Shown here piece after piece: positions 1 through 64,000 of a DNA stretch of 64,000 bases (position 1 is its first letter; every line of letters begins with the position of its first letter). The DNA comes from Arcobacter sp. F2176. GTDB taxonomy: Bacteria; Campylobacterota; Campylobacteria; Campylobacterales; Arcobacteraceae. The notes beneath the pieces were generated by a model, which worked only from the letters and a program-made list of their open reading frames with translations, ran no database searches and was not told the DNA's origin. The stretch covers positions 1-64,000 of the forward strand of contig NZ_PDJV01000010.1 of assembly GCF_004116465.1 (NCBI RefSeq). The letters run 5' to 3'. Position numbers and translations under genes: made by a program.

Positions 1-1515
1 AACAAAGCATTTTCAAATGGAAAGTATTTTTCAAGAAAAATAAAAAGTTTTAATGAAGGCGACAATATAACACTTCTTTTTGAATCTAAATATACTACTC
101 TAAAAGAAGAATTAAATAAACAAAAGTTAGAACTTATATTTGTATTAATTGCTATATCTATTTTAGCACTTCCTATTGTATTATATTTTGCAAGCATACC
201 AGAAAAACTAGAAAAAGAGATAATTAAACAATTCATAACAGATGATTTAACAAAACTACCTAATTTAGAACATCTATTAAATGATTTAAAAGAGAAAGAA
301 TTTAAAAACTGTTTAATAATTCTATTAAACATAACAAATGATAAAAATATACAAAATATTTATGGATTTAATGTTACCAAAGAATTATTAAGAAGTTGTG
401 CCAATTTTTTCCTTGAGTATAAAAAAAAAGACAAAAGATTTTTAAAAATATACAAAGTAAAACATAATGTTTTTGCTTTTAAATATTTATATAAAAATAG
501 AGAAACTTTAAATGAATCATTAAATCAAATTCAGAACTTATTAGAAAATAAAGAATTTTTAATTCTAAATAAATATGAGATAACAATAGATACTACTATT
601 GGTGTAAGTGGGATAGATATACTTAATAATAATATAAATGAACTAAAAGAAGCTGAAATAGCATTAGATGAAGCATTGCAGTTAAATCATGACATTTCTA
701 TTTATAATAATTCTCATGTAGAAAACCTTGAAAAATACAAAGCAAATATTGAAAAAATTAAAATTATAAAAGATGCAATTTTAAACAATAATGTAATTAT
801 AGCTTTTCAACCCATTTTTAATAATTTTCAAGGAAAAGTTGAAAAATACGAAGCACTTGTAAGGTTAAAATATAAAGATAAAATATTTTACCCTGATGAA
901 TTTCTACAAATCTCAAAAAAAATAAAAAAATATAAAACTTTGACTAAAATTATTATAGAAAAAACATTTAAATTTTTTGAAAATAAAGATTTTGAATTTT
1001 CTATTAATTTAAGCATGGAAGATATACTTGATGATGAGATAAGAGAATATCTTTTTAAAGAAATTATTAAGTATAACTTTCAAAATAGACTTGTCATTGA
1101 GCTTGTTGAAACAGAAGCGATAAATAATTATGAAGCATTTACTAATTTTATAAAAGAAATTAAAAAATTAAATTGTAAAATTGCAATAGATGATTTTGGA
1201 AGTGGATACTCAAACTACGATTATATAATTAAGCTTTCTGATTACATAGATTACTTAAAAATCGATGGAACATTAATTACTGATATTGATACAAATCAAA
1301 AAACACAACTTCTTGTAGGCACTTTAAAATTCTTATGTGATAGTCTAAAAATAAAAACCATTGCAGAATATGTTGAGAACAAAGAAATTTTTGAGTTCAT
1401 TAAAGCAATGGGTATTTCTTATTCTCAAGGATACTATATTGGTAAGCCAGAATTTGAACTAAGAGAAAATGAATGGATTAAAAATGAAAAGAAAAAAGAT
1501 TTAAACTACTTCTAA
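1..1515 (+). CDS. c-di-GMP phosphodiesterase (degenerate GGDEF + EAL), 5' end outside window
   Basis: The frame is open from base 1, so the gene begins upstream and only its last 504 codons are visible. They encode the end of a probably periplasmic domain, a membrane segment at about 127-200, a degenerate GGDEF domain and a C-terminal EAL domain. The GGDEF domain begins with DDLTKLPN, but at the signature position it reads KVKHNVFAF, so it should not make c-di-GMP. The EAL domain looks active: EALVR at 850, NLSMED, ELVETE, IDDFGSGYS near 1186, a LKIDG lysine, AEYVE and QGYYIGKP are all present. The likely role is hydrolysis of c-di-GMP at the inner membrane in response to an extracytoplasmic signal. 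Its last 15 bases overlap, tail to tail, a diguanylate cyclase gene on the other strand. Confidence 0.9.
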   Translation, partial: NKAFSNGKYFSRKIKSFNEGDNITLLFESKYTTLKEELNKQKLELIFVLIAISILALPIVLYFASIPEKLEKEIIKQFITDDLTKLPNLEHLLNDLKEKEFKNCLIILLNITNDKNIQNIYGFNVTKELLRSCANFFLEYKKKDKRFLKIYKVKHNVFAFKYLYKNRETLNESLNQIQNLLENKEFLILNKYEITIDTTIGVSGIDILNNNINELKEAEIALDEALQLNHDISIYNNSHVENLEKYKANIEKIKIIKDAILNNNVIIAFQPIFNNFQGKVEKYEALVRLKYKDKIFYPDEFLQISKKIKKYKTLTKIIIEKTFKFFENKDFEFSINLSMEDILDDEIREYLFKEIIKYNFQNRLVIELVETEAINNYEAFTNFIKEIKKLNCKIAIDDFGSGYSNYDYIIKLSDYIDYLKIDGTLITDIDTNQKTQLLVGTLKFLCDSLKIKTIAEYVENKEIFEFIKAMGISYSQGYYIGKPEFELRENEWIKNEKKKDLNYF

Positions 1516-2343
1516 CCTATCTCTTCCATTTATTTTTGCTTCATAAACTTTTTCATCAGCCATTTTTATAAATTCATCTATAGAATTTGCTTTACTATAA
1601 AAAGATACTCCAATAGAAACAGTTATAGAAATCTCTTTTAAAGGATGAAATATCATTTGAGACTTTATGTCTTCTCTTAAAACATTAAGTTTTTTTATTA
1701 ATTCATCTTTTTTTTCAAAACACAAAATTATAAACTCTTCGCCTCCATATCTATAAGCTTCACCATTTAAGCCATATGCATGGGATTGAATCTTATTTGC
1801 TAAATATTTTAGAACCCTATCCCCAGTATCATGCCCAAAGCTATCATTTATGCCTTTGAACCTATCCGCATCAATAAATACAGCACAAAGCAAGGAAGAG
1901 TGTTTTTGTTTAGTAAAAAGTTCTAAATCTGCTTCCATCTTTCTTCTATTATACAAAGAAGTTAAAGCATCTTTATTCATCATATCTTTTAGTAGTTCTT
2001 TCTCTCTTAAGAGTTCTTCTATTAAGTTATCTTTAAAATTCTCATTTGTAGTTATATTCTTTTGTTCTACAATTTTTCCTAACTTAAATTCAAATTTATT
2101 TAACTTTGAATTATAATCTATTTCTTTACACTCAATTTTAATAGATGGTTTCTCTTCTCCTAACCCATTTGTCAAAATCAAATTATCTACTTTTTTAATA
2201 TCATATCTAATTTTATCATCTACAATTTTTATATCTAAAAGTTCACTTCTCCAATATTTACTAATATCTTTTGATAAAACTCTTAGTTTCATATTCAAAA
2301 TATCTTCAAATATATCTTTTCCAACAGAAATAGTAATAGTCAC
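1501..2343 (-). CDS. diguanylate cyclase (GGDEF)
   Basis: 280 aa with a GTG start preceded by AAAGG. Residues 1-115 match no domain I recognise and have no membrane segment, so the protein is probably cytoplasmic. The GGDEF domain spans about 120-280: DALTSLYNRR at its start, the metal-binding FIDADRFKGIND near 156-167, and the signature RYGGEEF at about 198-204, which predicts active c-di-GMP synthesis. The inhibitory I-site RxxD expected five residues before GGEEF reads GLNG, so product inhibition through that site is not expected. It converges on the EAL phosphodiesterase gene with a 15-base overlap of the 3' ends. Confidence 0.92.
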   Translation of the reverse strand: MTITISVGKDIFEDILNMKLRVLSKDISKYWRSELLDIKIVDDKIRYDIKKVDNLILTNGLGEEKPSIKIECKEIDYNSKLNKFEFKLGKIVEQKNITTNENFKDNLIEELLREKELLKDMMNKDALTSLYNRRKMEADLELFTKQKHSSLLCAVFIDADRFKGINDSFGHDTGDRVLKYLANKIQSHAYGLNGEAYRYGGEEFIILCFEKKDELIKKLNVLREDIKSQMIFHPLKEISITVSIGVSFYSKANSIDEFIKMADEKVYEAKINGRDRLEVV

Positions 2344-2464
2344 TTACTTTTAGCCTTTAAAATTCTTTTTGATATGATATAGTATTACAATTTACAAAGA
2401 CATAAACATCAATTTAAAATTCATTATGATAAAATCAAAAAATTCAATAAATACTAGGATTATT

Positions 2465-3772
2465 ATGAAAAATATTTACTTAATTTTATCTATATTTACT
2501 ATTTCTTTTCTTTTTATAGGCTGTTCTTCAAAACAATTAGATACAGAAGTAAATGACTTAAGAATATATAAACAAGAACCATTAGAATACACTTCTAATA
2601 TTCCAACATTGGATAAGAATATCCAAGAACAATTAAATAAAGAGTTTAATGAGAGGTATTTTTCCCCTTGGCATAAAGAAAAATTTGAAGCAAGTTTGAA
2701 AGATGTAACTTGGCAATTTAGCTATAAAAATAAAAAAGTTTATGGAGATAATAATAGATTAATCAAAAAAGAGTGGTTTGATGAACAAATAGATAATTCA
2801 AATTTCGAACAATATAACACCTTTTTAAAAAAAGCAATTACTGTAAAAAATTCAAATCTAAGACTTTTCCCAAGTGATAGCAAAATCTTTTATAATCCAT
2901 CAATTGCAGGGGAAGGTTTTCCTTTTGATTATAATCAAAATTCTGGTATAAAAATTAACTCACCAATTTTAATTTCTCATTTATCTAAAGATAGAGCTTG
3001 GGCATATGTTTTATCTTCTTTTGCAAAAGGTTGGATAAAAGTGACAGACATAGCATATATGAATGATGACCTAATGAATTTTTTTGAAAATGGAAACTAC
3101 TACGTTGCTATTAAAGATAATTTTCCAATATATAAAAGAGGCATCTTTGTAGAATATATAAAACTAGGAACACTATTTCCTGTAAAAAATAATAAAGCAA
3201 TTACAATTGGAAGATATGGGAATAATGAAGGATATAGTAGAGTAATAGAGATTCCAAATGTCTATATTGCAAAAAAACCAATTGACTTTAATAGTAAAAA
3301 TATTACAAATATCATGAACCAATTAATTGCAGAACCTTACGGTTGGGGTGAAATTCTAAATCATAGGGATTGTTCTGCTTTGACAAAAGATTACTTTGCA
3401 CCCTTTGGAATAAACTTAAAAAGAAACTCTTATGGTCAAACTTTAGATTACAAATATTATGATGTAAAAAATCTCTCAAATGAAAAGAAAAAAGAGTTTA
3501 TTATAAAAAATGGAATTCCTTTTTTAACTTTAGCATATCTAAAAGGTCATATTATGCTTTATATTGGTGAAAAAGATGGAGAGCCTCTATTTTTTCATAA
3601 TGTTTGGGGTGTAAAAACAAAAAGTTTCTTTGGAAAAGATGGTAGAAAAATTGTAGGGAAAGCTGTAATTACTTCACTAAATATGGGTGAAGAGTTAAAC
3701 AATTTTGATGAAAAAAGAAGTTTAGCTTCAAGAATACTTGGAATTGTAAATGTTACTCAAAAAAAAGAGTAA
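2465..3772 (+). CDS. SH3-domain NlpC/P60 (C40) peptidase lipoprotein
   Basis: I place the start at 2465 rather than the upstream in-frame ATG at 2426. It follows TAGGATT at a good Shine-Dalgarno distance and puts a signal peptide with lipobox LFIGC at the N terminus. The mature protein should be a lipoprotein of about 415 residues. The layout matches the family with an N-terminal stabilising domain, two SH3b-type domains (roughly residues 100-280) and a C-terminal NlpC/P60 domain. Catalytic Cys is in HRDCSAL (about residue 303), His in LKGHIMLY (about 362), with FFHN as the likely third polar position. Family enzymes cleave peptidoglycan stem peptides, usually between D-Glu and the diamino acid. 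It is monocistronic between the DGC gene and a convergent RND gene. Confidence 0.9.
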   Translation: MKNIYLILSIFTISFLFIGCSSKQLDTEVNDLRIYKQEPLEYTSNIPTLDKNIQEQLNKEFNERYFSPWHKEKFEASLKDVTWQFSYKNKKVYGDNNRLIKKEWFDEQIDNSNFEQYNTFLKKAITVKNSNLRLFPSDSKIFYNPSIAGEGFPFDYNQNSGIKINSPILISHLSKDRAWAYVLSSFAKGWIKVTDIAYMNDDLMNFFENGNYYVAIKDNFPIYKRGIFVEYIKLGTLFPVKNNKAITIGRYGNNEGYSRVIEIPNVYIAKKPIDFNSKNITNIMNQLIAEPYGWGEILNHRDCSALTKDYFAPFGINLKRNSYGQTLDYKYYDVKNLSNEKKKEFIIKNGIPFLTLAYLKGHIMLYIGEKDGEPLFFHNVWGVKTKSFFGKDGRKIVGKAVITSLNMGEELNNFDEKRSLASRILGIVNVTQKKE

Positions 3773-3776
3773 CCTT
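3751..3776. terminator. possible shared hairpin between convergent genes
   Basis: GTTACTC at 3752-3758 and GAGTAAC at 3767-3773 form a 7 bp stem around an A-rich loop, across the stop codon of the C40 peptidase gene and just before the stop of the convergent RND gene. The T-run is short on both strands, so this is only a weak terminator candidate. Confidence 0.3.
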
Positions 3777-6700
3777 TTACAATTTTCTTAAATAAATAAT
3801 TCTATACAACATAGGTACATAATATAAATTTAAAACCGTAGCCCACAATACCCCAAAACCTAAAGATACAGCCATTGGTTGTAAAATAAGAGCTTGTCCA
3901 GAAGCAAAAAACATCAAAGTAAACAAACCTAAAATAGTTGTAATTGAAGTAAGTAAAATCGGTCTTAATCTCAAAAGTGCAAATTCTAAAAGCTCATCTA
4001 ATGTTTTTGCTTTTTTAATAAAATCCATCATGATAATTCCATCATTTACAATAACTCCTGCAAGCCCAACCATACCAATTAAACTGGCCATTGTAATATT
4101 TAATCCAAGAACAAAATGTCCAACAAAAACACCTAAAATAGATAAAGGAATAGTTGAAAGTATTATCAATGATTTAAGCATAGAGTCAAACATCCAAACA
4201 AGAGCAATAAAAATAAGTATAATTGCAATTAAAGCTGCTTCTCCCATCTCTTTTTGTACTTTTTTATTCTCTTTTTGTTCACCTTTTATATCAATAGTAA
4301 CTTTAGATTTATATTTTTCTAAAATTGGATTTAACTTCTCAAAGACTTCTGCTGAAGTCATTTTCCCACTTATAGAACCTGTTACAGATACTATTCGTTC
4401 TCCATTTTCTTTGAAAATTTGAGAATAGGCATTTTTTCTAACAATATCAACCACATCTTTTAAAAATACTTTTTCATTAGTATTTGGAACTATTATTTCA
4501 AAAGCATTTAAACTTTTTAAATAATCTTTATTTTTACTTTGAAAAACAACATCAACTATGCCCTTTTTATCAAACATCTTTGAGTATGTACCTTTAAAAT
4601 AAAAAGGCCTAATTGATGAAATAATGTAATTTTCACTTATTCCTAAATCTTGACCATAGGCATTAACTTTAAACTTTAGTTCAATATTTCCCATCATAAA
4701 ATCATCAGCTACATTTAACACACCATCTATATTGTTTAAAGCTTTTTTTATATTTGTAACAGCAGTACTTACCTCTTTTTCATTACCACTAATTGATAAT
4801 TCTAAATCATTTTTAACTATTCCAGCTTTGGGAGTAAAGACTTTAAGATCTTCAAATTGTCCAGATTTAATCTCTGGCTCTAAAAGTTTTTGTAACTCTT
4901 TTTCTATTGTTTGTGATGATTTTTCTCTTATCATGTTTGTATCATCATACTTAGGAGAAAGATAAGGATTTATATATTTATCAAAGAAATTTTGGGGTGC
5001 TCTTTCATTTAGATTAACAAATATTTGAAAATAGAACTCTTCAGTCTCAGGTTGATTTTTTCCATCAAGTTTTAAACCAATTACAGAAGATACGGATTGT
5101 AAATTATTAGCAAAATCATAATTCTTTAGAATCTTATCCTCAATTTTTTTTACAATCGCTTCTGTTTGTTCTATTTTTTTACCAACACCAACTGATCCAC
5201 TTATATACACTTGTGTAGTATCAAAATCAGACAGAAATTTAAACTTTGAACTCATAACAATAAAAATTGTTAAAGTAACAATTGTTAAAACCATAATAAT
5301 AAGAGATGTATATCTTTTTCTTAATAAAAAGCTTAAAATCTTTTTGTATAACTTTTTATTCCAATCCCATATTTTATCTGCTTTTTGCTCTTGTTTATTT
5401 ACTCTTAAAATCTGTTTTGCATGTAAGGGTAAAAAGAAAAAGGCTTCAAGCAAAGATGAAATAAGAAGAATAGTAATCATAATAGGAAGTATTTTCATAA
5501 ACTTTCCTATTTCTCCTGTCATAAGTAAAATTGGCAAAAAGGCAAATATTGTTGTTGCAGTTGCAGTTAATACAGCTGGATAAACTTCAACAGAACCATC
5601 AATAGCAGCTTGGAACCTATCCTTTCCCATTTCCATGTGTCGATATATGTTTTCACCCACAACAATAGCTTCATCCACAAGCATTCCTAAAGCAATCAAA
5701 GCTCCTAGTAGTGAAAGCATATTTAAACTGTATCCCATAGCTTCCGCACTAATAAGTCCTATCATAAATGAAGTTGGGATTCCAATAGCTATTACTATTG
5801 CAATTCTTGCATTTATAAAGAAAAACAAGGCTAAGAAAAGTAAGCATAATCCAAAAAAGATATTAGAGAAAACAGTATTTAATCTATTTTTTATCCAAAC
5901 AGAAGTATCAGTATGTGTTGCAAAATTAAGTTCTGGATATATTTTTTTATACTCTTTTAGTTTCTCTTTTATTTGACGAACCAGTTCAACTGCATCGCCA
6001 GTTTCTCCCTTATTTATACCAATAGAAACATCTCTACTACCATTAAAGTGTGAGATAGTATTTACATCTGCTAATTCATATTGAATTTTTGCAATATCTT
6101 TTAAATAAACTTTTTGATTTGATATTTTCAAAATTGTATCTTTGATATTATCAATATCTTTTTCACCATTAAAAGTACTCAAATAATAGTGTCTTGAAGT
6201 ATCTTTTATAATACCTGCTGGAAAAATAGAACTTAGGTTTTCAACTGCTGTTAGTACTTCTTGTAAATTAAGTCCATAAGCTAAAATTTTCTTCTCATCA
6301 AACTCTATAAGTAACTCTTTATCACTATCTCCCCAAATAGAAATATCACTTAAATCACCCATTTTTGAAAATGTTGATTTCAAATCTTTTGCTATTTCTA
6401 AAAGTTGGGTTTTAGTCTTTTCCCCATAAACTACAACTGTAATAAGAGGTATTGCGTTGATTTTTTCTTTTACTGTTGGTTCATCCATATCTGTTGGAAA
6501 GTTTGTTTTTACTTTAGTAATAATATCTTTAATATCGCCAATTACATTTTGTGCTTTAAAACCCTTTTTTAGTTTAACTGTAATTGAAAAATTTCCATTT
6601 TTTATTGTAGAAGTAACATCTGCAGCCTCTTTTACAGATGATAGTTCATCTTCTATATCTTCAACAGCCATTTTATCAAGTAAATCGGAACTAGCTCCTG

Positions 6701-6860
6701 CATAAGAACCATTTATAACAACAGCATCAAGAGCAGAGGGAGGAAATATCTCTTTTGGGATATTGTTATACGCAAAGACTGATAAAATCAATAAAAATAA
6801 TAAAAGCATATGATTTAACATAGGCTTTCTAAGTCCAAACTCTATTATGTATTTAATCAC
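3777..6860 (-). CDS. RND-family efflux permease
   Basis: 1027 aa, full length for an RND permease, inner membrane, expected to export substrates using the proton gradient. The first transmembrane helix is near residues 15-35, a large periplasmic region follows, then TM2-TM6 near 335-480, a second periplasmic region, and TM8-TM12 after about 870. The TM4 proton-relay motif reads GMLVDEAIVVGENI; AcrB has a DD pair, here it is DE. The TM10 region reads GVIVNDGIIMMDF with no lysine at the AcrB position, as in several AcrB-distant RND families. The start is GTG, overlapping the stop of the FtsL-like gene as GTGA. No membrane-fusion or outer-membrane partner gene is adjacent. The substrate cannot be predicted. 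Confidence 0.88.
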   Translation of the reverse strand: MIKYIIEFGLRKPMLNHMLLLFLLILSVFAYNNIPKEIFPPSALDAVVINGSYAGASSDLLDKMAVEDIEDELSSVKEAADVTSTIKNGNFSITVKLKKGFKAQNVIGDIKDIITKVKTNFPTDMDEPTVKEKINAIPLITVVVYGEKTKTQLLEIAKDLKSTFSKMGDLSDISIWGDSDKELLIEFDEKKILAYGLNLQEVLTAVENLSSIFPAGIIKDTSRHYYLSTFNGEKDIDNIKDTILKISNQKVYLKDIAKIQYELADVNTISHFNGSRDVSIGINKGETGDAVELVRQIKEKLKEYKKIYPELNFATHTDTSVWIKNRLNTVFSNIFFGLCLLFLALFFFINARIAIVIAIGIPTSFMIGLISAEAMGYSLNMLSLLGALIALGMLVDEAIVVGENIYRHMEMGKDRFQAAIDGSVEVYPAVLTATATTIFAFLPILLMTGEIGKFMKILPIMITILLISSLLEAFFFLPLHAKQILRVNKQEQKADKIWDWNKKLYKKILSFLLRKRYTSLIIMVLTIVTLTIFIVMSSKFKFLSDFDTTQVYISGSVGVGKKIEQTEAIVKKIEDKILKNYDFANNLQSVSSVIGLKLDGKNQPETEEFYFQIFVNLNERAPQNFFDKYINPYLSPKYDDTNMIREKSSQTIEKELQKLLEPEIKSGQFEDLKVFTPKAGIVKNDLELSISGNEKEVSTAVTNIKKALNNIDGVLNVADDFMMGNIELKFKVNAYGQDLGISENYIISSIRPFYFKGTYSKMFDKKGIVDVVFQSKNKDYLKSLNAFEIIVPNTNEKVFLKDVVDIVRKNAYSQIFKENGERIVSVTGSISGKMTSAEVFEKLNPILEKYKSKVTIDIKGEQKENKKVQKEMGEAALIAIILIFIALVWMFDSMLKSLIILSTIPLSILGVFVGHFVLGLNITMASLIGMVGLAGVIVNDGIIMMDFIKKAKTLDELLEFALLRLRPILLTSITTILGLFTLMFFASGQALILQPMAVSLGFGVLWATVLNLYYVPMLYRIIYLRKL

Positions 6861-7111
6861 TTATTATTGTCCAAAGTATTTATTAAAAGAGAATCTATAA
6901 TTTGATTTTTAAATTTCATATCTTCTAATTGTTGTTGTAAAAATCTATTCTCTTCTTTTAGAGAGATATAATTGGCATATAATTTATTAATATCTTTACT
7001 AACATAATAAATATTATTTGCTAAATATATTTTAGGAAAACATAAAATTAATGATACTGCTAGGACTGATAGAACTATTAGTAATGAATTCTTTGCATTT
7101 AATCTAATCAA
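6857..7111 (-). CDS. ftsL: FtsL-like cell division protein
   Basis: 84 aa with a TTG start overlapping the rsmH stop by 8 bases. It has a short cytoplasmic tail, one membrane helix at about residues 10-28, then a periplasmic segment with heptad character (leucines and isoleucines between residues 42 and 72) typical of the FtsL/DivIC leucine-zipper fold. Sequence similarity in this family is too weak to read by eye. The call rests on size, topology and the conserved position directly after rsmH, where ftsL lies in many bacteria. Such proteins bridge FtsQ/FtsB to FtsW/FtsI at the septum. The next gene, an RND permease, overlaps it by 4 bases. Confidence 0.65.
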   Translation of the reverse strand: MIRLNAKNSLLIVLSVLAVSLILCFPKIYLANNIYYVSKDINKLYANYISLKEENRFLQQQLEDMKFKNQIIDSLLINTLDNNK

Positions 7112-8006
7112 ATTTAAAAACCCTCAATTTTGAACTTCTACTTCTTGGATTTACTTTTATCTCTTCATTTGTTGGAATAATAGGTTTTTTAGTAATAATT
7201 TTTCCTAAAGCGTTATTATTTCCACAAGTACAACGCATAACATCACTTGGACAAATACAATTTTTGCTCCACTTTTTAAAGTAATTTTTTACAATCCTAT
7301 CTTCTAAGGAGTGAAAAGAGATGATTGCTATCAAACAATTTTTTGGTTTTAGCTCTTCAATTGAATCAAAAAGTCTTTCTAAAACTCCTAATTCATCATT
7401 TACTTCTATTCTAATACCCTGAAAAGGAAGAGTTGCTGGATGAAGTTTACCTTTATGCATATTTTTAGCTATAAATGTTGATAACTCTTTTGCACTAGTA
7501 AAAGGCCTATTATTTACTATCAAAGAAGCTACTTTTTTATATTCTTTTACTTCTCCACACTCTTTAAAAACTCTCTCCAACTCACTTTGAGAGTAAGTAT
7601 TTACTACAACTGAGGCATCTAAAGATTGTTCTTGATTCATTCTCATATCTAATGATTCACTATCAAAACCAAAACCTCTGTCTTCTTTATCTAATTGTAA
7701 AGATGAAACACCAATATCTGCTAATATACCTTTTATATCATACTCTTTAAAACTATTTAAAACAGTTTCAAAATTTCCTTTATTGAAGGTTACTCTATTT
7801 AAAAATGGTTCTAATCTCTTTTTAGAAAATTCTAAAGCTTCATTATCTTGGTCATTACATATTAACTTTACATTAGAATTTTGTTTTAATAAACCTTCTG
7901 AATGTCCAGCATATCCTAAAGTACAATCTATTATATACCCAAAATCAATATTTTCGAAGACTCCTAGTGTCTCTTTATACAATACTGGGATATGTGGGAT
8001 ATTCAT
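7104..8006 (-). CDS. rsmH: 16S rRNA (cytosine(1402)-N(4))-methyltransferase
   Basis: 300 aa, usual length for RsmH (MraW). The N terminus carries HIPVLYKETL and the SAM-binding CTLGYAGHSEGLL. The middle has GILADIGVSSLQLD and the RGFGF region, and the C terminus has the family signature ISFHSLEDRIVKNYF. It methylates N4 of C1402 in the decoding centre of 16S rRNA. The ATG at 8006 follows AAGGA at about 9 bases. First gene of a minus-strand operon rsmH - ftsL-like - RND permease with overlapping ends. Confidence 0.96.
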   Translation of the reverse strand: MNIPHIPVLYKETLGVFENIDFGYIIDCTLGYAGHSEGLLKQNSNVKLICNDQDNEALEFSKKRLEPFLNRVTFNKGNFETVLNSFKEYDIKGILADIGVSSLQLDKEDRGFGFDSESLDMRMNQEQSLDASVVVNTYSQSELERVFKECGEVKEYKKVASLIVNNRPFTSAKELSTFIAKNMHKGKLHPATLPFQGIRIEVNDELGVLERLFDSIEELKPKNCLIAIISFHSLEDRIVKNYFKKWSKNCICPSDVMRCTCGNNNALGKIITKKPIIPTNEEIKVNPRSRSSKLRVFKFD

Positions 8007-8066
8007 TAAAAGGGTCCTTATAATTTTTTATATATAATATCCAAAATAATATTTAAGGCATTTAAA

Positions 8067-8648
8067 ATGATCGATCAAAATCATGTAGACCAACTAAGTA
8101 AACTATCATTGACACTATTTAGAAAAAACTTTTTTGGAATATATCACGGTTCCATTTCTACAAAATTAGATCATAATACATTTATGATAAATACATCAGA
8201 TGCAATTTTTGATGAAATGAACGAAAAATCATTTTGTGAATTAAGCATGACTACTCAAGATTATAGATGGAAACTAGCAAGTATAGAAGCTCATATACAT
8301 GCAACTATATATAACAATATACATGAAGCAAAATATATTGCCTTTGGAGTACCAATATATACAACAGCATATACTTTTGAGCATGATGAAATTATATTAG
8401 ATGATTTTTTTGGGAAAACATCTTTTGATAAAATCAAAATATTTGACCCAGGAGATTTTTCAACTTGGTATGATAGAAATGCTTTAGAAATAACAAAATA
8501 TTTAAAAGAGACAAATAATCATGTCATGGTTATAAAAGGAATTGGTGCTTATGTGTATGATAGAGATATAAATGAGTTGGTAAAAAAAGTTGCAATTTTA
8601 GAAAATAGTTGTAGATTATTGAGTATAAAATCTAGTTTTAGAGCATGA
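8067..8648 (+). CDS. class II aldolase/adducin-family protein
   Basis: 193 aa, close to the 190-220 of single-domain class II aldolases. Recognisable features are the metal-binding HxH in EAHIHATIY (about residues 71-79) with the acidic residue before it, and a later histidine in NNHVMVIKGIGAYV that matches the third zinc ligand region. The N-terminal SISTKL segment fits the phosphate-binding part of the fold. Family members include fuculose- and ribulose-phosphate aldolases/epimerases and methylthioribulose-phosphate dehydratase. Nothing nearby indicates a sugar pathway, so the substrate is unknown. The gene stands alone, divergent from rsmH. Confidence 0.75.
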   Translation: MIDQNHVDQLSKLSLTLFRKNFFGIYHGSISTKLDHNTFMINTSDAIFDEMNEKSFCELSMTTQDYRWKLASIEAHIHATIYNNIHEAKYIAFGVPIYTTAYTFEHDEIILDDFFGKTSFDKIKIFDPGDFSTWYDRNALEITKYLKETNNHVMVIKGIGAYVYDRDINELVKKVAILENSCRLLSIKSSFRA

Positions 8649-8722
8649 AAAGTCATTTTTTTGCAAATAAACCTCTATTTAGGGGAAAAACAGCAATACT
8701 TTTAGCTATTTTAAAGTTTAAA

Positions 8723-8761
8723 TAGTATAAAGTTTTGGTAACTTTAAATCTTAAACAAGGA
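8723..8761 (+). promoter_or_regulatory. putative HU promoter, 5' hairpin and strong RBS
   Basis: TATAAA at 8726-8731 can serve as a -10 element. It overlaps the dyad TAAAGTT/AACTTTA (8728-8734 and 8740-8746), which could be an operator or a 5'-leader hairpin. AAGGAG at 8756-8761 lies 8 bases before the ATG and is among the strongest ribosome binding sites in the window, as expected for an abundant protein. No experimental start site is known. Confidence 0.4.
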
Positions 8762-8769
8762 GTTCTTCA

Positions 8770-9045
8770 ATGAACAAAGCTGAATTTATCGACGCAGTAG
8801 CAGCAAAAGCTGGATTATCTAAAAAAGACGCAAAATGTGCAGTTGATTCTGTATTAGAAACTATTACTGAGACTTTAGTAAAAAAAGAATCTGTAAGTTT
8901 CATAGGATTCGGAACATTCTCTACAGCTGCTAGAGCTGCTAGAACTGCAAAAGTGCCTGGTACAGATAGAACTGTTGATGTTAAAGCTACTACTGTAGCT
9001 AAATTTAAAGTTGGTAAAGCTTTAAAAGAGGCTGTTGCTAAATAA
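8770..9045 (+). CDS. hup: DNA-binding protein HU
   Basis: 91 aa, the standard HU length. It begins MNKAEFIDAVAAKAGLSKKD, has the SFIGFGTFSTAARAAR segment leading into the flexible arm (about residues 44-62), and a lysine-rich KFKVGKALKEAV C terminus. HU is a nucleoid protein that bends and compacts DNA without sequence specificity. The gene is monocistronic, with a strong Shine-Dalgarno and an intrinsic terminator 28 bases after the stop. The alanine- and GC-richer codons compared with its neighbours fit high expression. Confidence 0.97.
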   Translation: MNKAEFIDAVAAKAGLSKKDAKCAVDSVLETITETLVKKESVSFIGFGTFSTAARAARTAKVPGTDRTVDVKATTVAKFKVGKALKEAVAK

Positions 9046-9073
9046 TTTATTAAATTATTGAATTACAGATTAG

Positions 9074-9105
9074 AAGGTAGGTTATTTTTAACCTACCTTT
9101 TTTTT
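9074..9105 (+). terminator. intrinsic terminator of hup
   Basis: AAGGTAGGTTA (9074-9084) and TAACCTACCTT (9089-9099) pair perfectly over 11 bp around a TTTT loop and run into an 8-base T tract. It is oriented for the plus strand; there is no matching T tract on the minus side. Confidence 0.93.
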
Positions 9106-9107
9106 AT

Positions 9108-9665
9108 TTAAAAATTTATATTAGTTTCGATATTTATGTAGTTTTCTCGATATGGGGAAAACTTTGAGTATGATTTTCCATTATAAGTAAAATAATTCTC
9201 ATAACCTTTTAAAACACTTTTATTAATCACTCTATTATTACAAATATTTCTTCTTTTTGTTTCATAGTAATACTCTGTATTATTTCTATTATTATGTGAA
9301 TAATCGCTATTTCTTATTCCATTTGCAAGAGTTGCACCTAAAAGTCCACCTACAATTTTTGCAGCAACTTTTCCATTCCCTCTTCCTATTTGATTACCTA
9401 TAATTACACCTGTTGTAGCACCAATAATAGTATCTACTCCTATAATATTTTCATTTCTATAAGAAGAAGTCCTATTTGTAGGTGTTCTAACCTCATACTC
9501 TTCATAACAACGAGAAGCACGATTAGGAATTATTTCTTGAATATTTTCATAAACAGCTTTTGAATAATTTACTTTTACCCGTTGGGTAAATCTATCACCC
9601 TGTGCAAAAAGAGATGAAGAAAGAATTGTTAATCCTAAAATTAAACATGCACTTTGTCTTTTCAT
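9108..9665 (-). CDS. glycine-zipper 2TM-type envelope protein
   Basis: 185 aa with a signal peptide (MKRQSACLILGLTILSSSLF, cut near AQG) and no lipobox cysteine. The centre (about residues 75-118) has spaced glycines in GATTGVIIGNQIGRG and KIVGGLLGATLANGI, the pattern of the glycine-zipper 2TM domain found in SlyB and the 17 kDa rickettsial antigen. The rest is rich in Asn, Tyr and Arg. A periplasmic or outer-membrane-associated location is likely. No function is assigned. Gene order after the two cytochrome genes may be chance. Confidence 0.7.
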   Translation of the reverse strand: MKRQSACLILGLTILSSSLFAQGDRFTQRVKVNYSKAVYENIQEIIPNRASRCYEEYEVRTPTNRTSSYRNENIIGVDTIIGATTGVIIGNQIGRGNGKVAAKIVGGLLGATLANGIRNSDYSHNNRNNTEYYYETKRRNICNNRVINKSVLKGYENYFTYNGKSYSKFSPYRENYINIETNINF

Positions 9666-9703
9666 AACTTGCTCCTTGGTAAATAATAGATTATAAAAAT
9701 CTA

Positions 9704-10009
9704 TTATTTTAATGTTGAAATATAGCTAGCAACTGCTTGTATTTTTTCGTCATCAAATCTAGCAACTTGGCCTTTCATAACGCCTTTCATTGCTCCACCA
9801 TAAGTTCCTGCTTTATAACCTTTTAAAGCATTAACTATTTTTTGTTTATCCCAGCCTTTTATAATTTGTGATTTTCCTAAAGCTGCTTTTTCTGCCTTTG
9901 CACCATGGCAAGAAGCACAAGCTTTATAAATAGTTTCACCCTCATTTGCCAGTACTGATGTTAAACTCAAAATTGAACTTATTACTAAGATTTTTGTTAA
10001 ACTTCTCAT
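9704..10009 (-). CDS. cytochrome c553-like monohaem cytochrome
   Basis: 101 aa with a signal peptide to about residue 21. It has one haem-binding CASCH near residues 31-35 and a methionine-rich segment (GAMKGVMKGQ) that supplies the axial Met. The C-terminal helix EKIQAVASYISTL is typical of class I cytochromes. The layout is that of the small periplasmic cytochrome c553 of Campylobacter, an electron carrier between the bc1 complex and terminal oxidases or peroxidases. It has its own Shine-Dalgarno (AAGGAG) and is separated from the preceding cytochrome gene by 72 bases. Confidence 0.88.
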   Translation of the reverse strand: MRSLTKILVISSILSLTSVLANEGETIYKACASCHGAKAEKAALGKSQIIKGWDKQKIVNALKGYKAGTYGGAMKGVMKGQVARFDDEKIQAVASYISTLK

Positions 10010-10081
10010 TTTAACTCCTTTTATTGTTTTGATAGAAGAAGTATAAAATATAAAAGTGGAGGGATTGTGAATTTTTAAAAA

Positions 10082-10414
10082 TTATTTTAATTTGCCAAAA
10101 ACTTTATAAATATCCCAGTATTCTTCTAAAGCTTTTTTTAATTCATTATCATTTAATATGGTCTTTTGCTTTATTCCAAATCTGCTGATAAATGCATCTG
10201 GCATAATAGTTGTATCTTTACTTGGATTCTTAAGATATTTGATCATAGCTTCATTTACAGCTCTTTTAGAACTATATTTAAGTAAATATCTATAAAAATA
10301 TTTATCAATTGATACAGGAAGCTTATTATGACAAGATACACAGTCTCTTTCATATACACCTGCAAATAAAAATGAGTTAAATAAAAGTGAAAATATAAGG
10401 ATATTTTTTACCAT
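10082..10414 (-). CDS. small monohaem c-type cytochrome in a two-component operon
   Basis: 110 aa with a signal peptide (cut near LFAG) and a single CVSCH haem motif at about residues 24-28. The rest is basic with TIMPDAF, whose Met could be the sixth haem ligand. It does not look like a standard cytochrome c553. The start overlaps the end of the histidine kinase gene by 7 bases, so the two are translated together. That coupling suggests the cytochrome is part of the output or the sensing chain of the two-component system; this is inference. Confidence 0.8.
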   Translation of the reverse strand: MVKNILIFSLLFNSFLFAGVYERDCVSCHNKLPVSIDKYFYRYLLKYSSKRAVNEAMIKYLKNPSKDTTIMPDAFISRFGIKQKTILNDNELKKALEEYWDIYKVFGKLK

Positions 10415-11592
10415 GTAAGCTCCAACTGAGTCCCTATTTCTAGCTCTGATTTTATATTTATATTTATATTATACTCTTTGGTAATCATATAAACTATATT
10501 TAGCCCTATTCCAAAGCCTCCAACATTTTTGTCAAATCTTGCATATCTTTCAAACATAGATGGTATTTTATCTTTGGGAATACCTTTTCCACTATCTTTT
10601 ATGATTAATTTATTATTTTCAAGAATTACTTCTATTGTTCCACTAATTTTATTATATTTAATTGCATTTGATAAAAGATTGTCTATTACTTTTCCTATTT
10701 TTTTTTCATCACAAAAAATTCTTACACCAGAATTTATATTTTTTATAAAAGATATTTTTTTAACATCAGCTAAGGTCTTAAAATAATCGATTCTATTTAA
10801 AACTATTTTTGATAAATTTAAGTCTTCATTTTTTGAAATAATTTTGTTTTTTAGTGTCAAATATGTTAAATCTTGATAAATATTTGAAACTGTTTTGGCT
10901 CCTGTATCTATTCTTTTTAGTTTCTTTTGTAATTTTGCATCTTCTAATCTTGAGATATCTATCATCTCTATATTTGTTATAATAGCGCTTATAGGTGTAT
11001 TTAACTCATGTGTTGTATCTTTTATAAACCTATCTAAAAGATGTAATGAATCACGCATTGGTTTTAAAAATAATTTCAATAAAAAATATCCACAAATAAA
11101 CATAAAAGAAAAACCACAAATCAAAAAAATAAAAACATTATTTATAACAGCATTTACCCAAACATTATCTTCAGGTACCTCAAGAAGTACATATTTTGCT
11201 CCTAAATAGTATGATTCTGGCTCTTTTATATAATGAATGTAGTTGTTTGTAGTATAAGTTATCTCATCAAGTTTTACTTTTGCAGATGCAAGTGTAGAGA
11301 AAATAAGATTTTTATCACTATCATAAATAGCAGAATTAAATCTCTCGTCCCTAGGATAAAATTTATATTTGTCAAAATTTATATGCAAGTCTTTTAATCT
11401 TGCAATTAAATCATTTGAATATTCTTGCAAAATTATTCTTTTATTTTGAAGCATCAAATCTTTTTTAAAGTTATAATACAAAAATGATATAAATAGCAGT
11501 ATGACAATACAAAGTAAACTATATAATGTCAAAAAGCCCCATAGAGTCTTTTTTTCACTCTGTGGTAAATCTATATCCAAGCTTTTTAACAC
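10408..11592 (-). CDS. sensor histidine kinase
   Basis: 394 aa. Two membrane helices (about 18-42 and 150-172) flank a periplasmic sensor domain of roughly 105 residues with no recognised fold. The cytoplasmic part has the H box DTTHELNTPISAI (phospho-His near 195), N box DNLLSNAIKYN, G1 KDSGKGIPKD and G2 GFGIGLNIVY. It should autophosphorylate and pass phosphate to the OmpR-type regulator encoded just upstream. The GTG start at 11592 lies 38 bases inside the regulator gene, giving strong translational coupling. A TTG four codons downstream is an alternative. Confidence 0.94.
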   Translation of the reverse strand: MLKSLDIDLPQSEKKTLWGFLTLYSLLCIVILLFISFLYYNFKKDLMLQNKRIILQEYSNDLIARLKDLHINFDKYKFYPRDERFNSAIYDSDKNLIFSTLASAKVKLDEITYTTNNYIHYIKEPESYYLGAKYVLLEVPEDNVWVNAVINNVFIFLICGFSFMFICGYFLLKLFLKPMRDSLHLLDRFIKDTTHELNTPISAIITNIEMIDISRLEDAKLQKKLKRIDTGAKTVSNIYQDLTYLTLKNKIISKNEDLNLSKIVLNRIDYFKTLADVKKISFIKNINSGVRIFCDEKKIGKVIDNLLSNAIKYNKISGTIEVILENNKLIIKDSGKGIPKDKIPSMFERYARFDKNVGGFGIGLNIVYMITKEYNININIKSELEIGTQLELTW

Positions 11593-12226
11593 TTATGATT
11601 CTCTCTTTCCCAAATATTTTTCTCAAATTCTTTATATATGTTCTTAGTGAAAAATCACTACTTTCTTCATTATAGTCCCAAACATACTCATAAATTTGAT
11701 CATGTGACAAAATTTGTTCTTGATTTTGCAAAAATAGTTTTAAAAGTTTTGTTTCTTTGTTATTTATTTTTATTTGTTCATCTTTTTTAAAAAGTAAATT
11801 AGAACTTGTATCAAAAAAGATATCATCAACTATATTAACTTTTGTATCAACACTGTGAAAATATCCTCTTTTTAATATTGATTCTACTCTTATTACTAAC
11901 TCCTTTAGTTCAAAAGGCTTTCTAATATAATCATCACAACCCAAATTAAAACCTTTTTCAAAAGATTCCATTGAATTCAATGAAGTCATAAATATAACAG
12001 GAGTATTTATATTATCAATTCTTAGATTCTCTAAAAGTTCAAAACCACTTAAAGTAGGAACATTTACATCTAATATTAGTAAATCAAACTTTTCTTCATA
12101 AATTTTTGCATATGCTTCTTCTCCATCATACAAAGAAATAACTTCAAAATCATTATCTTCTAAATATTCAACAATAGTTTCATTTAATGTAATATCATCT
12201 TCTAAAAGTAAAATCTTTCTTTTCAT
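11555..12226 (-). CDS. OmpR/PhoB-family response regulator
   Basis: 223 aa. The receiver domain (1-120) has the acidic pair EDD near residues 8-10, the phosphoacceptor Asp in LLILDVNVP (about 52), Thr in IFMTSL and Lys in YIRKPFE. The C-terminal winged helix (about 130-223) has the DNA-recognition region of OmpR/PhoB and ends KKLGYRFTTE. It is a DNA-binding regulator paired with the downstream kinase. Two bases separate it from the DUF1104-like gene upstream. Confidence 0.95.
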   Translation of the reverse strand: MKRKILLLEDDITLNETIVEYLEDNDFEVISLYDGEEAYAKIYEEKFDLLILDVNVPTLSGFELLENLRIDNINTPVIFMTSLNSMESFEKGFNLGCDDYIRKPFELKELVIRVESILKRGYFHSVDTKVNIVDDIFFDTSSNLLFKKDEQIKINNKETKLLKLFLQNQEQILSHDQIYEYVWDYNEESSDFSLRTYIKNLRKIFGKERIISVKKLGYRFTTE

Positions 12227-12228
12227 AT

Positions 12229-12456
12229 TTATCTTTTTTCTTTTGTTTTTTGTATATTTCTTTTATATTGATTTTTTTCTTTTGAATTCATAGTTGAAAC
12301 TCTAGATTTTAATTCTTTTTCAAATTTTGCTCTGTTTTCTTTTTTTACAAAACCTATAATTTCTATCAACTCTTGAGTAGACATTTCAGAATAATCAACA
12401 GCAAAAAGTGGTGTTACTATAAATAGAGCTAGAAATATTAATACAACTTTTTTCAT
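12229..12456 (-). CDS. DUF1104-like small exported protein
   Basis: 75 aa. A signal peptide (cut after FAV, about residue 19) is followed by YSEMSTQELIEIIGFV and a basic helical tail with KELKSRVSTMNSKEK. This matches my memory of the DUF1104 family of small periplasmic proteins in Campylobacterota. Function unknown. It is the first gene of an operon with the response regulator, sensor kinase and a monohaem cytochrome, so it may modulate the sensor from the periplasm, as small helical periplasmic proteins do in other two-component systems (inference). Confidence 0.65.
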   Translation of the reverse strand: MKKVVLIFLALFIVTPLFAVDYSEMSTQELIEIIGFVKKENRAKFEKELKSRVSTMNSKEKNQYKRNIQKTKEKR

Positions 12457-12604
12457 ATTTTTTCTCTTTAAATTTTTAATTTATCATACCATAAATTTTG
12501 TGGAAAAATTGTAAAACAATCATTTTTAAGCTTTCTTAAATTAAGATAAAATTAATACTATTAATCAATATATCATTATTTAATATATAATATTTCAAGT
12601 ATAT

Positions 12605-12649
12605 ATTGTATATAATACAACATTTAATAAAAGTTCTAAAAAAGGTTTA
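12605..12649 (+). promoter_or_regulatory. palindromic -10 region upstream of the HTH gene
   Basis: TTGTATATAATACAA at 12606-12620 is an inverted repeat (TTGTAT, 3-base centre, ATACAA) with a consensus -10 TATAAT inside it (12611-12616). AAAGG follows before the ATG at 12653. A dyad on top of the -10 box is what a repressor operator looks like; the HTH protein encoded here is the obvious candidate binder. Confidence 0.45.
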
Positions 12650-12652
12650 TAT

Positions 12653-13426
12653 ATGATTCAAGTAGGAAAACTTTTTCAAAAAGTTCCATATTATGTTAGA
12701 GATTTAGAGTGCGAATATAAAATAATTCATGACATAGAAGAAATAGTAGATGAATTCCTTTCTAACTACATGATGACAACTGCTGATTTATATAGTGTGT
12801 TTTCAAACAATAGAGATTCATCTACAAATTTACACTTGGTATTTAATGATGGAGCTATGCCAAAAATTTCAATCCATCCTGATTTTGAACATGATGTGTT
12901 TGATATCAGCTTTGAAGAATTAAAAGATTCTAAAAATAAAACTACTAAAGTAAACTCGCTGATGTTTATTGAAGAGTTTCAAAATAGAAAAGAAGAAGCA
13001 CTTGCAAAAACCTTTGATGAAATAATGGGTTGTGATGGTGAAGAATTATTTATATCACTAAAACAAGAAAAATTAGATATGTTTAATCCTAGTTCAGCAA
13101 ACTTTGATCATAGAGTAAATTTAATTACAAAAAAAGAATTAATCCTTGAAGTTTGTAAGCTATTTGACATCTCTTCTATTCGTTTATATAAACAGTTAAA
13201 TCCAAATATTGTAAAACATGTATGCAAAGACCTAAATATCACATATAAAATCCTAGCAAAAGAGATAGGATATAAACCTGATACTATAAATAAAGCAGCT
13301 TCATTAGGAAAAGTTTCAGAACAACTTAACAAAGCCATAAATATGTACCTTGAAAACTTACGATTAAAAGAGTTTTTAAAAGACTTTGATGTTATGAAAT
13401 CTACACTAAAGAAAATTTTAGATTGA
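12653..13426 (+). CDS. unknown protein with C-terminal helix-turn-helix-like region
   Basis: 257 aa, no signal peptide or membrane segment. Residues 1-150 are acidic and match no family I recognise. Residues about 155-240 are helical; LNITYKILAKEIGYKPDTI followed by NKAASLGKVSEQLNKAINMY resembles a Cro/XRE-like helix-turn-helix with a recognition helix near 205-220. A regulator is likely but unproven. Spaced 196 bases from the divergent DUF1104-like gene, with a palindromic promoter between. Confidence 0.6.
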   Translation: MIQVGKLFQKVPYYVRDLECEYKIIHDIEEIVDEFLSNYMMTTADLYSVFSNNRDSSTNLHLVFNDGAMPKISIHPDFEHDVFDISFEELKDSKNKTTKVNSLMFIEEFQNRKEEALAKTFDEIMGCDGEELFISLKQEKLDMFNPSSANFDHRVNLITKKELILEVCKLFDISSIRLYKQLNPNIVKHVCKDLNITYKILAKEIGYKPDTINKAASLGKVSEQLNKAINMYLENLRLKEFLKDFDVMKSTLKKILD

Positions 13427-13463
13427 TTATATTAGAATCAAATCAAAATAACAAAGAGAACAA

Positions 13464-13754
13464 ATGATAAAAAATATTTTACTTATATGCCTTACCTTAA
13501 GCATATTTACTGGCTGTTTTTTTGGTGGAGAGACAAAAGAAGAATGGACTTCTTATATCTACCCTGATAAAACCAACACAAAAAGAAGTATGATTTCACC
13601 TACAAAGTTCCCTACTTTTGCAACTTGTAAAGATGTATCATTGGGTGTTTTAAAAGAAAAAGGTCTAGAGTCAACTGGAACTTATAAATGTGGTAAAAAC
13701 TGTAGTTACCATGAAGGAATGAAGGTTGATATTTGTGAAGAGATGAGACAATAA
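13464..13754 (+). CDS. small lipoprotein, unknown function
   Basis: 96 aa. The signal sequence ends in lipobox IFTGC (Cys about residue 18), so the mature protein is a lipid-anchored domain of about 79 residues with four further cysteines (ATCKD, YKCGKNCSY, DICEEM), probably two disulfides. AAAGAGAAC precedes the ATG. No family recognised. The stop codon touches the 3' end of the RNase P RNA gene on the other strand. Confidence 0.7.
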   Translation: MIKNILLICLTLSIFTGCFFGGETKEEWTSYIYPDKTNTKRSMISPTKFPTFATCKDVSLGVLKEKGLESTGTYKCGKNCSYHEGMKVDICEEMRQ

Positions 13755-14074
13755 AGGTACAACTATAAGCCGCGTTTTGTATTAGACAATAATTTATCTA
13801 GTTGTTAAATTACTTAAACAATCCTGCGAAGAGAAAAACTGTGAAGCTAAATACCGTCTCTTCTTGCTGCGAGTTGGGTTTACAAAGCTGTTAAAATTAC
13901 TCAAAACACTGGTAAGCTCTTACCTCACCGTTTCACCCTTACCATAAATGGCGGTTTAATTTCTGTTGCACTATCCCTTAGGTTTCCCTAGCCATCCTTT
14001 AGATGGAACCCTACTTCACTGCAGCCCGGACTTTCCTCTTGAATTACTTCAAGCTATTGTCTGTTGTACCTTTA
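13754..14074 (-). ncRNA. rnpB: RNase P RNA component
   Basis: Read on the minus strand this has the hallmarks of bacterial type A RNase P RNA. The 5' strand of P1 (AAGGTACAAC, 14072-14063) pairs with GTTGTACCTT at the 3' end (13763-13754). Near the 5' end is the universal GAGGAAAGTCCGGGC, followed by GTGAAGTAGGG. The CR-II/III-like GGTAAGGGTGAAACGGTGAG lies in the middle, and the 3' end reads AAAACGCGGCTTAT. Length is about 320 nt. It is the catalytic RNA that removes tRNA 5' leaders. A -10-like TAGAAT lies at 14088-14083 (minus strand), about 8 bases before the predicted 5' end. No T-run terminator is visible at the 3' end, which abuts the stop codon of a convergent lipoprotein gene. Confidence 0.96.
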
Positions 14075-14100
14075 AGATTGGAATTCTATCTAAAAAATAA

Positions 14101-14628
14101 TTACTTTCTTATTATGTCATAATTTTCAGGTGGCAAAAATTTAAATAAATCATCGTCAATATGTCCATTTTGTTTTACAGTGAAGAAAGTAATAATAACA
14201 TTATTTTCAAGAGCATCTTTATATTCAATCTTACTTATTCTATTATCTTTTGTAAAAAGATTATATTTTACATCATAAATATCTGCTTCATACCTATTTT
14301 TCGAGACTTCTTTAGCATTTTTTATTAGATTAAGAATATCAATTTCATTTTTAAGTTTAGTTAATATTGCTTGTTCTAATTCTGGTTCATCAATAATTGC
14401 AAAATCATTTACAATATATACACTTTTTTTGATAGGTTCTTTGTATTGCCATAAAATATAATACGGATCTTTTAAGTATAAATGTCCACTATATAAAATT
14501 TCTTTTTTTGATGGATTAATAATTTTTTGTTCAAAATCTGCATCAAAGGACTTTATATTATTCAAAGGAGATGCTTCCAAAAATACAGATAATACAAACA
14601 TTACAACAAAAATCACTTTATAAAACAT
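14101..14628 (-). CDS. lolA: outer-membrane lipoprotein carrier protein LolA
   Basis: 175 aa with a signal peptide cut near LEA-S. Family features are SFDADFEQKIINPSKKEILYSGHLYLK and the WQYKEPIKK strand, followed by half-barrel strands to the end. It carries lipoproteins across the periplasm from the LolCDE complex to the outer membrane. It is divergent from secA with 57 bases between; the LolC/E-type permease lies two genes away. The lolA-secA-permease grouping is known from Campylobacter. Confidence 0.88.
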   Translation of the reverse strand: MFYKVIFVVMFVLSVFLEASPLNNIKSFDADFEQKIINPSKKEILYSGHLYLKDPYYILWQYKEPIKKSVYIVNDFAIIDEPELEQAILTKLKNEIDILNLIKNAKEVSKNRYEADIYDVKYNLFTKDNRISKIEYKDALENNVIITFFTVKQNGHIDDDLFKFLPPENYDIIRK

Positions 14629-14685
14629 AATTTAACCTTCTTTTTTATATAATCATCGGATTATAACGGAAAAGGACTATATTTT

Positions 14686-17298
14686 ATGTTAAATATTTTT
14701 TCAAAAATTTTTGGTACGAGAAATGATAAAGAAGTAAAAAGATATAAGAAAAGAGCTGAAACTATAACTCTACTTGAACCAAAGTATGAGCAAATGAGTG
14801 ATGATGAACTAAAAAGTACATTTGAAACCTTAAAAAGTGATGTTCAAAGTGAATCAGTAAAATTAGATGATATTTTAAATGATGTATTTGCGATAATTAG
14901 AGAAGCTAGTAAAAGAGTCCTAAATATGAGACATTATGATGTTCAATTAATAGGTGGTATGGTTTTACATGATGGAAGAATAGCAGAGATGAAAACAGGT
15001 GAAGGTAAAACTTTAGTTGCTTCATTACCCGTTATATTAAATGCTATGACAGGCAAAGGGGTTCATGTAGTTACAGTAAATGACTATTTGGCTTCTAGAG
15101 ATGCTGCTGAACTATCTCCTTTATATAATTTCCTTGGATTTACTGTTGGTACAATATTAGGTGATATTAGAGATGAAGAAGAAAGAAAAGCGCAATATGC
15201 TTGTGATATCACTTATGGAACAAATAATGAGTTTGGATTTGACTATCTAAGAGATAATATGAATTATGATTTAAATGAATGTGTGCAAAGACAACATCAT
15301 TTTGTAATCGTAGATGAAGTGGATTCAATCTTAATTGATGAAGCAAGAACTCCTCTTATTATATCAGGACCTTCAAATAGAAAAGGTTCAGATTATGCAA
15401 AAGCTAATCAGATCGCCAAACAACTTGAAAAAGGTGAAAAAATTGAACCAAAAAGAGCAGATGAACATGCTGTTACAACTGGTGATTTTATTGTTGATGA
15501 AAAAAGTAAATCTGTACTTTTAACAGAACAAGGTCAAAAAAAAGCAGAAGAGTTATTTGGAGTTGAGAATCTTTATTTACTTGAAAATGCAACCCTATCT
15601 CATACTTTAGACCAAGCACTTAAAGCCAATTATGTATTTGAAATAGATGTTGATTATGTTGTAAAAGACAATGAAGTAATCATTGTAGATGAATTTACAG
15701 GAAGATTGAGTGAAGGTAGAAGATTTTCTGAAGGTTTGCACCAAGCACTTGAAGCAAAAGAGAATGTTTCTATTCAAGATGAATCACAAACTCTAGCAGA
15801 TATTACATTCCAAAATTACTTTAGAATGTATGACAAACTAGCTGGTATGACAGGAACTGCACAAACAGAAGCAACAGAGTTTGCAGAAATTTATAATCTA
15901 GATGTTGTATCTATTCCTACAAATGTTCCCGTTCAAAGAGATGATAAAAATGACCTTATTTACAAAAGTGAAAGAGAAAAATTCAATGCAGTTTGTGACA
16001 AAATAGCAGAACTTCATAAAAAAGGTCAACCAGTACTTGTAGGTACTGCTTCAATTGAAAAATCAGAAAAATTACATGAAATATTAAAACAGAAAAAAAT
16101 ACCTCATACAGTTTTAAATGCAAAACAACATGAAAAAGAGGGAAAAATCATTGCTGATGCCGGACAAAAAGGTGCAGTAACGATTGCTACAAATATGGCA
16201 GGACGGGGAGTTGATATTAAATTAACCAAAGAAATCCTAGACCTTGGTGGATTAGCAATTATTGGAACGGAAAGACATGAAAGTAGAAGAATTGATAATC
16301 AGTTAAGAGGAAGAGCTGGTCGTCAAGGTGATGTTGGTGTTTCTCAATTTTATTTATCATTAGAAGATAATCTTTTAAGAATCTTTGGAAGTGATAAGAT
16401 AAAAGGTATTATGGAAAGATTAGGTATTGAAGAAGGTGAACATATCGAATCTAAAATGGTAACAAGAGCTGTTGAAAATGCACAGAAAAAAGTTGAAACG
16501 ATGCACTTTGAGAGTAGAAAACATCTTCTAGAGTATGATGATGTTGCAAATAAACAAAGAAAAGTAATCTATAGCTTTAGAAATGATTTATTAGACCCTA
16601 ATTTTAAAATTACTGAAAAACTTGATGAAAATAGAGCTGAATATATAACAAACTTACTTATTCATGCAAATATCATAAATGGTATGGCAGCAGAAGATTT
16701 TGATTATGACTTTATTATTAACAAAGTAAAAGAAGAATTAAACTTAGAACTTACATTAGAAAATATCAAATCAGAATCTTTTGATGATTTACAAGAAAAA
16801 CTACTTACAATCATAAAAGAAGTATATGAAGAAAAAATGAGTATGGCAGCGCCTGAACAAAAAGCTGAAATAGAGAGAATTCTTTACTTACAAATTCTTG
16901 ATAATGCTTGGAGAGAACATTTATATTCAATGGATAACCTAAAAACTGGTATTGGTCTACGAGGATATAACCAAAAAGACCCATTAGTTGAATACAAAAA
17001 AGAATCTTACAATATGTTTTTAGAACTTATTGCAAATATAAAGAATGAAATTATTAAAATATTATTTACTGTTCAATTAAGAGATTCACAAGAAGAAGAA
17101 AAAGAAAAAGAAGCAATTGAAGCTATGAGAGCAAAAATGATAGAAGCTTCTGAAAATATTTCAACTAACTTTGAAGAAGCTCCAAGAGCAGAAAAGAAAA
17201 TAGCTAGAAATGATCCTTGTCCTTGTGGAAGTGGTAAAAAATACAAACAATGTTGTGGAGTAAGTGGTCCTAAAAGAGGATTAATAGCAGGTAAATAA
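14686..17298 (+). CDS. secA: preprotein translocase ATPase SecA
   Basis: 870 aa, full length. Walker A is in [12 protein letters not shown] (about residue 100-112), the DEAD box in [13 protein letters not shown] (about 210), followed by the preprotein cross-linking domain, motif GTASIEKS and the GRAGRQGD arginine finger region. The C-terminal zinc motif [13 protein letters not shown], for SecB and phospholipid contact, is complete. It drives Sec-dependent export. The stop is followed after one base by the TTG start of the permease gene. Confidence 0.98.
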
Positions 17299-17299
17299 T

Positions 17300-18508
17300 T
17301 TGAATAATCAACTTATTAACTTTATTGTCAAAAAATACTTAAAATTTGACAAAAAAAATCCTTTTATATCAATAAGTGCAATTTTAGCATTTGTTGGTGT
17401 AGCTGTTGGTGTTATGGTACTTATCATAACAATGGCTATTATGAATGGAACAGAAAAAGAGTTTAAAGATAAACTTTTTACTATGAATTATCCTTTATCT
17501 GTTTATGCTAAGTTTGGTAATGGGATAAATGATAATTTACTTAATCATCTTGAAAAAAAATTCCAAAATTTAAAATTTTCTCCTTATATATCTTCTCAAG
17601 CAATAGTACAACATGATGAAAAAATATCAGGTGGTCTGATTTTTGGTGTTGATCCCAAAAGAGAAGCTAAAATAAACTCAATATATGAAAAAGCTACAAA
17701 AAACTTAGTGTTAAATAAATATGATTTAATCACAGGAATTGGAACATCTGATAAACTTTATTTATATGATGATAGTAAAGTAACCATGTATTTTACCTCT
17801 TTAAATCCAAATGGCTTTTCAATGATGCCTAAAATGAAAAGATTTAACTACAAGGGTTCTTTTAGTTCAGGATTAAATGCATATGACAACTCTTATATGT
17901 ACACATCAGCTGCTGCTTTAAGAACAATACTAAGAAAAAATGATGATTATTATGATGGTATTCATATATATTCAGATGATGCCTTTAATGATATTAAATT
18001 ACTAGAAAAAGAGCTACAAAAATACCCAAGTGTTGGAGTAATTGGTTGGTGGCAACAAAATGGAAATTTTTTCTCGGCAATGGCATTAGAGAAAAAAGCT
18101 CTTTTTGTTGTTTTGATGTTGATTATATTAGTAGCTTCACTTAATATCATTTCATCATTACTTATGACAGTTATGAGTAGAAGAAAAGAAATAGCTCTAC
18201 TTTTATCAATGGGTGCAACAAATAAAGAGATAAAGAAAATATTTTTAAAACTTGGTATTGTAATTGGTTTTTCTGGTATTATAATCGGTACATTTTTAGG
18301 TTTTTTTGGTATTTTTATACTTGATAATTTTAATATTATTTCTCTTCCAGCTGATGTTTATGGAACTAGTAAACTTCCTTTGGATTTAGATATGATTGAT
18401 TTCATATCAATTATGATTGGTTCAGTACTAATCATATTATTATCTTCTTATTACCCTGCATCAAAAGCTACTAAAATTGATGTTATTGATGTTTTAAGAA
18501 ACGAATAA
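17300..18508 (+). CDS. LolC/LolE-type lipoprotein-releasing permease
   Basis: 402 aa with a TTG start one base after secA, so translation is probably coupled. TM1 (about 22-45) begins the MacB-like periplasmic domain; TM2-TM4 are near 268-295, 315-345 and 365-390, the FtsX/LolC topology. The segment after TM2, SRRKEIALLLSMGATNKEI, is the conserved coupling helix that contacts the LolD ATPase. It extracts lipoproteins from the inner membrane for LolA. LolD and a second permease are not in the window; it may act as a homodimer (LolF-like), which I infer from the single copy here. Confidence 0.9.
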   Translation: MNNQLINFIVKKYLKFDKKNPFISISAILAFVGVAVGVMVLIITMAIMNGTEKEFKDKLFTMNYPLSVYAKFGNGINDNLLNHLEKKFQNLKFSPYISSQAIVQHDEKISGGLIFGVDPKREAKINSIYEKATKNLVLNKYDLITGIGTSDKLYLYDDSKVTMYFTSLNPNGFSMMPKMKRFNYKGSFSSGLNAYDNSYMYTSAAALRTILRKNDDYYDGIHIYSDDAFNDIKLLEKELQKYPSVGVIGWWQQNGNFFSAMALEKKALFVVLMLIILVASLNIISSLLMTVMSRRKEIALLLSMGATNKEIKKIFLKLGIVIGFSGIIIGTFLGFFGIFILDNFNIISLPADVYGTSKLPLDLDMIDFISIMIGSVLIILLSSYYPASKATKIDVIDVLRNE

Positions 18509-18512
18509 ACTT

Positions 18513-21392
18513 TTACTTTTCAAATAACTTTGCAGGTGAAGTAATTATTCTTTTTAAAACATCAACTGGTGCAGATATAGAATCTTTTGCTAGATTTGTA
18601 TTTATTTGAGGATCATTTAAATTACCTGTAATATCAACTTTTGTAGAAACTCGTTTATCATCCCCTAAAAAGATATAACTTAATCCTGGTATAAAATTAA
18701 CAATCTTACTATAATCTTTCATGAAAATAAGATCAACACTTGAATCCACAGTCGAGTCTTTTAAGTTAATCGTTGCATATCCATCAAAATCAACCGAATT
18801 ACCAATTGTATGAATCTTAAGTAAATTTAAAATTCTATTATCAAAATCATAAGTAAAATCTACATATCCTTCATTTACTGCATATCCATTTAAATTAAAT
18901 CCACCGTTTGTTACCATCCCAAAAACTGCAGGGATAGCTAATAAAGGGTTAATAAGAGCAGGACTTGTATTCACTAAAGTAATTATATTATTTAATATAT
19001 TTAAATTTAATATTCTATTTTTATCAAAAAGCATTTTCCCACTCATGAAATTATCTTTTCCATCAGCAGTTAAAGAAAATGTTCCACCTTTTATTAATTC
19101 TTTATCAAAAAAGGTATTTACAAAGTTATCATTAATATCTTTTGCATCTAAACTAATATTATCATTAATATCTTTTATATATTTTATTTTTCCATTTAAA
19201 TAATTTAAAGCAAATATAGCTTTGTTCTCATTAGCCGTTATATTATATTTATCTGATAAAACTTTGTATTTACTATTAACAATTATATTTGAATTTTTAC
19301 CTTCAATCTTTACATTTTTGTATTTGTCAACACTTGTAGTTTCGGTATCATACATCAAATCAAAGTTTTTTAATTTTAAATATAAATCATCATCATTTTT
19401 TAAAGTTAAATCAATATTTTTATCTTTTGAAATAACTTTTATTAAGTCTTTTTTAGAATATCCTTTTATATTTAATGTCTTAATTTTATTTTTACCATCA
19501 GTAATTGGAATATCAAGTTTCCCAAAAGTCCCATCAAAAAAAACATTATCTTTGATTAAATCTATATTTGAATCCATAGAATAAAAACTATTGTCTTTTA
19601 ACAATATATTGGAATTTATTAACCTAATACTTAAATCTTCTCCTATGTTGTTTTTATTTTTATCATCAGATAAATCAATATCATAAGAATTAATTATCAA
19701 ATTAATTTTATCTTTAATAATATCGATTTTAAGGTCATTTGAATATGTATTAATAGTAGTTTGTTTATCATTAATCAATCCAAATAGTCTTAAACTATCT
19801 ATTTTTCTTCCTTCTTTTTTTAAAGGCAGATTAAGTTCATATAAATTTGCTAAAAAGCTAATATTACTTTTATCATCTAGTTTTATAGATATATCACCTT
19901 TTTTAATATCTAAATCTTTTAAGAGTTTCGAATACGGATATATTTTTCCTATATCTTTGATATTTATATCTGTACTATTATTTTGAAATAAAATTTGAGT
20001 ATCCACATCATCAATAGTAAATTTTGTATTTTCTTTAAAATCTATAGCAAAATCAATTTTTTTATTTTCTATATTTACAATTTCTTGATTATCACTTTTA
20101 ATTAAAAGTTTGTTTAATAAAGCATCACCTTTTGAATCCATAGTTTTAGTATTGATTTTTAAATTTACTTTTGCATCTATCATATCTTTATGCATAAAAT
20201 CAGTATCTTTTATAATTACATCACTATTTATTAAATCAACACTTCCTTGTTTTGAATAAAACTCAAAATCATTTATCTTAAAAGTTGAATCTTTACTTTT
20301 AAATACACCAAAAGTCTTCATAGGAGAATCATAAGGTATGTATAAGTGCACATTAGCATCGGTTGAGCCTGATAGTTGTTTTATGGGAAGATTTATCTTA
20401 TAAGCTTTTAAAATGCCTAAGACATTATCATCAAGCATATGAGTAGCTTTTAAGGTTACATCAACATGCCCATATTTCAAACTTGTCATATCTTGTATAT
20501 TTACAAAACTTCCATCAATACTTATTCCTTTAAATATTGGCTTTTCTAAATTGATAAGTAAGCCATCATTTTCATATTGTAAATTTATAAGAGGTGTTTC
20601 TACTGCATCTAAATCACCATGAAACTTAACTTTTGCATCTGTAACTCTTGCATATCCTTTGATACTTTTTAAAATGGGAGTAAGAGTTTTTAAATTAAAT
20701 TTTCCATATAAATAATCTAAATAGATTTTTCCATTTACATTATCATACATCCATGACTCAGCTATTTTGTCTAAACTTACATATTTTTTTAAAAATTTAA
20801 TATCTTTCATTTCACCAGAATTTATAAAAAAGTCAAGTTCTTCTTTATTTGTCTGAATATTTAATTGACCATTTACTAAATTTTTATAATCATATTTTCC
20901 TAAAAAAACTAAAATATTATTATGCAAGTCTAATTTTATCTTTCCTAAAAGCAATAAATCAATATCTTTTAAATAAATAGAATAAATATTTAAATTTAAG
21001 ATATCGCCCTCTTTTGAATACTGTGAAGCTATATTTACAAACTTATTGTCTATATAAATATAATCATCATCTAATCTTATTTTAAAAGTGTTGTCTGCTA
21101 TTTTCATAGTTTCTATATTAATGCTTTGAAAGAAATCCAAAATCATAGGAGCTTTGCTTATCATTGATTTTATATCTTCAAAAGAACTATGAACTTTTGT
21201 TTTTTTATCTTTTATAATTATTTCATCTATTCGTACAATGAGTTTCTTATCAATTTTAATATAGAATTTCGAAACTGAAAAATTACCAAAAGAGAATGAA
21301 TCCAAATTGATACCATTAATTAAGAAAAAAACTAAAAATGACATTAGTGATAAAAAGAATAAAATAAAAGCAATAATTTTTTTTAGTAACAT
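18513..21392 (-). CDS. AsmA/YhdP-like large envelope protein
   Basis: 959 aa. One N-terminal membrane helix (about 7-29) is followed by a very long beta-rich, Asp/Lys/Ile-rich periplasmic region. The C-terminal about 130 residues are the best match to the AsmA-like C-terminal region of YhdP: GYATINLKDSTVDSSVDL, GLSYIFLGDDKR and ITGNLNDPQIN. Such proteins are thought to form long grooves that move phospholipids between the membranes. The family is too divergent to choose between YhdP, TamB and AsmA by eye. The 5' end overlaps the divergent mltG reading frame by 86 bases, and the 3' end is 4 bases from the lolC/E-type gene on the other strand. Confidence 0.8.
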   Translation of the reverse strand: MLLKKIIAFILFFLSLMSFLVFFLINGINLDSFSFGNFSVSKFYIKIDKKLIVRIDEIIIKDKKTKVHSSFEDIKSMISKAPMILDFFQSINIETMKIADNTFKIRLDDDYIYIDNKFVNIASQYSKEGDILNLNIYSIYLKDIDLLLLGKIKLDLHNNILVFLGKYDYKNLVNGQLNIQTNKEELDFFINSGEMKDIKFLKKYVSLDKIAESWMYDNVNGKIYLDYLYGKFNLKTLTPILKSIKGYARVTDAKVKFHGDLDAVETPLINLQYENDGLLINLEKPIFKGISIDGSFVNIQDMTSLKYGHVDVTLKATHMLDDNVLGILKAYKINLPIKQLSGSTDANVHLYIPYDSPMKTFGVFKSKDSTFKINDFEFYSKQGSVDLINSDVIIKDTDFMHKDMIDAKVNLKINTKTMDSKGDALLNKLLIKSDNQEIVNIENKKIDFAIDFKENTKFTIDDVDTQILFQNNSTDINIKDIGKIYPYSKLLKDLDIKKGDISIKLDDKSNISFLANLYELNLPLKKEGRKIDSLRLFGLINDKQTTINTYSNDLKIDIIKDKINLIINSYDIDLSDDKNKNNIGEDLSIRLINSNILLKDNSFYSMDSNIDLIKDNVFFDGTFGKLDIPITDGKNKIKTLNIKGYSKKDLIKVISKDKNIDLTLKNDDDLYLKLKNFDLMYDTETTSVDKYKNVKIEGKNSNIIVNSKYKVLSDKYNITANENKAIFALNYLNGKIKYIKDINDNISLDAKDINDNFVNTFFDKELIKGGTFSLTADGKDNFMSGKMLFDKNRILNLNILNNIITLVNTSPALINPLLAIPAVFGMVTNGGFNLNGYAVNEGYVDFTYDFDNRILNLLKIHTIGNSVDFDGYATINLKDSTVDSSVDLIFMKDYSKIVNFIPGLSYIFLGDDKRVSTKVDITGNLNDPQINTNLAKDSISAPVDVLKRIITSPAKLFEK

Positions 21393-22395
21393 TATAGAAG
21401 TAATCCTAGTATTTAGTATCGTAATACTTTTTTATATAACGATCCCTTTATCCTCTTCAAAAGTGATTTTTATACCTAAAGGGAGTACGAATTATATTAT
21501 AACATACCTAAATAAATCAGGCTATGACTTAAATATTATTGATAAAATAATTATTAAAGCAAAAGGTTATCCTCAAAGTGGTTGGATTGATTTAAAAGCT
21601 ACAAAAATGACTAAGGCTGACTTTATAAGTAGACTTCTTACTTCAAAAGCAGCTTTAAAATCATTGACCTTGATTCCAGGAGAAACAGCATATTACTTCT
21701 TACAAGAAATTTCCCAAAAATTAAAACTATCTTTTCCAAAACTTCAAGAAGCTTATAACAAATATGCATACAAACTTGATGGTAATATTTTAGCAGAAAC
21801 ATATAATCTGCCAATAGGAATGGATGAAGATCACATTGTTTTTTATTTAATTTCATATACAAATAATAAGTATAAAGAGTTTTCAAATAAGATATTTGGT
21901 CATTATATAAAAAAAAGCTGGTACAAATATGTAATAATCGCTTCAATAATACAAAAAGAAGCAGCAGATGTTACTGAAATGTCAACAATATCTAGTGTGA
22001 TTCAAAATAGACTTAAAAAAAGAATGCCCTTGCAAATGGATGGTACTTTAAACTATGGAGCTTACTCACATACTAAAGTAACATCAAAAATGATAAGAGA
22101 AGACACTTCTTCATACAATACATATAAATATGCAGACTTACCTGATAATCCAGTTTGTGCAGTTAGTTTAGATGCTATAAAAGCTGCAATTTTTCCATCA
22201 AAAAGTCAATACTTATATTTTTATAGAGATAAAAGCACTGGAAAACATCTTTTTACAAATACTTATAAAGAACATATAAATAATATAAACAAGTTAAAAA
22301 ATGTAAAAAGAGTAGAAGAAAAAAAAGTATTTCCAAAAAAAGATATGCCAGAATCAAAAAAAACTATAAAAAATCTTTGGAAAACAGTTAATTAG
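21307..22395 (+). CDS. mltG: endolytic transglycosylase MltG
   Basis: 362 aa with a TTG start. The only in-frame ATG further down (21607) would remove the membrane anchor, so the TTG at 21307 is the sensible choice although it lies inside the divergent AsmA-like gene. Layout: basic cytoplasmic tail, membrane helix (about 25-48), LysM-like segment (55-110) and YceG domain. The conserved core IIASIIQKEAADVTEM holds the catalytic-region glutamate (first Glu of the usual EKE is Gln, second is kept), then IQNRLKKRMPLQMDGT, TSSYNTY and NPVCAVSLDAI. It cleaves nascent glycan strands at the inner membrane and sets their length. Confidence 0.93.
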   Translation: MIPLIKKKTKNDISDKKNKIKAIIFFSNIIEVILVFSIVILFYITIPLSSSKVIFIPKGSTNYIITYLNKSGYDLNIIDKIIIKAKGYPQSGWIDLKATKMTKADFISRLLTSKAALKSLTLIPGETAYYFLQEISQKLKLSFPKLQEAYNKYAYKLDGNILAETYNLPIGMDEDHIVFYLISYTNNKYKEFSNKIFGHYIKKSWYKYVIIASIIQKEAADVTEMSTISSVIQNRLKKRMPLQMDGTLNYGAYSHTKVTSKMIREDTSSYNTYKYADLPDNPVCAVSLDAIKAAIFPSKSQYLYFYRDKSTGKHLFTNTYKEHINNINKLKNVKRVEEKKVFPKKDMPESKKTIKNLWKTVN

Positions 22396-22497
22396 TTGAG
22401 AAGTATTGAAACAAGAAATTTAAACTGTTTCTTTCTTGGTAGTTATTTAAAATATTATGTATAAAATAATGATAATATGACCTACACGAAAACTTAA

Positions 22498-24708
<2,211 letters not shown>

Positions 24709-24728
24709 TTTTTATTAAGTATAATTTA

Positions 24729-24757
24729 AAGGTAGGTCAATTGATCTACCTTTTTTT
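24729..24757 (+). terminator. intrinsic terminator between icd and mdh
   Basis: AAGGTAGGTCA and TGATCTACCTT form an 11-pair stem (one G-T) with a very small loop, followed by 7 T. It lies 21 bases after the icd stop and 23 before the mdh start, so mdh transcription needs read-through or its own promoter. Confidence 0.85.
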
Positions 24758-24779
24758 ATTTAAATTTTAAAGGGACATT

Positions 24780-25727
24780 ATGAAAAATAAAAAAGTTGGG
24801 ATTATTGGAGTTGGAAATGTAGGTTCAACTCTTGCATATACTTTAGCTTCAAAAGGAATTTGTGAAAAAATAGTTTTAAAAGATATTAGAGAAAATATTG
24901 TAAAAGCAATGGCCCTAGACATTTCACAAGCTGCAAATGCTGCAAGTTCTAGTACACTTGTAATTGCTTCAAAAAATTCAACTGACTTAAAAGATTGTGA
25001 TGTTATTGTTATAACTGCAGGAATACCAAGAAAACCAGGTATGAGTAGAGATGATTTACTTCTTACAAATGCAAAGATTATGAAAATAGTTGTAAAAGAT
25101 ATAGAAGAGCAAGCTCCAAATGCAATTATAATAGTGGTATCAAATCCTCTTGATGTGATGGTTTACACAGCACTAAAAGTTTCAAACTTTCCTAAAAATC
25201 AAATCATAGGAATGGCAGGTATTTTAGACAGTGCAAGAATGAGCCACTTTATTTTAGAAAAACTAGGATATGGAGCAGGACAAATAAATGCTTCTGTTAT
25301 GGGTGGGCATGGTGATGATATGGTTCCTCTACCAAATTTTTCAACAGTAGCAGGCGTACATTTAAGTGAAGTTCTTAGTTCACAAGATATAGAAGATATA
25401 GTAGAAAAAACAAAAAATGGAGGGGCTCAAATAGTAAAATACTTAGAAACAGGCTCAGCATATTATGCACCAGCACATTCCACTTCACTCATGGTAGAAG
25501 CAATCTTACATGATAAAAAAGAAGTTTACCCTTGTGCTGTTTTACTTGAAGGTGAATATGGCTATAAAGACATAGTTTCAGGAGTACCAATAATGCTTGG
25601 GAAAAATGGAGTTGAAAAAGTAATAGAACTAAATCTAACAGATGAGCAAAAAGAGTTATTCTCAAAATCTGTAGCCTCTGTTAAAGAATTAGTTGATACA
25701 CTAAATAAAAATAGCTTTTTTGACTAA
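24780..25727 (+). CDS. mdh: malate dehydrogenase
   Basis: 315 aa of the LDH/MDH superfamily. NAD-binding GIIGVGNVGSTLAY is at 8-21. The substrate loop is AGIPRKPGMSR; arginine after AGIP marks malate rather than lactate specificity. The catalytic His is in VMGGHGDDMVPL (about 176) and the substrate Arg in NPLDVM-LDSARM. It oxidises malate to oxaloacetate. AAAGGGAC gives the Shine-Dalgarno before the ATG. Confidence 0.94.
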   Translation: MKNKKVGIIGVGNVGSTLAYTLASKGICEKIVLKDIRENIVKAMALDISQAANAASSSTLVIASKNSTDLKDCDVIVITAGIPRKPGMSRDDLLLTNAKIMKIVVKDIEEQAPNAIIIVVSNPLDVMVYTALKVSNFPKNQIIGMAGILDSARMSHFILEKLGYGAGQINASVMGGHGDDMVPLPNFSTVAGVHLSEVLSSQDIEDIVEKTKNGGAQIVKYLETGSAYYAPAHSTSLMVEAILHDKKEVYPCAVLLEGEYGYKDIVSGVPIMLGKNGVEKVIELNLTDEQKELFSKSVASVKELVDTLNKNSFFD

Positions 25728-25791
25728 ACTTTAAATTTCTCTAAAATTGGAGTAAACTTATAAAAGTAGAACTTTAAAAAAGGAATACACC

Positions 25792-26172
25792 ATGAAAACT
25801 AAAAAACATGAACTCACAGTTGGTATACAAAAAGTAGATAGTAGTTTTTTCCTTACTATAAAAGCAATAGGTACACTTACCCATGAAGATTATAAAACAA
25901 TAACTCCTATGATTGATTCTGCAGTTGAAGGTATTACAAATCCTAGGATTAGAGCTATTGTTGATTGTACGGAGCTTGATGGCTGGGAACTTGAAGCTGC
26001 TTGGGATGATTTAAAACTTGGACTTAAACATGGAAATGAGTTTGAAAAAATTGCCATAATCAATAGTAAAACTTGGATAAAAGTTGGTTCTAAAATAGCA
26101 GCTTGGTTTATACAAGGGGAAGTAAAAAACTTCGAAAATGAAATAGAAGCTTTTGAATGGTTAAATGAATAA
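25792..26172 (+). CDS. SpoIIAA-like (STAS/SEC14-type) protein
   Basis: 126 aa, cytoplasmic. It shows the SpoIIAA-like pattern: a beta strand with FLTIKAIGTLTHEDYKTI, a central VDCTELDGWELEAAWDDLKL and a C-terminal helix AFEWLNE. Proteins of this family are compact alpha/beta domains with no established enzymatic role. AAAGGAAT precedes the ATG. It may be read from the mdh promoter (64-base gap). Confidence 0.8.
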   Translation: MKTKKHELTVGIQKVDSSFFLTIKAIGTLTHEDYKTITPMIDSAVEGITNPRIRAIVDCTELDGWELEAAWDDLKLGLKHGNEFEKIAIINSKTWIKVGSKIAAWFIQGEVKNFENEIEAFEWLNE

Positions 26173-26173
26173 G

Positions 26174-26205
26174 ATACAGAGAAATTTTATTCTCTGTATT
26201 GCTTT
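26174..26205. terminator. possible bidirectional hairpin
   Basis: ATACAGAGA and TCTCTGTAT form a perfect 9 bp stem around an 8-base loop between two convergent genes. The following T-runs are short on both strands, so termination strength is uncertain. Confidence 0.5.
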
Positions 26206-27265
26206 ATTGTAAAAGTGGTAGTTTATTTAATAACTCTTCACAATAATCCCACTGGTCTAAAGTATCTTTCCACTCTTTTGGAATAGCATTTACTCCAAAA
26301 TAAGCACCAAGTACCATACCGATCATAATACCCCTAGAAGCATTATCCCCACCAACCATGGCATTGGCTTGAAGTGCTTTTTTAAGACCATCTTCTTTGT
26401 TGGCATATTTCAAGATAAAATAAATACTTCCAGGCATAGTCCCCTCAGTTGGGCTAGCTTTCCCTACTTTTATAGGTTCACTTCTCCCCACATCCCAAAG
26501 TCTTGCCATTGAGGTAAGTGCTAAATCATCACTAAACTGCTCTTTTGATAAATCAGATTGGGGATTTGATTCCTCTTCATATTTTGCAATTGCTTGATTT
26601 ACTTTATCTTGATAAAATCCACCCATAAGTTTTCCAACTTCTTCGATGGCAACTCTTGGCTCAGTTCCGTTTATTACTCGATTTGTAACTCTAGCAAAAA
26701 ATTCTGCCCCACCTAAAGCATGAGATTCTTTATGGGTAAACATAGCTTTTTTTGCCACATCTACTAAGACCTCTTCATCATCATAGTAAGCATGAGCTGC
26801 CACGTGTCTTATGGCTGTTGCATTTGAATATCCACCTAAGTCTTCAACTCTAACACCTCTTTTTACTTGAGCATAAGTCTCTCTACTCATAGTACAAATC
26901 CAAGAACCCCAACTATTTTCTAATCTATTCATCCAATGAGGAATAATAGCTGACACATCAAAATCTTGGACAGGATTTGCTATTTTTGCTAAATACTCTA
27001 GTATTAAAATATTATTGTCCCCATAATCAGTTGTTCCACCAGCTTTTTTACCAGGATGATAGTTTTGTTCACCCCAACCTATTCCATGGGTCATTCCACC
27101 CATCATTTCACCAGGACTCATAAATTTCTCTATGGGTTTTTCACCATATGCTTTATATATTTTTTTTGCATCATATTCATAATGACTACCCAAACATAAA
27201 GCATCTGCAACAATTGATGCAAAAAAAGCACCTCGGATAGAGTCTTGTTTTGTGACATTGTTCAT
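26204..27265 (-). CDS. ADP-ribosylglycohydrolase-family protein (J1-crystallin-like branch)
   Basis: 353 aa, all-helical family. The N terminus has IRGAFFASIVADALCLGSHYE, matching the usual GxxxGDALG start. The C-terminal metal motif, normally GGDTDT, here reads GGDNASRGIMIGMVLGA, closer to the GGENxxRG form I associate with J1-crystallin relatives. An acidic TTDYGDNN near residue 80 stands where other members have TDDT. Classic members remove ADP-ribose from arginine or O-acetyl-ADP-ribose. With both motifs altered, the activity cannot be assumed. ATG at 27265. Confidence 0.75.
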   Translation of the reverse strand: MNNVTKQDSIRGAFFASIVADALCLGSHYEYDAKKIYKAYGEKPIEKFMSPGEMMGGMTHGIGWGEQNYHPGKKAGGTTDYGDNNILILEYLAKIANPVQDFDVSAIIPHWMNRLENSWGSWICTMSRETYAQVKRGVRVEDLGGYSNATAIRHVAAHAYYDDEEVLVDVAKKAMFTHKESHALGGAEFFARVTNRVINGTEPRVAIEEVGKLMGGFYQDKVNQAIAKYEEESNPQSDLSKEQFSDDLALTSMARLWDVGRSEPIKVGKASPTEGTMPGSIYFILKYANKEDGLKKALQANAMVGGDNASRGIMIGMVLGAYFGVNAIPKEWKDTLDQWDYCEELLNKLPLLQ

Positions 27266-27296
27266 TTTTTCACCTATTTAATTTTTGATGAATATT

Positions 27297-27327
27297 AAAA
27301 AAGGGCCATATAAAATATGACCCTTTA
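27297..27327 (-). terminator. intrinsic terminator of sodB
   Basis: On the minus strand AAAGGGTCATAT pairs with ATATGGCCCTTT (one G-T or mismatch in the middle) and is followed by a run of T. It lies 26 bases after the sodB stop. Confidence 0.85.
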
Positions 27328-27352
27328 AATAAATTGATTAATAAAATTCTAA

Positions 27353-27928
27353 TTATTTAAGATTTTGAGCTACAAAATCCCAGTTAACTAGTTTCCAGAA
27401 GTTTTCTAAATAAGCAGGTCTTGCATTTCTCGTATCAATATAATATGCATGTTCCCACACATCACAGGTAAGAATTGGAGTTAAACCATCAGTTAATGGG
27501 GTTCCTGCATTTGAAGTAGAAACAATTGATAATTTACCACTTGAATCTTTAACTAACCAAGCCCACCCTGAACCAAAATGAGTTACAGCTTTGTTTGTAA
27601 ATTGAGTTTTGAATTCTTCAACTGATCCAAAGGCTTCAACTAAAGCAGCTTCTACATCACCAGAGATAGTAGATCCACCAGGAGTTAAACCATTCCAAAA
27701 AAAGTCATGATTAAATACTTGTGCAGCATTATTAAAAAGACCACCTTCAGCATCTTTTACAATTTCAACTAAAGATAAATCTTCAAATTTAGTTCCAGCT
27801 ATTAAATTATTTAAATTATTTACATATGTTTGATGATGTTTTCCATAGTGAAATTCTAAAGTCTCTTTTGACATTAATGGTTGCAATGCATCCATTTCAT
27901 AAGGTAGTTTCATTAATTCGTGTTTCAT
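27353..27928 (-). CDS. sodB: superoxide dismutase (Fe type)
   Basis: 191 aa. Metal ligands are His26 region ([11 protein letters not shown]), His in VFNHDFFWN (about 73), Asp in [13 protein letters not shown] (about 157) and His in the same motif. Gln in [13 protein letters not shown] next to the second ligand is the pattern of iron enzymes. It converts superoxide to peroxide and oxygen in the cytoplasm. An intrinsic terminator follows. The upstream region contains ATCATTATT, which only half-resembles a Fur box, so iron control is possible but not shown. Confidence 0.96.
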
Positions 27929-28044
27929 TTTAATTCCTTTAAAAAATATTGTTGAGTAATAATGATACCCCTATTTAATTAAAAAAGAATAATAAGTTCA
28001 AATTAGTTTTATATTTAAGAGAAGTTTTTTTGTAATATTAGATT

Positions 28045-28070
28045 AAAAAAGGGGTAAAATCCCCTTTTTT
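28045..28070 (-). terminator. intrinsic terminator upstream of sodB
   Basis: AAAAAAGGGG and CCCCTTTTTT form a 10 bp stem around TAAAAT. On the minus strand the second arm ends in a T-run directly after the stop codon of the membrane-anchored hypothetical gene, which it should terminate. It is nearly symmetrical. Confidence 0.85.
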
Positions 28071-28659
28071 ATTTTAATAAATCAACTAGTGGTTGTAAAG
28101 AAGCTTTCTTTTCTTCTTCATTCATTGAACCTTCCATTGCATCTTCTTTGACTTTTCCAGTGTAAATATTTGTAATATTTCCATCTTCATCAATCAAATA
28201 TGCAAAAAATCCAGTTTTTGAAGTATCATATTGATTTAAAGATTTTACCATAGAACCATCATAATCATAAACCATAGGTATATTTGAACCCTTTGTCAAC
28301 TCTTCTAGTTTTCCAGGAATTGCCCACTTTTTAATAAACCATGGGGCAGCTGAAATATTTGCAACCATTACATATGGGATATCAATAGTAAAATATTTTT
28401 TCAAATCTTTTATAACAGATAATGAATCATGGTTTCCAACAATAACTAAAGTTTTAGTACCTTTTTTAAATACTTCACTAGAAGAAATAATATTCTTACT
28501 TCCTACAAGCTCAATATTTTTTGGCAAATTTTCTAAAGTTAACTTACTTTTTACAATGACATTTGGATTTACTTGTTCTGGTTTTTCAGCAGTAAAATAA
28601 ACAAGTAATCCAAAACCTATTAAACCTAAAACTGCAATTTTTAAAATATTTTTAAACAA
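28069..28659 (-). CDS. membrane-anchored hypothetical protein, possible thioredoxin-like fold
   Basis: 196 aa with a TTG start after AAGGA (6 bases). One N-terminal membrane helix (about 6-23) anchors a periplasmic domain. The strand KTLVIVGNHD, the IPYVMVANISAAPWF segment (possible cis-Pro loop) and the final GFFAYLIDEDGNIT suggest a thioredoxin-like fold, but there is no CxxC, so no redox activity is predicted. I do not recognise the family. Terminator directly after. Confidence 0.6.
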   Translation of the reverse strand: MFKNILKIAVLGLIGFGLLVYFTAEKPEQVNPNVIVKSKLTLENLPKNIELVGSKNIISSSEVFKKGTKTLVIVGNHDSLSVIKDLKKYFTIDIPYVMVANISAAPWFIKKWAIPGKLEELTKGSNIPMVYDYDGSMVKSLNQYDTSKTGFFAYLIDEDGNITNIYTGKVKEDAMEGSMNEEEKKASLQPLVDLLK

Positions 28660-28726
28660 TTTTTTTCCTTTTATAAAATTGTATGAGTTTAACTATTTAT
28701 TATAAATATTAGATTAATAAACATTA

Positions 28727-29890
28727 TCATTTTATTCTTCTAACCCATTTTTTAAATAATCTATCTACTGTAATTTCATCTTCTAAAGTGTCATTTTTTT
28801 TAATAAAATCTACAAGTTTTTTTGCTAAATATGGAGATAAGACAAAACCTCTTCCTCCTACACCATTTAATATAAAAAGGTTTTCATATCTTATAAATCT
28901 ATCACTTTTTACAGGCGTTCCATTTTTTAAATATGGAAACATATTTAATGTAGATTTAGAATCAATCAAACTTCCTACTAATGGAAAATAATCAAAGCTA
29001 CTAGCTCTTGCTCCAAAGTAAGTTTTGAGTACTTTTACATTATTTAAAGTTTTTATATTATTAGCTTTATTTAAAAGTTCTAATGTATCATTTTTGTATA
29101 ATTTATTTGTATAACCAATATTAGCCAAATTCGCTAATTCTGGATTTTCAAAAGCCTTATAATCCTTTTCTAAAATATTATCAAACCTATGGTGTGTAGC
29201 ACCTATTGAGACTTTATAAGTTTTATTATCTAGCTTTTCATGAGAAGTTGATATTGAACACTCTTTATGGTAGTTAAAATCTATACAACTTGTAGTAGAA
29301 ATATCAATTCTTTGTCCCCATACAGCTCTTATTTTTATATACTCTTCATCTATTAATTTTATGTCAGAACCAGTGGTTAAAATAAGATTTTTTGTCTTAA
29401 TTTCATCATTAATAATATAAAAATTATCTATTTTTTTTATATGTTTTACATCATAATTAAATTTTTTATCAATATTGTTTGTGAGTTTTTTACACATATC
29501 ATAAGAAAATACTTGTGAGCCTATTTTGAAAAAAAAGCCACTATCTTTCTCTTCACATTCAAAATCAAAGTGCTTTTTGTACTCTTCAAAACCTACCCTA
29601 TCTTCATCATCTTTTGGAACTCTTAAAACACCTTTTTGCACAATCAAATCTTCATCTAATTCTTTATAAAACTCAACTGCAAACTTTAAAGATGTAGTAA
29701 CTAAATCCTTAAACTTATTTCGCTTTCCAAGCAAAGGAGATAAAAATCCGCCAGCTACTCCTGAAGCAAATTGTGCAACATCATCAAATCTATCTACTAA
29801 AAGAGTCTTCTCATCTTTTAAAAAATGTGCCACACAAGATCCTGCAATCCCTGCTCCAATAATTACATAATCATAATTTTTCATTTTCAT
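28727..29890 (-). CDS. mnmC: MnmC2-like FAD-dependent tRNA-modifying oxidoreductase
   Basis: 387 aa. The N-terminal Rossmann motif YVIIGAGIAGSCVAHFL binds FAD. It is followed by ASGVAGGFLSPLLGKRNKF, which matches the ASG-x-GG-LxPLL segment of the MnmC oxidoreductase domain, and near the C terminus FGARASSFDYFPLVGS and NGVGGRGFVLSP. In E. coli this domain is fused to a methyltransferase; here it stands alone. It converts cmnm5(s2)U34 to nm5(s2)U34 in tRNA. The start region (ATG AAA ATG AAA) overlaps the rhodanese-like gene by 20 bases. Confidence 0.8.
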   Translation of the reverse strand: MKMKNYDYVIIGAGIAGSCVAHFLKDEKTLLVDRFDDVAQFASGVAGGFLSPLLGKRNKFKDLVTTSLKFAVEFYKELDEDLIVQKGVLRVPKDDEDRVGFEEYKKHFDFECEEKDSGFFFKIGSQVFSYDMCKKLTNNIDKKFNYDVKHIKKIDNFYIINDEIKTKNLILTTGSDIKLIDEEYIKIRAVWGQRIDISTTSCIDFNYHKECSISTSHEKLDNKTYKVSIGATHHRFDNILEKDYKAFENPELANLANIGYTNKLYKNDTLELLNKANNIKTLNNVKVLKTYFGARASSFDYFPLVGSLIDSKSTLNMFPYLKNGTPVKSDRFIRYENLFILNGVGGRGFVLSPYLAKKLVDFIKKNDTLEDEITVDRLFKKWVRRIK

Positions 29891-30218
29891 CTTTTTTATT
29901 TAATAATTTAAAATTTGGTCTCCAATACCCTCTTCCACCATGTAAACTTATACATTTAAAACCTGGTAATTTGCCTTTATAAAATTCTAATCTACTTTTA
30001 GTAGTTTTACCAGTATCACAATAAAATACAAATACTGTTTTATCTTTTGGTAGAAGTTTCATTTCGTAAGGGTTATAAGTAATATATTCAGCTCCAACAA
30101 TTGGCTTTAAAATCGTATCTACTAAAATCACATTTATACCATCTTTTTTAAGTTCTTCTTTGTAGTTTAAGTACTCTTCTTGAGTCCATTCATCTTTTTC
30201 AAATATTTTGTTATTCAT
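29871..30218 (-). CDS. rhodanese-like protein
   Basis: 115 aa. The loop FVFYCDTGKTTKSRL has the single-cysteine CxxGxxx active-site form of rhodanese domains, followed by KCISLHGGRGYWRPN where rhodaneses end in GGxxxW. The N-terminal half (GINVILVDTI, GAEYITYNP) fits the D-x-R region. It is shorter than a typical rhodanese and cytoplasmic. It is co-translated with the mnmC2-like gene, so a sulfur-relay role in s2U34 modification is conceivable (inference). Confidence 0.65.
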   Translation of the reverse strand: MNNKIFEKDEWTQEEYLNYKEELKKDGINVILVDTILKPIVGAEYITYNPYEMKLLPKDKTVFVFYCDTGKTTKSRLEFYKGKLPGFKCISLHGGRGYWRPNFKLLNKKDENEKL

Positions 30219-30282
30219 ACAATGATTTTAGTATATATTTACTTTTTTAGCAATTAATTTACTTTTTTGCTATTAATTATTT

Positions 30283-30319
30283 AAACTTGATTGACTACGA
30301 CTCAAGTTTGTGCTATAAT
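30283..30319 (+). promoter_or_regulatory. sigma-70 promoter overlapped by HspR box (HAIR)
   Basis: CTTGATT (30286-30292), seven bases, then ACTCAAG (30300-30306) matches the HAIR consensus CTTGAGT-N7-ACTCAAG except for one base, with flanking AAA/TTT extending the dyad. A promoter sits on it: -35 TTGACT at 30291-30296, 17 bases, TGC then -10 TATAAT at 30314-30319. HspR encoded downstream should repress this promoter until heat or unfolded protein releases it. Confidence 0.9.
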
Positions 30320-30351
30320 TAGAATAAAAATTAATATTATATGGAGTTTTA

Positions 30352-31230
30352 ATGGCAAAAAGTTTATATGAAACTTTAGAGGTGAGTGATAGTGCCTCAA
30401 GTGATGAAATAAAAAAAGCATACAGAAAATTAGCAAGAAAATATCACCCTGATGTAAACAAAGATAAAGATGCAGAAGAAAAATTTAAAGAAATTAATGC
30501 AGCTTATGAAGTTTTATCAGATAAACAAAAAAAACAACAATATGATCACCATGGTGATTCTATGTTTGGAGGACAAAACTTCCATGACTTTGCAAGAGGT
30601 CAAGGTGGGAATGTCGATTTAGATGAGATTTTAAGACAAATGTTTGGTGGCTCTAGTGGCTTTGGAGGAAGTGGTTTTGGAAACCAAGGTTTTGGGGGAC
30701 AAGGTTTTGGCGGTTATAGTGAGCCAGATTTAGATATGAGTGCTCAAATAACTATTGCCTTTGATGTTTCTATTCTTGGAGGGAAACAACAAGTATCTTT
30801 CAATAATGAATCTTTTGATATTAAAATACCTGAAGGTATTAGAGATGGACAAAAGATAAGAGCAAAAGGAAAAGGAAAATCATACAATGGGAAAAGAGGT
30901 GATTTAATTATAAAAATCAATGTTGCACCTAGCCCTGAATATACTCTTGAAGCAGATACCTTAACAAAATATTTTGATGTACCACTAAAAACAGCTCTTT
31001 TTGGTGGAAAGATAGAAATAAAAACAATACATAAAACTATAACTTTAAAAGTCCCAGAAAACACTAAACAATACCAAAGATTTAGAGTTAAAGAATTGGG
31101 AATTTTAAATAGAAAAACTGGAATAAAAGGTGATTTATATCTAAAAGCAAATATTCTTTTACCAAAAGTTGAAGATTTAGATGAAAATTTAGTTAATTTA
31201 TTAAAAGAGAAACTACCAGAAACTATTTAA
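30352..31230 (+). CDS. cbpA: CbpA-type DnaJ co-chaperone
   Basis: 292 aa. J domain 1-70 with the HPD tripeptide in KYHPDVNKD; Gly/Phe linker about 75-125 (repeats of GFGG/QGFG); two substrate-binding beta domains follow without the CxxCxGxG zinc finger, so this is a class B DnaJ. It stimulates DnaK and binds curved DNA in E. coli. ATGGAGTT provides the Shine-Dalgarno. It forms an operon with hspR (11-base gap) behind a HAIR-controlled promoter, the same order as in Helicobacter and Campylobacter. Confidence 0.94.
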
Positions 31231-31241
31231 GAGAGGATATT

Positions 31242-31622
31242 ATGGAAACAAACTCATACACAGAACCTGTATATTTAATCTCAGTTGTTGCACAGATTCT
31301 AGAAATCCATCCACAAACTTTAAGGCAATATGAAAGAGAGGGGTTAATAACCCCCTCTAGAACAAATGGTAAAATTCGTTTATACTCTCAAAAGGATATT
31401 GACCATATAAAATATGTATTAAGGCTTACTAGAGAATTAGGAATAAATCTTGCGGGAGTTGATTTAATACTTCAGTTAAATAAAAAAATAAAAAATTTAG
31501 AAGAAGATGTTCAAAAATATAAAACACAATTAAAACAAATAGATAAATTTGGAGTTGTCCCATCATCAAAAGCTTTAGTAATTAAAAAAAGCTCTTATGA
31601 TATAGTGATTTTTGAAGAGTAG
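31242..31622 (+). CDS. hspR: heat-shock repressor HspR (MerR family)
   Basis: 126 aa. The N-terminal MerR winged helix has HPQTLRQYEREGLITPSR and the wing RLYSQKDIDHIKYVLRL, then a coiled-coil helix (about 80-105). These are the HspR forms of the MerR motifs. It represses chaperone genes through HAIR boxes, often with DnaK or another chaperone as co-repressor. A good HAIR box lies upstream of the operon, so autorepression is expected. Confidence 0.94.
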   Translation: METNSYTEPVYLISVVAQILEIHPQTLRQYEREGLITPSRTNGKIRLYSQKDIDHIKYVLRLTRELGINLAGVDLILQLNKKIKNLEEDVQKYKTQLKQIDKFGVVPSSKALVIKKSSYDIVIFEE

Positions 31623-31630
31623 AAAGTTTT

Positions 31631-32767
31631 CTACTCTGATAAGTGATATTGAACTACGTAGTCTCTCATTAATGGTGGCACATCTAAATAGTTATCTTTG
31701 TCTGTAATTATATTTTGTTTAGCACCATCAGAAGGAGTAGTTTCTTGTTTTTTGGGCTCTGGTTTAGACTCAAATCCAGTAGCAACTATAGTAATTTTTA
31801 CTTCATCTTTTTGTAAAGAATCATCTGAAGTTGTACCAAAAATAATCTCCGCATTTGAATCAATAGTTTCATGTATTTTTTCCATAACATTATTAATAGC
31901 AAACATAGAAATTTGAGGATGAATATTAAAGTGGATTAAGATACCTTTTGCACCACTTAATGACATTTTATCAAGTAAAGGAGAGTTTGTAGCAGCATCT
32001 AAAGCTTTAATAGCAGCATCTTCACCTTTTGCTCGCCCTATTCCCATAAGTGCCATACCTTTATGTTGCATGATTGTTCTTACATCAGCAAAGTCAGTAT
32101 TAATATCGCTATTCCCTGGGTTTAAAATAACTTCACTCATACCATTTACTGCTTGGTATAAAATATTATCAATGATTTTAAAAGCATCTTTCATGCCGAT
32201 ATCTTTATCAACGATATCAAGAAGTCTATCATTTGGTACTACAATTATAGAATCACTTACTTTTTTTATCTCTTCAAGACCAAGATTTGCCAATCCTGCT
32301 CTTTTTTTACCTTCCCAAGTAAAAGGCTTAGTTACAACAGAAACAGTTAATGCACCTATTTCTTTAGCAGCTTTTGCAATAATAGCAGCAGCTCCTGTTC
32401 CCGTACCTCCACCAAGCCCAGCTGCTATAAAAACAATATCAGCACCAGTCAAAGTACTTTTTATCTCTTCATAACTTTCAATTGCTGAATCTCTACCAAC
32501 TTCTGGTTTCATTCCAGCACCTAGACCTTTAGTTAGCTTTGCACCTAATTGTATTTTTTTAGGGGCTCTTGAGATATTTAAAACTTGCAAATCTGTATTA
32601 GCTGAGATTAAGTCGATTCTTCGAGTACCCTCTTGAATCATGTGATTGACCATGTTACAGCCACCACCACCAACTCCAACAACTGTTATTTTAGCTACAT
32701 TATCTGACAAAGTTTTGTTTGGCATTTCTACTGTTATATCGTCCACTCTAAATAATCCATTATCCAT
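31631..32767 (-). CDS. ftsZ: cell division GTPase FtsZ
   Basis: 378 aa from ATG 32767, which overlaps the ftsA stop by one base and follows GGAG by 8; a GTG nine bases upstream is less likely. GTP-binding VVGVGGGGCNMVNHM, the tubulin signature AGLGGGTGTGAAAIIAK, and the T7 loop with NTDFADVRTIM are all present. The C-terminal tail ends VPPLMRDYVVQYHLSE; the LDVPPLMR segment is the conserved peptide that binds FtsA. It forms the Z ring at the division site. Confidence 0.98.
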   Translation of the reverse strand: MDNGLFRVDDITVEMPNKTLSDNVAKITVVGVGGGGCNMVNHMIQEGTRRIDLISANTDLQVLNISRAPKKIQLGAKLTKGLGAGMKPEVGRDSAIESYEEIKSTLTGADIVFIAAGLGGGTGTGAAAIIAKAAKEIGALTVSVVTKPFTWEGKKRAGLANLGLEEIKKVSDSIIVVPNDRLLDIVDKDIGMKDAFKIIDNILYQAVNGMSEVILNPGNSDINTDFADVRTIMQHKGMALMGIGRAKGEDAAIKALDAATNSPLLDKMSLSGAKGILIHFNIHPQISMFAINNVMEKIHETIDSNAEIIFGTTSDDSLQKDEVKITIVATGFESKPEPKKQETTPSDGAKQNIITDKDNYLDVPPLMRDYVVQYHLSE

Positions 32768-34155
32768 TAAAACCACTCCGAAACTTTATTCCAAAATCTT
32801 GCCATACCTTTACCTTTGTTTGTTTTCGATATTTTAGGTAATTGAGTAGGATCTTCAGTTTTAAGTTTAATATCTACATTTGACTTGTTTTCAGTCTGTC
32901 TAACATCTCTTTGTATCTCTCTTGCTTCTTCTTTAGGAATAGCTTTTTTCTCTATTATTTTTCTTCTAAGTTTTTTATTTGAGTCTAACTCAAAATTTCT
33001 ATTTTTATCTAAAGAATAAAAAAGAAGTCCTACAATTGTAGCCATAGTTGAATCATCAAAATTCATATATCCATTTTTGATATTTTTTGGATTTGCTACT
33101 TTTACAGGTTGGTTTTCAAAAACTAAAGTTGCTAATTCTCTAATGCCTTTTAATTTACTCATACCACCTGTTATAACAATTCCTGCATCTAAATTATCAG
33201 CAATTCCACTTCTACTTAATTTTTGTTTTACAAGGATTAGAGTCTCTTCAACTCTTGCATGAATTATATTTCTAATATCAACCAATGATATTTCTTCAGT
33301 TACTTGTTCATCCCCAATTCTTGGGATTTTTATCTTTTTAATAGCTAATTGATCATCTTCACTATTATTTGAAAGTAAACTTCCATATTTTATTTTTATC
33401 AGCTCTGCTGCATTATGGGGAGTATGAAGCATCACTGATAAGTCATTTGTTATATGATTTGAACCAACTGGTATAAAATCAGTATATAAAATAGAACTAC
33501 CTTTATAACAGACAAATTCTGTAGTTGTACTTCCAATATTTATTACTAAACTTCCAAATTTATTTTGTTGTTCATCTAAAACTGAAATTGCAGTTGCATA
33601 TCCATTTAAAACAAAATTAGTAATTTCTATATTCGATTCTTTGAAAGCTGATTTTAGATTAGTTAAAGCAGTTCTTTTTGCAGTTACAATATAAACTGAT
33701 ACTTCAAGTCTTGCTCCATTCATATTTAATGGATTATCAACATCTGCTGAATCATCTACTTTAAAAAATATTGGGAGAACATGTACCACTTCATATTCAG
33801 GCACAATAGTAGCATTATATAAAGCCATTTGCATAACTTGATTTATCTCATGTTCAGTGATTATTCCATTTGGAACATTTACACTTCCCATACTTCTTAT
33901 TCCTTTAGTATAAGAACCAGATATTGCAACTACTGTTGACTCAATAGGCTCAGAGGTACTTCTTCTTGCTTTTAGTACAGCATTTTGTATAGACTTTGAA
34001 GCTAACTCAATATTTGTAATAAGCCCCTTATTTATTCCATCACTCGCTTCAATTCCTGTACCTAAGATATTAATTTTATAATCTAAATCATTTTTAGCAA
34101 TAATTGCCGTAACATCAGTAGATCCAATATCTATTGCGAGAAGAGTGCTACCCAA
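32767..34155 (-). CDS. ftsA: cell division protein FtsA
   Basis: 462 aa with a TTG start after AAAGGAG (6 bases). It is an actin-like ATPase: phosphate 1 LLAIDIGSTDVTAII, phosphate 2 LVINIGSTTTEFVCY, adenosine motif GIVITGGMSKLKGI. The C terminus ends in an amphipathic helix (MARFWNKVSEWF) that anchors it to the inner membrane. It tethers and organises FtsZ. The gene order PpiD-like, ftsA, ftsZ matches Campylobacter. Confidence 0.97.
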   Translation of the reverse strand: MGSTLLAIDIGSTDVTAIIAKNDLDYKINILGTGIEASDGINKGLITNIELASKSIQNAVLKARRSTSEPIESTVVAISGSYTKGIRSMGSVNVPNGIITEHEINQVMQMALYNATIVPEYEVVHVLPIFFKVDDSADVDNPLNMNGARLEVSVYIVTAKRTALTNLKSAFKESNIEITNFVLNGYATAISVLDEQQNKFGSLVINIGSTTTEFVCYKGSSILYTDFIPVGSNHITNDLSVMLHTPHNAAELIKIKYGSLLSNNSEDDQLAIKKIKIPRIGDEQVTEEISLVDIRNIIHARVEETLILVKQKLSRSGIADNLDAGIVITGGMSKLKGIRELATLVFENQPVKVANPKNIKNGYMNFDDSTMATIVGLLFYSLDKNRNFELDSNKKLRRKIIEKKAIPKEEAREIQRDVRQTENKSNVDIKLKTEDPTQLPKISKTNKGKGMARFWNKVSEWF

Positions 34156-34158
34156 TTT

Positions 34159-35625
34159 CTACTCCTTTGAATCTGAAGAAGAGATAACTTCATATTTACT
34201 TTTAAGATTATTTATCAAATTATTCATTAACTCTGTTCTTTCTAATTTTGATAAAATATCATTTACAGATGAGTTTTCTTCTTTTGTTATATTATCAGCT
34301 AGTTTACTTGAATTTACTTTGTAAACTACTACTTTACCACCTACTTCAATTTTTCCTTCTTTTTCAGAAGTTGTAAAAAGTTTATTTAAAAAAGTATAAG
34401 CTTCATTACTATTTAAACCTTTGATTTTATTAATTGATGCTCTATTAACAAATCCTAAGTCTTCACCTGTAAAGTTTTTTAATTCATTTGTTACTAAAAC
34501 TTTCATCTCTTCACTTCTTTTGATATCTAAATAATCAGCTTTTACCATATCTTTTGATAATTCGTAAGAAAGAGGTTTTGGATCATTTTTCTTAATTACT
34601 TTTACTATTGTAAAACCATCTTTATCTTCAAAAGGTTTTAAAACAATACCTAGTTTTGAAGTTTTGATTTCATTTATATTTTCAGCAGAAAAAGGCAATT
34701 TATCTTCATAAATTGTTTTAGTTTCATCAAATTTGATTTCATCTTTTTTAAGAGCTAAGTATTTTTTTAAAGCATCTTTTTTTGATTCTTTTAAACTAAT
34801 TACTTTTATCATATCATCTTTTGCTTCATCAAAAGTTTTTAGTTTGCCATCTTCTTTTTTATAATCCGTTTTAAATTTAGCATAATGCTCTTTTAATTCA
34901 TCTTCACTTGGAGTAATAATTTTTAATGGTAATTTAGAAATTTCTAAATCATAAGAGTCTGTTGATAAATATTTTATTTTATTTATTGTCCAATACTCTT
35001 TTAACTTTTCATCAGTAAGATCAATTTTAATTGATTTTGGATCTAATATTTTAATAGATACATCATCTTGTGCAAATAATAGTTTTGCTAAATTATTTAC
35101 TTCATTAGTTGTTGGAGTAAAGTCTAATAATGATTCAACTTTTTGTAAAAGTAAATCTCTTTTTAAAGATTTTTCATAAGCAACAGGTGTAGTACCATTT
35201 TGAGATAAAACTTTTACATAAAGTTCTTTATCAAATTTTCCATCTTTTATAAATGAAGGCATTTGAACTAACTCTTTTGCAATATCTTTATCAGTTACAA
35301 GTAAACCCAAATCATCAGCATAAGATAAAATAAGATTTTTTTGAATAGTTAAACTTAAAGCAGCATCAGGAAGTCCAATTTTTTTGGCCATCTCTTGATT
35401 GAATTTATTTCCATAAACTTGAGAATACTGTCTATACAAAGAAGAATATTCTCTTTGATACTCATCAACACTTATCTTTCTATCACCTACAACAGCTACA
35501 GAACCAGAAGAACTTCCATATTGATAACTTCCCCAACCAACGAAACCAGCGCCTACAAACGCTATCACACTTATCCAAATTGTAATTACTAACCACTTCT
35601 TATGTCTTTGCATCCAAGTTAACAT
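34159..35625 (-). CDS. PpiD/SurA-like periplasmic chaperone
   Basis: 488 aa. It begins MLTWMQRHKKWLV with one membrane helix (about 11-30), then the SurA N-terminal domain (VVGDRKISVDEYQREY, about 45-180), and a long lysine-rich periplasmic region. The centre (240-370) may hold a parvulin-like domain but I cannot see convincing PPIase active-site residues. It likely assists folding of newly exported proteins, anchored at the inner membrane. It is encoded 3 bases before ftsA and probably co-transcribed. Confidence 0.85.
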   Translation of the reverse strand: MLTWMQRHKKWLVITIWISVIAFVGAGFVGWGSYQYGSSSGSVAVVGDRKISVDEYQREYSSLYRQYSQVYGNKFNQEMAKKIGLPDAALSLTIQKNLILSYADDLGLLVTDKDIAKELVQMPSFIKDGKFDKELYVKVLSQNGTTPVAYEKSLKRDLLLQKVESLLDFTPTTNEVNNLAKLLFAQDDVSIKILDPKSIKIDLTDEKLKEYWTINKIKYLSTDSYDLEISKLPLKIITPSEDELKEHYAKFKTDYKKEDGKLKTFDEAKDDMIKVISLKESKKDALKKYLALKKDEIKFDETKTIYEDKLPFSAENINEIKTSKLGIVLKPFEDKDGFTIVKVIKKNDPKPLSYELSKDMVKADYLDIKRSEEMKVLVTNELKNFTGEDLGFVNRASINKIKGLNSNEAYTFLNKLFTTSEKEGKIEVGGKVVVYKVNSSKLADNITKEENSSVNDILSKLERTELMNNLINNLKSKYEVISSSDSKE

Positions 35626-35693
35626 TCTATTAAAATCCTCGATAAAATTTTAGTTATATTACTCAAATGTAGCTTTTGAAAATGTTAAACTAC

Positions 35694-37976
35694 TTAGCTT
35701 AATAGGTCATTTATCACAGATTCTCGTTTTGTAGTCTCTATTCTTTTACAAGCACCTTTAAATGCATCTTCTTCTCCTACGATATAACACATACTTTTAG
35801 CCCTTGTAATTGCTGTATATAAAAGTTTTGTATTATGCATAATATAGTGAGAAAAACTCATAGGAATAAGAGCATTATCATACTCCATACCTTGTGTTTT
35901 ATGAATAGTCAAACAATATGCAAGGGATAAAAGTGAATCTAAGTCATCAAAGTCATAAAATACTACCATATCATCATTTGGATATAAGACGATACATTTA
36001 CTCTCTTCAAAATCAAGTTTAATTATAAGACCCAATTGTCCATTAAAAACTCTTCTTTCTAAATAATCACTAGAACCCGTTCTATACATTTGCATAGTTT
36101 GAGCTCTCATATTTTCGTTTTTTATATGAATTACTTTATCACTTAGTTTATATTCATAAAGTTTAGTTTGTTTTGACTCTTCCCTTGAGCTATTAAATAC
36201 TTTTTGCAATTGTATGTTTAGATTCTCAGCTCCTAACATACCACCTTTCATAGGGGTAATTATTTGAAAAAGAATAAGCGCTTTTGATATATCTTTACCT
36301 TTAATTAGTTTGTAAAATTCTTTAATATAAGCACTTGATATATTTAATATCATACTTAATATCTGCTCAGAATTTTGTCCCCTTAGATTTGAGAATTCAC
36401 CTTGGCCTAAAGAGTTTTTAGATGCATAATAATTTGATATAGATACATCCATAAATTTGAAATCTTCATAATTACCATTATACTCTGGTACATTTCCCTG
36501 TCTAATTTCATTTGCAATAACTGCAATTGCTTGATTTTCATTTTGTCTATATATTTTTGTAAGTTTACAAATTGGAGCTAGTTCATATTTTATAGAATCA
36601 CTTAATATATTTCCAGCACCAATAGCTGGTAACTGCCCATCATCACCTACTATTATAAAAATAGTGTCTTGACCAATTTTTGAAATGATTTGATAAAACA
36701 TAACAGAATTTACCATTGAAGCTTCATCTAATAATATTACTTTATAGGGAAAATGTTCATTTTCTTTATGTTTTACAAAAAGAGATTGTATAGTTGAGCT
36801 ATTATAGCCTGTAGTATCTGCTATTCTTTGAGAGGCAATACCACTTAAAGCAATAGCAATAATATCATCATAAGAGTTTATTTCTTGAAGAAGTTCAAGA
36901 ATTGCCCTACTTGATGTTGATTTCCCTGTTCCTGCATAACCTATTAAAAATAGTGTTTTATGACCTTCATTTATAAGTTCTACTGCTTTTCTTTGCTCTG
37001 GACTTAAAGTAAAACCTAAAGTTTTCTCTTTTTTATCTAAATATTCAGTTATATTTGAAACTATTTTTTTCAAATACATATCATTTTCTCTAGCTTTAAA
37101 AAACTCTAAAACCCTTTTTTCTGCAAAATATAACATAGATGGAGCATATCTATTCTCTTTTGTTTTATAAATATCTTCATCAAGTTCCATTTTTGCTATT
37201 GCATTTTCATATAACATCTCTTCATTTTGGAATCTCAAAGCTTCATCTAATAATCTAAAAAGATGATACTTATCTATTGAAGAGTTTCCATTATTATCAC
37301 AATACTCTCTTAAAGTATAATTCAAACAAGCCATAATTCTAAAATCAGACTTTTCATCTATGCCTAAGGCTTTTGCTATTTCATCAGCTCTTTTAAATCC
37401 TATACCTTTTATACGAATCAAAACATAGGGGTTTTCTTTAATAACTTCAATTAAATTCTCAACTTCACTAAACTCTGAGTAAATTTTTGTAATAAGATTT
37501 GAAGTAACTTCAAACTTCGATAAAAAAGAACCAAGTTCTCTTAAATGCTTAAACTTTTGCCATGATGATTTAATAGTTATTAGTTTTTTTTCTCTTATAC
37601 CTTTGAAATTTAAAAGTTCTTCTGGTTTATTGTTTAAGACTTCTACTAGTTCTTCTTCTGAATACTTTTCTAGTAATTCTAAAGCTGTCTTTCGCCCTAT
37701 TCCTTTTACTATTTTTGTCAAAAAGAAATAAAGTTCTTGCTCTTTTAACTCTAATGTATCAAAAGCAAATTGGATTCCATATTTTTTGTGAGTTACCCAA
37801 TTCCCATTTAAAACTATATTTTCACCAACAATTTTTTCAATATCAGTATCAAAATATGTACCACATATTTTTTGGTCATTATCCAATACTGCTATACAAA
37901 ATCCAGTATCTTTGTTCGAAAATAGTACTTTTTTTAATATTCCTGAAAGTTTAAAACTTTTATTTTCATCCTGCAT
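35694..37976 (-). CDS. recD2: RecD2-type ATP-dependent DNA helicase
   Basis: 760 aa. An N-terminal OB-like domain is followed by helix-hairpin-helix repeats (GIGRKTALELLEKY near 93-106, LIRIKGIGFKRADEIAKAL near 187-205), then superfamily 1 helicase motifs: Walker A LIGYAGTGKSTSSR (about 344), ILLDEASMVN, GDDGQLPAIGAG, and UvrD-like TIHKTQGMEYDNALI with TAITRAK. This layout is RecD2, a 5'-3' helicase outside RecBCD. The ATG overlaps the stop of the preceding gene by one base (TAATG). Confidence 0.95.
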   Translation of the reverse strand: MQDENKSFKLSGILKKVLFSNKDTGFCIAVLDNDQKICGTYFDTDIEKIVGENIVLNGNWVTHKKYGIQFAFDTLELKEQELYFFLTKIVKGIGRKTALELLEKYSEEELVEVLNNKPEELLNFKGIREKKLITIKSSWQKFKHLRELGSFLSKFEVTSNLITKIYSEFSEVENLIEVIKENPYVLIRIKGIGFKRADEIAKALGIDEKSDFRIMACLNYTLREYCDNNGNSSIDKYHLFRLLDEALRFQNEEMLYENAIAKMELDEDIYKTKENRYAPSMLYFAEKRVLEFFKARENDMYLKKIVSNITEYLDKKEKTLGFTLSPEQRKAVELINEGHKTLFLIGYAGTGKSTSSRAILELLQEINSYDDIIAIALSGIASQRIADTTGYNSSTIQSLFVKHKENEHFPYKVILLDEASMVNSVMFYQIISKIGQDTIFIIVGDDGQLPAIGAGNILSDSIKYELAPICKLTKIYRQNENQAIAVIANEIRQGNVPEYNGNYEDFKFMDVSISNYYASKNSLGQGEFSNLRGQNSEQILSMILNISSAYIKEFYKLIKGKDISKALILFQIITPMKGGMLGAENLNIQLQKVFNSSREESKQTKLYEYKLSDKVIHIKNENMRAQTMQMYRTGSSDYLERRVFNGQLGLIIKLDFEESKCIVLYPNDDMVVFYDFDDLDSLLSLAYCLTIHKTQGMEYDNALIPMSFSHYIMHNTKLLYTAITRAKSMCYIVGEEDAFKGACKRIETTKRESVINDLLS

Positions 37977-38332
37977 TAATATCCATCATCAAATTTTTTA
38001 TGTTTATGTTTGTCTTTTTTATAAGCATTTTGATTTTTATCTTTTTGAAGTAAATTTGCCTCTTTTAAAAGTCTATTTCTCTCTTCTTCAAAATCATCGC
38101 TATGATTTTCCAAATATAAAAGTGTCAAATCTATAAATTTTTTTAAATTAAGTAAATAAGCAGAAGTCAATTCCACTTTTTTTACCCTTTTAGTATCTTC
38201 AAAATTTTTTAATGTTCTTTGTTTAAAAATCTCAAAATCAAAATCTTCTAGTTTTAGTAGGGAAACAGTTCTTGTAAAAAATTTTTCTAAAACTCTTATA
38301 TATCTTATTCTTAGTTGTTTGTCGTGTATCAT
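37976..38332 (-). CDS. hypothetical protein between arsC-like and recD2 genes
   Basis: 118 aa, no signal or membrane segment. The sequence is helical and strongly basic, ending in a Lys/His-rich tail (KDKHKHKKFDDGY). No family recognised. It overlaps both neighbours by one base, so it belongs to one tightly coupled operon, arsC-like - this gene - recD2. Confidence 0.65.
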   Translation of the reverse strand: MIHDKQLRIRYIRVLEKFFTRTVSLLKLEDFDFEIFKQRTLKNFEDTKRVKKVELTSAYLLNLKKFIDLTLLYLENHSDDFEEERNRLLKEANLLQKDKNQNAYKKDKHKHKKFDDGY

Positions 38333-38679
38333 TAAAACAATTCATTTATTTTTTCTAAAGGTCTTGCAATAACAGCACTCCCATCTTTTATAATAATTGG
38401 TCTTTCAATTAGTTTAGGATTATTTATCATTGCATCGATTAACTTTTCTTCATCATTTTCATCTTTTAAATTCATTTCTTTATAAATATCTTCTTTTGTT
38501 CTCATTAATTCTCTAGCACTCATACCTAGCATTTGAAGAACTTCTTTCATATCTTCTTTTGTTAGTTTTGCATCTAAATATTTAATAACACCTAAAGCTA
38601 TTTTCTTCTCTTGTAAAAAATTTAAAGCATCCCTTGATTTTGAGCATCTAGGATTGTGCCAAATAGTTATTTCGTCCAT
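38332..38679 (-). CDS. arsC: ArsC-family reductase
   Basis: 115 aa, the length of glutaredoxin-dependent ArsC. The active-site Cys is in IWHNPRCSKSRDAL (about residue 12), and the conserved RPIIIKDGSAVIARP segment with the arginines that bind oxyanion in true arsenate reductases is present (about 93-107). It would reduce arsenate to arsenite using glutathione/glutaredoxin; some relatives have other roles. No ars operon genes are nearby. First gene of the operon with recD2. Confidence 0.85.
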   Translation of the reverse strand: MDEITIWHNPRCSKSRDALNFLQEKKIALGVIKYLDAKLTKEDMKEVLQMLGMSARELMRTKEDIYKEMNLKDENDEEKLIDAMINNPKLIERPIIIKDGSAVIARPLEKINELF

Positions 38680-38741
38680 GGTATCTCTCCTATTATTATT
38701 TTTACTTTATTATACCAAAAAAGATTTATGATTTAATTTTA

Positions 38742-38757
38742 TGATATACTTTGTAGT
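38742..38757 (+). promoter_or_regulatory. extended -10 promoter immediately before fliK
   Basis: TGATATACT at 38742-38750 is an extended -10 element (TG, one base, TATACT). The fliK ATG is only 7 bases downstream at 38758 and no Shine-Dalgarno is visible, so the transcript may start at or next to the ATG and be leaderless. Confidence 0.45.
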
Positions 38758-41097
38758 ATGTTAGTCTCTACAAATACACAACTTAATATACTAGTAGCAA
38801 ATAGTACAAACAAAGTCTTAAAAGAGGTTTTGAAAGAAGCTGATGTTAAAACTTTAATAACTAGTCAAAATAAAGACTTAAATGTTTCGACTCTTTTAAA
38901 AAGTCTTTTTAGTAATATCCAAAATAATTCAAAATCAAATGAGACCATATTAAACTTACTAAAAAATTCAAATTTAAATAAAGATTTAGGTTCCTTCACT
39001 TCAAATTTACAATCACTTGTAAAAGCTCTACCTGATGATAAAAGTAGTGAGCAATTAAAAACATTTTTACAAAAGTTTTCAATCACACCTGAACAAACCA
39101 CCTCAAAAGAAGTAAAAGAACAAATACAAAAAAGTGGTATATTTTTAGAATCAAAACTTTTAAATCAAGCAACTAATCCAAACAGTAAAAATGAAAATAG
39201 TCTATTAAATGATATGAAAGCTGTTTTACTTAAAACAAAAGCCCAACTAGAAGCCCAAGTTAGCACTCAAAGTAAAACACAAGTTTCTAATCAAAAAGTA
39301 GAAACCACACCACAAAATAGTAATCAAGCTATTACTCAAAGTTTAAGTAAAGAAAATATCAATATTCCTGAAACACTAAAACAAATAGACAAACTTTTAA
39401 CTCAACTCAAAAATCTTGAAAATCCAAGTACAAAAGAGCAAGTTAGCAATCAATCAACTACAACTAATCAAAGTATAAAAAGTGATTCTCCTTTATTAAA
39501 TGACATCAAAAATATCTTAACTAAGGTTCAATCTCAACTTCAAGGGCAAGTCTCTAATCAAAAAGTAGAAACCACACCACAAAACAATAATCAAGCTATT
39601 ACGCAAAGTGTAAGTAAAGAAAATATCAATATTCCTGAAACACTTAAACAAATAGACAAACTTTTAATACAGATAAAAAATCTTGAAACTCCTAATATAA
39701 AAGAACAAGTTGCCAAACCTAATATACCTAATGAATCAAAACCAACACAGCAAGTAAGTCAACCAACAACTACAACTACTACAACAAGTGCTCAAAGTAT
39801 TAGAAGTGATTCTCCTTTATTAACTGACATCAAAAATATCTTAACTAAAGTTCAATCTCAACTTCAAGGGCAAGTCTCTAATCAAAGCAAAGTAGAAACT
39901 ACACCACAAAATAATAATCAGACTATTACACAAAGTATTAGTAAAGAAAATATCAATATTCCCCAAACACTTAAACAAATAGACAAACTTTTAATTCAGA
40001 TAAAAAATCTTGAAACTCCTAATATAAAAGAACAAGTTGCCAAACCTAATATAACTAATGAATCAAAACCAACACAGCAAGTAAGTCAACAAACAACTAC
40101 AACTACTACAACAACAAGTGCTCAAAGTATTAAAAGTGATTCTCCTTTATTAACTGACATCAAAAATATCTTAACTAAGGTTCAAACTCAACTTCAAGGG
40201 CAAGTTTCTAATGAAAAAACACAAAGTGCAGTTGATAATCCTTCAAAACAAGTAGAAACTTCGCCCCAAGGAAAAGAGCAACAAATAAAAAGTACTGTTC
40301 AAAGTACTTCTCAGCTTCTACAAATGAAAGTACAACTAAAAGAAGAAGCCAAACCACAAGCTCAAAACTTAAACAAAGAAAATCTCAATGTCAAAGATAC
40401 TTTAAAACAAATTGATAGAATATTAACTGATATAAAAAAAATAGACCTGCAAAACCCAAAAGATGCAGCTGTAAAAATTACCACAAGCTTAGATGCAAAA
40501 ACAGCTCTTCCTTCAAATACTTTTTCAATAAGAACAGACTCCCCTATTTTTAATGACATAAAAACAGTTTTATCAAAAGTACAAGAGCAACTTCAAAATC
40601 AAATTCAAAACCAAGCTAAAGATATTGATGACATAAAATCTCATATTTCTAAAGATGCTGATCCAAAAGAGATATTAAAACATGTTGATAAACTTTTGAC
40701 CCAAATTGATTACCATCAACTTTATTCAATAGCAAATTCATCAAACAACGTATATATACCTTTTTTATGGGACTTACTTGAAGATGGTTCGATTGATATA
40801 AAAAAAGCCGATGATGAAAAGTTTTACTGTTTGATTGATTTGACACTAAAAGACTTAGGAAAAATAAATTTACATCTTTATTTATATGAAGATGACAAGT
40901 TAGATATTTCAGTTTTTGTAGAAAAAGAAGACACCAAACAATTAATAAGACAAAAAGCGACAAGTTTGAGAAGAGAGTTAAATGGTACAGGGATAAGTGT
41001 GATTGGGCTAAATATACATACATTAAAAGAAGATACAAAGCAAAATTTTTATAAACAAAATGACGATTTTGATTTTGGTGTAAATATCAAGGTATAA
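38758..41097 (+). CDS. fliK: flagellar hook-length control protein FliK, with repeat-rich ruler region
   Basis: 779 aa. The last about 120 residues match the FliK C-terminal domain: LIDLTLKDLGKINLHLYLY, a strand-rich middle and QLIRQKATSLRRELNGTGI. The rest is Gln/Asn/Ser/Thr/Lys-rich and helical. Residues about 180-500 hold large near-identical tandem repeats, each with a SDSPLLTDIKNILTKVQ helix and a NIPETLKQIDKLL helix. FliK measures hook length and switches export specificity by contacting FlhB. The next gene, an FlhB C-terminal-like protein, supports the assignment. No Shine-Dalgarno is seen at the start. Confidence 0.85.
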   Translation: MLVSTNTQLNILVANSTNKVLKEVLKEADVKTLITSQNKDLNVSTLLKSLFSNIQNNSKSNETILNLLKNSNLNKDLGSFTSNLQSLVKALPDDKSSEQLKTFLQKFSITPEQTTSKEVKEQIQKSGIFLESKLLNQATNPNSKNENSLLNDMKAVLLKTKAQLEAQVSTQSKTQVSNQKVETTPQNSNQAITQSLSKENINIPETLKQIDKLLTQLKNLENPSTKEQVSNQSTTTNQSIKSDSPLLNDIKNILTKVQSQLQGQVSNQKVETTPQNNNQAITQSVSKENINIPETLKQIDKLLIQIKNLETPNIKEQVAKPNIPNESKPTQQVSQPTTTTTTTSAQSIRSDSPLLTDIKNILTKVQSQLQGQVSNQSKVETTPQNNNQTITQSISKENINIPQTLKQIDKLLIQIKNLETPNIKEQVAKPNITNESKPTQQVSQQTTTTTTTTSAQSIKSDSPLLTDIKNILTKVQTQLQGQVSNEKTQSAVDNPSKQVETSPQGKEQQIKSTVQSTSQLLQMKVQLKEEAKPQAQNLNKENLNVKDTLKQIDRILTDIKKIDLQNPKDAAVKITTSLDAKTALPSNTFSIRTDSPIFNDIKTVLSKVQEQLQNQIQNQAKDIDDIKSHISKDADPKEILKHVDKLLTQIDYHQLYSIANSSNNVYIPFLWDLLEDGSIDIKKADDEKFYCLIDLTLKDLGKINLHLYLYEDDKLDISVFVEKEDTKQLIRQKATSLRRELNGTGISVIGLNIHTLKEDTKQNFYKQNDDFDFGVNIKV
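39298..40251 (+). repeat. tandem repeats inside fliK (three near-identical units)
   Basis: GTAGAAACYACACCACAAAA recurs at 39298, 39565 and 39892, with a divergent fourth copy at 40252. The segment starting GATTCTCCTTTATTAA recurs at 39484, 39808 and 40138. The period is 324-330 bases (about 108 residues), and the units are almost identical at DNA level, including a variable ACT/ACA threonine tract of 7-8 codons. More diverged copies of the same two helices occur before (near 39190) and after (near 40537) the array. All spacings are multiples of three. Confidence 0.92.
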
Positions 41098-41098
41098 G

Positions 41099-41374
41099 AT
41101 GGATGAAGAAAAGAAAATATTAAAAGTTGCAGCTTTAAAGTATAATATACAAGATGATACTGCACCCAAAGTTGTAGCAAAAGGAAGTGGTGAACTTGCA
41201 TCTAATATTATAAAAATAGCAAAAGAGAATAATATCCCAATAAAAAAAGATGAAGATTTAGTTGAACTTTTAACAAAACTAGATGTAAATCAACAAATTC
41301 CAAATAACTTATATAAAGCAGTTGCAGAAGTTTTTGCTTTTATTTATGACTTATCAAAGCAAAATAAAACTTAA
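41099..41374 (+). CDS. flhX: FlhB C-terminal-domain-like protein (FlhX)
   Basis: 91 aa. It resembles only the cytoplasmic C-terminal subdomain of FlhB: VAALKYNIQDDTAPKVVAKG, SNIIKIAKENNIPIKKDEDL and NNLYKAVAEVFAFIYDL. It lacks the membrane part and the NPTH autocleavage site. In Helicobacter the equivalent small protein can replace the cleaved FlhB C-terminal piece in the switch of export substrates. It starts one base after fliK ends, so the two partners are co-expressed. Confidence 0.88.
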   Translation: MDEEKKILKVAALKYNIQDDTAPKVVAKGSGELASNIIKIAKENNIPIKKDEDLVELLTKLDVNQQIPNNLYKAVAEVFAFIYDLSKQNKT

Positions 41375-41438
41375 TGATATCCTAGTATAAGACTATTTAT
41401 AATATAATCAGCAAAAAATATACTAAGACTGCTAATTA

Positions 41439-41879
41439 ATGAAAAATATACTTTTACACAATCCTTACTTTATATTCTTTTTAGGACTTATTACAGTATT
41501 TGTTAATATTATTTCATCAGTACACTTTTTCCCAATTTTAATGGCAGGTATAATTTTTTTAGCTTTTTTGAAATCTATTAAATACCAATATTATTACTCT
41601 TTAACATATTTGATAATAATCTTTTTATTTATAGAATATAATAATGGCTTTTTACCTTTTTCTTTTACCTTTCTATCTTTATTTATATATACTTTTATAT
41701 TACCCAGTTTAAATAGAGTTATTTCATTACATAATCTAAATAATTATATTTATATATTAACTTTTTATATAGGTGTTCTTTTAGTTTGGGTTTTTTCCAA
41801 TGATTTAAATTTTAACTTAGTTAGATATGTTATATTAAATATTGTAATTGATTTCTTAATTTACGGACTATTTTTATGA
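41439..41879 (+). CDS. MreD-like integral membrane protein
   Basis: 146 aa with about five hydrophobic segments covering most of the chain. No motif identifies the family. The stop overlaps the PBP2 start as ATGA, and in many bacteria mreD sits directly before mrdA; size and topology (MreD about 160 aa, five or six helices) agree. I therefore call it MreD-like by context. A role in the elongasome with MreB/MreC and PBP2 would follow. TATAAT at 41398-41403 is a possible promoter. Confidence 0.55.
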   Translation: MKNILLHNPYFIFFLGLITVFVNIISSVHFFPILMAGIIFLAFLKSIKYQYYYSLTYLIIIFLFIEYNNGFLPFSFTFLSLFIYTFILPSLNRVISLHNLNNYIYILTFYIGVLLVWVFSNDLNFNLVRYVILNIVIDFLIYGLFL

Positions 41880-43660
41880 AAAAACGGCTCAATTTAATTC
41901 TTATCTTTATTGGTGTTGTATGCTTACTTTTAGTATATAGATTATATTATTTAAGTATAAAATCAAATACATATTATGAACAATTATCAAAACAAAACTA
42001 CATCAAAAAAGTGTTTCAAGCACCTTCAAGAGGACTGATAAAAGATAGAAATGGTATTGCTTTGGCAATCAATGAACTTGGGTTTTCTTTAAGTATTAAA
42101 CCACACTTGCGTTCATATAAAAATAAACATATTTTAGAAGAGTTAGTTAATACTATAGTTGCACATTTCCCAGACTTCGAGAAAGATAAATTAATTAAAA
42201 AATACAATAAATTAGATTCACCTTATAAACATGATTTTGTTAAAATTATTGATTATATAGCTTATGACAAATTCTTTGATAAATATACTGTTTTTAACTC
42301 ATTAGATAATTTAAAAGTAGAATCAGCAGTAAAAAGAAATTACCCATTTAAAAAAGTTGCAGCACATATTATTGGATATGTAGGAAAAGCTTCTAGAAAA
42401 GATATTGAGGGAAATCCCATTTCTAGATATAGTGGAATAATTGGTAAAAATGGTTTAGAAAAATATTATAACAATATTTTACAAGGTCAACTTGGATATA
42501 AAAAAGTAAAAGTAAATGCTCTAAATAAAGAGCTTGAAGTATTAGAAGAAAAAGATGTAACAATTGATAATAATATCACTACAACTATTGATATTAAATT
42601 AGAACAATATATTCATGATATTTTTAATCAAAAAGCTGGTGCAGTAATTGTAATGAATGTAAATAATGGTGAGATAATAGCGGCTGCTTCTTTTCCAGAA
42701 TTTGACAATAATGTTTTTGTAAATGGGATCTCATATAAAGAGTGGGATGATTTACAAAATGATATAAATAAACCATTTACAAATAAAATTACAAATGGGA
42801 TGTATCCTCCTGGAAGTGTATGGAAGATGGGGGTAGCCTTAGGCTTATTAGAAAATGGAATAAGTAGAAATTTCAAAGTAAATTGTACAGGAACATATGA
42901 ATTTGCAAATAGAAAATTTAGATGTTGGAAAAAAGACGGACATGGAATAGTTGATTTTGTTAAAGCTATTAGAGAGAGTTGTGATGATTTTTTCTACAAA
43001 GCTAGTCAAAAAGTTGGTATAAACAAAATTAGTGAAACAATGGCAAAATTTGGATTTGGAGAAAAAACAGGTGTTGACCAAATGTATGAATTTATTGGAA
43101 TCAATCCAAATGAATCTTGGAAAAGAAAAAAATACAATAGAGCTTGGTTTACAGGAGAAACGCTTATTTCATCTATTGGGCAAGGCTCAGTATTAGTAAC
43201 ACCTATGCAAATTGCAAGATATACTTCTTTTTTGGCAACTGATAAATTAGCCACACCTCACTTTTATAAAGATGCCTATGTTGAACCTAAGAAAATTGAT
43301 ATAGATCCAGAAAATTTAAAACTAGTTCAAAAAGGCATGTATGAAGTTGCAAATGATAAACATGGAACTGCGTATTGGCATTTAAGAGGTATAAATCCTA
43401 AAATAAAAGTTGCTGCAAAAACGGGAACGGCTCAAGTTATTGGAATAGATCAAGATGTGAAAAAAAGAGCATTAGAAAGTGAACTAGAGTATTTAAAAAG
43501 GTCTCATGCTTGGTTAACTACTTATGGTCCTTTTGATAATCCTCAATATGCGGTTACAATATTAGTAGAACATGGGGGACATGGGGGAAGTGCAGCAGGA
43601 GAGATTACAACTAAGATATATAATAAATTAATAGAATTAGGTTATATAAAAGTAAATTAA
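41876..43660 (+). CDS. mrdA: penicillin-binding protein 2 (elongation transpeptidase)
   Basis: 594 aa, class B PBP. One N-terminal membrane helix (about 6-25), pedestal domain with APSRGLIKDRNGIALA, and the transpeptidase domain: active-site Ser in PPGSVWKMGVAL (about 315), SCDDF for the SxN motif, and KTG in VAAKTGTAQVIG (about 512). It cross-links peptidoglycan in cell elongation with RodA. It overlaps the MreD-like gene by 4 bases. Confidence 0.95.
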   Translation: MKKRLNLILIFIGVVCLLLVYRLYYLSIKSNTYYEQLSKQNYIKKVFQAPSRGLIKDRNGIALAINELGFSLSIKPHLRSYKNKHILEELVNTIVAHFPDFEKDKLIKKYNKLDSPYKHDFVKIIDYIAYDKFFDKYTVFNSLDNLKVESAVKRNYPFKKVAAHIIGYVGKASRKDIEGNPISRYSGIIGKNGLEKYYNNILQGQLGYKKVKVNALNKELEVLEEKDVTIDNNITTTIDIKLEQYIHDIFNQKAGAVIVMNVNNGEIIAAASFPEFDNNVFVNGISYKEWDDLQNDINKPFTNKITNGMYPPGSVWKMGVALGLLENGISRNFKVNCTGTYEFANRKFRCWKKDGHGIVDFVKAIRESCDDFFYKASQKVGINKISETMAKFGFGEKTGVDQMYEFIGINPNESWKRKKYNRAWFTGETLISSIGQGSVLVTPMQIARYTSFLATDKLATPHFYKDAYVEPKKIDIDPENLKLVQKGMYEVANDKHGTAYWHLRGINPKIKVAAKTGTAQVIGIDQDVKKRALESELEYLKRSHAWLTTYGPFDNPQYAVTILVEHGGHGGSAAGEITTKIYNKLIELGYIKVN

Positions 43661-43698
43661 TTCTAATTAAATTTTTATTTTAAATATTTTATCTTTTA

Positions 43699-44448
43699 TT
43701 ATTTAAACCACTTCTTATAGATTTTTTCATATGTATTATCTTTTGTAATTTCAGTAAATAATGAATTTAACTTTTCTTTTAGGTTTTCATTATTCTTTTT
43801 TAATGCTATTGAGTATCTAATTGTACAAATAACATCACTTAATATTCTAAATTCATTTTGGTGACTTTCAACTTGCTCTTTTGCCCATGTTGAACCAGCA
43901 GTAACAGCATCAATATTATTAAAAGACAAAGCTTTCGTTAATTGTGGATATTGAGAAAAACTAATTGTTATTACGTTTGGTTGTATCTTTAACAAATTAT
44001 TTAAATAATTTGTTCCTTTTAAAGAACCTACATGCATATTGTTCATCTCTTTTAAGCTATTTACACTATTCTTACTATTTAATAAAATAACTTGTTCGTC
44101 CAAATAATAGGGTTTAGTAAAAATTATATTTTTATTACTTTGTTTATCTTCTATCATTCCTGCAAAAAGAATATCCAAATTATCATTTAAAAGCATTCTT
44201 TCTTTATTGATAGAATTAACCTCTATAAATTGAACTCTCAATTCTAGTTTATTCATCATAATTTTTATTAAATCAATATCGAAACCATCTAGCCTACCAT
44301 CATTATTTATAAAACCAAAAGGTTTATAATCATATTTGACTCCAACTCTTATATATCCATCATCAAGAATATCTTTTAAATCTTTCGAAAAAGAACATTG
44401 AACTATCAATACCAAAATTATAAAACTTTTCATAATGTATGTTTGCAA
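43699..44448 (-). CDS. periplasmic solute-binding protein (SBP family 3)
   Basis: 249 aa with a TTG start at 44448, seven bases after AAGGA; an internal ATG at 44433 is an alternative and gives the same signal peptide. Family 3 features: IRVGVKYDYKPFGFINNDG near residue 33, LDGFDIDLIKIMMNKL, and the ligand-binding region MHVGSLKGTNYL and IDAVTAGSTWAK. These proteins bind polar amino acids for ABC importers or serve as sensor domains. No permease or ATPase gene is adjacent, so it may work with a remote transporter. Confidence 0.85.
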   Translation of the reverse strand: MQTYIMKSFIILVLIVQCSFSKDLKDILDDGYIRVGVKYDYKPFGFINNDGRLDGFDIDLIKIMMNKLELRVQFIEVNSINKERMLLNDNLDILFAGMIEDKQSNKNIIFTKPYYLDEQVILLNSKNSVNSLKEMNNMHVGSLKGTNYLNNLLKIQPNVITISFSQYPQLTKALSFNNIDAVTAGSTWAKEQVESHQNEFRILSDVICTIRYSIALKKNNENLKEKLNSLFTEITKDNTYEKIYKKWFK

Positions 44449-44570
44449 AATTCATTCCTTATTATCCAATTATTAAATTTATCTTAAATAATTTAATTCA
44501 TTATAATATACTTTTGCTGAATTATCTTTAGAATTTAAACTTTTTTTAGTTATCATTCTTTTTTACTTTT

Positions 44571-44576
44571 TTAAGG
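44571..44576 (+). promoter_or_regulatory. ribosome binding site deciding the fliP TTG start
   Basis: TAAGGA here lies about 8 bases before the TTG at 44584 and no in-frame ATG follows before the signal sequence ends, so TTG is chosen as the fliP start. Confidence 0.7.
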
Positions 44577-44583
44577 ATCTTAT

Positions 44584-45312
44584 TTGAAAATTTTATTAGC
44601 ACTTTTTATATTTTCTATTTCACTTTTCGCTGCTGATAATTTACCAGTAATAAATCTTTCAATTGCATCAATAGATCAACCTGCACAATTTGTAAAAACA
44701 ATAAATATTGCTATTATTCTTATACTGTTAGCAATGGCTCCCACTTTGCTACTAATGGTGACAAGTTTTACAAGACTTATAATTGTATTATCTTTGTTAA
44801 GACAAGCAATGGGACTTCAACAAGCACCTCCAAATCAAATCGTAATATCTATGGCACTTATTTTAACTATATTTATTATGGAACCATATGCTAAAGTATC
44901 CTACAATGAAGGTGTTAAACCTTATATGGAAGAAAAAATTGGATATGAAGAAGCTTTTACTAAAAGTGTAAAACCTTTTAAAGAATTTATGATAAAAAAT
45001 ACAAGAGAAGAAGATATTGCTCTTTTTTATCGTATAAAAAAAGAAAAAAATCCTAAAAATATAGATGATGTCTCACTTACTCTTTTGATGCCTGCATTTA
45101 TTGTAAGTGAACTAAGAACAGCCTTTGAAATAGGTTTCTTAATATTTTTGCCTTTTTTAGTTATTGATATTATTGTTGCATCTATTCTTATGAGTTTAGG
45201 TATGATGATGTTACCTCCTGTAATGATATCCTTACCTATAAAGGTTATCTTTTTCATTATAATTGATGGTTGGCAACTTATTATTGGAAATCTTGCACAA
45301 TCCTTTAAATAG
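44584..45312 (+). CDS. fliP: flagellar export gate protein FliP
   Basis: 242 aa. A cleavable signal sequence (KILLALFIFSISLFAAD) precedes four membrane helices. Family motifs: TSFTRLIIVLSLLRQAMG, NQIVISMALILTIFIM, LLMPAFIVSELRTAFEIGF and the C-terminal MMLPPVMISLPIKVIFF. FliP forms the pentameric core of the flagellar type III export gate with FliQ and FliR. It is not next to other export-gate genes here. Confidence 0.97.
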   Translation: MKILLALFIFSISLFAADNLPVINLSIASIDQPAQFVKTINIAIILILLAMAPTLLLMVTSFTRLIIVLSLLRQAMGLQQAPPNQIVISMALILTIFIMEPYAKVSYNEGVKPYMEEKIGYEEAFTKSVKPFKEFMIKNTREEDIALFYRIKKEKNPKNIDDVSLTLLMPAFIVSELRTAFEIGFLIFLPFLVIDIIVASILMSLGMMMLPPVMISLPIKVIFFIIIDGWQLIIGNLAQSFK

Positions 45313-45398
45313 AATTAAAACACTCCTTCTCAAAAACTTAATCTTAAATAAATAAATAATAGTATTTTTTTGTTCGATTATAAATAATAAGTAACTTT

Positions 45399-45478
45399 AT
45401 TATAATATTAACACTATATTAATATAATATAAAATTAATATAATATTGTATTAATCTATACATTTAGTTCCGAAGGGG
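45399..45478 (+). promoter_or_regulatory. AT-rich direct repeats and RBS upstream of the chemoreceptor gene
   Basis: ATTAATATAATAT occurs twice (45418-45430 and 45434-45446), and a near-inverted TATTATAATATTA sits at 45399-45411. Several overlapping TATAAT-like boxes result. GAAGGGGAGAG just before the ATG is a strong ribosome binding site. The repeats may be promoters or a regulator site, or simply AT-rich drift. Confidence 0.35.
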
Positions 45479-45485
45479 AGAGACA

Positions 45486-47393
45486 ATGAAAGATCTAACA
45501 ATAAAGACAAAGACTCTAGCACTTATTACTATTATAATTATTATTATGTCAATAATAATTTCTCAAATAGCAATTTATGAAATAAATACATTAACCCAAG
45601 TACAAGCTAATCAATTTAAAACCAATGAATATAAAAAGAGAACAGAAGAACTAAAAAAACAAATTGAAGTTATTAGTAATCTTATTTCTCAATATGAAAA
45701 AGAGTATGGAGACGAAGGAAAGAAAAAAATAATAGATAAGATTAGAAATATAAGATATGGTAAAAATGGATATTTCTGGATTACTAATACAAATATGGAA
45801 ATGGTAATGCACCCTATTAATTCAGCTCTTGAAGGAAAAAACTTAACAAAAGATGTTGATTTTGTAAATAATAAAGTTTTTGACCAAATGAGTAAAATAA
45901 TTAAAAATAAAGGTGAAGGAAGAATAGACTATGAATTACAAAAAGCAAATGATTCAGAATCAATTGCAAAGTTTTCTTATATCAAATTGTTTAAACCTTG
46001 GGGATGGATAATAGGAACGGGAACAAATGTAGATGATGTTGAAAATACTATTTTACAAATGAAAACACAAACGAAGGATCAAATAAGTGCAATCATATTA
46101 AAAGTATCAGGATTTACTCTACTCACTGTTATTATTTCTTATATTTTAGTAATATTTGCATTTAACAACATTGTTAAAAAACCATTAGAATTATTTAAAG
46201 ATAACTTTAAAAGATTTTTAGATTTTATTACAATGATTGATAATAAATATACACCATGTGAAGTTAGTACTTCTGATGAAATAGGAGAATTAAATTTATT
46301 ATTAAATGAAATAGCACTAGAAATAGACAAAAAATTAAAAGATGACATAAGAGTTATGGGAGAAGTTGTACTAACAGCAGACAAAGTTGAACAAGGTATT
46401 TATAAATGTAGAATTCATGGAAATTCTGAAAATCCAATGATATTAACATTAAAAAATACATTAAATAAAATGTTAAATATTCTTGAAAAGAATATGTCAA
46501 ATGTAAAAGAGACTTTAGATGAATATATAAATGGAGATTTTAGAAATAGAGTTATTATACATGAAAGTTTAAAAGAAGAAATGCTTGCAGTTATGACAAG
46601 AGTTAATGGACTAGGTGATGCATTAAGTCAAAGTGCAAAAACTAACTTAACAAATGGACAAGCCCTAGAAAAAAATTCTTATAATCTAACTAAATCTATG
46701 GAGAACTTAGCAAATAAAGCTACTGACCAGGCAGCTTCATTGGAAGAAACAGCTGCAGCAGTAGAAGAAATAACATCAATCACTAGAAGTAATGCAAGCA
46801 ATGCTTCAAAAATGTCAGAATTAGGTAAAACAGTTAAAATGTCTGTTTCAAAAGGACAAGAGCATGCAGCAAATACAGCCTTAGCAATGGAAGAAATAAA
46901 TGAAAAAGTTGCTGCAATCAATGAAGCTATTAATATTATTGATCAAATTGCATTCCAAACAAATATCTTAAGTCTAAATGCAGCAGTTGAATCAGCAACA
47001 GCAGGAGAAGCAGGAAAAGGATTTGCAGTAGTTGCACAAGAAGTGAGAAATTTAGCTTCACGAAGTGCAGAAGCAGCCCGTGAGATAAAAAACCTAGTTG
47101 AAGATGCAAATAATAAAGCCATTGAAGGTAAAAAAATATCAGATGGCATGATTACTGATTATCAAGAATTAAATGAGCACATAACAAAAACAATTCATAT
47201 AATAGAAGATGTTTCAGATGCTTCAAAAGAGCAAATGAATGGAATCGAGCAAATTAATGATGCAGTAGGGAAACTTGATAGTGTAACACAAGAAAATGCA
47301 AGTGAAGCAAATAAGATTAAAAATATATCAAGTGAAGTTTCAAATATGGCAAATGACTTAGTGGAAGATGCAAAAAATAAAAAATTTAATTAA
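45486..47393 (+). CDS. methyl-accepting chemotaxis protein with single Cache domain
   Basis: 635 aa. TM1 is at about 12-30, then a periplasmic sCache_2-type domain (about 35-195: [39 protein letters not shown]), TM2 about 203-225, a HAMP-like region with a long second linker, and the signalling domain with hairpin tip [20 protein letters not shown] near 484-503. There is no C-terminal CheR-binding pentapeptide. Such Cache domains often bind small carboxylates. The PAS gene 9 bases downstream recalls the CetA-CetB energy-taxis pair, though CetA has no Cache domain. Confidence 0.94.
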
Positions 47394-47402
47394 GGAGAAA
47401 AT

Positions 47403-47807
47403 ATGTCAGCTGGAAAAGAAATAGTTTTAGATAAATCTGCATTCTTAGTGAGTGAAACTGATGAAAAGGGTATCATTCGATTTGCAAATGACACCTTTTG
47501 TAAGATTGCAGGATATACACTTGATGAACTTATTGGGCAACCTCATAATATTGTTAGAAATAAAGAAATGCCTAAAAAAGCTTTTAAATCTCTGTGGGAA
47601 ACAGTTCAAAGTGGAGATATTTGGACAGGTTATGTAAAAAATGCAACTAAAGATGGAAACTATTATTGGGTTTATGCAACAGTATATCCTTTTATAAGTT
47701 GTAATGGCTCAAAGGGATATCTTTCTTGTAGAAGAAAACCATCAGAAAAAGAGATAGAAGAAATTGAAAAACTATATTTTATTTGGAATAAAGAGGAGGG
47801 AAAATAA
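47403..47807 (+). CDS. CetB/Aer-like PAS domain protein
   Basis: 134 aa, a single PAS domain and little else. CKIAGYTLDELIGQPHNIVR and the EMPKKAF, SGDIWTGYVKNATKDGNYYW segments match the FAD-binding PAS of Aer and CetB, including the aromatic W region around the flavin. There is no transducer domain of its own. TAAGGAG precedes the ATG. It is co-transcribed with the Cache chemoreceptor, so it probably passes a redox or energy signal to a receptor, most likely its neighbour (inference). Confidence 0.88.
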   Translation: MSAGKEIVLDKSAFLVSETDEKGIIRFANDTFCKIAGYTLDELIGQPHNIVRNKEMPKKAFKSLWETVQSGDIWTGYVKNATKDGNYYWVYATVYPFISCNGSKGYLSCRRKPSEKEIEEIEKLYFIWNKEEGK

Positions 47808-47860
47808 TGTAATTTTATTATAAGCTTATATTATAATTTATTTTAAATTATTTTAATATT

Positions 47861-47890
47861 AAAGGAGATATAATGCCCTATTTTAAATAA
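47861..47890 (+). CDS. possible five-codon leader ORF before the TolC-family gene
   Basis: AAAGGAG at 47861-47867 is ideally placed before ATG 47873, which opens the tiny frame MPYFK and stops at 47888-47890. That TAA merges into AAGGAA, the ribosome binding site for the TolC-family gene at 47902. Translation of the leader could couple to or regulate the downstream gene. It may also be chance. Confidence 0.3.
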   Translation, partial: KGDIMPYFK

Positions 47891-47901
47891 GGAATATTTA
47901 T

Positions 47902-49251
47902 ATGTATAAACTTTTAATCCCTTTACTAATCACCTCACTTTCTCTATTTTCTAAAGAGGTTACATTTGATGAAGCTTTAAACTTATTACTTAAAAATAAT
48001 AAAGAATTAAAATTAAAACAATTAGATATTAAAGAATCTCATGCAATATTAGATGAGATATCTGCAAATAATTATGGAGCATTAAATTTTAAAGAGACTT
48101 ATACAAACACAAATCATGCAGGTTATGCATTTAATTCAAAACTAAGTTCGAGAAAAGCTACCTTTGGAGATTTTGGATTTAGTTCATATGAAGGTCCTAA
48201 TTCTATTAAAGTTGCTCCTAACGATTTAAATTATCCAAAATCTACAGAAAATTATGAGACAAAATTAACTTATGATATTCCTTTATTTACTGGCTTTAAA
48301 ATTTCTAATTCAAAAGATATAGCAAAACTTCAAATTGAAGCAAAAAATAAAAAATATAAATATGATCAGAAACTTCTAACACTAGAATTATTGAGAGCTT
48401 ATAATGCTTGTGTTGCAGCAAAAGAGTATTTAAAGTCTACTCAAAAAGCAAAAAAAGTAACTACTTCTTTTGTAAATTTTACAAAGGAAATGCATAAAGA
48501 AGGATTAGTTACAAAAATAGATCTAAATGAAGCCCAAGTACAAGACTTAAATACAAATGTAAGATTAAAAGAAGCACAAAATAAGGTATCTCTTTCTCTT
48601 TCTTATTTGAGTTTTTTAATAGGTGATGATATATCGGATGTAAAAAGTTTTGAAGAAGTAGGTATTTCAAAAATTGATTTAAAAAGTATTCAAAAAGAAG
48701 CTATAAATAAAAGAGAAGATTTTAAATATATTGATTTAAATGTAAAATCATCAAAGAAAAATATAAAAATAGTACAATCAGATTATTATCCTAAAATTGA
48801 TGCACATATAGAATATGGATATAGTAATGATAAATTAAAAAATTTTGATGAAACACAAGATTTTTACTTAGCAAAAGTTCAATTAAATATGAAAATATTT
48901 GATATGACAAGAGAATCAAAACTAGAACAAAGTAGAATTAAATATAATAAACTGATGATACAAAAAGCACAGTTTGAAGACTCTATTAAACTTGAGATAA
49001 AACAAAATTATTTGAATTATTTATCAAATCAAGAAACTTTGGCAGAAAAATTAAAAGCTTTATCTTTAGCAGAAGAGATTTTACAAAAAGCAGAAAATAT
49101 GTATAAAAATAAGCTTATTAAGATGACAGATTTATTAATACACCAAGCATCTTTACAAAAAGCAGAAGCTGAAGTAATTATGTCAAAATTTGACCTTACT
49201 TTTATAAAAGCAAAATTAAAACTTTCAATAGGAGAGTCTTTATCAGAATAA
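47902..49251 (+). CDS. TolC-family outer-membrane channel protein
   Basis: 449 aa with a signal peptide (cut near LFSKE). Two internal repeats typical of the outer-membrane efflux protein family: long helices with EALNLLLKNNKELKLKQLDI, strands with YETKLTYDIPLFTGFK and VQLNMKIFDMTRES, and paired coiled coils (about 120-230 and 330-440). It would form a trimeric channel across the outer membrane and periplasm. No membrane-fusion or inner-membrane pump gene is beside it; downstream are a TPR-barrel and a FecR protein, so it may belong to that unit rather than to an efflux pump. Confidence 0.9.
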   Translation: MYKLLIPLLITSLSLFSKEVTFDEALNLLLKNNKELKLKQLDIKESHAILDEISANNYGALNFKETYTNTNHAGYAFNSKLSSRKATFGDFGFSSYEGPNSIKVAPNDLNYPKSTENYETKLTYDIPLFTGFKISNSKDIAKLQIEAKNKKYKYDQKLLTLELLRAYNACVAAKEYLKSTQKAKKVTTSFVNFTKEMHKEGLVTKIDLNEAQVQDLNTNVRLKEAQNKVSLSLSYLSFLIGDDISDVKSFEEVGISKIDLKSIQKEAINKREDFKYIDLNVKSSKKNIKIVQSDYYPKIDAHIEYGYSNDKLKNFDETQDFYLAKVQLNMKIFDMTRESKLEQSRIKYNKLMIQKAQFEDSIKLEIKQNYLNYLSNQETLAEKLKALSLAEEILQKAENMYKNKLIKMTDLLIHQASLQKAEAEVIMSKFDLTFIKAKLKLSIGESLSE

Positions 49252-49292
49252 TAATATAAAATTATTACTTTAAATTATTTTTAATATATTCT

Positions 49293-49318
49293 TATTATTT
49301 TCTTAAGAAACAATAATA
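49293..49318. repeat. extended imperfect dyad upstream of the TPR-barrel gene
   Basis: Centred on CTTAAG, the arms TATTATTTTCTT and AAGAAACAATAATA pair over 12 positions with a 2-base bulge. Neither strand has a following T tract, so it looks more like an operator or an mRNA hairpin than a terminator. Confidence 0.4.
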
Positions 49319-49374
49319 TAATATAAAGATTAAATAAAATATAATAGATAAAATCTACTAAAAAAAGTTCTATT

Positions 49375-50691
49375 ATGATAAAAAAGCTATTATTCTTAAC
49401 ACTTTTATTAACATCCTTTTTATTAGCTAATAAGGCAGTTACTTCTTATGAGCAAGCAGTAAAACTATTTAATGAAAAAGCTTATGAAAAAGCTTACGAA
49501 ATATTTATTTCCCTATCAAAAAATGATTTGGAAAACCAAAATCTAAACTTCTATCTTGGAAGATGTGAATATGAACAAGGGAAATATGATATAGCAATAA
49601 GTTATTATGAGAGAATACTTTTTGCTCAACCAAATAATTTAAGAGCAAAAATAGAAATAGCACAAAGTAATTTGATGCTTAAAAACTATACTCAAGCAAT
49701 AAAAGACTTTAATGCTGTTTTAGTAAATGCAGATACTCCACCAGATGTAAAAAAAAGTATTGAATCAAGACTGGCTTTCATAAGACAAACTATGCAAAAA
49801 CACTTTATAAGTGGAGCTTTAGTATTTGATTTAAGTTATGACTCAAATGTAAATAACTCAGCAACTGCAGGGGATTATTCAGTCTTTGTACCCCAATTAG
49901 GAACTGATTTAAAATTATCAAATGATACAAAAGAAGAATCAGATTACTATTATGATGCAATTGCTGTTATAAACCATGTATACAGATATAATGAAAAGTT
50001 TTCTTTAAATAACAATCTTGTAGTTTATACCCAAGATTATGATACTAAAAAAGATAGTAATATTGATGTTATATCATTTACTTCTACTCCTACCTTTTAC
50101 AAAGGAGCAAATAAATATAGCTCTGGAATAGGAATGGATTATGTTAGATACAATGACAAAGACTATTTAAAAAACTATAATCTAATACTTTCAAACTCTC
50201 ATATCTTTACTCAAACAACTTTAAATGATATTACTTTTAAACTAAGTAAAAAACTCTATGACCAACAAGAAGATAAACAAAAAAATGCTTATGTATTTGA
50301 TTTAACAAATAGCTTAAAATATAAAACAGAAAACTTTGGACTTTTTACTTTAGATACTTCATATAGTAAAGAAATAGAAATATATGAACAAAGAACAGAT
50401 GTAAGTAAAGAATCATTTGAAGTAGGCTTAGAAAATAGTTTAGCTTTACCATATAAATTTAATCTAAACACAAATATAAATAGTAAAAAAGTAATCTATA
50501 GAGATACGGATGTTAACTTTCTATCAAGAAGAGTTGATAAGATAAATAGTGTCTCACTTGGAATAAGTAGACCAATAAGAAAAAACTTAATCTTTGCCTT
50601 AAAAGCAACAGCTACAAACAATATATCAAATCAAGCACCCTTTGATTATAAAAAACAAGTTATTAAATCTTCATTGATTTATACATTTTAA
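49375..50691 (+). CDS. TPR plus outer-membrane beta-barrel protein (Slam/DUF560-like)
   Basis: 438 aa with a signal peptide (cut near LLAN). Residues 22-135 hold about three TPR motifs (YEQAVKLFNEKAYEKAYEIF, NFYLGRCEYEQGKYDIAISY, AKIEIAQSNLMLKNYTQAIK). From about 142 to the end the chain alternates polar and apolar residues with turns such as DLSYDSNVNNSATAG and ends LIYTF with a terminal Phe, the mark of an outer-membrane barrel of perhaps 14 strands. N-terminal TPR plus barrel is the architecture of Slam translocators. The following gene encodes a TbpB-like-barrel protein, as expected for a cargo. Family membership needs profile search. Confidence 0.6.
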   Translation: MIKKLLFLTLLLTSFLLANKAVTSYEQAVKLFNEKAYEKAYEIFISLSKNDLENQNLNFYLGRCEYEQGKYDIAISYYERILFAQPNNLRAKIEIAQSNLMLKNYTQAIKDFNAVLVNADTPPDVKKSIESRLAFIRQTMQKHFISGALVFDLSYDSNVNNSATAGDYSVFVPQLGTDLKLSNDTKEESDYYYDAIAVINHVYRYNEKFSLNNNLVVYTQDYDTKKDSNIDVISFTSTPTFYKGANKYSSGIGMDYVRYNDKDYLKNYNLILSNSHIFTQTTLNDITFKLSKKLYDQQEDKQKNAYVFDLTNSLKYKTENFGLFTLDTSYSKEIEIYEQRTDVSKESFEVGLENSLALPYKFNLNTNINSKKVIYRDTDVNFLSRRVDKINSVSLGISRPIRKNLIFALKATATNNISNQAPFDYKKQVIKSSLIYTF

Positions 50692-50700
50692 GGATTTAAC

Positions 50701-52146
50701 ATGAAAAAAATACTCTTATTACTTTTTATCCTTGCAAACTTTTTATTTGCTAGTATAGGACAAATAACAGCCTTAGTTGGTGATGTTAAAATCTCTAGGG
50801 ATTCGAATACTATCCTAGCTAAACTTGGAGAGAAATTAGAAAAGAATGATGTTATAAATTCTACTAAAGGTTCTAAAGCTCAAATTACCATGAATGATAA
50901 TACTATTATTACTATTGGGCAAAATTCTACTTTAAATATCTTTGATTATGTTTATGATGAGAATAAACCAAAAGACTCTAAAGCTAGTTTTGGGTTTATG
51001 AAGGGGTCTTTTAAGTCTATTACTGGAAAGATTGGAAAAATAAATAAAGAGAGATTTAAACTAAAAACTAAAAGTGCTTCTATAGGTATTAGAGGAACTA
51101 CTATTCTTGGAGACCAAAATATAATTGCTTGTACAGATGGTGCTATTACTGTTACAGCAGTAGGGATATCTGTAGATGTAGCCAAACAAGAGTTTACAAG
51201 AACTCCACAAGGTCAAGCCCCAACTACTCCAGAACCTTTAAAACAAGACACTTTAGATAAATTAGAACAATTAGCAGATACTAATAATACTACAACACCA
51301 CAAAATAGTGAGAGTAAAGAAGAAAAAAATATTTCTCCTGAAAAACCTACAGTTGTAAATAATACTCCAAATAATGATCCTGTTAAATATGAACTTCCTA
51401 CTGTGAGATATAAGAAAAAAGAACATTCTAACTTATCTGGCTTTACTACTTTAGGATATGCAAATACAATAATTACAGATAGTAATAATAATGATGCATT
51501 TGAATCTTTCAAAAATGGTGAAATGGGAATAAATGGATTTGATTCTTCTATCACGCAAGGGACAATAGGTAACTCTTCTCGAATAAATATTGACAACAAT
51601 AAAGTCCTTGATTCCACATTAAAAAATGGAACTAGTATTGGAACATTTTCTGATGAAAATGAAACATACTTATCATGGGGAGAATGGCAAGGAACATCTC
51701 AAAATAATATAACCTATGCAGGAGGATGGATTGCAGGAACAAAAACTGCAGGGAGTATCATACTTGACTTAATTGGTGGACTAACTACTAGTAAAACATT
51801 TACTGGTAATGTTATACATGGAGACATATATGATGGAAGTACGCTATACGATATATCCGATCAGAGTACTGTAAATTTTACATTTAATTTTGGTGGAGGA
51901 AATAATTCTTTTACAGGGAATATGAACTTATTATATAATGAAGGTTCAGAATACAAAATCAACTTTAATAATGGAGCTGTAAATTCTTCTGGTTTTTCTT
52001 CATCTAATTTAACTCACAATTCTAAAGGTATAACGGGAAATGTAAATGGTTCATTTTATGGAAGTGGTTCTATAAAAGCTATTGGAGGAAAATTTGACTT
52101 TGAGGATGGAGGAATAAAAGGAAGTGGTTTATTTAAAGCTCAATAA
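50701..52146 (+). CDS. FecR-domain protein with C-terminal TbpB-like barrel
   Basis: 481 aa. A signal peptide without lipobox (cut near LFAS), a FecR-type domain (about 20-175: ITALVGDVKISRD, GQNSTLNIFDYVYDE, GIRGTTILGDQ), a Pro/Thr/Asn linker (180-235) and a C-terminal domain of about 245 residues. That domain contains YLSWGEWQGTSQNN, GGWIAGTKTAG and near the end GNVNGSFYGSGSIKAIGGKF, which follow the pattern of transferrin-binding-protein-like barrels. The gene starts 9 bases after the TPR-barrel gene. It may be a secreted cargo of that protein (inference). It is not the cytoplasmic-tail FecR anti-sigma type. Confidence 0.65.
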   Translation: MKKILLLLFILANFLFASIGQITALVGDVKISRDSNTILAKLGEKLEKNDVINSTKGSKAQITMNDNTIITIGQNSTLNIFDYVYDENKPKDSKASFGFMKGSFKSITGKIGKINKERFKLKTKSASIGIRGTTILGDQNIIACTDGAITVTAVGISVDVAKQEFTRTPQGQAPTTPEPLKQDTLDKLEQLADTNNTTTPQNSESKEEKNISPEKPTVVNNTPNNDPVKYELPTVRYKKKEHSNLSGFTTLGYANTIITDSNNNDAFESFKNGEMGINGFDSSITQGTIGNSSRINIDNNKVLDSTLKNGTSIGTFSDENETYLSWGEWQGTSQNNITYAGGWIAGTKTAGSIILDLIGGLTTSKTFTGNVIHGDIYDGSTLYDISDQSTVNFTFNFGGGNNSFTGNMNLLYNEGSEYKINFNNGAVNSSGFSSSNLTHNSKGITGNVNGSFYGSGSIKAIGGKFDFEDGGIKGSGLFKAQ

Positions 52147-52151
52147 AGTGG

Positions 52152-52613
52152 CTAAAGGTCAAATACCATCGCCACTTCGTCACAAACTGGGAAATGTTTA
52201 CATCGTATACAATCAGCCCAGATTTTGTGTTCTGGAATTTGGTCTTTTTCTATTATTCTAAACCCACAGCTTTCAAAAAAACCTGCTTCGTAAGTCAAAG
52301 ATAGAAGTTGTTCTAGACCATAAAACTTAGCCTCTTTTATACAGGCATCAACTAATTGTTTTCCTAGTTTTAAACCTCTAAAATCTTTTGATACTATTAA
52401 ACTTCGCACTTCTGCTAGTCTTATTGAGTGAATATGCGTTGCTACAAAACCTGCTAGTTTTCCATCAACTTCAACAACAGTATATGACCGTATTGTATTA
52501 GCCATTTCATCTTCTGTTCTAAGTAAGATAGTACCCTTCTCTACTTCACCTTTTACAAGGCTTTGCATAGGAATAATATCTTTTGTTGTTGGTTTATAAA
52601 ATCTAATTTCCAA
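52152..52613 (-). CDS. GNAT acetyltransferase, ArgO/short ArgA-type N-acetylglutamate synthase
   Basis: 153 aa with a TTG start after AGGATA, overlapping engB by 11 bases. The acetyl-CoA loop reads SKDFRGLKLGKQLVDACI (about 75-92); FFESCGFRII is the typical GNAT C-terminal strand pair. The tail HKIWADCIRCKHFPVCDEVA is shared with the stand-alone N-acetylglutamate synthases of Campylobacterota (ArgO, C. jejuni), which start arginine synthesis from glutamate. I infer the same substrate. The three cysteines in the tail could bind metal. Confidence 0.75.
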   Translation of the reverse strand: MEIRFYKPTTKDIIPMQSLVKGEVEKGTILLRTEDEMANTIRSYTVVEVDGKLAGFVATHIHSIRLAEVRSLIVSKDFRGLKLGKQLVDACIKEAKFYGLEQLLSLTYEAGFFESCGFRIIEKDQIPEHKIWADCIRCKHFPVCDEVAMVFDL

Positions 52614-53211
52614 ATAAATATCCTGTTATTTTATTTTGGAGGTCACTTATACCTCTTTTTTTAAGATTTGATATAAAAATACCTTCTGGGTACTCTCTTT
52701 TTAATTTTGCTAAATCATTTTGTTTTAGCTTATCTGTTTTTGTAAAAGCATGAACAATAAGTTGATCACCTCTTTTTATTTTTTCTAAAAATTCATCAAC
52801 ATTTTTATCTATTGCAAGTTCTGGGTGTCTAGCATCAATTAAATGTATAAACATTTGTAAATTTGGTCTTTGTTCCAAATAATTTGTTAGATTTTTATTC
52901 CACTCTGCTTTTAAAGTCTTAGATACTTTGGCATATCCAAATCCAGGTAAATCTACAAATCTAGCAAATAAATCAGGTGGCATACCATTTTCTTCATCTG
53001 TTTTAAACTTTATATTAAAATAATTTATAAGCTGAGTCTTTCCAGGTGTAGAAGAAGATTTTGCTAAACCTTTTCTATTTGTAAGAGTATTTAATAAAGA
53101 ACTCTTACCCACATTACTTCGTCCTAAAAATGCTATTTCAGCTACATCAGGACCTGGTGAATCACTTATACTTTGAGCTGATTGCATAAATGATGCATCG
53201 ACTATTCTCAT
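52603..53211 (-). CDS. engB: ribosome biogenesis GTP-binding protein EngB/YsxC
   Basis: 202 aa, the usual size. G1 FLGRSNVGKSSLLN (about 29-42), G2 around STPGKTQLINYF, G3 VDLPGFGYAKV, G4 FTKTDKLK. It assists assembly of the large ribosomal subunit. ATG at 53211 overlaps the lptA stop by one base. Confidence 0.95.
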   Translation of the reverse strand: MRIVDASFMQSAQSISDSPGPDVAEIAFLGRSNVGKSSLLNTLTNRKGLAKSSSTPGKTQLINYFNIKFKTDEENGMPPDLFARFVDLPGFGYAKVSKTLKAEWNKNLTNYLEQRPNLQMFIHLIDARHPELAIDKNVDEFLEKIKRGDQLIVHAFTKTDKLKQNDLAKLKREYPEGIFISNLKKRGISDLQNKITGYLFGN

Positions 53212-53738
53212 TATTTTGCCTCAACTTTATTTGAATTTTCCTCAGTAGGTGAAACTTTTTTATCTTCTTTTTTTTCACCTAAATCTATTATAAACCTAAC
53301 AGGTTTATCTTCACTTCCTGTGACTTTTGCTTCACCAGTAATTTGATTAATAACAATTTTATTTCCAAAAAGTCTTTTATCTTCTGTTACTTCTTTTAAA
53401 AATCCATTTCCAGTAATTACATATTTTAGTTTTTTAGGTTCATAAACAACTTTATCACCCTTACCTTCATATAATTTATCTGCTGTTTTAACTTTAAATT
53501 TAACACTACCAGTTGCAATATATTTTAGAGGCTCTCTTTTCGTATTAGGTTTTTTCTTACTTAAATATACTTCTAACCTATCAGATTCTAATTCATCACT
53601 TGATTTTACCATTTTTACATCACCTGTAAAAATAGATAATCCTTTTTCATCATATGCTTCAAAATTCTTTGCATCTATAATTAATTTTTCTGAAAATAAA
53701 AAACTAACTAAAAAACTAAAAACTAAAAAAATTCTCAT
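53211..53738 (-). CDS. lptA: LPS transport periplasmic protein LptA
   Basis: 175 aa with a signal peptide (cut near LFSEK). The OstA/LptA beta-jellyroll pattern is clear: LIIDAKNFEAYDEKGLSIFT then GDVKMVKSSDELESDRLEVY, GKGDKVVYEPKKLKYVITGN and NKIVINQITGEAKVTG. It forms the periplasmic bridge that carries LPS to LptD. The tail is Lys/Glu-rich. It overlaps lptC by 4 bases. Confidence 0.92.
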   Translation of the reverse strand: MRIFLVFSFLVSFLFSEKLIIDAKNFEAYDEKGLSIFTGDVKMVKSSDELESDRLEVYLSKKKPNTKREPLKYIATGSVKFKVKTADKLYEGKGDKVVYEPKKLKYVITGNGFLKEVTEDKRLFGNKIVINQITGEAKVTGSEDKPVRFIIDLGEKKEDKKVSPTEENSNKVEAK

Positions 53739-54265
53739 TTATTACCCTTGTTACTATTTAATAAAATTTCAAAATGTGTATTTTTTGCTTTAAAAACTTG
53801 TTTATTTGTATCATAATACAATGCTATTCCCTTTATACTACTATTATTGTATATACCATCAAATGCTATAGTATTTGTAGCTATTTTTTTGATTCCATCG
53901 TAAAACATCTCATCTGTATTTAAAAGTATATTATTCTCTCTATTATATTTCACATCGTTTAAAAATTTATATTGTTCAAGTCTTTTAATAATAATATCAG
54001 CTTGAATATAATCTGTTCCATTATCAGTTCTTCTTAATATAATCTTCCCATCATACATAACATCTTTTGTTTTGTATTTCATCGCTCTTGTTGAATTTAC
54101 AATTCTTTCTAAATTGTCTTCATTAAAAGTGTATAAAGTAGAATTCTCAAAAACAATTTGAGGTTGTTCTTCTATATTTTTATCTTTTTCTCTAGGTGCA
54201 ATTACAATTATAGTTGATATAAAAGAACAAATTAACAAAATATAAGCAAAATATTTTATAGCCAT
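53735..54265 (-). CDS. lptC: LPS export protein LptC
   Basis: 176 aa. One N-terminal membrane helix (about 4-22) and a periplasmic LptC fold: NSTLYTFNEDNLERIVNSTR, DVMYDGKIILRRT, ADIIIKRLEQYKFLNDVKY. Identification rests on topology and position between kdsC and lptA, where lptC is standard. It connects the LptB2FG extractor to LptA. Confidence 0.87.
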   Translation of the reverse strand: MAIKYFAYILLICSFISTIIVIAPREKDKNIEEQPQIVFENSTLYTFNEDNLERIVNSTRAMKYKTKDVMYDGKIILRRTDNGTDYIQADIIIKRLEQYKFLNDVKYNRENNILLNTDEMFYDGIKKIATNTIAFDGIYNNSSIKGIALYYDTNKQVFKAKNTHFEILLNSNKGNK

Positions 54266-54753
54266 AAGTTTAAAAATTCCTCTTCTAAACCATCTTCTTT
54301 GAAAATATACTCCATCATTTCTCTAACAGCACCTTCTCCACCTTTATTTTTGCAAACTACATTAACTATTTCTTTTATGTATTTTGAACCATTTTGTGGA
54401 GTAAAAGATAATCCTGCTTTTTTAAGCATCTTATAATCATTTAAATCATCACCAATGGCAGCTACTTCACCCCAAGAAATATTCTCTTTTTTTAAAATCT
54501 CTTCTAAAACTTCATCTTTATTGTGTACACCTTGATGAAGATGTTCTATATTTAAATCTTTTGCTCTTTTTTCTACTAAAGAAGATTTTCTTCCAGTTAT
54601 AATAGCTGCTTTTTTGCCAAATTTTTTTGTCCATGCAGCAATTGCTAAACCATCAGATACATCAAAAGATTTTATTTCATCACCATTATTTGTATAAATA
54701 ATTTTTCCATCAGTTAAGGTTCCATCAACATCAAGAACAATTAACTTAATCAT
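54256..54753 (-). CDS. kdsC: KDO-8-phosphate phosphatase KdsC
   Basis: 165 aa, HAD superfamily without cap (C0). Catalytic LIVLDVDGTLTDGKI at 4-18 with the two Asp, motif II IITGRKS, motif III Lys region and motif IV AAIGDDLNDYKML. It dephosphorylates KDO-8-phosphate for LPS core synthesis. It overlaps lptC by 10 bases and hisB by 4. Confidence 0.93.
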   Translation of the reverse strand: MIKLIVLDVDGTLTDGKIIYTNNGDEIKSFDVSDGLAIAAWTKKFGKKAAIITGRKSSLVEKRAKDLNIEHLHQGVHNKDEVLEEILKKENISWGEVAAIGDDLNDYKMLKKAGLSFTPQNGSKYIKEIVNVVCKNKGGEGAVREMMEYIFKEDGLEEEFLNLWL

Positions 54754-55322
54754 AAAACCCCTTTAGTACTAGGAATTCCCAATCTTTCATTTTTTGCTAG
54801 TGCTCTTCTTAAAGCTACTGCAAAAGCTTTAAAAGAAGCTTCTAAAATATGGTGTTTATTTCTTCCTCTTTCATTTATAATATGAGTAGTTAATCCTGCA
54901 TTCATAACAAGTGCATGGAAAAATTCTTCAGCAAGTTCAACATCAAACTCTCCTACTTTACCACTAACATTTACCTCATATATTAAATATGGTCTATTTG
55001 ATAAATCTAAAGCACAAGTAGTTGAAGCTTCATCCATAACTACAGTTGCGTTTCCATATCGCTCGACTGCTTTAATTGGGAAAATTTCATCTTTTAATGC
55101 TTTTCCTAATACTATTCCACAATCTTCAACCGTATGGTGAGCATCAATGTGTAAATCACCCTTACAAGTTAATTCTATATCTACTCCACTGTGTTTTGAA
55201 AGAGCCTCTAACATATGGTCAAAAAAACCAACACCTGTATTTATACTTGATTTTCCACATCCATTAATATCAATTTTACAATATATATCTGTCTCTTTTG
55301 TTTTTCTATTAAATTCAGCCAT
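54750..55322 (-). CDS. hisB: imidazoleglycerol-phosphate dehydratase
   Basis: 190 aa, monofunctional HisB. Metal-binding motifs GVGFFDHMLEALSKHSG (about 31-47), IDAHHTVEDCGIVLG (about 59-73), and the C-terminal half-repeat FFHALVMNAGLTTHI and NKHHILEASFKAFA. It performs the sixth step of histidine synthesis. It is placed in an envelope-gene run, as in related genomes. Confidence 0.96.
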   Translation of the reverse strand: MAEFNRKTKETDIYCKIDINGCGKSSINTGVGFFDHMLEALSKHSGVDIELTCKGDLHIDAHHTVEDCGIVLGKALKDEIFPIKAVERYGNATVVMDEASTTCALDLSNRPYLIYEVNVSGKVGEFDVELAEEFFHALVMNAGLTTHIINERGRNKHHILEASFKAFAVALRRALAKNERLGIPSTKGVL

Positions 55323-55333
55323 ATTATTTCCTA

Positions 55334-56146
55334 TTACTCTGCGATTATCATGCCTGGTAGAGAATTTTTCTCTTTGAAGTCTTTTACTTCTTCTTCTGAT
55401 CTAAAGCCACTAATCCAAACTCTATTTATCTCTTTATTGTTAAAAATACCTTTTTTAATTATAACATCATATTCATCATTTAACATTATTTTAAATTTAT
55501 GTTGAGTGATTTTAGCCCCTGCATACTTACTAAAAGCTCCAACTTGTAAGTAGTATTTTCCTACACTTGCAACTTCTTCTTTTTCTTCTTTAGTTTGAGC
55601 AATTTTACCATGAAAACCTATAACAGTAATTTTAACTTTTGCAGTTCCTTTTGCTACCATATCTATATCACGTGCTGCTTTATTAGATAAGTCAATTATT
55701 CTAGTACCAACAAAAGGTCCTCTATCGTTTACTCTTACAATAGTTGATTTCCCATTTTCTAGGTTTTCAACTTTTAACATTGTATTCATAGGCAATGTTT
55801 TATGTGCAGCTGTTGCTTTATACATATTATAGATTTCGCCATTTGAAGTAGGTTTTGCATGAAAGTTTGGTCCATACCATGAAGAAATTCCAGTTTGAAC
55901 ATCTCCTACTTTAGCTACAGTTGGATAATACCATTTACCAAACACTTGATACGGTCGCATTGTAGCTCTATGCATCGCTTCTGAGTTTTTCATTTTTTGT
56001 TCAGGTACATTTATACTACTTCTATCTTTTTTAAATACATTAAAATTACTATAATTATAAGATGATGATGAAAAACAACCACTAAAAAGAAGTGAAAATA
56101 CAAATATAAAAACTAATTTAATTAAATTATCTATACGTAATAACAA
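55334..56146 (-). CDS. rlpA: septal ring lytic transglycosylase RlpA
   Basis: 270 aa with a TTG start six bases after AGGAG. Lipobox LLFSGC (Cys near 24). The double-psi barrel spans about 85-180: GISSWYGPNFHAKPTSNGE, AAHKTLPMNTMLKV, VRVNDRGPFV. A SPOR domain is at about 195-268 (YYLQVGAFSKYAGAK), which binds denuded glycan at the septum. The SSWYGP and NDRGP residues of active RlpA are kept, so lytic activity is likely. Confidence 0.94.
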   Translation of the reverse strand: MLLRIDNLIKLVFIFVFSLLFSGCFSSSSYNYSNFNVFKKDRSSINVPEQKMKNSEAMHRATMRPYQVFGKWYYPTVAKVGDVQTGISSWYGPNFHAKPTSNGEIYNMYKATAAHKTLPMNTMLKVENLENGKSTIVRVNDRGPFVGTRIIDLSNKAARDIDMVAKGTAKVKITVIGFHGKIAQTKEEKEEVASVGKYYLQVGAFSKYAGAKITQHKFKIMLNDEYDVIIKKGIFNNKEINRVWISGFRSEEEVKDFKEKNSLPGMIIAE

Positions 56147-57503
56147 GTTTATCTCCTCTTTTTATAAGACTATTTTTTAAATTATTATCTGTCATTAATT
56201 TACTGATTTCCACTCTAAACATTTTTGCTATTGATAATAGTGTATCACCAGTTTTAACATAATAATCTTTCGTTTTTAATTCAGTTCCTTCCACAAAAGG
56301 AATAATTATTTTTTGTTTTAATGCTAATCTATTACTTTTAAGTTTATTAAAACTTTTAATAACTTTATAAGAGATACCATATTTTTTGCCAATATCATAA
56401 AGGTTATCTCCTCTTTTTACAATATGTATTTGATATTTAGTTGGTTCTATATTCATTTTATTTTGATTAAATATAGATAATCTACTATATGGAATATATA
56501 TTTGATAATCTTTTTTATAAGTAGGAATAATATTTCTGATAAGTTGTTTATTTAGCATTTTTAAATCTCTATAATCCATTCCTATAGCTTTAGCAATATT
56601 TTTTAAATGCAATCCACCTTTTACTCTAACAGTAGCAATTGGAGAAGTCACTCCAATATTTCTAATATGAGAATGGTCATTTTCAGTTACAAAACTTTGA
56701 TTATTCATCATGGCAAGTGAAATAATTTTTCTAATATAATTTCTACTCTCTTCAGGTAAATATTGTCTTCTAACATCTTTTTGTTCCATTAAAAGTTCAT
56801 AAATATCTGGTTTTACATCCCAAGTTAAGATTTCTTTATAGATTTTATTTAATTGACTAAATCTAACTCTTTTTTGTTGATATAAAGTTATAGTATGTCT
56901 ATACTCTTTTATCTCTTTTGATTTATCATTATTTTTACCATTTTCATCTTCATATAAATCAAGAGTTGCTCTTGTAATTGCTTCAATAACTCTTCCTTGT
57001 CCACAGTTATAAGCAACTGCTGCAAGATACCATTTACCAAACTCTCCATGTAAATACTTTAAATATTTTGCTGCTGCATATGTAGATTTAACGATATCCA
57101 TTCTTTCATCAACATAAATATCATTTTTTAAACCAAGGTTTCTACCAGTTGCTGGCATAAATTGCCACATACCTGTAGCTCTTGCTCTTGATTTTGCATC
57201 TAAGGTAAAACTTGATTCTGCCATTGCAAGATATAAAAAAGTCTCAGGTAAACCCTCTTCTCTTAATATATCTTTTACTTTTGGAACAAATAGAGATGCT
57301 CTATTAAATCTTTTTACATATTTGTCTTGAATATTTTGTAAATATCTATTGTATGTTTTTTGTAGTTTATAATCAGTAATATAAGCGGGGTCAATGTCTA
57401 GTTCTTTTAAGATTTGTAAATCCCGCTGTGAGAAGTTACTTCCTATTAACGATGCATTAGCACTCAAAAAAAGAGTTATGATTATTAGAAAAATTTTAAA
57501 CAA
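56127..57503 (-). CDS. MltD-like lytic murein transglycosylase with two LysM domains
   Basis: 458 aa with a TTG start after AGGAT. Signal peptide to about residue 18, SLT domain about 75-220 with catalytic Glu in LAMAESSFTLDAKSRARATG, WQFMPATGRNLGL and AVAYNCGQGRV; then LysM domains at about 360-408 (HIVKRGDNLYDIGKKYGI) and 412-458 (YYVKTGDTLLSIAKMF). It cleaves glycan strands. It overlaps rlpA by 20 bases, so two lytic enzymes are made from one message. Confidence 0.93.
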   Translation of the reverse strand: MFKIFLIIITLFLSANASLIGSNFSQRDLQILKELDIDPAYITDYKLQKTYNRYLQNIQDKYVKRFNRASLFVPKVKDILREEGLPETFLYLAMAESSFTLDAKSRARATGMWQFMPATGRNLGLKNDIYVDERMDIVKSTYAAAKYLKYLHGEFGKWYLAAVAYNCGQGRVIEAITRATLDLYEDENGKNNDKSKEIKEYRHTITLYQQKRVRFSQLNKIYKEILTWDVKPDIYELLMEQKDVRRQYLPEESRNYIRKIISLAMMNNQSFVTENDHSHIRNIGVTSPIATVRVKGGLHLKNIAKAIGMDYRDLKMLNKQLIRNIIPTYKKDYQIYIPYSRLSIFNQNKMNIEPTKYQIHIVKRGDNLYDIGKKYGISYKVIKSFNKLKSNRLALKQKIIIPFVEGTELKTKDYYVKTGDTLLSIAKMFRVEISKLMTDNNLKNSLIKRGDKLVITYR

Positions 57504-57540
57504 TTATCAATCCTATTTATGTAAATAGTTGAGATTTTAT

Positions 57541-58326
57541 CTAAATTATGCTAGAAAACTCTTTAAATAGTTTTTTTGCATTATTTGTAGTCAAATTTTG
57601 AACTTCTTCATCGCTAATATTTAAGAGTTCTGCTATCTTTTGGGATACAAATTTTGTGTAAAATGGCTCATTTCTTTTTCCCCTATGAGGATGGGGAGTT
57701 AAATATGGAGCATCCGTTTCAATTAACAGTTTATCTAAAGGAATTTTTGGCAAAACTTCCACTAATTTTTTCGCATTTTTAAAAGTAAGAACTCCACCTA
57801 TTCCAAAATAAAAACCATGTCCACTTAAAGAAAGTAAATGTTTACTTGCATTATAACAATGTAAAACTCCACCGACTTCTCGTGCACCATATTTCTCTAA
57901 AATAGTTTTAGAATCATCAGAGGCTTCCCTAACATGTACAATAAGAGGTTTTTTTACTTTTTTAGCAAATTCTATTTGAGAAATAAATACTTCTTTTTGC
58001 AACTTCTTTTCTTGGAGTTTTTCTTCTTCATTCTCAGGTAATCTAAAGTAATCTAATCCACACTCACCAACAGCTATGCATTTTGGGTGTGTTATATACT
58101 CTTTCATAATATTTTCATCATATGAAGGGGCATCATAAGGGTGAATTCCAACTGCAAAATAGACTTCTTTATATTTTTCAACTAATTTTATAGATTGAGA
58201 TAAATCCTTAAAATCGGCACCAGGAATTAAAAATCCCTTTACCCCATTATCTAATGCAGTTTGTATTACAGTATCTATATCTTCGTAATATTGTTCGTTA
58301 TCTAAATGACAATGTGTATCTATAAT
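57541..58326 (-). CDS. tatD: TatD-family metal-dependent hydrolase, non-AUG start
   Basis: About 261 aa, normal TatD length. The first ATG in frame (58107) would give only 188 aa and drop the metal-binding HCHLD. The same frame continues upstream through DTHCHLDNEQYYEDI, GFLIPGADF and FAVGIHPYDAP to an in-frame stop at 58347, without any ATG, GTG or TTG. The start must be ATT (58326), ATA (58329) or ATC (58332); AAAGG at 58342-58338 is correctly spaced. I use ATT, which overlaps the upstream stop. Other active-site parts: VGECGLDYF, HVREASD, HCYN and ETDAPYL. TatD proteins are Mg-dependent DNases/exonucleases. Confidence 0.88.
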   Translation of the reverse strand: MIDTHCHLDNEQYYEDIDTVIQTALDNGVKGFLIPGADFKDLSQSIKLVEKYKEVYFAVGIHPYDAPSYDENIMKEYITHPKCIAVGECGLDYFRLPENEEEKLQEKKLQKEVFISQIEFAKKVKKPLIVHVREASDDSKTILEKYGAREVGGVLHCYNASKHLLSLSGHGFYFGIGGVLTFKNAKKLVEVLPKIPLDKLLIETDAPYLTPHPHRGKRNEPFYTKFVSQKIAELLNISDEEVQNLTTNNAKKLFKEFSSII

Positions 58327-58628
58327 TATGATAAAAACCTTTTATTTAAAACTGCAATTAATTCATTTATTTTAGATAAATCTTCATGTTTAATCCAAGC
58401 ATCAATACCAAAGTTTTTAAATGCATCATAATCATCTTGATCATCAAGAATAGCAATAGAAACATATTTAGCTTTACAAGAGGCTGCTTTATTTTCTTCA
58501 AAATCAAATATCGAATTAATATCTATAATTGCAATATCTGCTTCACCTGATGTTTCTTCATAGCCCTCTACTGTAAAACTAGAGTCCAATAGTTTCTCAT
58601 CAATATTGCAAAATGTTACTATTTTCAT
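58326..58628 (-). CDS. receiver-like domain protein, unknown function
   Basis: 100 aa, cytoplasmic. The alternating strands and helices (IAIIDINSIF near 32-41, YVSIAILDDQDDY, GIDAWIKHEDLSKINELIAV) follow the beta-alpha plan of response-regulator receivers, with Asp at the phosphoacceptor strand and IKHEDL where receivers have KPF. The acidic pair at the N terminus is missing, so it is at best a pseudo-receiver. The stop overlaps the tatD start. Confidence 0.55.
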   Translation of the reverse strand: MKIVTFCNIDEKLLDSSFTVEGYEETSGEADIAIIDINSIFDFEENKAASCKAKYVSIAILDDQDDYDAFKNFGIDAWIKHEDLSKINELIAVLNKRFLS

Positions 58629-58683
58629 GGGTCCGCCTTTTAAATTACTTATTTACCTTATTCTAGCCAAAATAAAATAAAAA

Positions 58684-60012
58684 TTACAATATATATCTTG
58701 CAGTATCTTCATCTTTAACAATATCTGACAATTTATCTTCTACTAATTTTTTAGTAATAACAATAGTTTTTCCACTTTTCTCATCAGCATCAAAACTTAT
58801 ATCTTCTAAAACTTTTTCGATAACTGTATGCAATCTTCTAGCTCCAATATCTTCAGCTTTTTGATTTGCTTCAACTGAAAGATGAGCAAAAGAATGAATT
58901 GCTTCATCATCAAACTCTAAAGTTACACCTTCTACTTCTAATAAAGCTTTGTATTGTTTTAATAATGAATTCTTAGTATTTGTCAATATTTTATATAAAG
59001 CTTCTTCATCAAGTGCATTTAACTCAACTCTTAGAGGAAACCTTCCTTGTAATTCTGGCAATAAATCACTTGGTTTACTAACATGAAATGCTCCAGCAGC
59101 AATAAATAAAATATGATCAGTTTTTACTTGTCCAAATTTAGTTTGAACATTACTTCCTTCAACTATTGGAAGTAAGTCTCTTTGCACACCCTCTTTACTT
59201 GGGTCTTGATTTTGATTATTTTTTCCAGAAGCGATTTTATCTATCTCATCAATAAAAATAATTCCACCATTTTCAACTCTTCTTATGGCTTCGTGTTTAA
59301 TAGATTCTTGATCAATTAACTTTTCACTAGCTCCACTTCTTAAAAGTTTTCTTGCATCTTTTATTTTTACTTCTTTTTTTATTTTATCTTTATTTAGAGA
59401 ACCTAACATATTATTTAAACTCTCTTGCATAGAAGTCATATCAATAGGAAATGATGAATCAATAACTTCAACATGAGCTTTTTTAGGAAGCTCTATTTCA
59501 ATTACTTTATCTTCAAGTTCACCTTTTAATAATTTCTCTTCCATTTTGTTAAAAGTTTTGATAAAAGACTCTTTTGAACTTTCACTTGCACCTTCAGGTA
59601 AATGAGGAACAAGTTTTTCAATTATTTGTTTATTTACTTCTTGTTCTATACCATCTTGAATTTTTTCTTCGTACTCTTTTGTAACTAAATCCATTGAAGC
59701 AAAAACCAAATCTCTAATCATAGATTCAACATCTCGACCTACAAAACCAACTTCAGTATATTTACTTGCTTCTACTTTTACAAAAGGAAGACTCATCATT
59801 TTTGCTAGTCTTCTTGCAATCTCAGTTTTTCCAACTCCAGTACTACCTATCATAAGAATATTTTTTGGCATAATTTCTTCTTGGATTTCTGGATTTAATT
59901 GCATTCTTCTATATCTATTCCTAAGTGCCAAAGCTATTGTTTTTTTTGCATCACTTTGACCAATTACATAATCATCAAGAAATTTTACAATCTCTTTAGG
60001 AGTCATATTCAT
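58684..60012 (-). CDS. hslU: HslUV protease ATPase subunit
   Basis: 443 aa from ATG 60012, placed 5 bases after hslV and after GAGG; an upstream in-frame ATG at 60066 lies inside hslV and is unlikely. It starts MNMTPKEIVKFLDDYVIGQ; Walker A LMIGSTGVGKTEIARRL (about 57), the I domain (110-240), Walker B GIIFIDEIDKIA and sensor region ELQGRFPLRVEL. It ends RYIL, the C-terminal tail that opens HslV. AAA+ unfoldase. Confidence 0.97.
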   Translation of the reverse strand: MNMTPKEIVKFLDDYVIGQSDAKKTIALALRNRYRRMQLNPEIQEEIMPKNILMIGSTGVGKTEIARRLAKMMSLPFVKVEASKYTEVGFVGRDVESMIRDLVFASMDLVTKEYEEKIQDGIEQEVNKQIIEKLVPHLPEGASESSKESFIKTFNKMEEKLLKGELEDKVIEIELPKKAHVEVIDSSFPIDMTSMQESLNNMLGSLNKDKIKKEVKIKDARKLLRSGASEKLIDQESIKHEAIRRVENGGIIFIDEIDKIASGKNNQNQDPSKEGVQRDLLPIVEGSNVQTKFGQVKTDHILFIAAGAFHVSKPSDLLPELQGRFPLRVELNALDEEALYKILTNTKNSLLKQYKALLEVEGVTLEFDDEAIHSFAHLSVEANQKAEDIGARRLHTVIEKVLEDISFDADEKSGKTIVITKKLVEDKLSDIVKDEDTARYIL

Positions 60013-60017
60013 TTGTA

Positions 60018-60554
60018 TTAATCCTCTATTTTTAATAATTTTATATTTTGATTTGTATAAATACAAAGTTCACCAGCAATCATTAGTGATTCTTTCACTA
60101 AATCTTCAGGATCTAAGTTTGAGTGTTTTTGAAGTGCCCTTGCAGCAGAAATAGCAAAATTACCACCACTTCCAATAGAGGCTATCATTCCATCTTCTGG
60201 TTCAACAACATCACCAGTACCTGATAATATAAAAATGTGTTCTTTATTTAAAACAATCATCATAGCTTCAAGTCGTCTTAGAACTTTGTCTTTTCTCCAC
60301 TCTTTTGAAAATGCAATTACAGCTTTTAATAAATCACCTTTAGTATTTTCTAAGTGAGGTTCAAACATATCAAAAAGATTAAAGGCATCTGCTGTACTTC
60401 CTGCAAACCCAGCTAATATTTTATCTTTATAAAGTGTTCTTATTTTTGTGGCATTACCTTTTAAAACTGTATTTCCAAAAGTAACTTGACCATCTCCACC
60501 AATTACAGCTTTATCTTTTGCCCTATAGGCTAATATCGTAGTTGCATCAAACAT
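60018..60554 (-). CDS. hslV: HslUV protease proteolytic subunit
   Basis: 178 aa, N-terminal-nucleophile hydrolase. The chain starts [11 protein letters not shown]; removal of MFDA exposes the catalytic Thr. [21 protein letters not shown] and [14 protein letters not shown] are typical, and [16 protein letters not shown] lies in the C-terminal half. It degrades proteins unfolded by HslU. It lies 3 bases after rplI. Confidence 0.97.
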
Positions 60555-60557
60555 CTT

Positions 60558-61004
60558 TTACTCTGCAATCACATCAAATTTAAGTGTTCCATGGATTCCA
60601 TGTCCCAATTTACAATCTGCTTCAAAGATACCTTCTGTTTTTACTTTTGAATTTAATGTTATATTTTTTTTGTCTAAATCAATATCTGCTTGTTCTTTTA
60701 GTATCTCACTAATCTCTTTATTTGTAACAGAACCAATTAAGTGTCCATTAGCTCCAATTTTATGTTTTATTGTGAATTTTTGAGAATCAAGTATTTTTGC
60801 AGTCTCTTTTGCAGTTTCTATTTCTTCTGCTTCTTTTTCAGCTTCTCTTCTCATTTGAGCTTTATGTTTATTTAAAACTTCATTTGTTGCAAGTAGTGCT
60901 AAACCTTTTCCAATTAAAAAATTTTTCCCATACCCATCAGAAACTTCTTTAACTTCACCAGCTTTACCAGTACCTTTTACATCTTTTAATAATAATACTT
61001 TCAT
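60558..61004 (-). CDS. rplI: 50S ribosomal protein L9
   Basis: 148 aa. The N-terminal domain [20 protein letters not shown] and [16 protein letters not shown] is joined by the long alanine/glutamate-rich helix (about 45-75) to the C-terminal domain with [14 protein letters not shown] and [13 protein letters not shown]. It is first in the rplI-hslV-hslU run. Confidence 0.97.
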
Positions 61005-61090
61005 AATATATTCTCCATATTTTAAATAGGCAATATGATACTATAATATATTTAAAGTCAATATAAAGTATTTATTCATAAAAGATAAGT

Positions 61091-61732
61091 TTAACTTGCA
61101 ATATCTTCGAGTAAAGTACTACTTTCTCTAATATTTCTTTTTTTTACATAATTGTTTAGACCAATATGATTGTTATATCCTAAGAGTTTTGCTATTTTTC
61201 TAACAGATAAGCCTACGCTTAATAGTTCTTCTATTTTGTCTCTTTGTTTATCAAATTTTGATTTTTGAATTGTACCTTTTGGTTTGCCTAAACTCTCACC
61301 ATTTAGTTTTTTTGCACTTAGAGCTTCTTTTGTTCTTAAACTCATCAAATCTTTTTCTAAAGAAATTGTCATAGATATCATCCCCAAAACCATTTTTGTA
61401 AGCATATCTTCATTACTAACTAATTCTAAATTTTGTTTTATTACTAAAATTCTTACTTTATTTTCCAATAAAAATTTAACAATTTCCAAAATTGTTTCAA
61501 TAGTTCTTCCAAAAACATTTAAATCATAGACTATTAAAGTAGAGTTCATTTTACATGATTTTAATAATTCTAAAATATTTTTTTCTTCAGAAGGAGTGTT
61601 AATTTCTACTTCAATATTATGAAAAATTTCTATATTATGTTTTTTAACATAATTAATAATTCCTTCTTCTTGTTCTCTTGTATAGTTTATATTATTTTTA
61701 TTTATTCTTAAATAAGTGAAATTTTTAGACAT
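61091..61732 (-). CDS. serine recombinase homologue lacking catalytic serine
   Basis: 213 aa. It has a resolvase/invertase domain (1-135) and a C-terminal helix-turn-helix (about 165-205: KIEELLSVGLSVRKIAKLLG). The usual YxRVS start reads YLRINKNN: the Arg is kept but the nucleophilic Ser is Asn, with no Ser nearby. The DRLxR motif reads LNVFGR, keeping only the second Arg. Later parts (LRTKEALSAKKLNGESLGKP) are normal. It cannot act by the known mechanism and is probably a DNA-binding regulator. It is divergent from ubiX across 237 bases of repeated dyads. Confidence 0.85.
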   Translation of the reverse strand: MSKNFTYLRINKNNINYTREQEEGIINYVKKHNIEIFHNIEVEINTPSEEKNILELLKSCKMNSTLIVYDLNVFGRTIETILEIVKFLLENKVRILVIKQNLELVSNEDMLTKMVLGMISMTISLEKDLMSLRTKEALSAKKLNGESLGKPKGTIQKSKFDKQRDKIEELLSVGLSVRKIAKLLGYNNHIGLNNYVKKRNIRESSTLLEDIAS

Positions 61733-61776
61733 GATTATCCTTTAAACATTTAGTATAACTTAAATTAATAAAATTA

Positions 61777-61936
61777 TACAAAATGATTGCTTTATCTTAA
61801 TTTATAGTAATACAAAATGTTAGCATTCCAATGATTAATATTAGCTTAAATTTAAGCTTATGTTCAGTTTATATCTTTTAAATTTCAAAACATAATACTT
61901 AATTGTTTGAAAATAAAGATTATTTAAGCTAATATC
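61777..61936. repeat. cluster of dyad and direct-repeat motifs between recombinase homologue and ubiX
   Basis: ATATTAGCTTAAAT (61838-61851) is repeated in inverted orientation as ATTTAAGCTAATAT (61922-61935), a perfect 14-base inverted repeat 70 bases apart. A 16-base perfect palindrome AGCTTAAATTTAAGCT sits at 61843-61858. TACAAAATG occurs twice in direct orientation (61777-61785, 61811-61819). The arrangement resembles a multi-site binding region such as a res site or operator. Confidence 0.6.
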
Positions 61937-61969
61937 ACTAATTTATCTAAAAGAATATAAGGATCTAAA

Positions 61970-62530
61970 TTGAGATTAGTTGTAGCAATTAGCGGTGCTA
62001 GTGGAGTAAATTTAGGAATTAAATTTTTAGAGCTTTTACCTCAGGACATCCAAGCTTTTGTTATTATTTCTGAGAATGCAAAAGTTGCATTAAAATATGA
62101 AAATAATGAAGCATTCGAAAAATTAAAAAATCAAAAAAATATCAAACTTTTTAAGAATAATGATATTGCGGCACCTATTGCATCCGGATCATTTAAAATT
62201 GATAAAATGGTAATAATCCCTTGCTCTATGAATACTTTAGCAAAATGTGCATATGGCTTTGCAGATAATCTAATTACAAGAGCATTTGCTGTATCCTTAA
62301 AAGAAAAAAGGGAAGTTTTATTGGCTCCTAGAGAAATGCCCTTTTCTCAAATTCCCTTAGAAAATATGACTAAATTGTCATCAATGGGTGTTACTATTTC
62401 ACCTCCTATTTTGGGTTATTATTCAAATAATACAACAATTGATGAAATGGAAAACTTTCTTATTGGGAAATGGTATGACAGTTTAGGAATAGAAAATAGT
62501 TTATATAAAAGATGGAAAGAAGATGAATAA
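61970..62530 (+). CDS. ubiX: UbiX-family flavin prenyltransferase
   Basis: 186 aa with a TTG start 7 bases after AAGGA. FMN-binding LVVAISGASGVNLGIKFLEL at 3-22, VIIPCSMNTLAKCAYGFADN and LITRAFAVSLKEKREVLLAP with REMPFSQI, all typical. It joins dimethylallyl phosphate to FMN to make the prenyl-FMN cofactor of UbiD decarboxylases. It overlaps coaD by 8 bases. Confidence 0.95.
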   Translation: MRLVVAISGASGVNLGIKFLELLPQDIQAFVIISENAKVALKYENNEAFEKLKNQKNIKLFKNNDIAAPIASGSFKIDKMVIIPCSMNTLAKCAYGFADNLITRAFAVSLKEKREVLLAPREMPFSQIPLENMTKLSSMGVTISPPILGYYSNNTTIDEMENFLIGKWYDSLGIENSLYKRWKEDE

Positions 62531-63017
62531 AGAAAATAAAGAACAAATCTCATCATACAAAAGTGCTATATATTCAGGTACATTTGATCCAATTACAAAT
62601 GGACACATGGATATTATCAAAAGAGCAGCAAATATTTTTGATGAAGTAATTATAGCAGTTGCAAAAAGTGAAAGAAAAAAACCTATGTTTTCCCATGAAA
62701 AAAGAGTTGAATTCGCAAAAGAAGCCACAAAAAATATTAGTGGAGTAAAAGTTGTAGGATTTGATACTTTATTAGTTGATTTAGCAACTAGTTTAAGTAT
62801 TACAACTATTATTAGGGGTTTAAGAGCAGTAAGCGATTTTGAGTATGAACTTCAAATGGGCTATGCAAACTCTTCTATTAATAAAACCATTGAGACTTTG
62901 TATCTTATGCCAACTCTTGAAAATGCCTTTGTTAGTTCTACAATTGTTAGAGAAATTATATTATTTAAGGGTAAGTTTCAACACTTAATTCCAAAAGAGG
63001 TTATAGAATGTATGTAG
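62523..63017 (+). CDS. coaD: phosphopantetheine adenylyltransferase
   Basis: 164 aa. Nucleotidyltransferase motif YSGTFDPITNGHMDIIKRA (about 16-34), pantetheine loop RGLRAVSDFEYELQMGYAN and the C-terminal SSTIVREI motif. It transfers AMP to 4'-phosphopantetheine, the penultimate step of CoA synthesis. It is about 12 residues longer at the N terminus than most; the ATG used overlaps the ubiX end. Confidence 0.96.
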   Translation: MNKENKEQISSYKSAIYSGTFDPITNGHMDIIKRAANIFDEVIIAVAKSERKKPMFSHEKRVEFAKEATKNISGVKVVGFDTLLVDLATSLSITTIIRGLRAVSDFEYELQMGYANSSINKTIETLYLMPTLENAFVSSTIVREIILFKGKFQHLIPKEVIECM

Positions 63018-63574
63018 TTATAGAAGGAATTGACACAGCTGGAAAGTCTACTCAGCTTGAAATTCTGTCAAAAAAATTTAGTGATGCAATTTTTACAAAA
63101 GAGCCAGGGGCGACAAAACTTGGTAGTAAATTAAGAGAAATGGCACTTAATGGTGAAGCCAAATCAAAAATTGCAGAGATGTTTTTATTTTTGGCTGATC
63201 GTGCTGAACACATAGAAGAAGTAATAAAACCAAATATTGACAAAATGATTATTTCAGATAGATCAGTTATTTCAGGTATTGCTTATGCTTCAAGTTTACC
63301 AATTGAAGTTGTTACAACTTTAAACTTGATAGCTACGGAAAATACTTTGCCTAGCCATACTATTTTATTAGAATTGAGTAAAGAAGAGTTAACAAAAAGA
63401 TTAGGAAATAAATCAAATGATTCAATTGAATCAAGAGGAATTGATTATTTAATTGACATTCAAAGTAGAATGAAAAAAACTATTGAAATGTTAGATTTAA
63501 ACTACATCTTTATAGATGCAAGTTTAAGCATAGAAGAAATTGCAAAAAAAATTGAGGATTTTATAAATGGGTAA
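63008..63574 (+). CDS. tmk: thymidylate kinase
   Basis: 188 aa. P-loop VIEGIDTAGKSTQLEIL at 4-20; FTKEPGATKLGSKLRE with the catalytic DR(E/G) region; LFLADRAEH; SDRSVISGIAYAS. It phosphorylates dTMP to dTDP. It overlaps coaD by 10 bases and hisS by 8. Confidence 0.96.
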   Translation: MYVVIEGIDTAGKSTQLEILSKKFSDAIFTKEPGATKLGSKLREMALNGEAKSKIAEMFLFLADRAEHIEEVIKPNIDKMIISDRSVISGIAYASSLPIEVVTTLNLIATENTLPSHTILLELSKEELTKRLGNKSNDSIESRGIDYLIDIQSRMKKTIEMLDLNYIFIDASLSIEEIAKKIEDFING

Positions 63575-64000
63575 ACAAAATATTCAAAGTCTAAGAGGGA
63601 TGAATGATATTTTAGGAAAAGAGAGTGAGCTTTTTACATATTTTATTGAAAATGCTTCAAGAATAGCTAAAAACTATGGATTTACATACATGGAAACTCC
63701 TATTTTAGAAGAGACTGCACTATTTAAAAGAAGTGTTGGAGAAAGTAGTGATATTGTAAATAAAGAGATGTATCAATTTATAGACAAGGGTGAAAATGAT
63801 GTATGTTTAAGACCAGAAGGAACAGCAGGGGTTGTTAGAAGTTTTGTAGAAAATAAATTTGACCGTGCTGGTGGAACATACAAATGGTACTACTATGGTC
63901 CTATGTTTAGATATGAAAGACCACAAAAGGGAAGACTAAGAGAATTTCACCAATTTGGTTGTGAAGTTTTTGGAATAGATTCTGTTTATGAAGATGCAAA
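63567..64000 (+). CDS. hisS: histidyl-tRNA synthetase, 3' end outside window
   Basis: First 144 codons of a class II synthetase. The ATG at 63567 overlaps the tmk stop by 8 bases. SLRGMNDILGKES is the typical N terminus, YMETPILEETALFKRSVGES motif 1, and LRPEGTAGVVRSFVENK with YYYGPMFRYERPQKGRLREF motif 2. The gene continues beyond base 64000. It charges tRNA-His. Confidence 0.96.
   Translation, partial: MGKQNIQSLRGMNDILGKESELFTYFIENASRIAKNYGFTYMETPILEETALFKRSVGESSDIVNKEMYQFIDKGENDVCLRPEGTAGVVRSFVENKFDRAGGTYKWYYYGPMFRYERPQKGRLREFHQFGCEVFGIDSVYEDA

Follow-up and report, generated by a model that had tools for sequence, protein, structure and literature searches.

What do two adjacent genes of Arcobacter sp. 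F2176 do at the cell envelope, when the first encodes a TPR protein with an outer-membrane barrel and the second joins a FecR domain to a TbpB-type barrel? We addressed this question in the window, that is, the whole stretch of 64,000 nucleotides that was analysed, where a preliminary description had proposed a candidate Slam-like type XI secretion unit. The two ORFs were confirmed, on the + strand and 9 bases apart, and encode proteins of 438 and 481 aa (Table 1). A TolC-family gene lies upstream of the pair (47902-49251), and a run of housekeeping genes lies downstream on the opposite strand. The TolC-type gene was considered as a member of the unit and rejected, since it adjoins the pair in the window and in one further locus (L032) and not in the other loci read.

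Table 1. Positions of the features described in the text. Coordinates refer to the window unless a locus (L number) is named.
Feature	Position	Strand	Basis
Slam-like (type XI) outer-membrane translocator, 438 aa	49375..50691	+	Family alignment A1; SlipAM in full-length homologues; AlphaFold2
Translocator signal peptide, residues 1-18	49375..49428	+	Sequence inspection; helix 2-17 in model
Translocator periplasmic TPR domain, residues 19-140	49429..49794	+	Pfam TPR_2/TPR_16/TPR_19, TPR_Slam 1.6e-4 (under its cut-off); seven helices after signal peptide
Translocator 14-strand outer-membrane barrel, residues 143-438	49801..50688	+	AlphaFold2; Foldseek to OmpG
AAGGA ribosome-binding site	50690..50694	+	Overlaps translocator stop codon (sequence)
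Cargo, predicted exported, non-lipidated FecR/TbpB-barrel protein, 481 aa	50701..52146	+	
Cargo type I signal peptide, residues 1-17, without lipobox	50701..50751	+	Sequence inspection; lipobox scan
Cargo FecR domain, residues 18-170, near-invariant Cys144	50752..51210	+	Pfam FecR 1.5e-11; Foldseek; Cys144
Cargo linker, residues 171-305, mostly disordered	51211..51615	+	pLDDT under 50 at residues 194-305
Cargo C-terminal TbpB/NHBA/fHbp-type barrel, residues 306-481	51616..52143	+	TbpB profile match; VIA
Barrel-less FecR partners (L132 apparently so)	L082:3482-4363, L083:8327-9208, L101:7531-8280, L132:2227-2937		

The signal peptide, TPRs and outer-membrane barrel previously ascribed to the first protein were borne out by sequence inspection, by Pfam and by an AlphaFold2 model (mean pLDDT 91) in which a helical TPR region precedes 14 long barrel strands. 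Taken alone, the sequence matched TPR_2 (6.2e-9) and, below the cut-off of that model, TPR_Slam. SlipAM (PF04575 / DUF560), a model that misses many family members, gave no match to it at E up to 10. The barrel opens with a conserved YDSNVNNS motif, and N158 is invariant. Foldseek matched the barrel to OmpG with a target-normalised TM of about 0.7, and the top match of the protein was the TPR-barrel BcsC. The absence of a solved Slam among the matches listed has no bearing either way. Polysaccharide export in the manner of BcsC/PelB was rejected, given the SlipAM matches among homologues, a partner that carries a TbpB barrel and the lack of glycan synthesis genes among the neighbours.

Homologues came from related genomes and, by a scan with a closer subset of the more diverse alignment A1, from named genomes that belong to Campylobacterota, Desulfobacterota and Hydrogenovibrio. 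Their alignments span most, and in some cases all, of the window translocator. Of 28 family members, 25 matched TPR_Slam at E up to 1, with 4.9e-10 as the best value, and SlipAM was matched by 8 at E up to 1 in one scan and by 12 at E up to 0.01 in another. Four homologues from different lineages, scanned singly, scored above the curated SlipAM cut-off of 22 bits with most of the model covered (L096, 2.2e-9; L039, 1e-8; L087, 8.7e-7; L093, 1.3e-6), and a fifth (L098) lay just over it. The L039 gene (genome G055) matched the window translocator at 4.2e-42 over residues 8-438. A match to the DUF560/Slam profile, as proposed, was obtained with full-length homologues and not with the window protein alone, and it is at the level of its homologues that the translocator is a member of the Slam family. 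Much of the FecR/TbpB-paired branch of translocators goes undetected by SlipAM as it now stands. Slam proteins as published consist of TPRs and a 14-strand barrel (PMC5449769), and Hooda et al. found Slam-related sequences in all proteobacterial clades, in a study whose neighbourhood survey left aside the epsilon clade.

By inspection, the cargo begins with a type I signal peptide (...NFLFA-S) and, as had been noted before, is without a lipobox; a lipobox scan of 43 cargoes found none in any FecR cargo and one in L059. The sole Pfam match of the window cargo was FecR, over residues 50-148. In its structure model the FecR domain is followed by disorder at residues 194-305 and then by a C-terminal barrel modelled with confidence. 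Cys144 of the FecR domain (window 51130-51132) is usually the sole cysteine of the cargo, and a conserved periplasmic CHASE2 cysteine was looked for as its possible partner and not found. The protein was not classed as a FecR anti-sigma factor, as no sigma gene is present among the neighbouring ORFs of the window.

The cargo sequence ends GNVNGSFYGSGSIKAIGGKF...GSGLFKAQ, and this TbpB-like C-terminal pattern, singled out in the preliminary description, is conserved in 27 homologues; this, with the TbpB_B_D and TbpB profile matches that follow, shows that it is not due to chance. Across 28 partners, Pfam detected FecR in 27 and TbpB_B_D in 14; when the C-terminal 165 residues were used alone, TbpB_B_D was matched by 21 of 27 partners, and the only other families found were FHBP_C and HphA_C. 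Against solved structures, a profile of the partner alignment matched TbpB (5kkx) at 1.5e-11 and also found NHBA by sequence, and its matches to HpuA and haemophilin were weak and non-significant. VIA of the cargo barrel gave Z 16.8 to NHBA (6cuj; 146 aligned, rmsd 2.8) and Z 13-14 to fHbp and TbpB, and Foldseek also matched it to TbpB, NHBA and fHbp. The kinship with TbpB-like families was thereby recovered from the family profile and the window model, but not from the window sequence alone, which TbpB_B_D did not match. The C-terminal barrel is likely to be the translocation signal of the cargo. Weaker Foldseek matches (E about 1e-3), to 6ovk, the cell-surface-signalling domain of PupR, and to 4m0n, a putative anti-sigma factor, are taken to cover the FecR part.

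Pairing of the translocator with a FecR/TbpB-barrel gene is well supported. We surveyed 55 translocator genes in 54 loci; for four of the genes a contig end cuts the locus, and in all 51 assessable cases the immediate neighbour was a FecR and/or TbpB-barrel gene. A neighbour with a detected TbpB barrel was present for 43 of the 55. Eight FecR neighbours had no barrel by the local model; three of these genes are truncated at a contig edge, for two Pfam gave a weak TbpB_B_D match, and three lack the barrel. FecR partners truly without a TbpB barrel occur in Sulfuricurvum (L082, L083) and in L101, with the translocator still adjacent, and those of L123/L132 apparently lack the barrel as well. Export of the barrel therefore cannot explain everything. 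A reverse search, in which 298 genomes belonging to the phylum were screened for SlipAM first, found FecR/TbpB neighbours at 17 of 20 places above the cut-off, and among 60 genomes 27 encoded both a translocator and a TbpB barrel, 3 the translocator alone, 1 the barrel alone and 29 neither. When both were looked at, neither a non-Slam family for the barrel nor a lack of co-location with TbpB-type barrels was found. Taken together, SlipAM in the homologues and the invariable pairing suggest that the two genes very probably form a type XI-like translocator-cargo pair, as had been put forward.

Cargoes vary outside the window. In L059 (3394-6329) a lipoprotein beside a family translocator carries an OmpA peptidoglycan-binding domain in place of FecR, together with a TbpB barrel. 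L034 (9397-17499) encodes a giant cargo, 2,700 aa long or more, in which repeats precede the barrel, and in Hydrogenovibrio (L096:6992-14623) two tandem translocator-cargo pairs are followed by a CHASE2 cyclase.

A link to CHASE2 cyclases lies beyond the two genes and was absent from the preliminary description. In the stretch read, a CHASE2 adenylate/guanylate cyclase gene was present in 29 of 54 pair loci, including those of Desulfobacula, a Pseudomonadota MAG and Hydrogenovibrio, and a matching phosphodiesterase gene in 22 of the 54. At 14 of the 20 places found from SlipAM, a CHASE2 cyclase was encoded within about 1.5 kb. CHASE2 was encoded in 30/30 translocator-bearing genomes and in 7/30 genomes without a translocator, in a comparison that ignores phylogeny and from which two TPR-only translocator matches were excluded. 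A CHASE2 adenylate cyclase cluster in Campylobacterota has also been seen independently (PMC9239204).

The genome of Arcobacter sp. F2176 encodes one pair, three CHASE2 proteins and four FecR domains. Two of the three CHASE2 genes adjoin a FecR gene: at L065:5828-8568 a small solo FecR gene accompanies a second CHASE2 cyclase, and at L066:1045-7093 a filamentous-haemagglutinin-like gene, a membrane-anchored FecR gene and a CHASE2 protein with a GGDEF-like C-terminus stand in a row, another FecR-CHASE2 pair, perhaps with a c-di-GMP output. A further FecR gene (L112, contig C9) appears to be of the usual sigma-linked type. The third CHASE2 gene (L064:5935-8109, contig C18) has no adjacent FecR gene and has an ABC-F gene about 2 kb downstream. 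Its product is 58-70% identical to pair-linked cyclases of close relatives (e.g. L036, L037, L051, L054), and the order cyclase, pair, ABC-F is found in four relatives (L036, L037, L054, L056). Two congeners (L105, L106) have the cyclase/ABC-F arrangement without the pair; in the window and its congeners, pair and cyclase are not linked. The C18 cyclase is most likely the partner of the window pair, now unlinked from it. L064:5935-12275 (C18), L105 and L106 probably mark the ancestral site of the pair, occupied now by other small ORFs, and movement of the pair within the genus is the simplest reading.

These observations can be accommodated in a scheme in which the cargo of a type XI system serves as a transenvelope sensor in Campylobacterota, Desulfobacterota and some Gammaproteobacteria, with its barrel outside and its FecR domain in the periplasm, where it controls CHASE2; we hold this general proposal in even balance. 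Both proteins would cross the inner membrane by Sec, as their signal peptides suggest, and the first would fold in the outer membrane as a barrel of 14 strands, its TPRs forming a vestibule on the periplasmic side, consistent with predicted structure and homology. The C-terminal TbpB-type barrel of the cargo would then be recognised and passed to the surface, a step suggested by Slam-family membership and universal pairing, and the non-lipidated cargo may keep FecR in the periplasm while spanning the outer membrane through its flexible linker. FecR would finally act on CHASE2, the sensor of a class III cyclase in the inner membrane, and a surface event would thereby alter cAMP or cGMP, to which linkage and co-occurrence point. 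We favour a FecR domain held in the periplasm, since CHASE2 and FecR are both periplasmic modules, as is the OmpA domain found in place of FecR in L059. A divergent type XI pair with retained FecR is, in our estimation, rather probable, and the signalling steps from FecR to the cyclase could fall either way.

The same pair might carry out type XI secretion and nothing else, with the cargo fully exported and then released or stuck to the surface, FecR acting as an exported effector and the cyclase linkage reflecting co-regulation only. This is in keeping with a type I signal peptide without a lipobox, as in the soluble TbpBBD class (PMC8406197), and with the separation of the pair from the cyclase in the window. 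We nevertheless regard it as unlikely, as FecR is a periplasmic module whose fold matches include the signalling domain of PupR, elsewhere in this genome two further FecR genes adjoin CHASE2 genes, and one relative carries peptidoglycan-binding OmpA in the place of FecR on a lipoprotein. FecR partners that lack the barrel and still lie beside a cyclase gene (L082, L083, L132) also speak against purely secretory function. As these genes adjoin both the translocator gene and the CHASE2 cyclase, they would suit a different arrangement, in which the TPR-barrel protein is itself a surface receptor, folding of the TbpB-type barrel takes place in the periplasm and FecR passes the state of the receptor on to CHASE2, in the manner of FecA/FecR or NsrA/CyaK; the cyclase CyaK of S. 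meliloti senses protein through outer-membrane NsrA (PMC7529298). However, a TbpB barrel beside 43 of 55 translocator genes, a domain common to characterised type XI cargoes (PMC5449769, PMC12282271), and the TPR and 14-strand layout of Slam make such a receptor quite improbable.

Residues 19-81 of the FecR region match the LapA retention model weakly (1.2e-4), and 62 residues superpose on a cell-surface-anchoring domain (5ix9), which raises the idea of a LapA-type adhesin held by FecR as retention module and exported via the upstream TolC-like protein. We consider this very improbable, since the retention module scores 22.3 bits, far under its cut-off of 50, neither a type I ABC transporter nor an adaptor is encoded by the neighbouring ORFs, and a TolC-type gene recurs beside the pair in only one other locus read.

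If the cargo is indeed a transenvelope sensor, functions can be assigned to two genes of a conserved and unexplained cAMP cluster, and CHASE2, a sensor domain with mostly unknown input, gains FecR as a candidate ligand. Type XI secretion would gain a class of non-lipidated, FecR-bearing cargo in bacterial groups that had no cargo survey, and a secretion system would double as an input of cAMP/cGMP signalling.

Several known systems resemble this one in part. NsrA with CyaK, CyaD1 and CyaD2 of Sinorhizobium meliloti is similar by description, in that an outer-membrane barrel protein feeds a CHASE2 cyclase; we know of no type XI secretion in that system. The independently observed Campylobacterota cluster (PMC9239204) likewise comprises a cyclase, a phosphodiesterase, a FecR protein and a TPR protein, but the last two were not recognised there as cargo and translocator, nor was their identification as a type XI pair found in the literature searched, and the window differs in that its pair is separated from the cyclase. 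The periplasmic fold is shared with FecR/PupR anti-sigma factors, whereas here there is no adjacent sigma factor, the signal peptide is not followed by a membrane helix, and FecR is carried on a cargo predicted to be exported. TbpB, NHBA, fHbp and haemophilin/HphA have the same C-terminal barrel fold with its G-FYG...GG-F...G-F signature; unlike them, the cargo here is without a lipobox and has FecR and a disordered or repetitive linker in place of handle domains, and cargo size ranges from 392 to over 2,700 aa. With Slam1/Slam2 and HrpB the translocator shares a signal peptide, periplasmic TPRs, a 14-strand barrel and a gene beside that of a TbpB-barrel cargo. It differs from them in being so divergent that it escapes the SlipAM model, in having a partner with a FecR domain, and in the frequent linkage of its family to CHASE2 cyclases, where the genes of Slam and HrpB are linked to TonB-dependent receptors.
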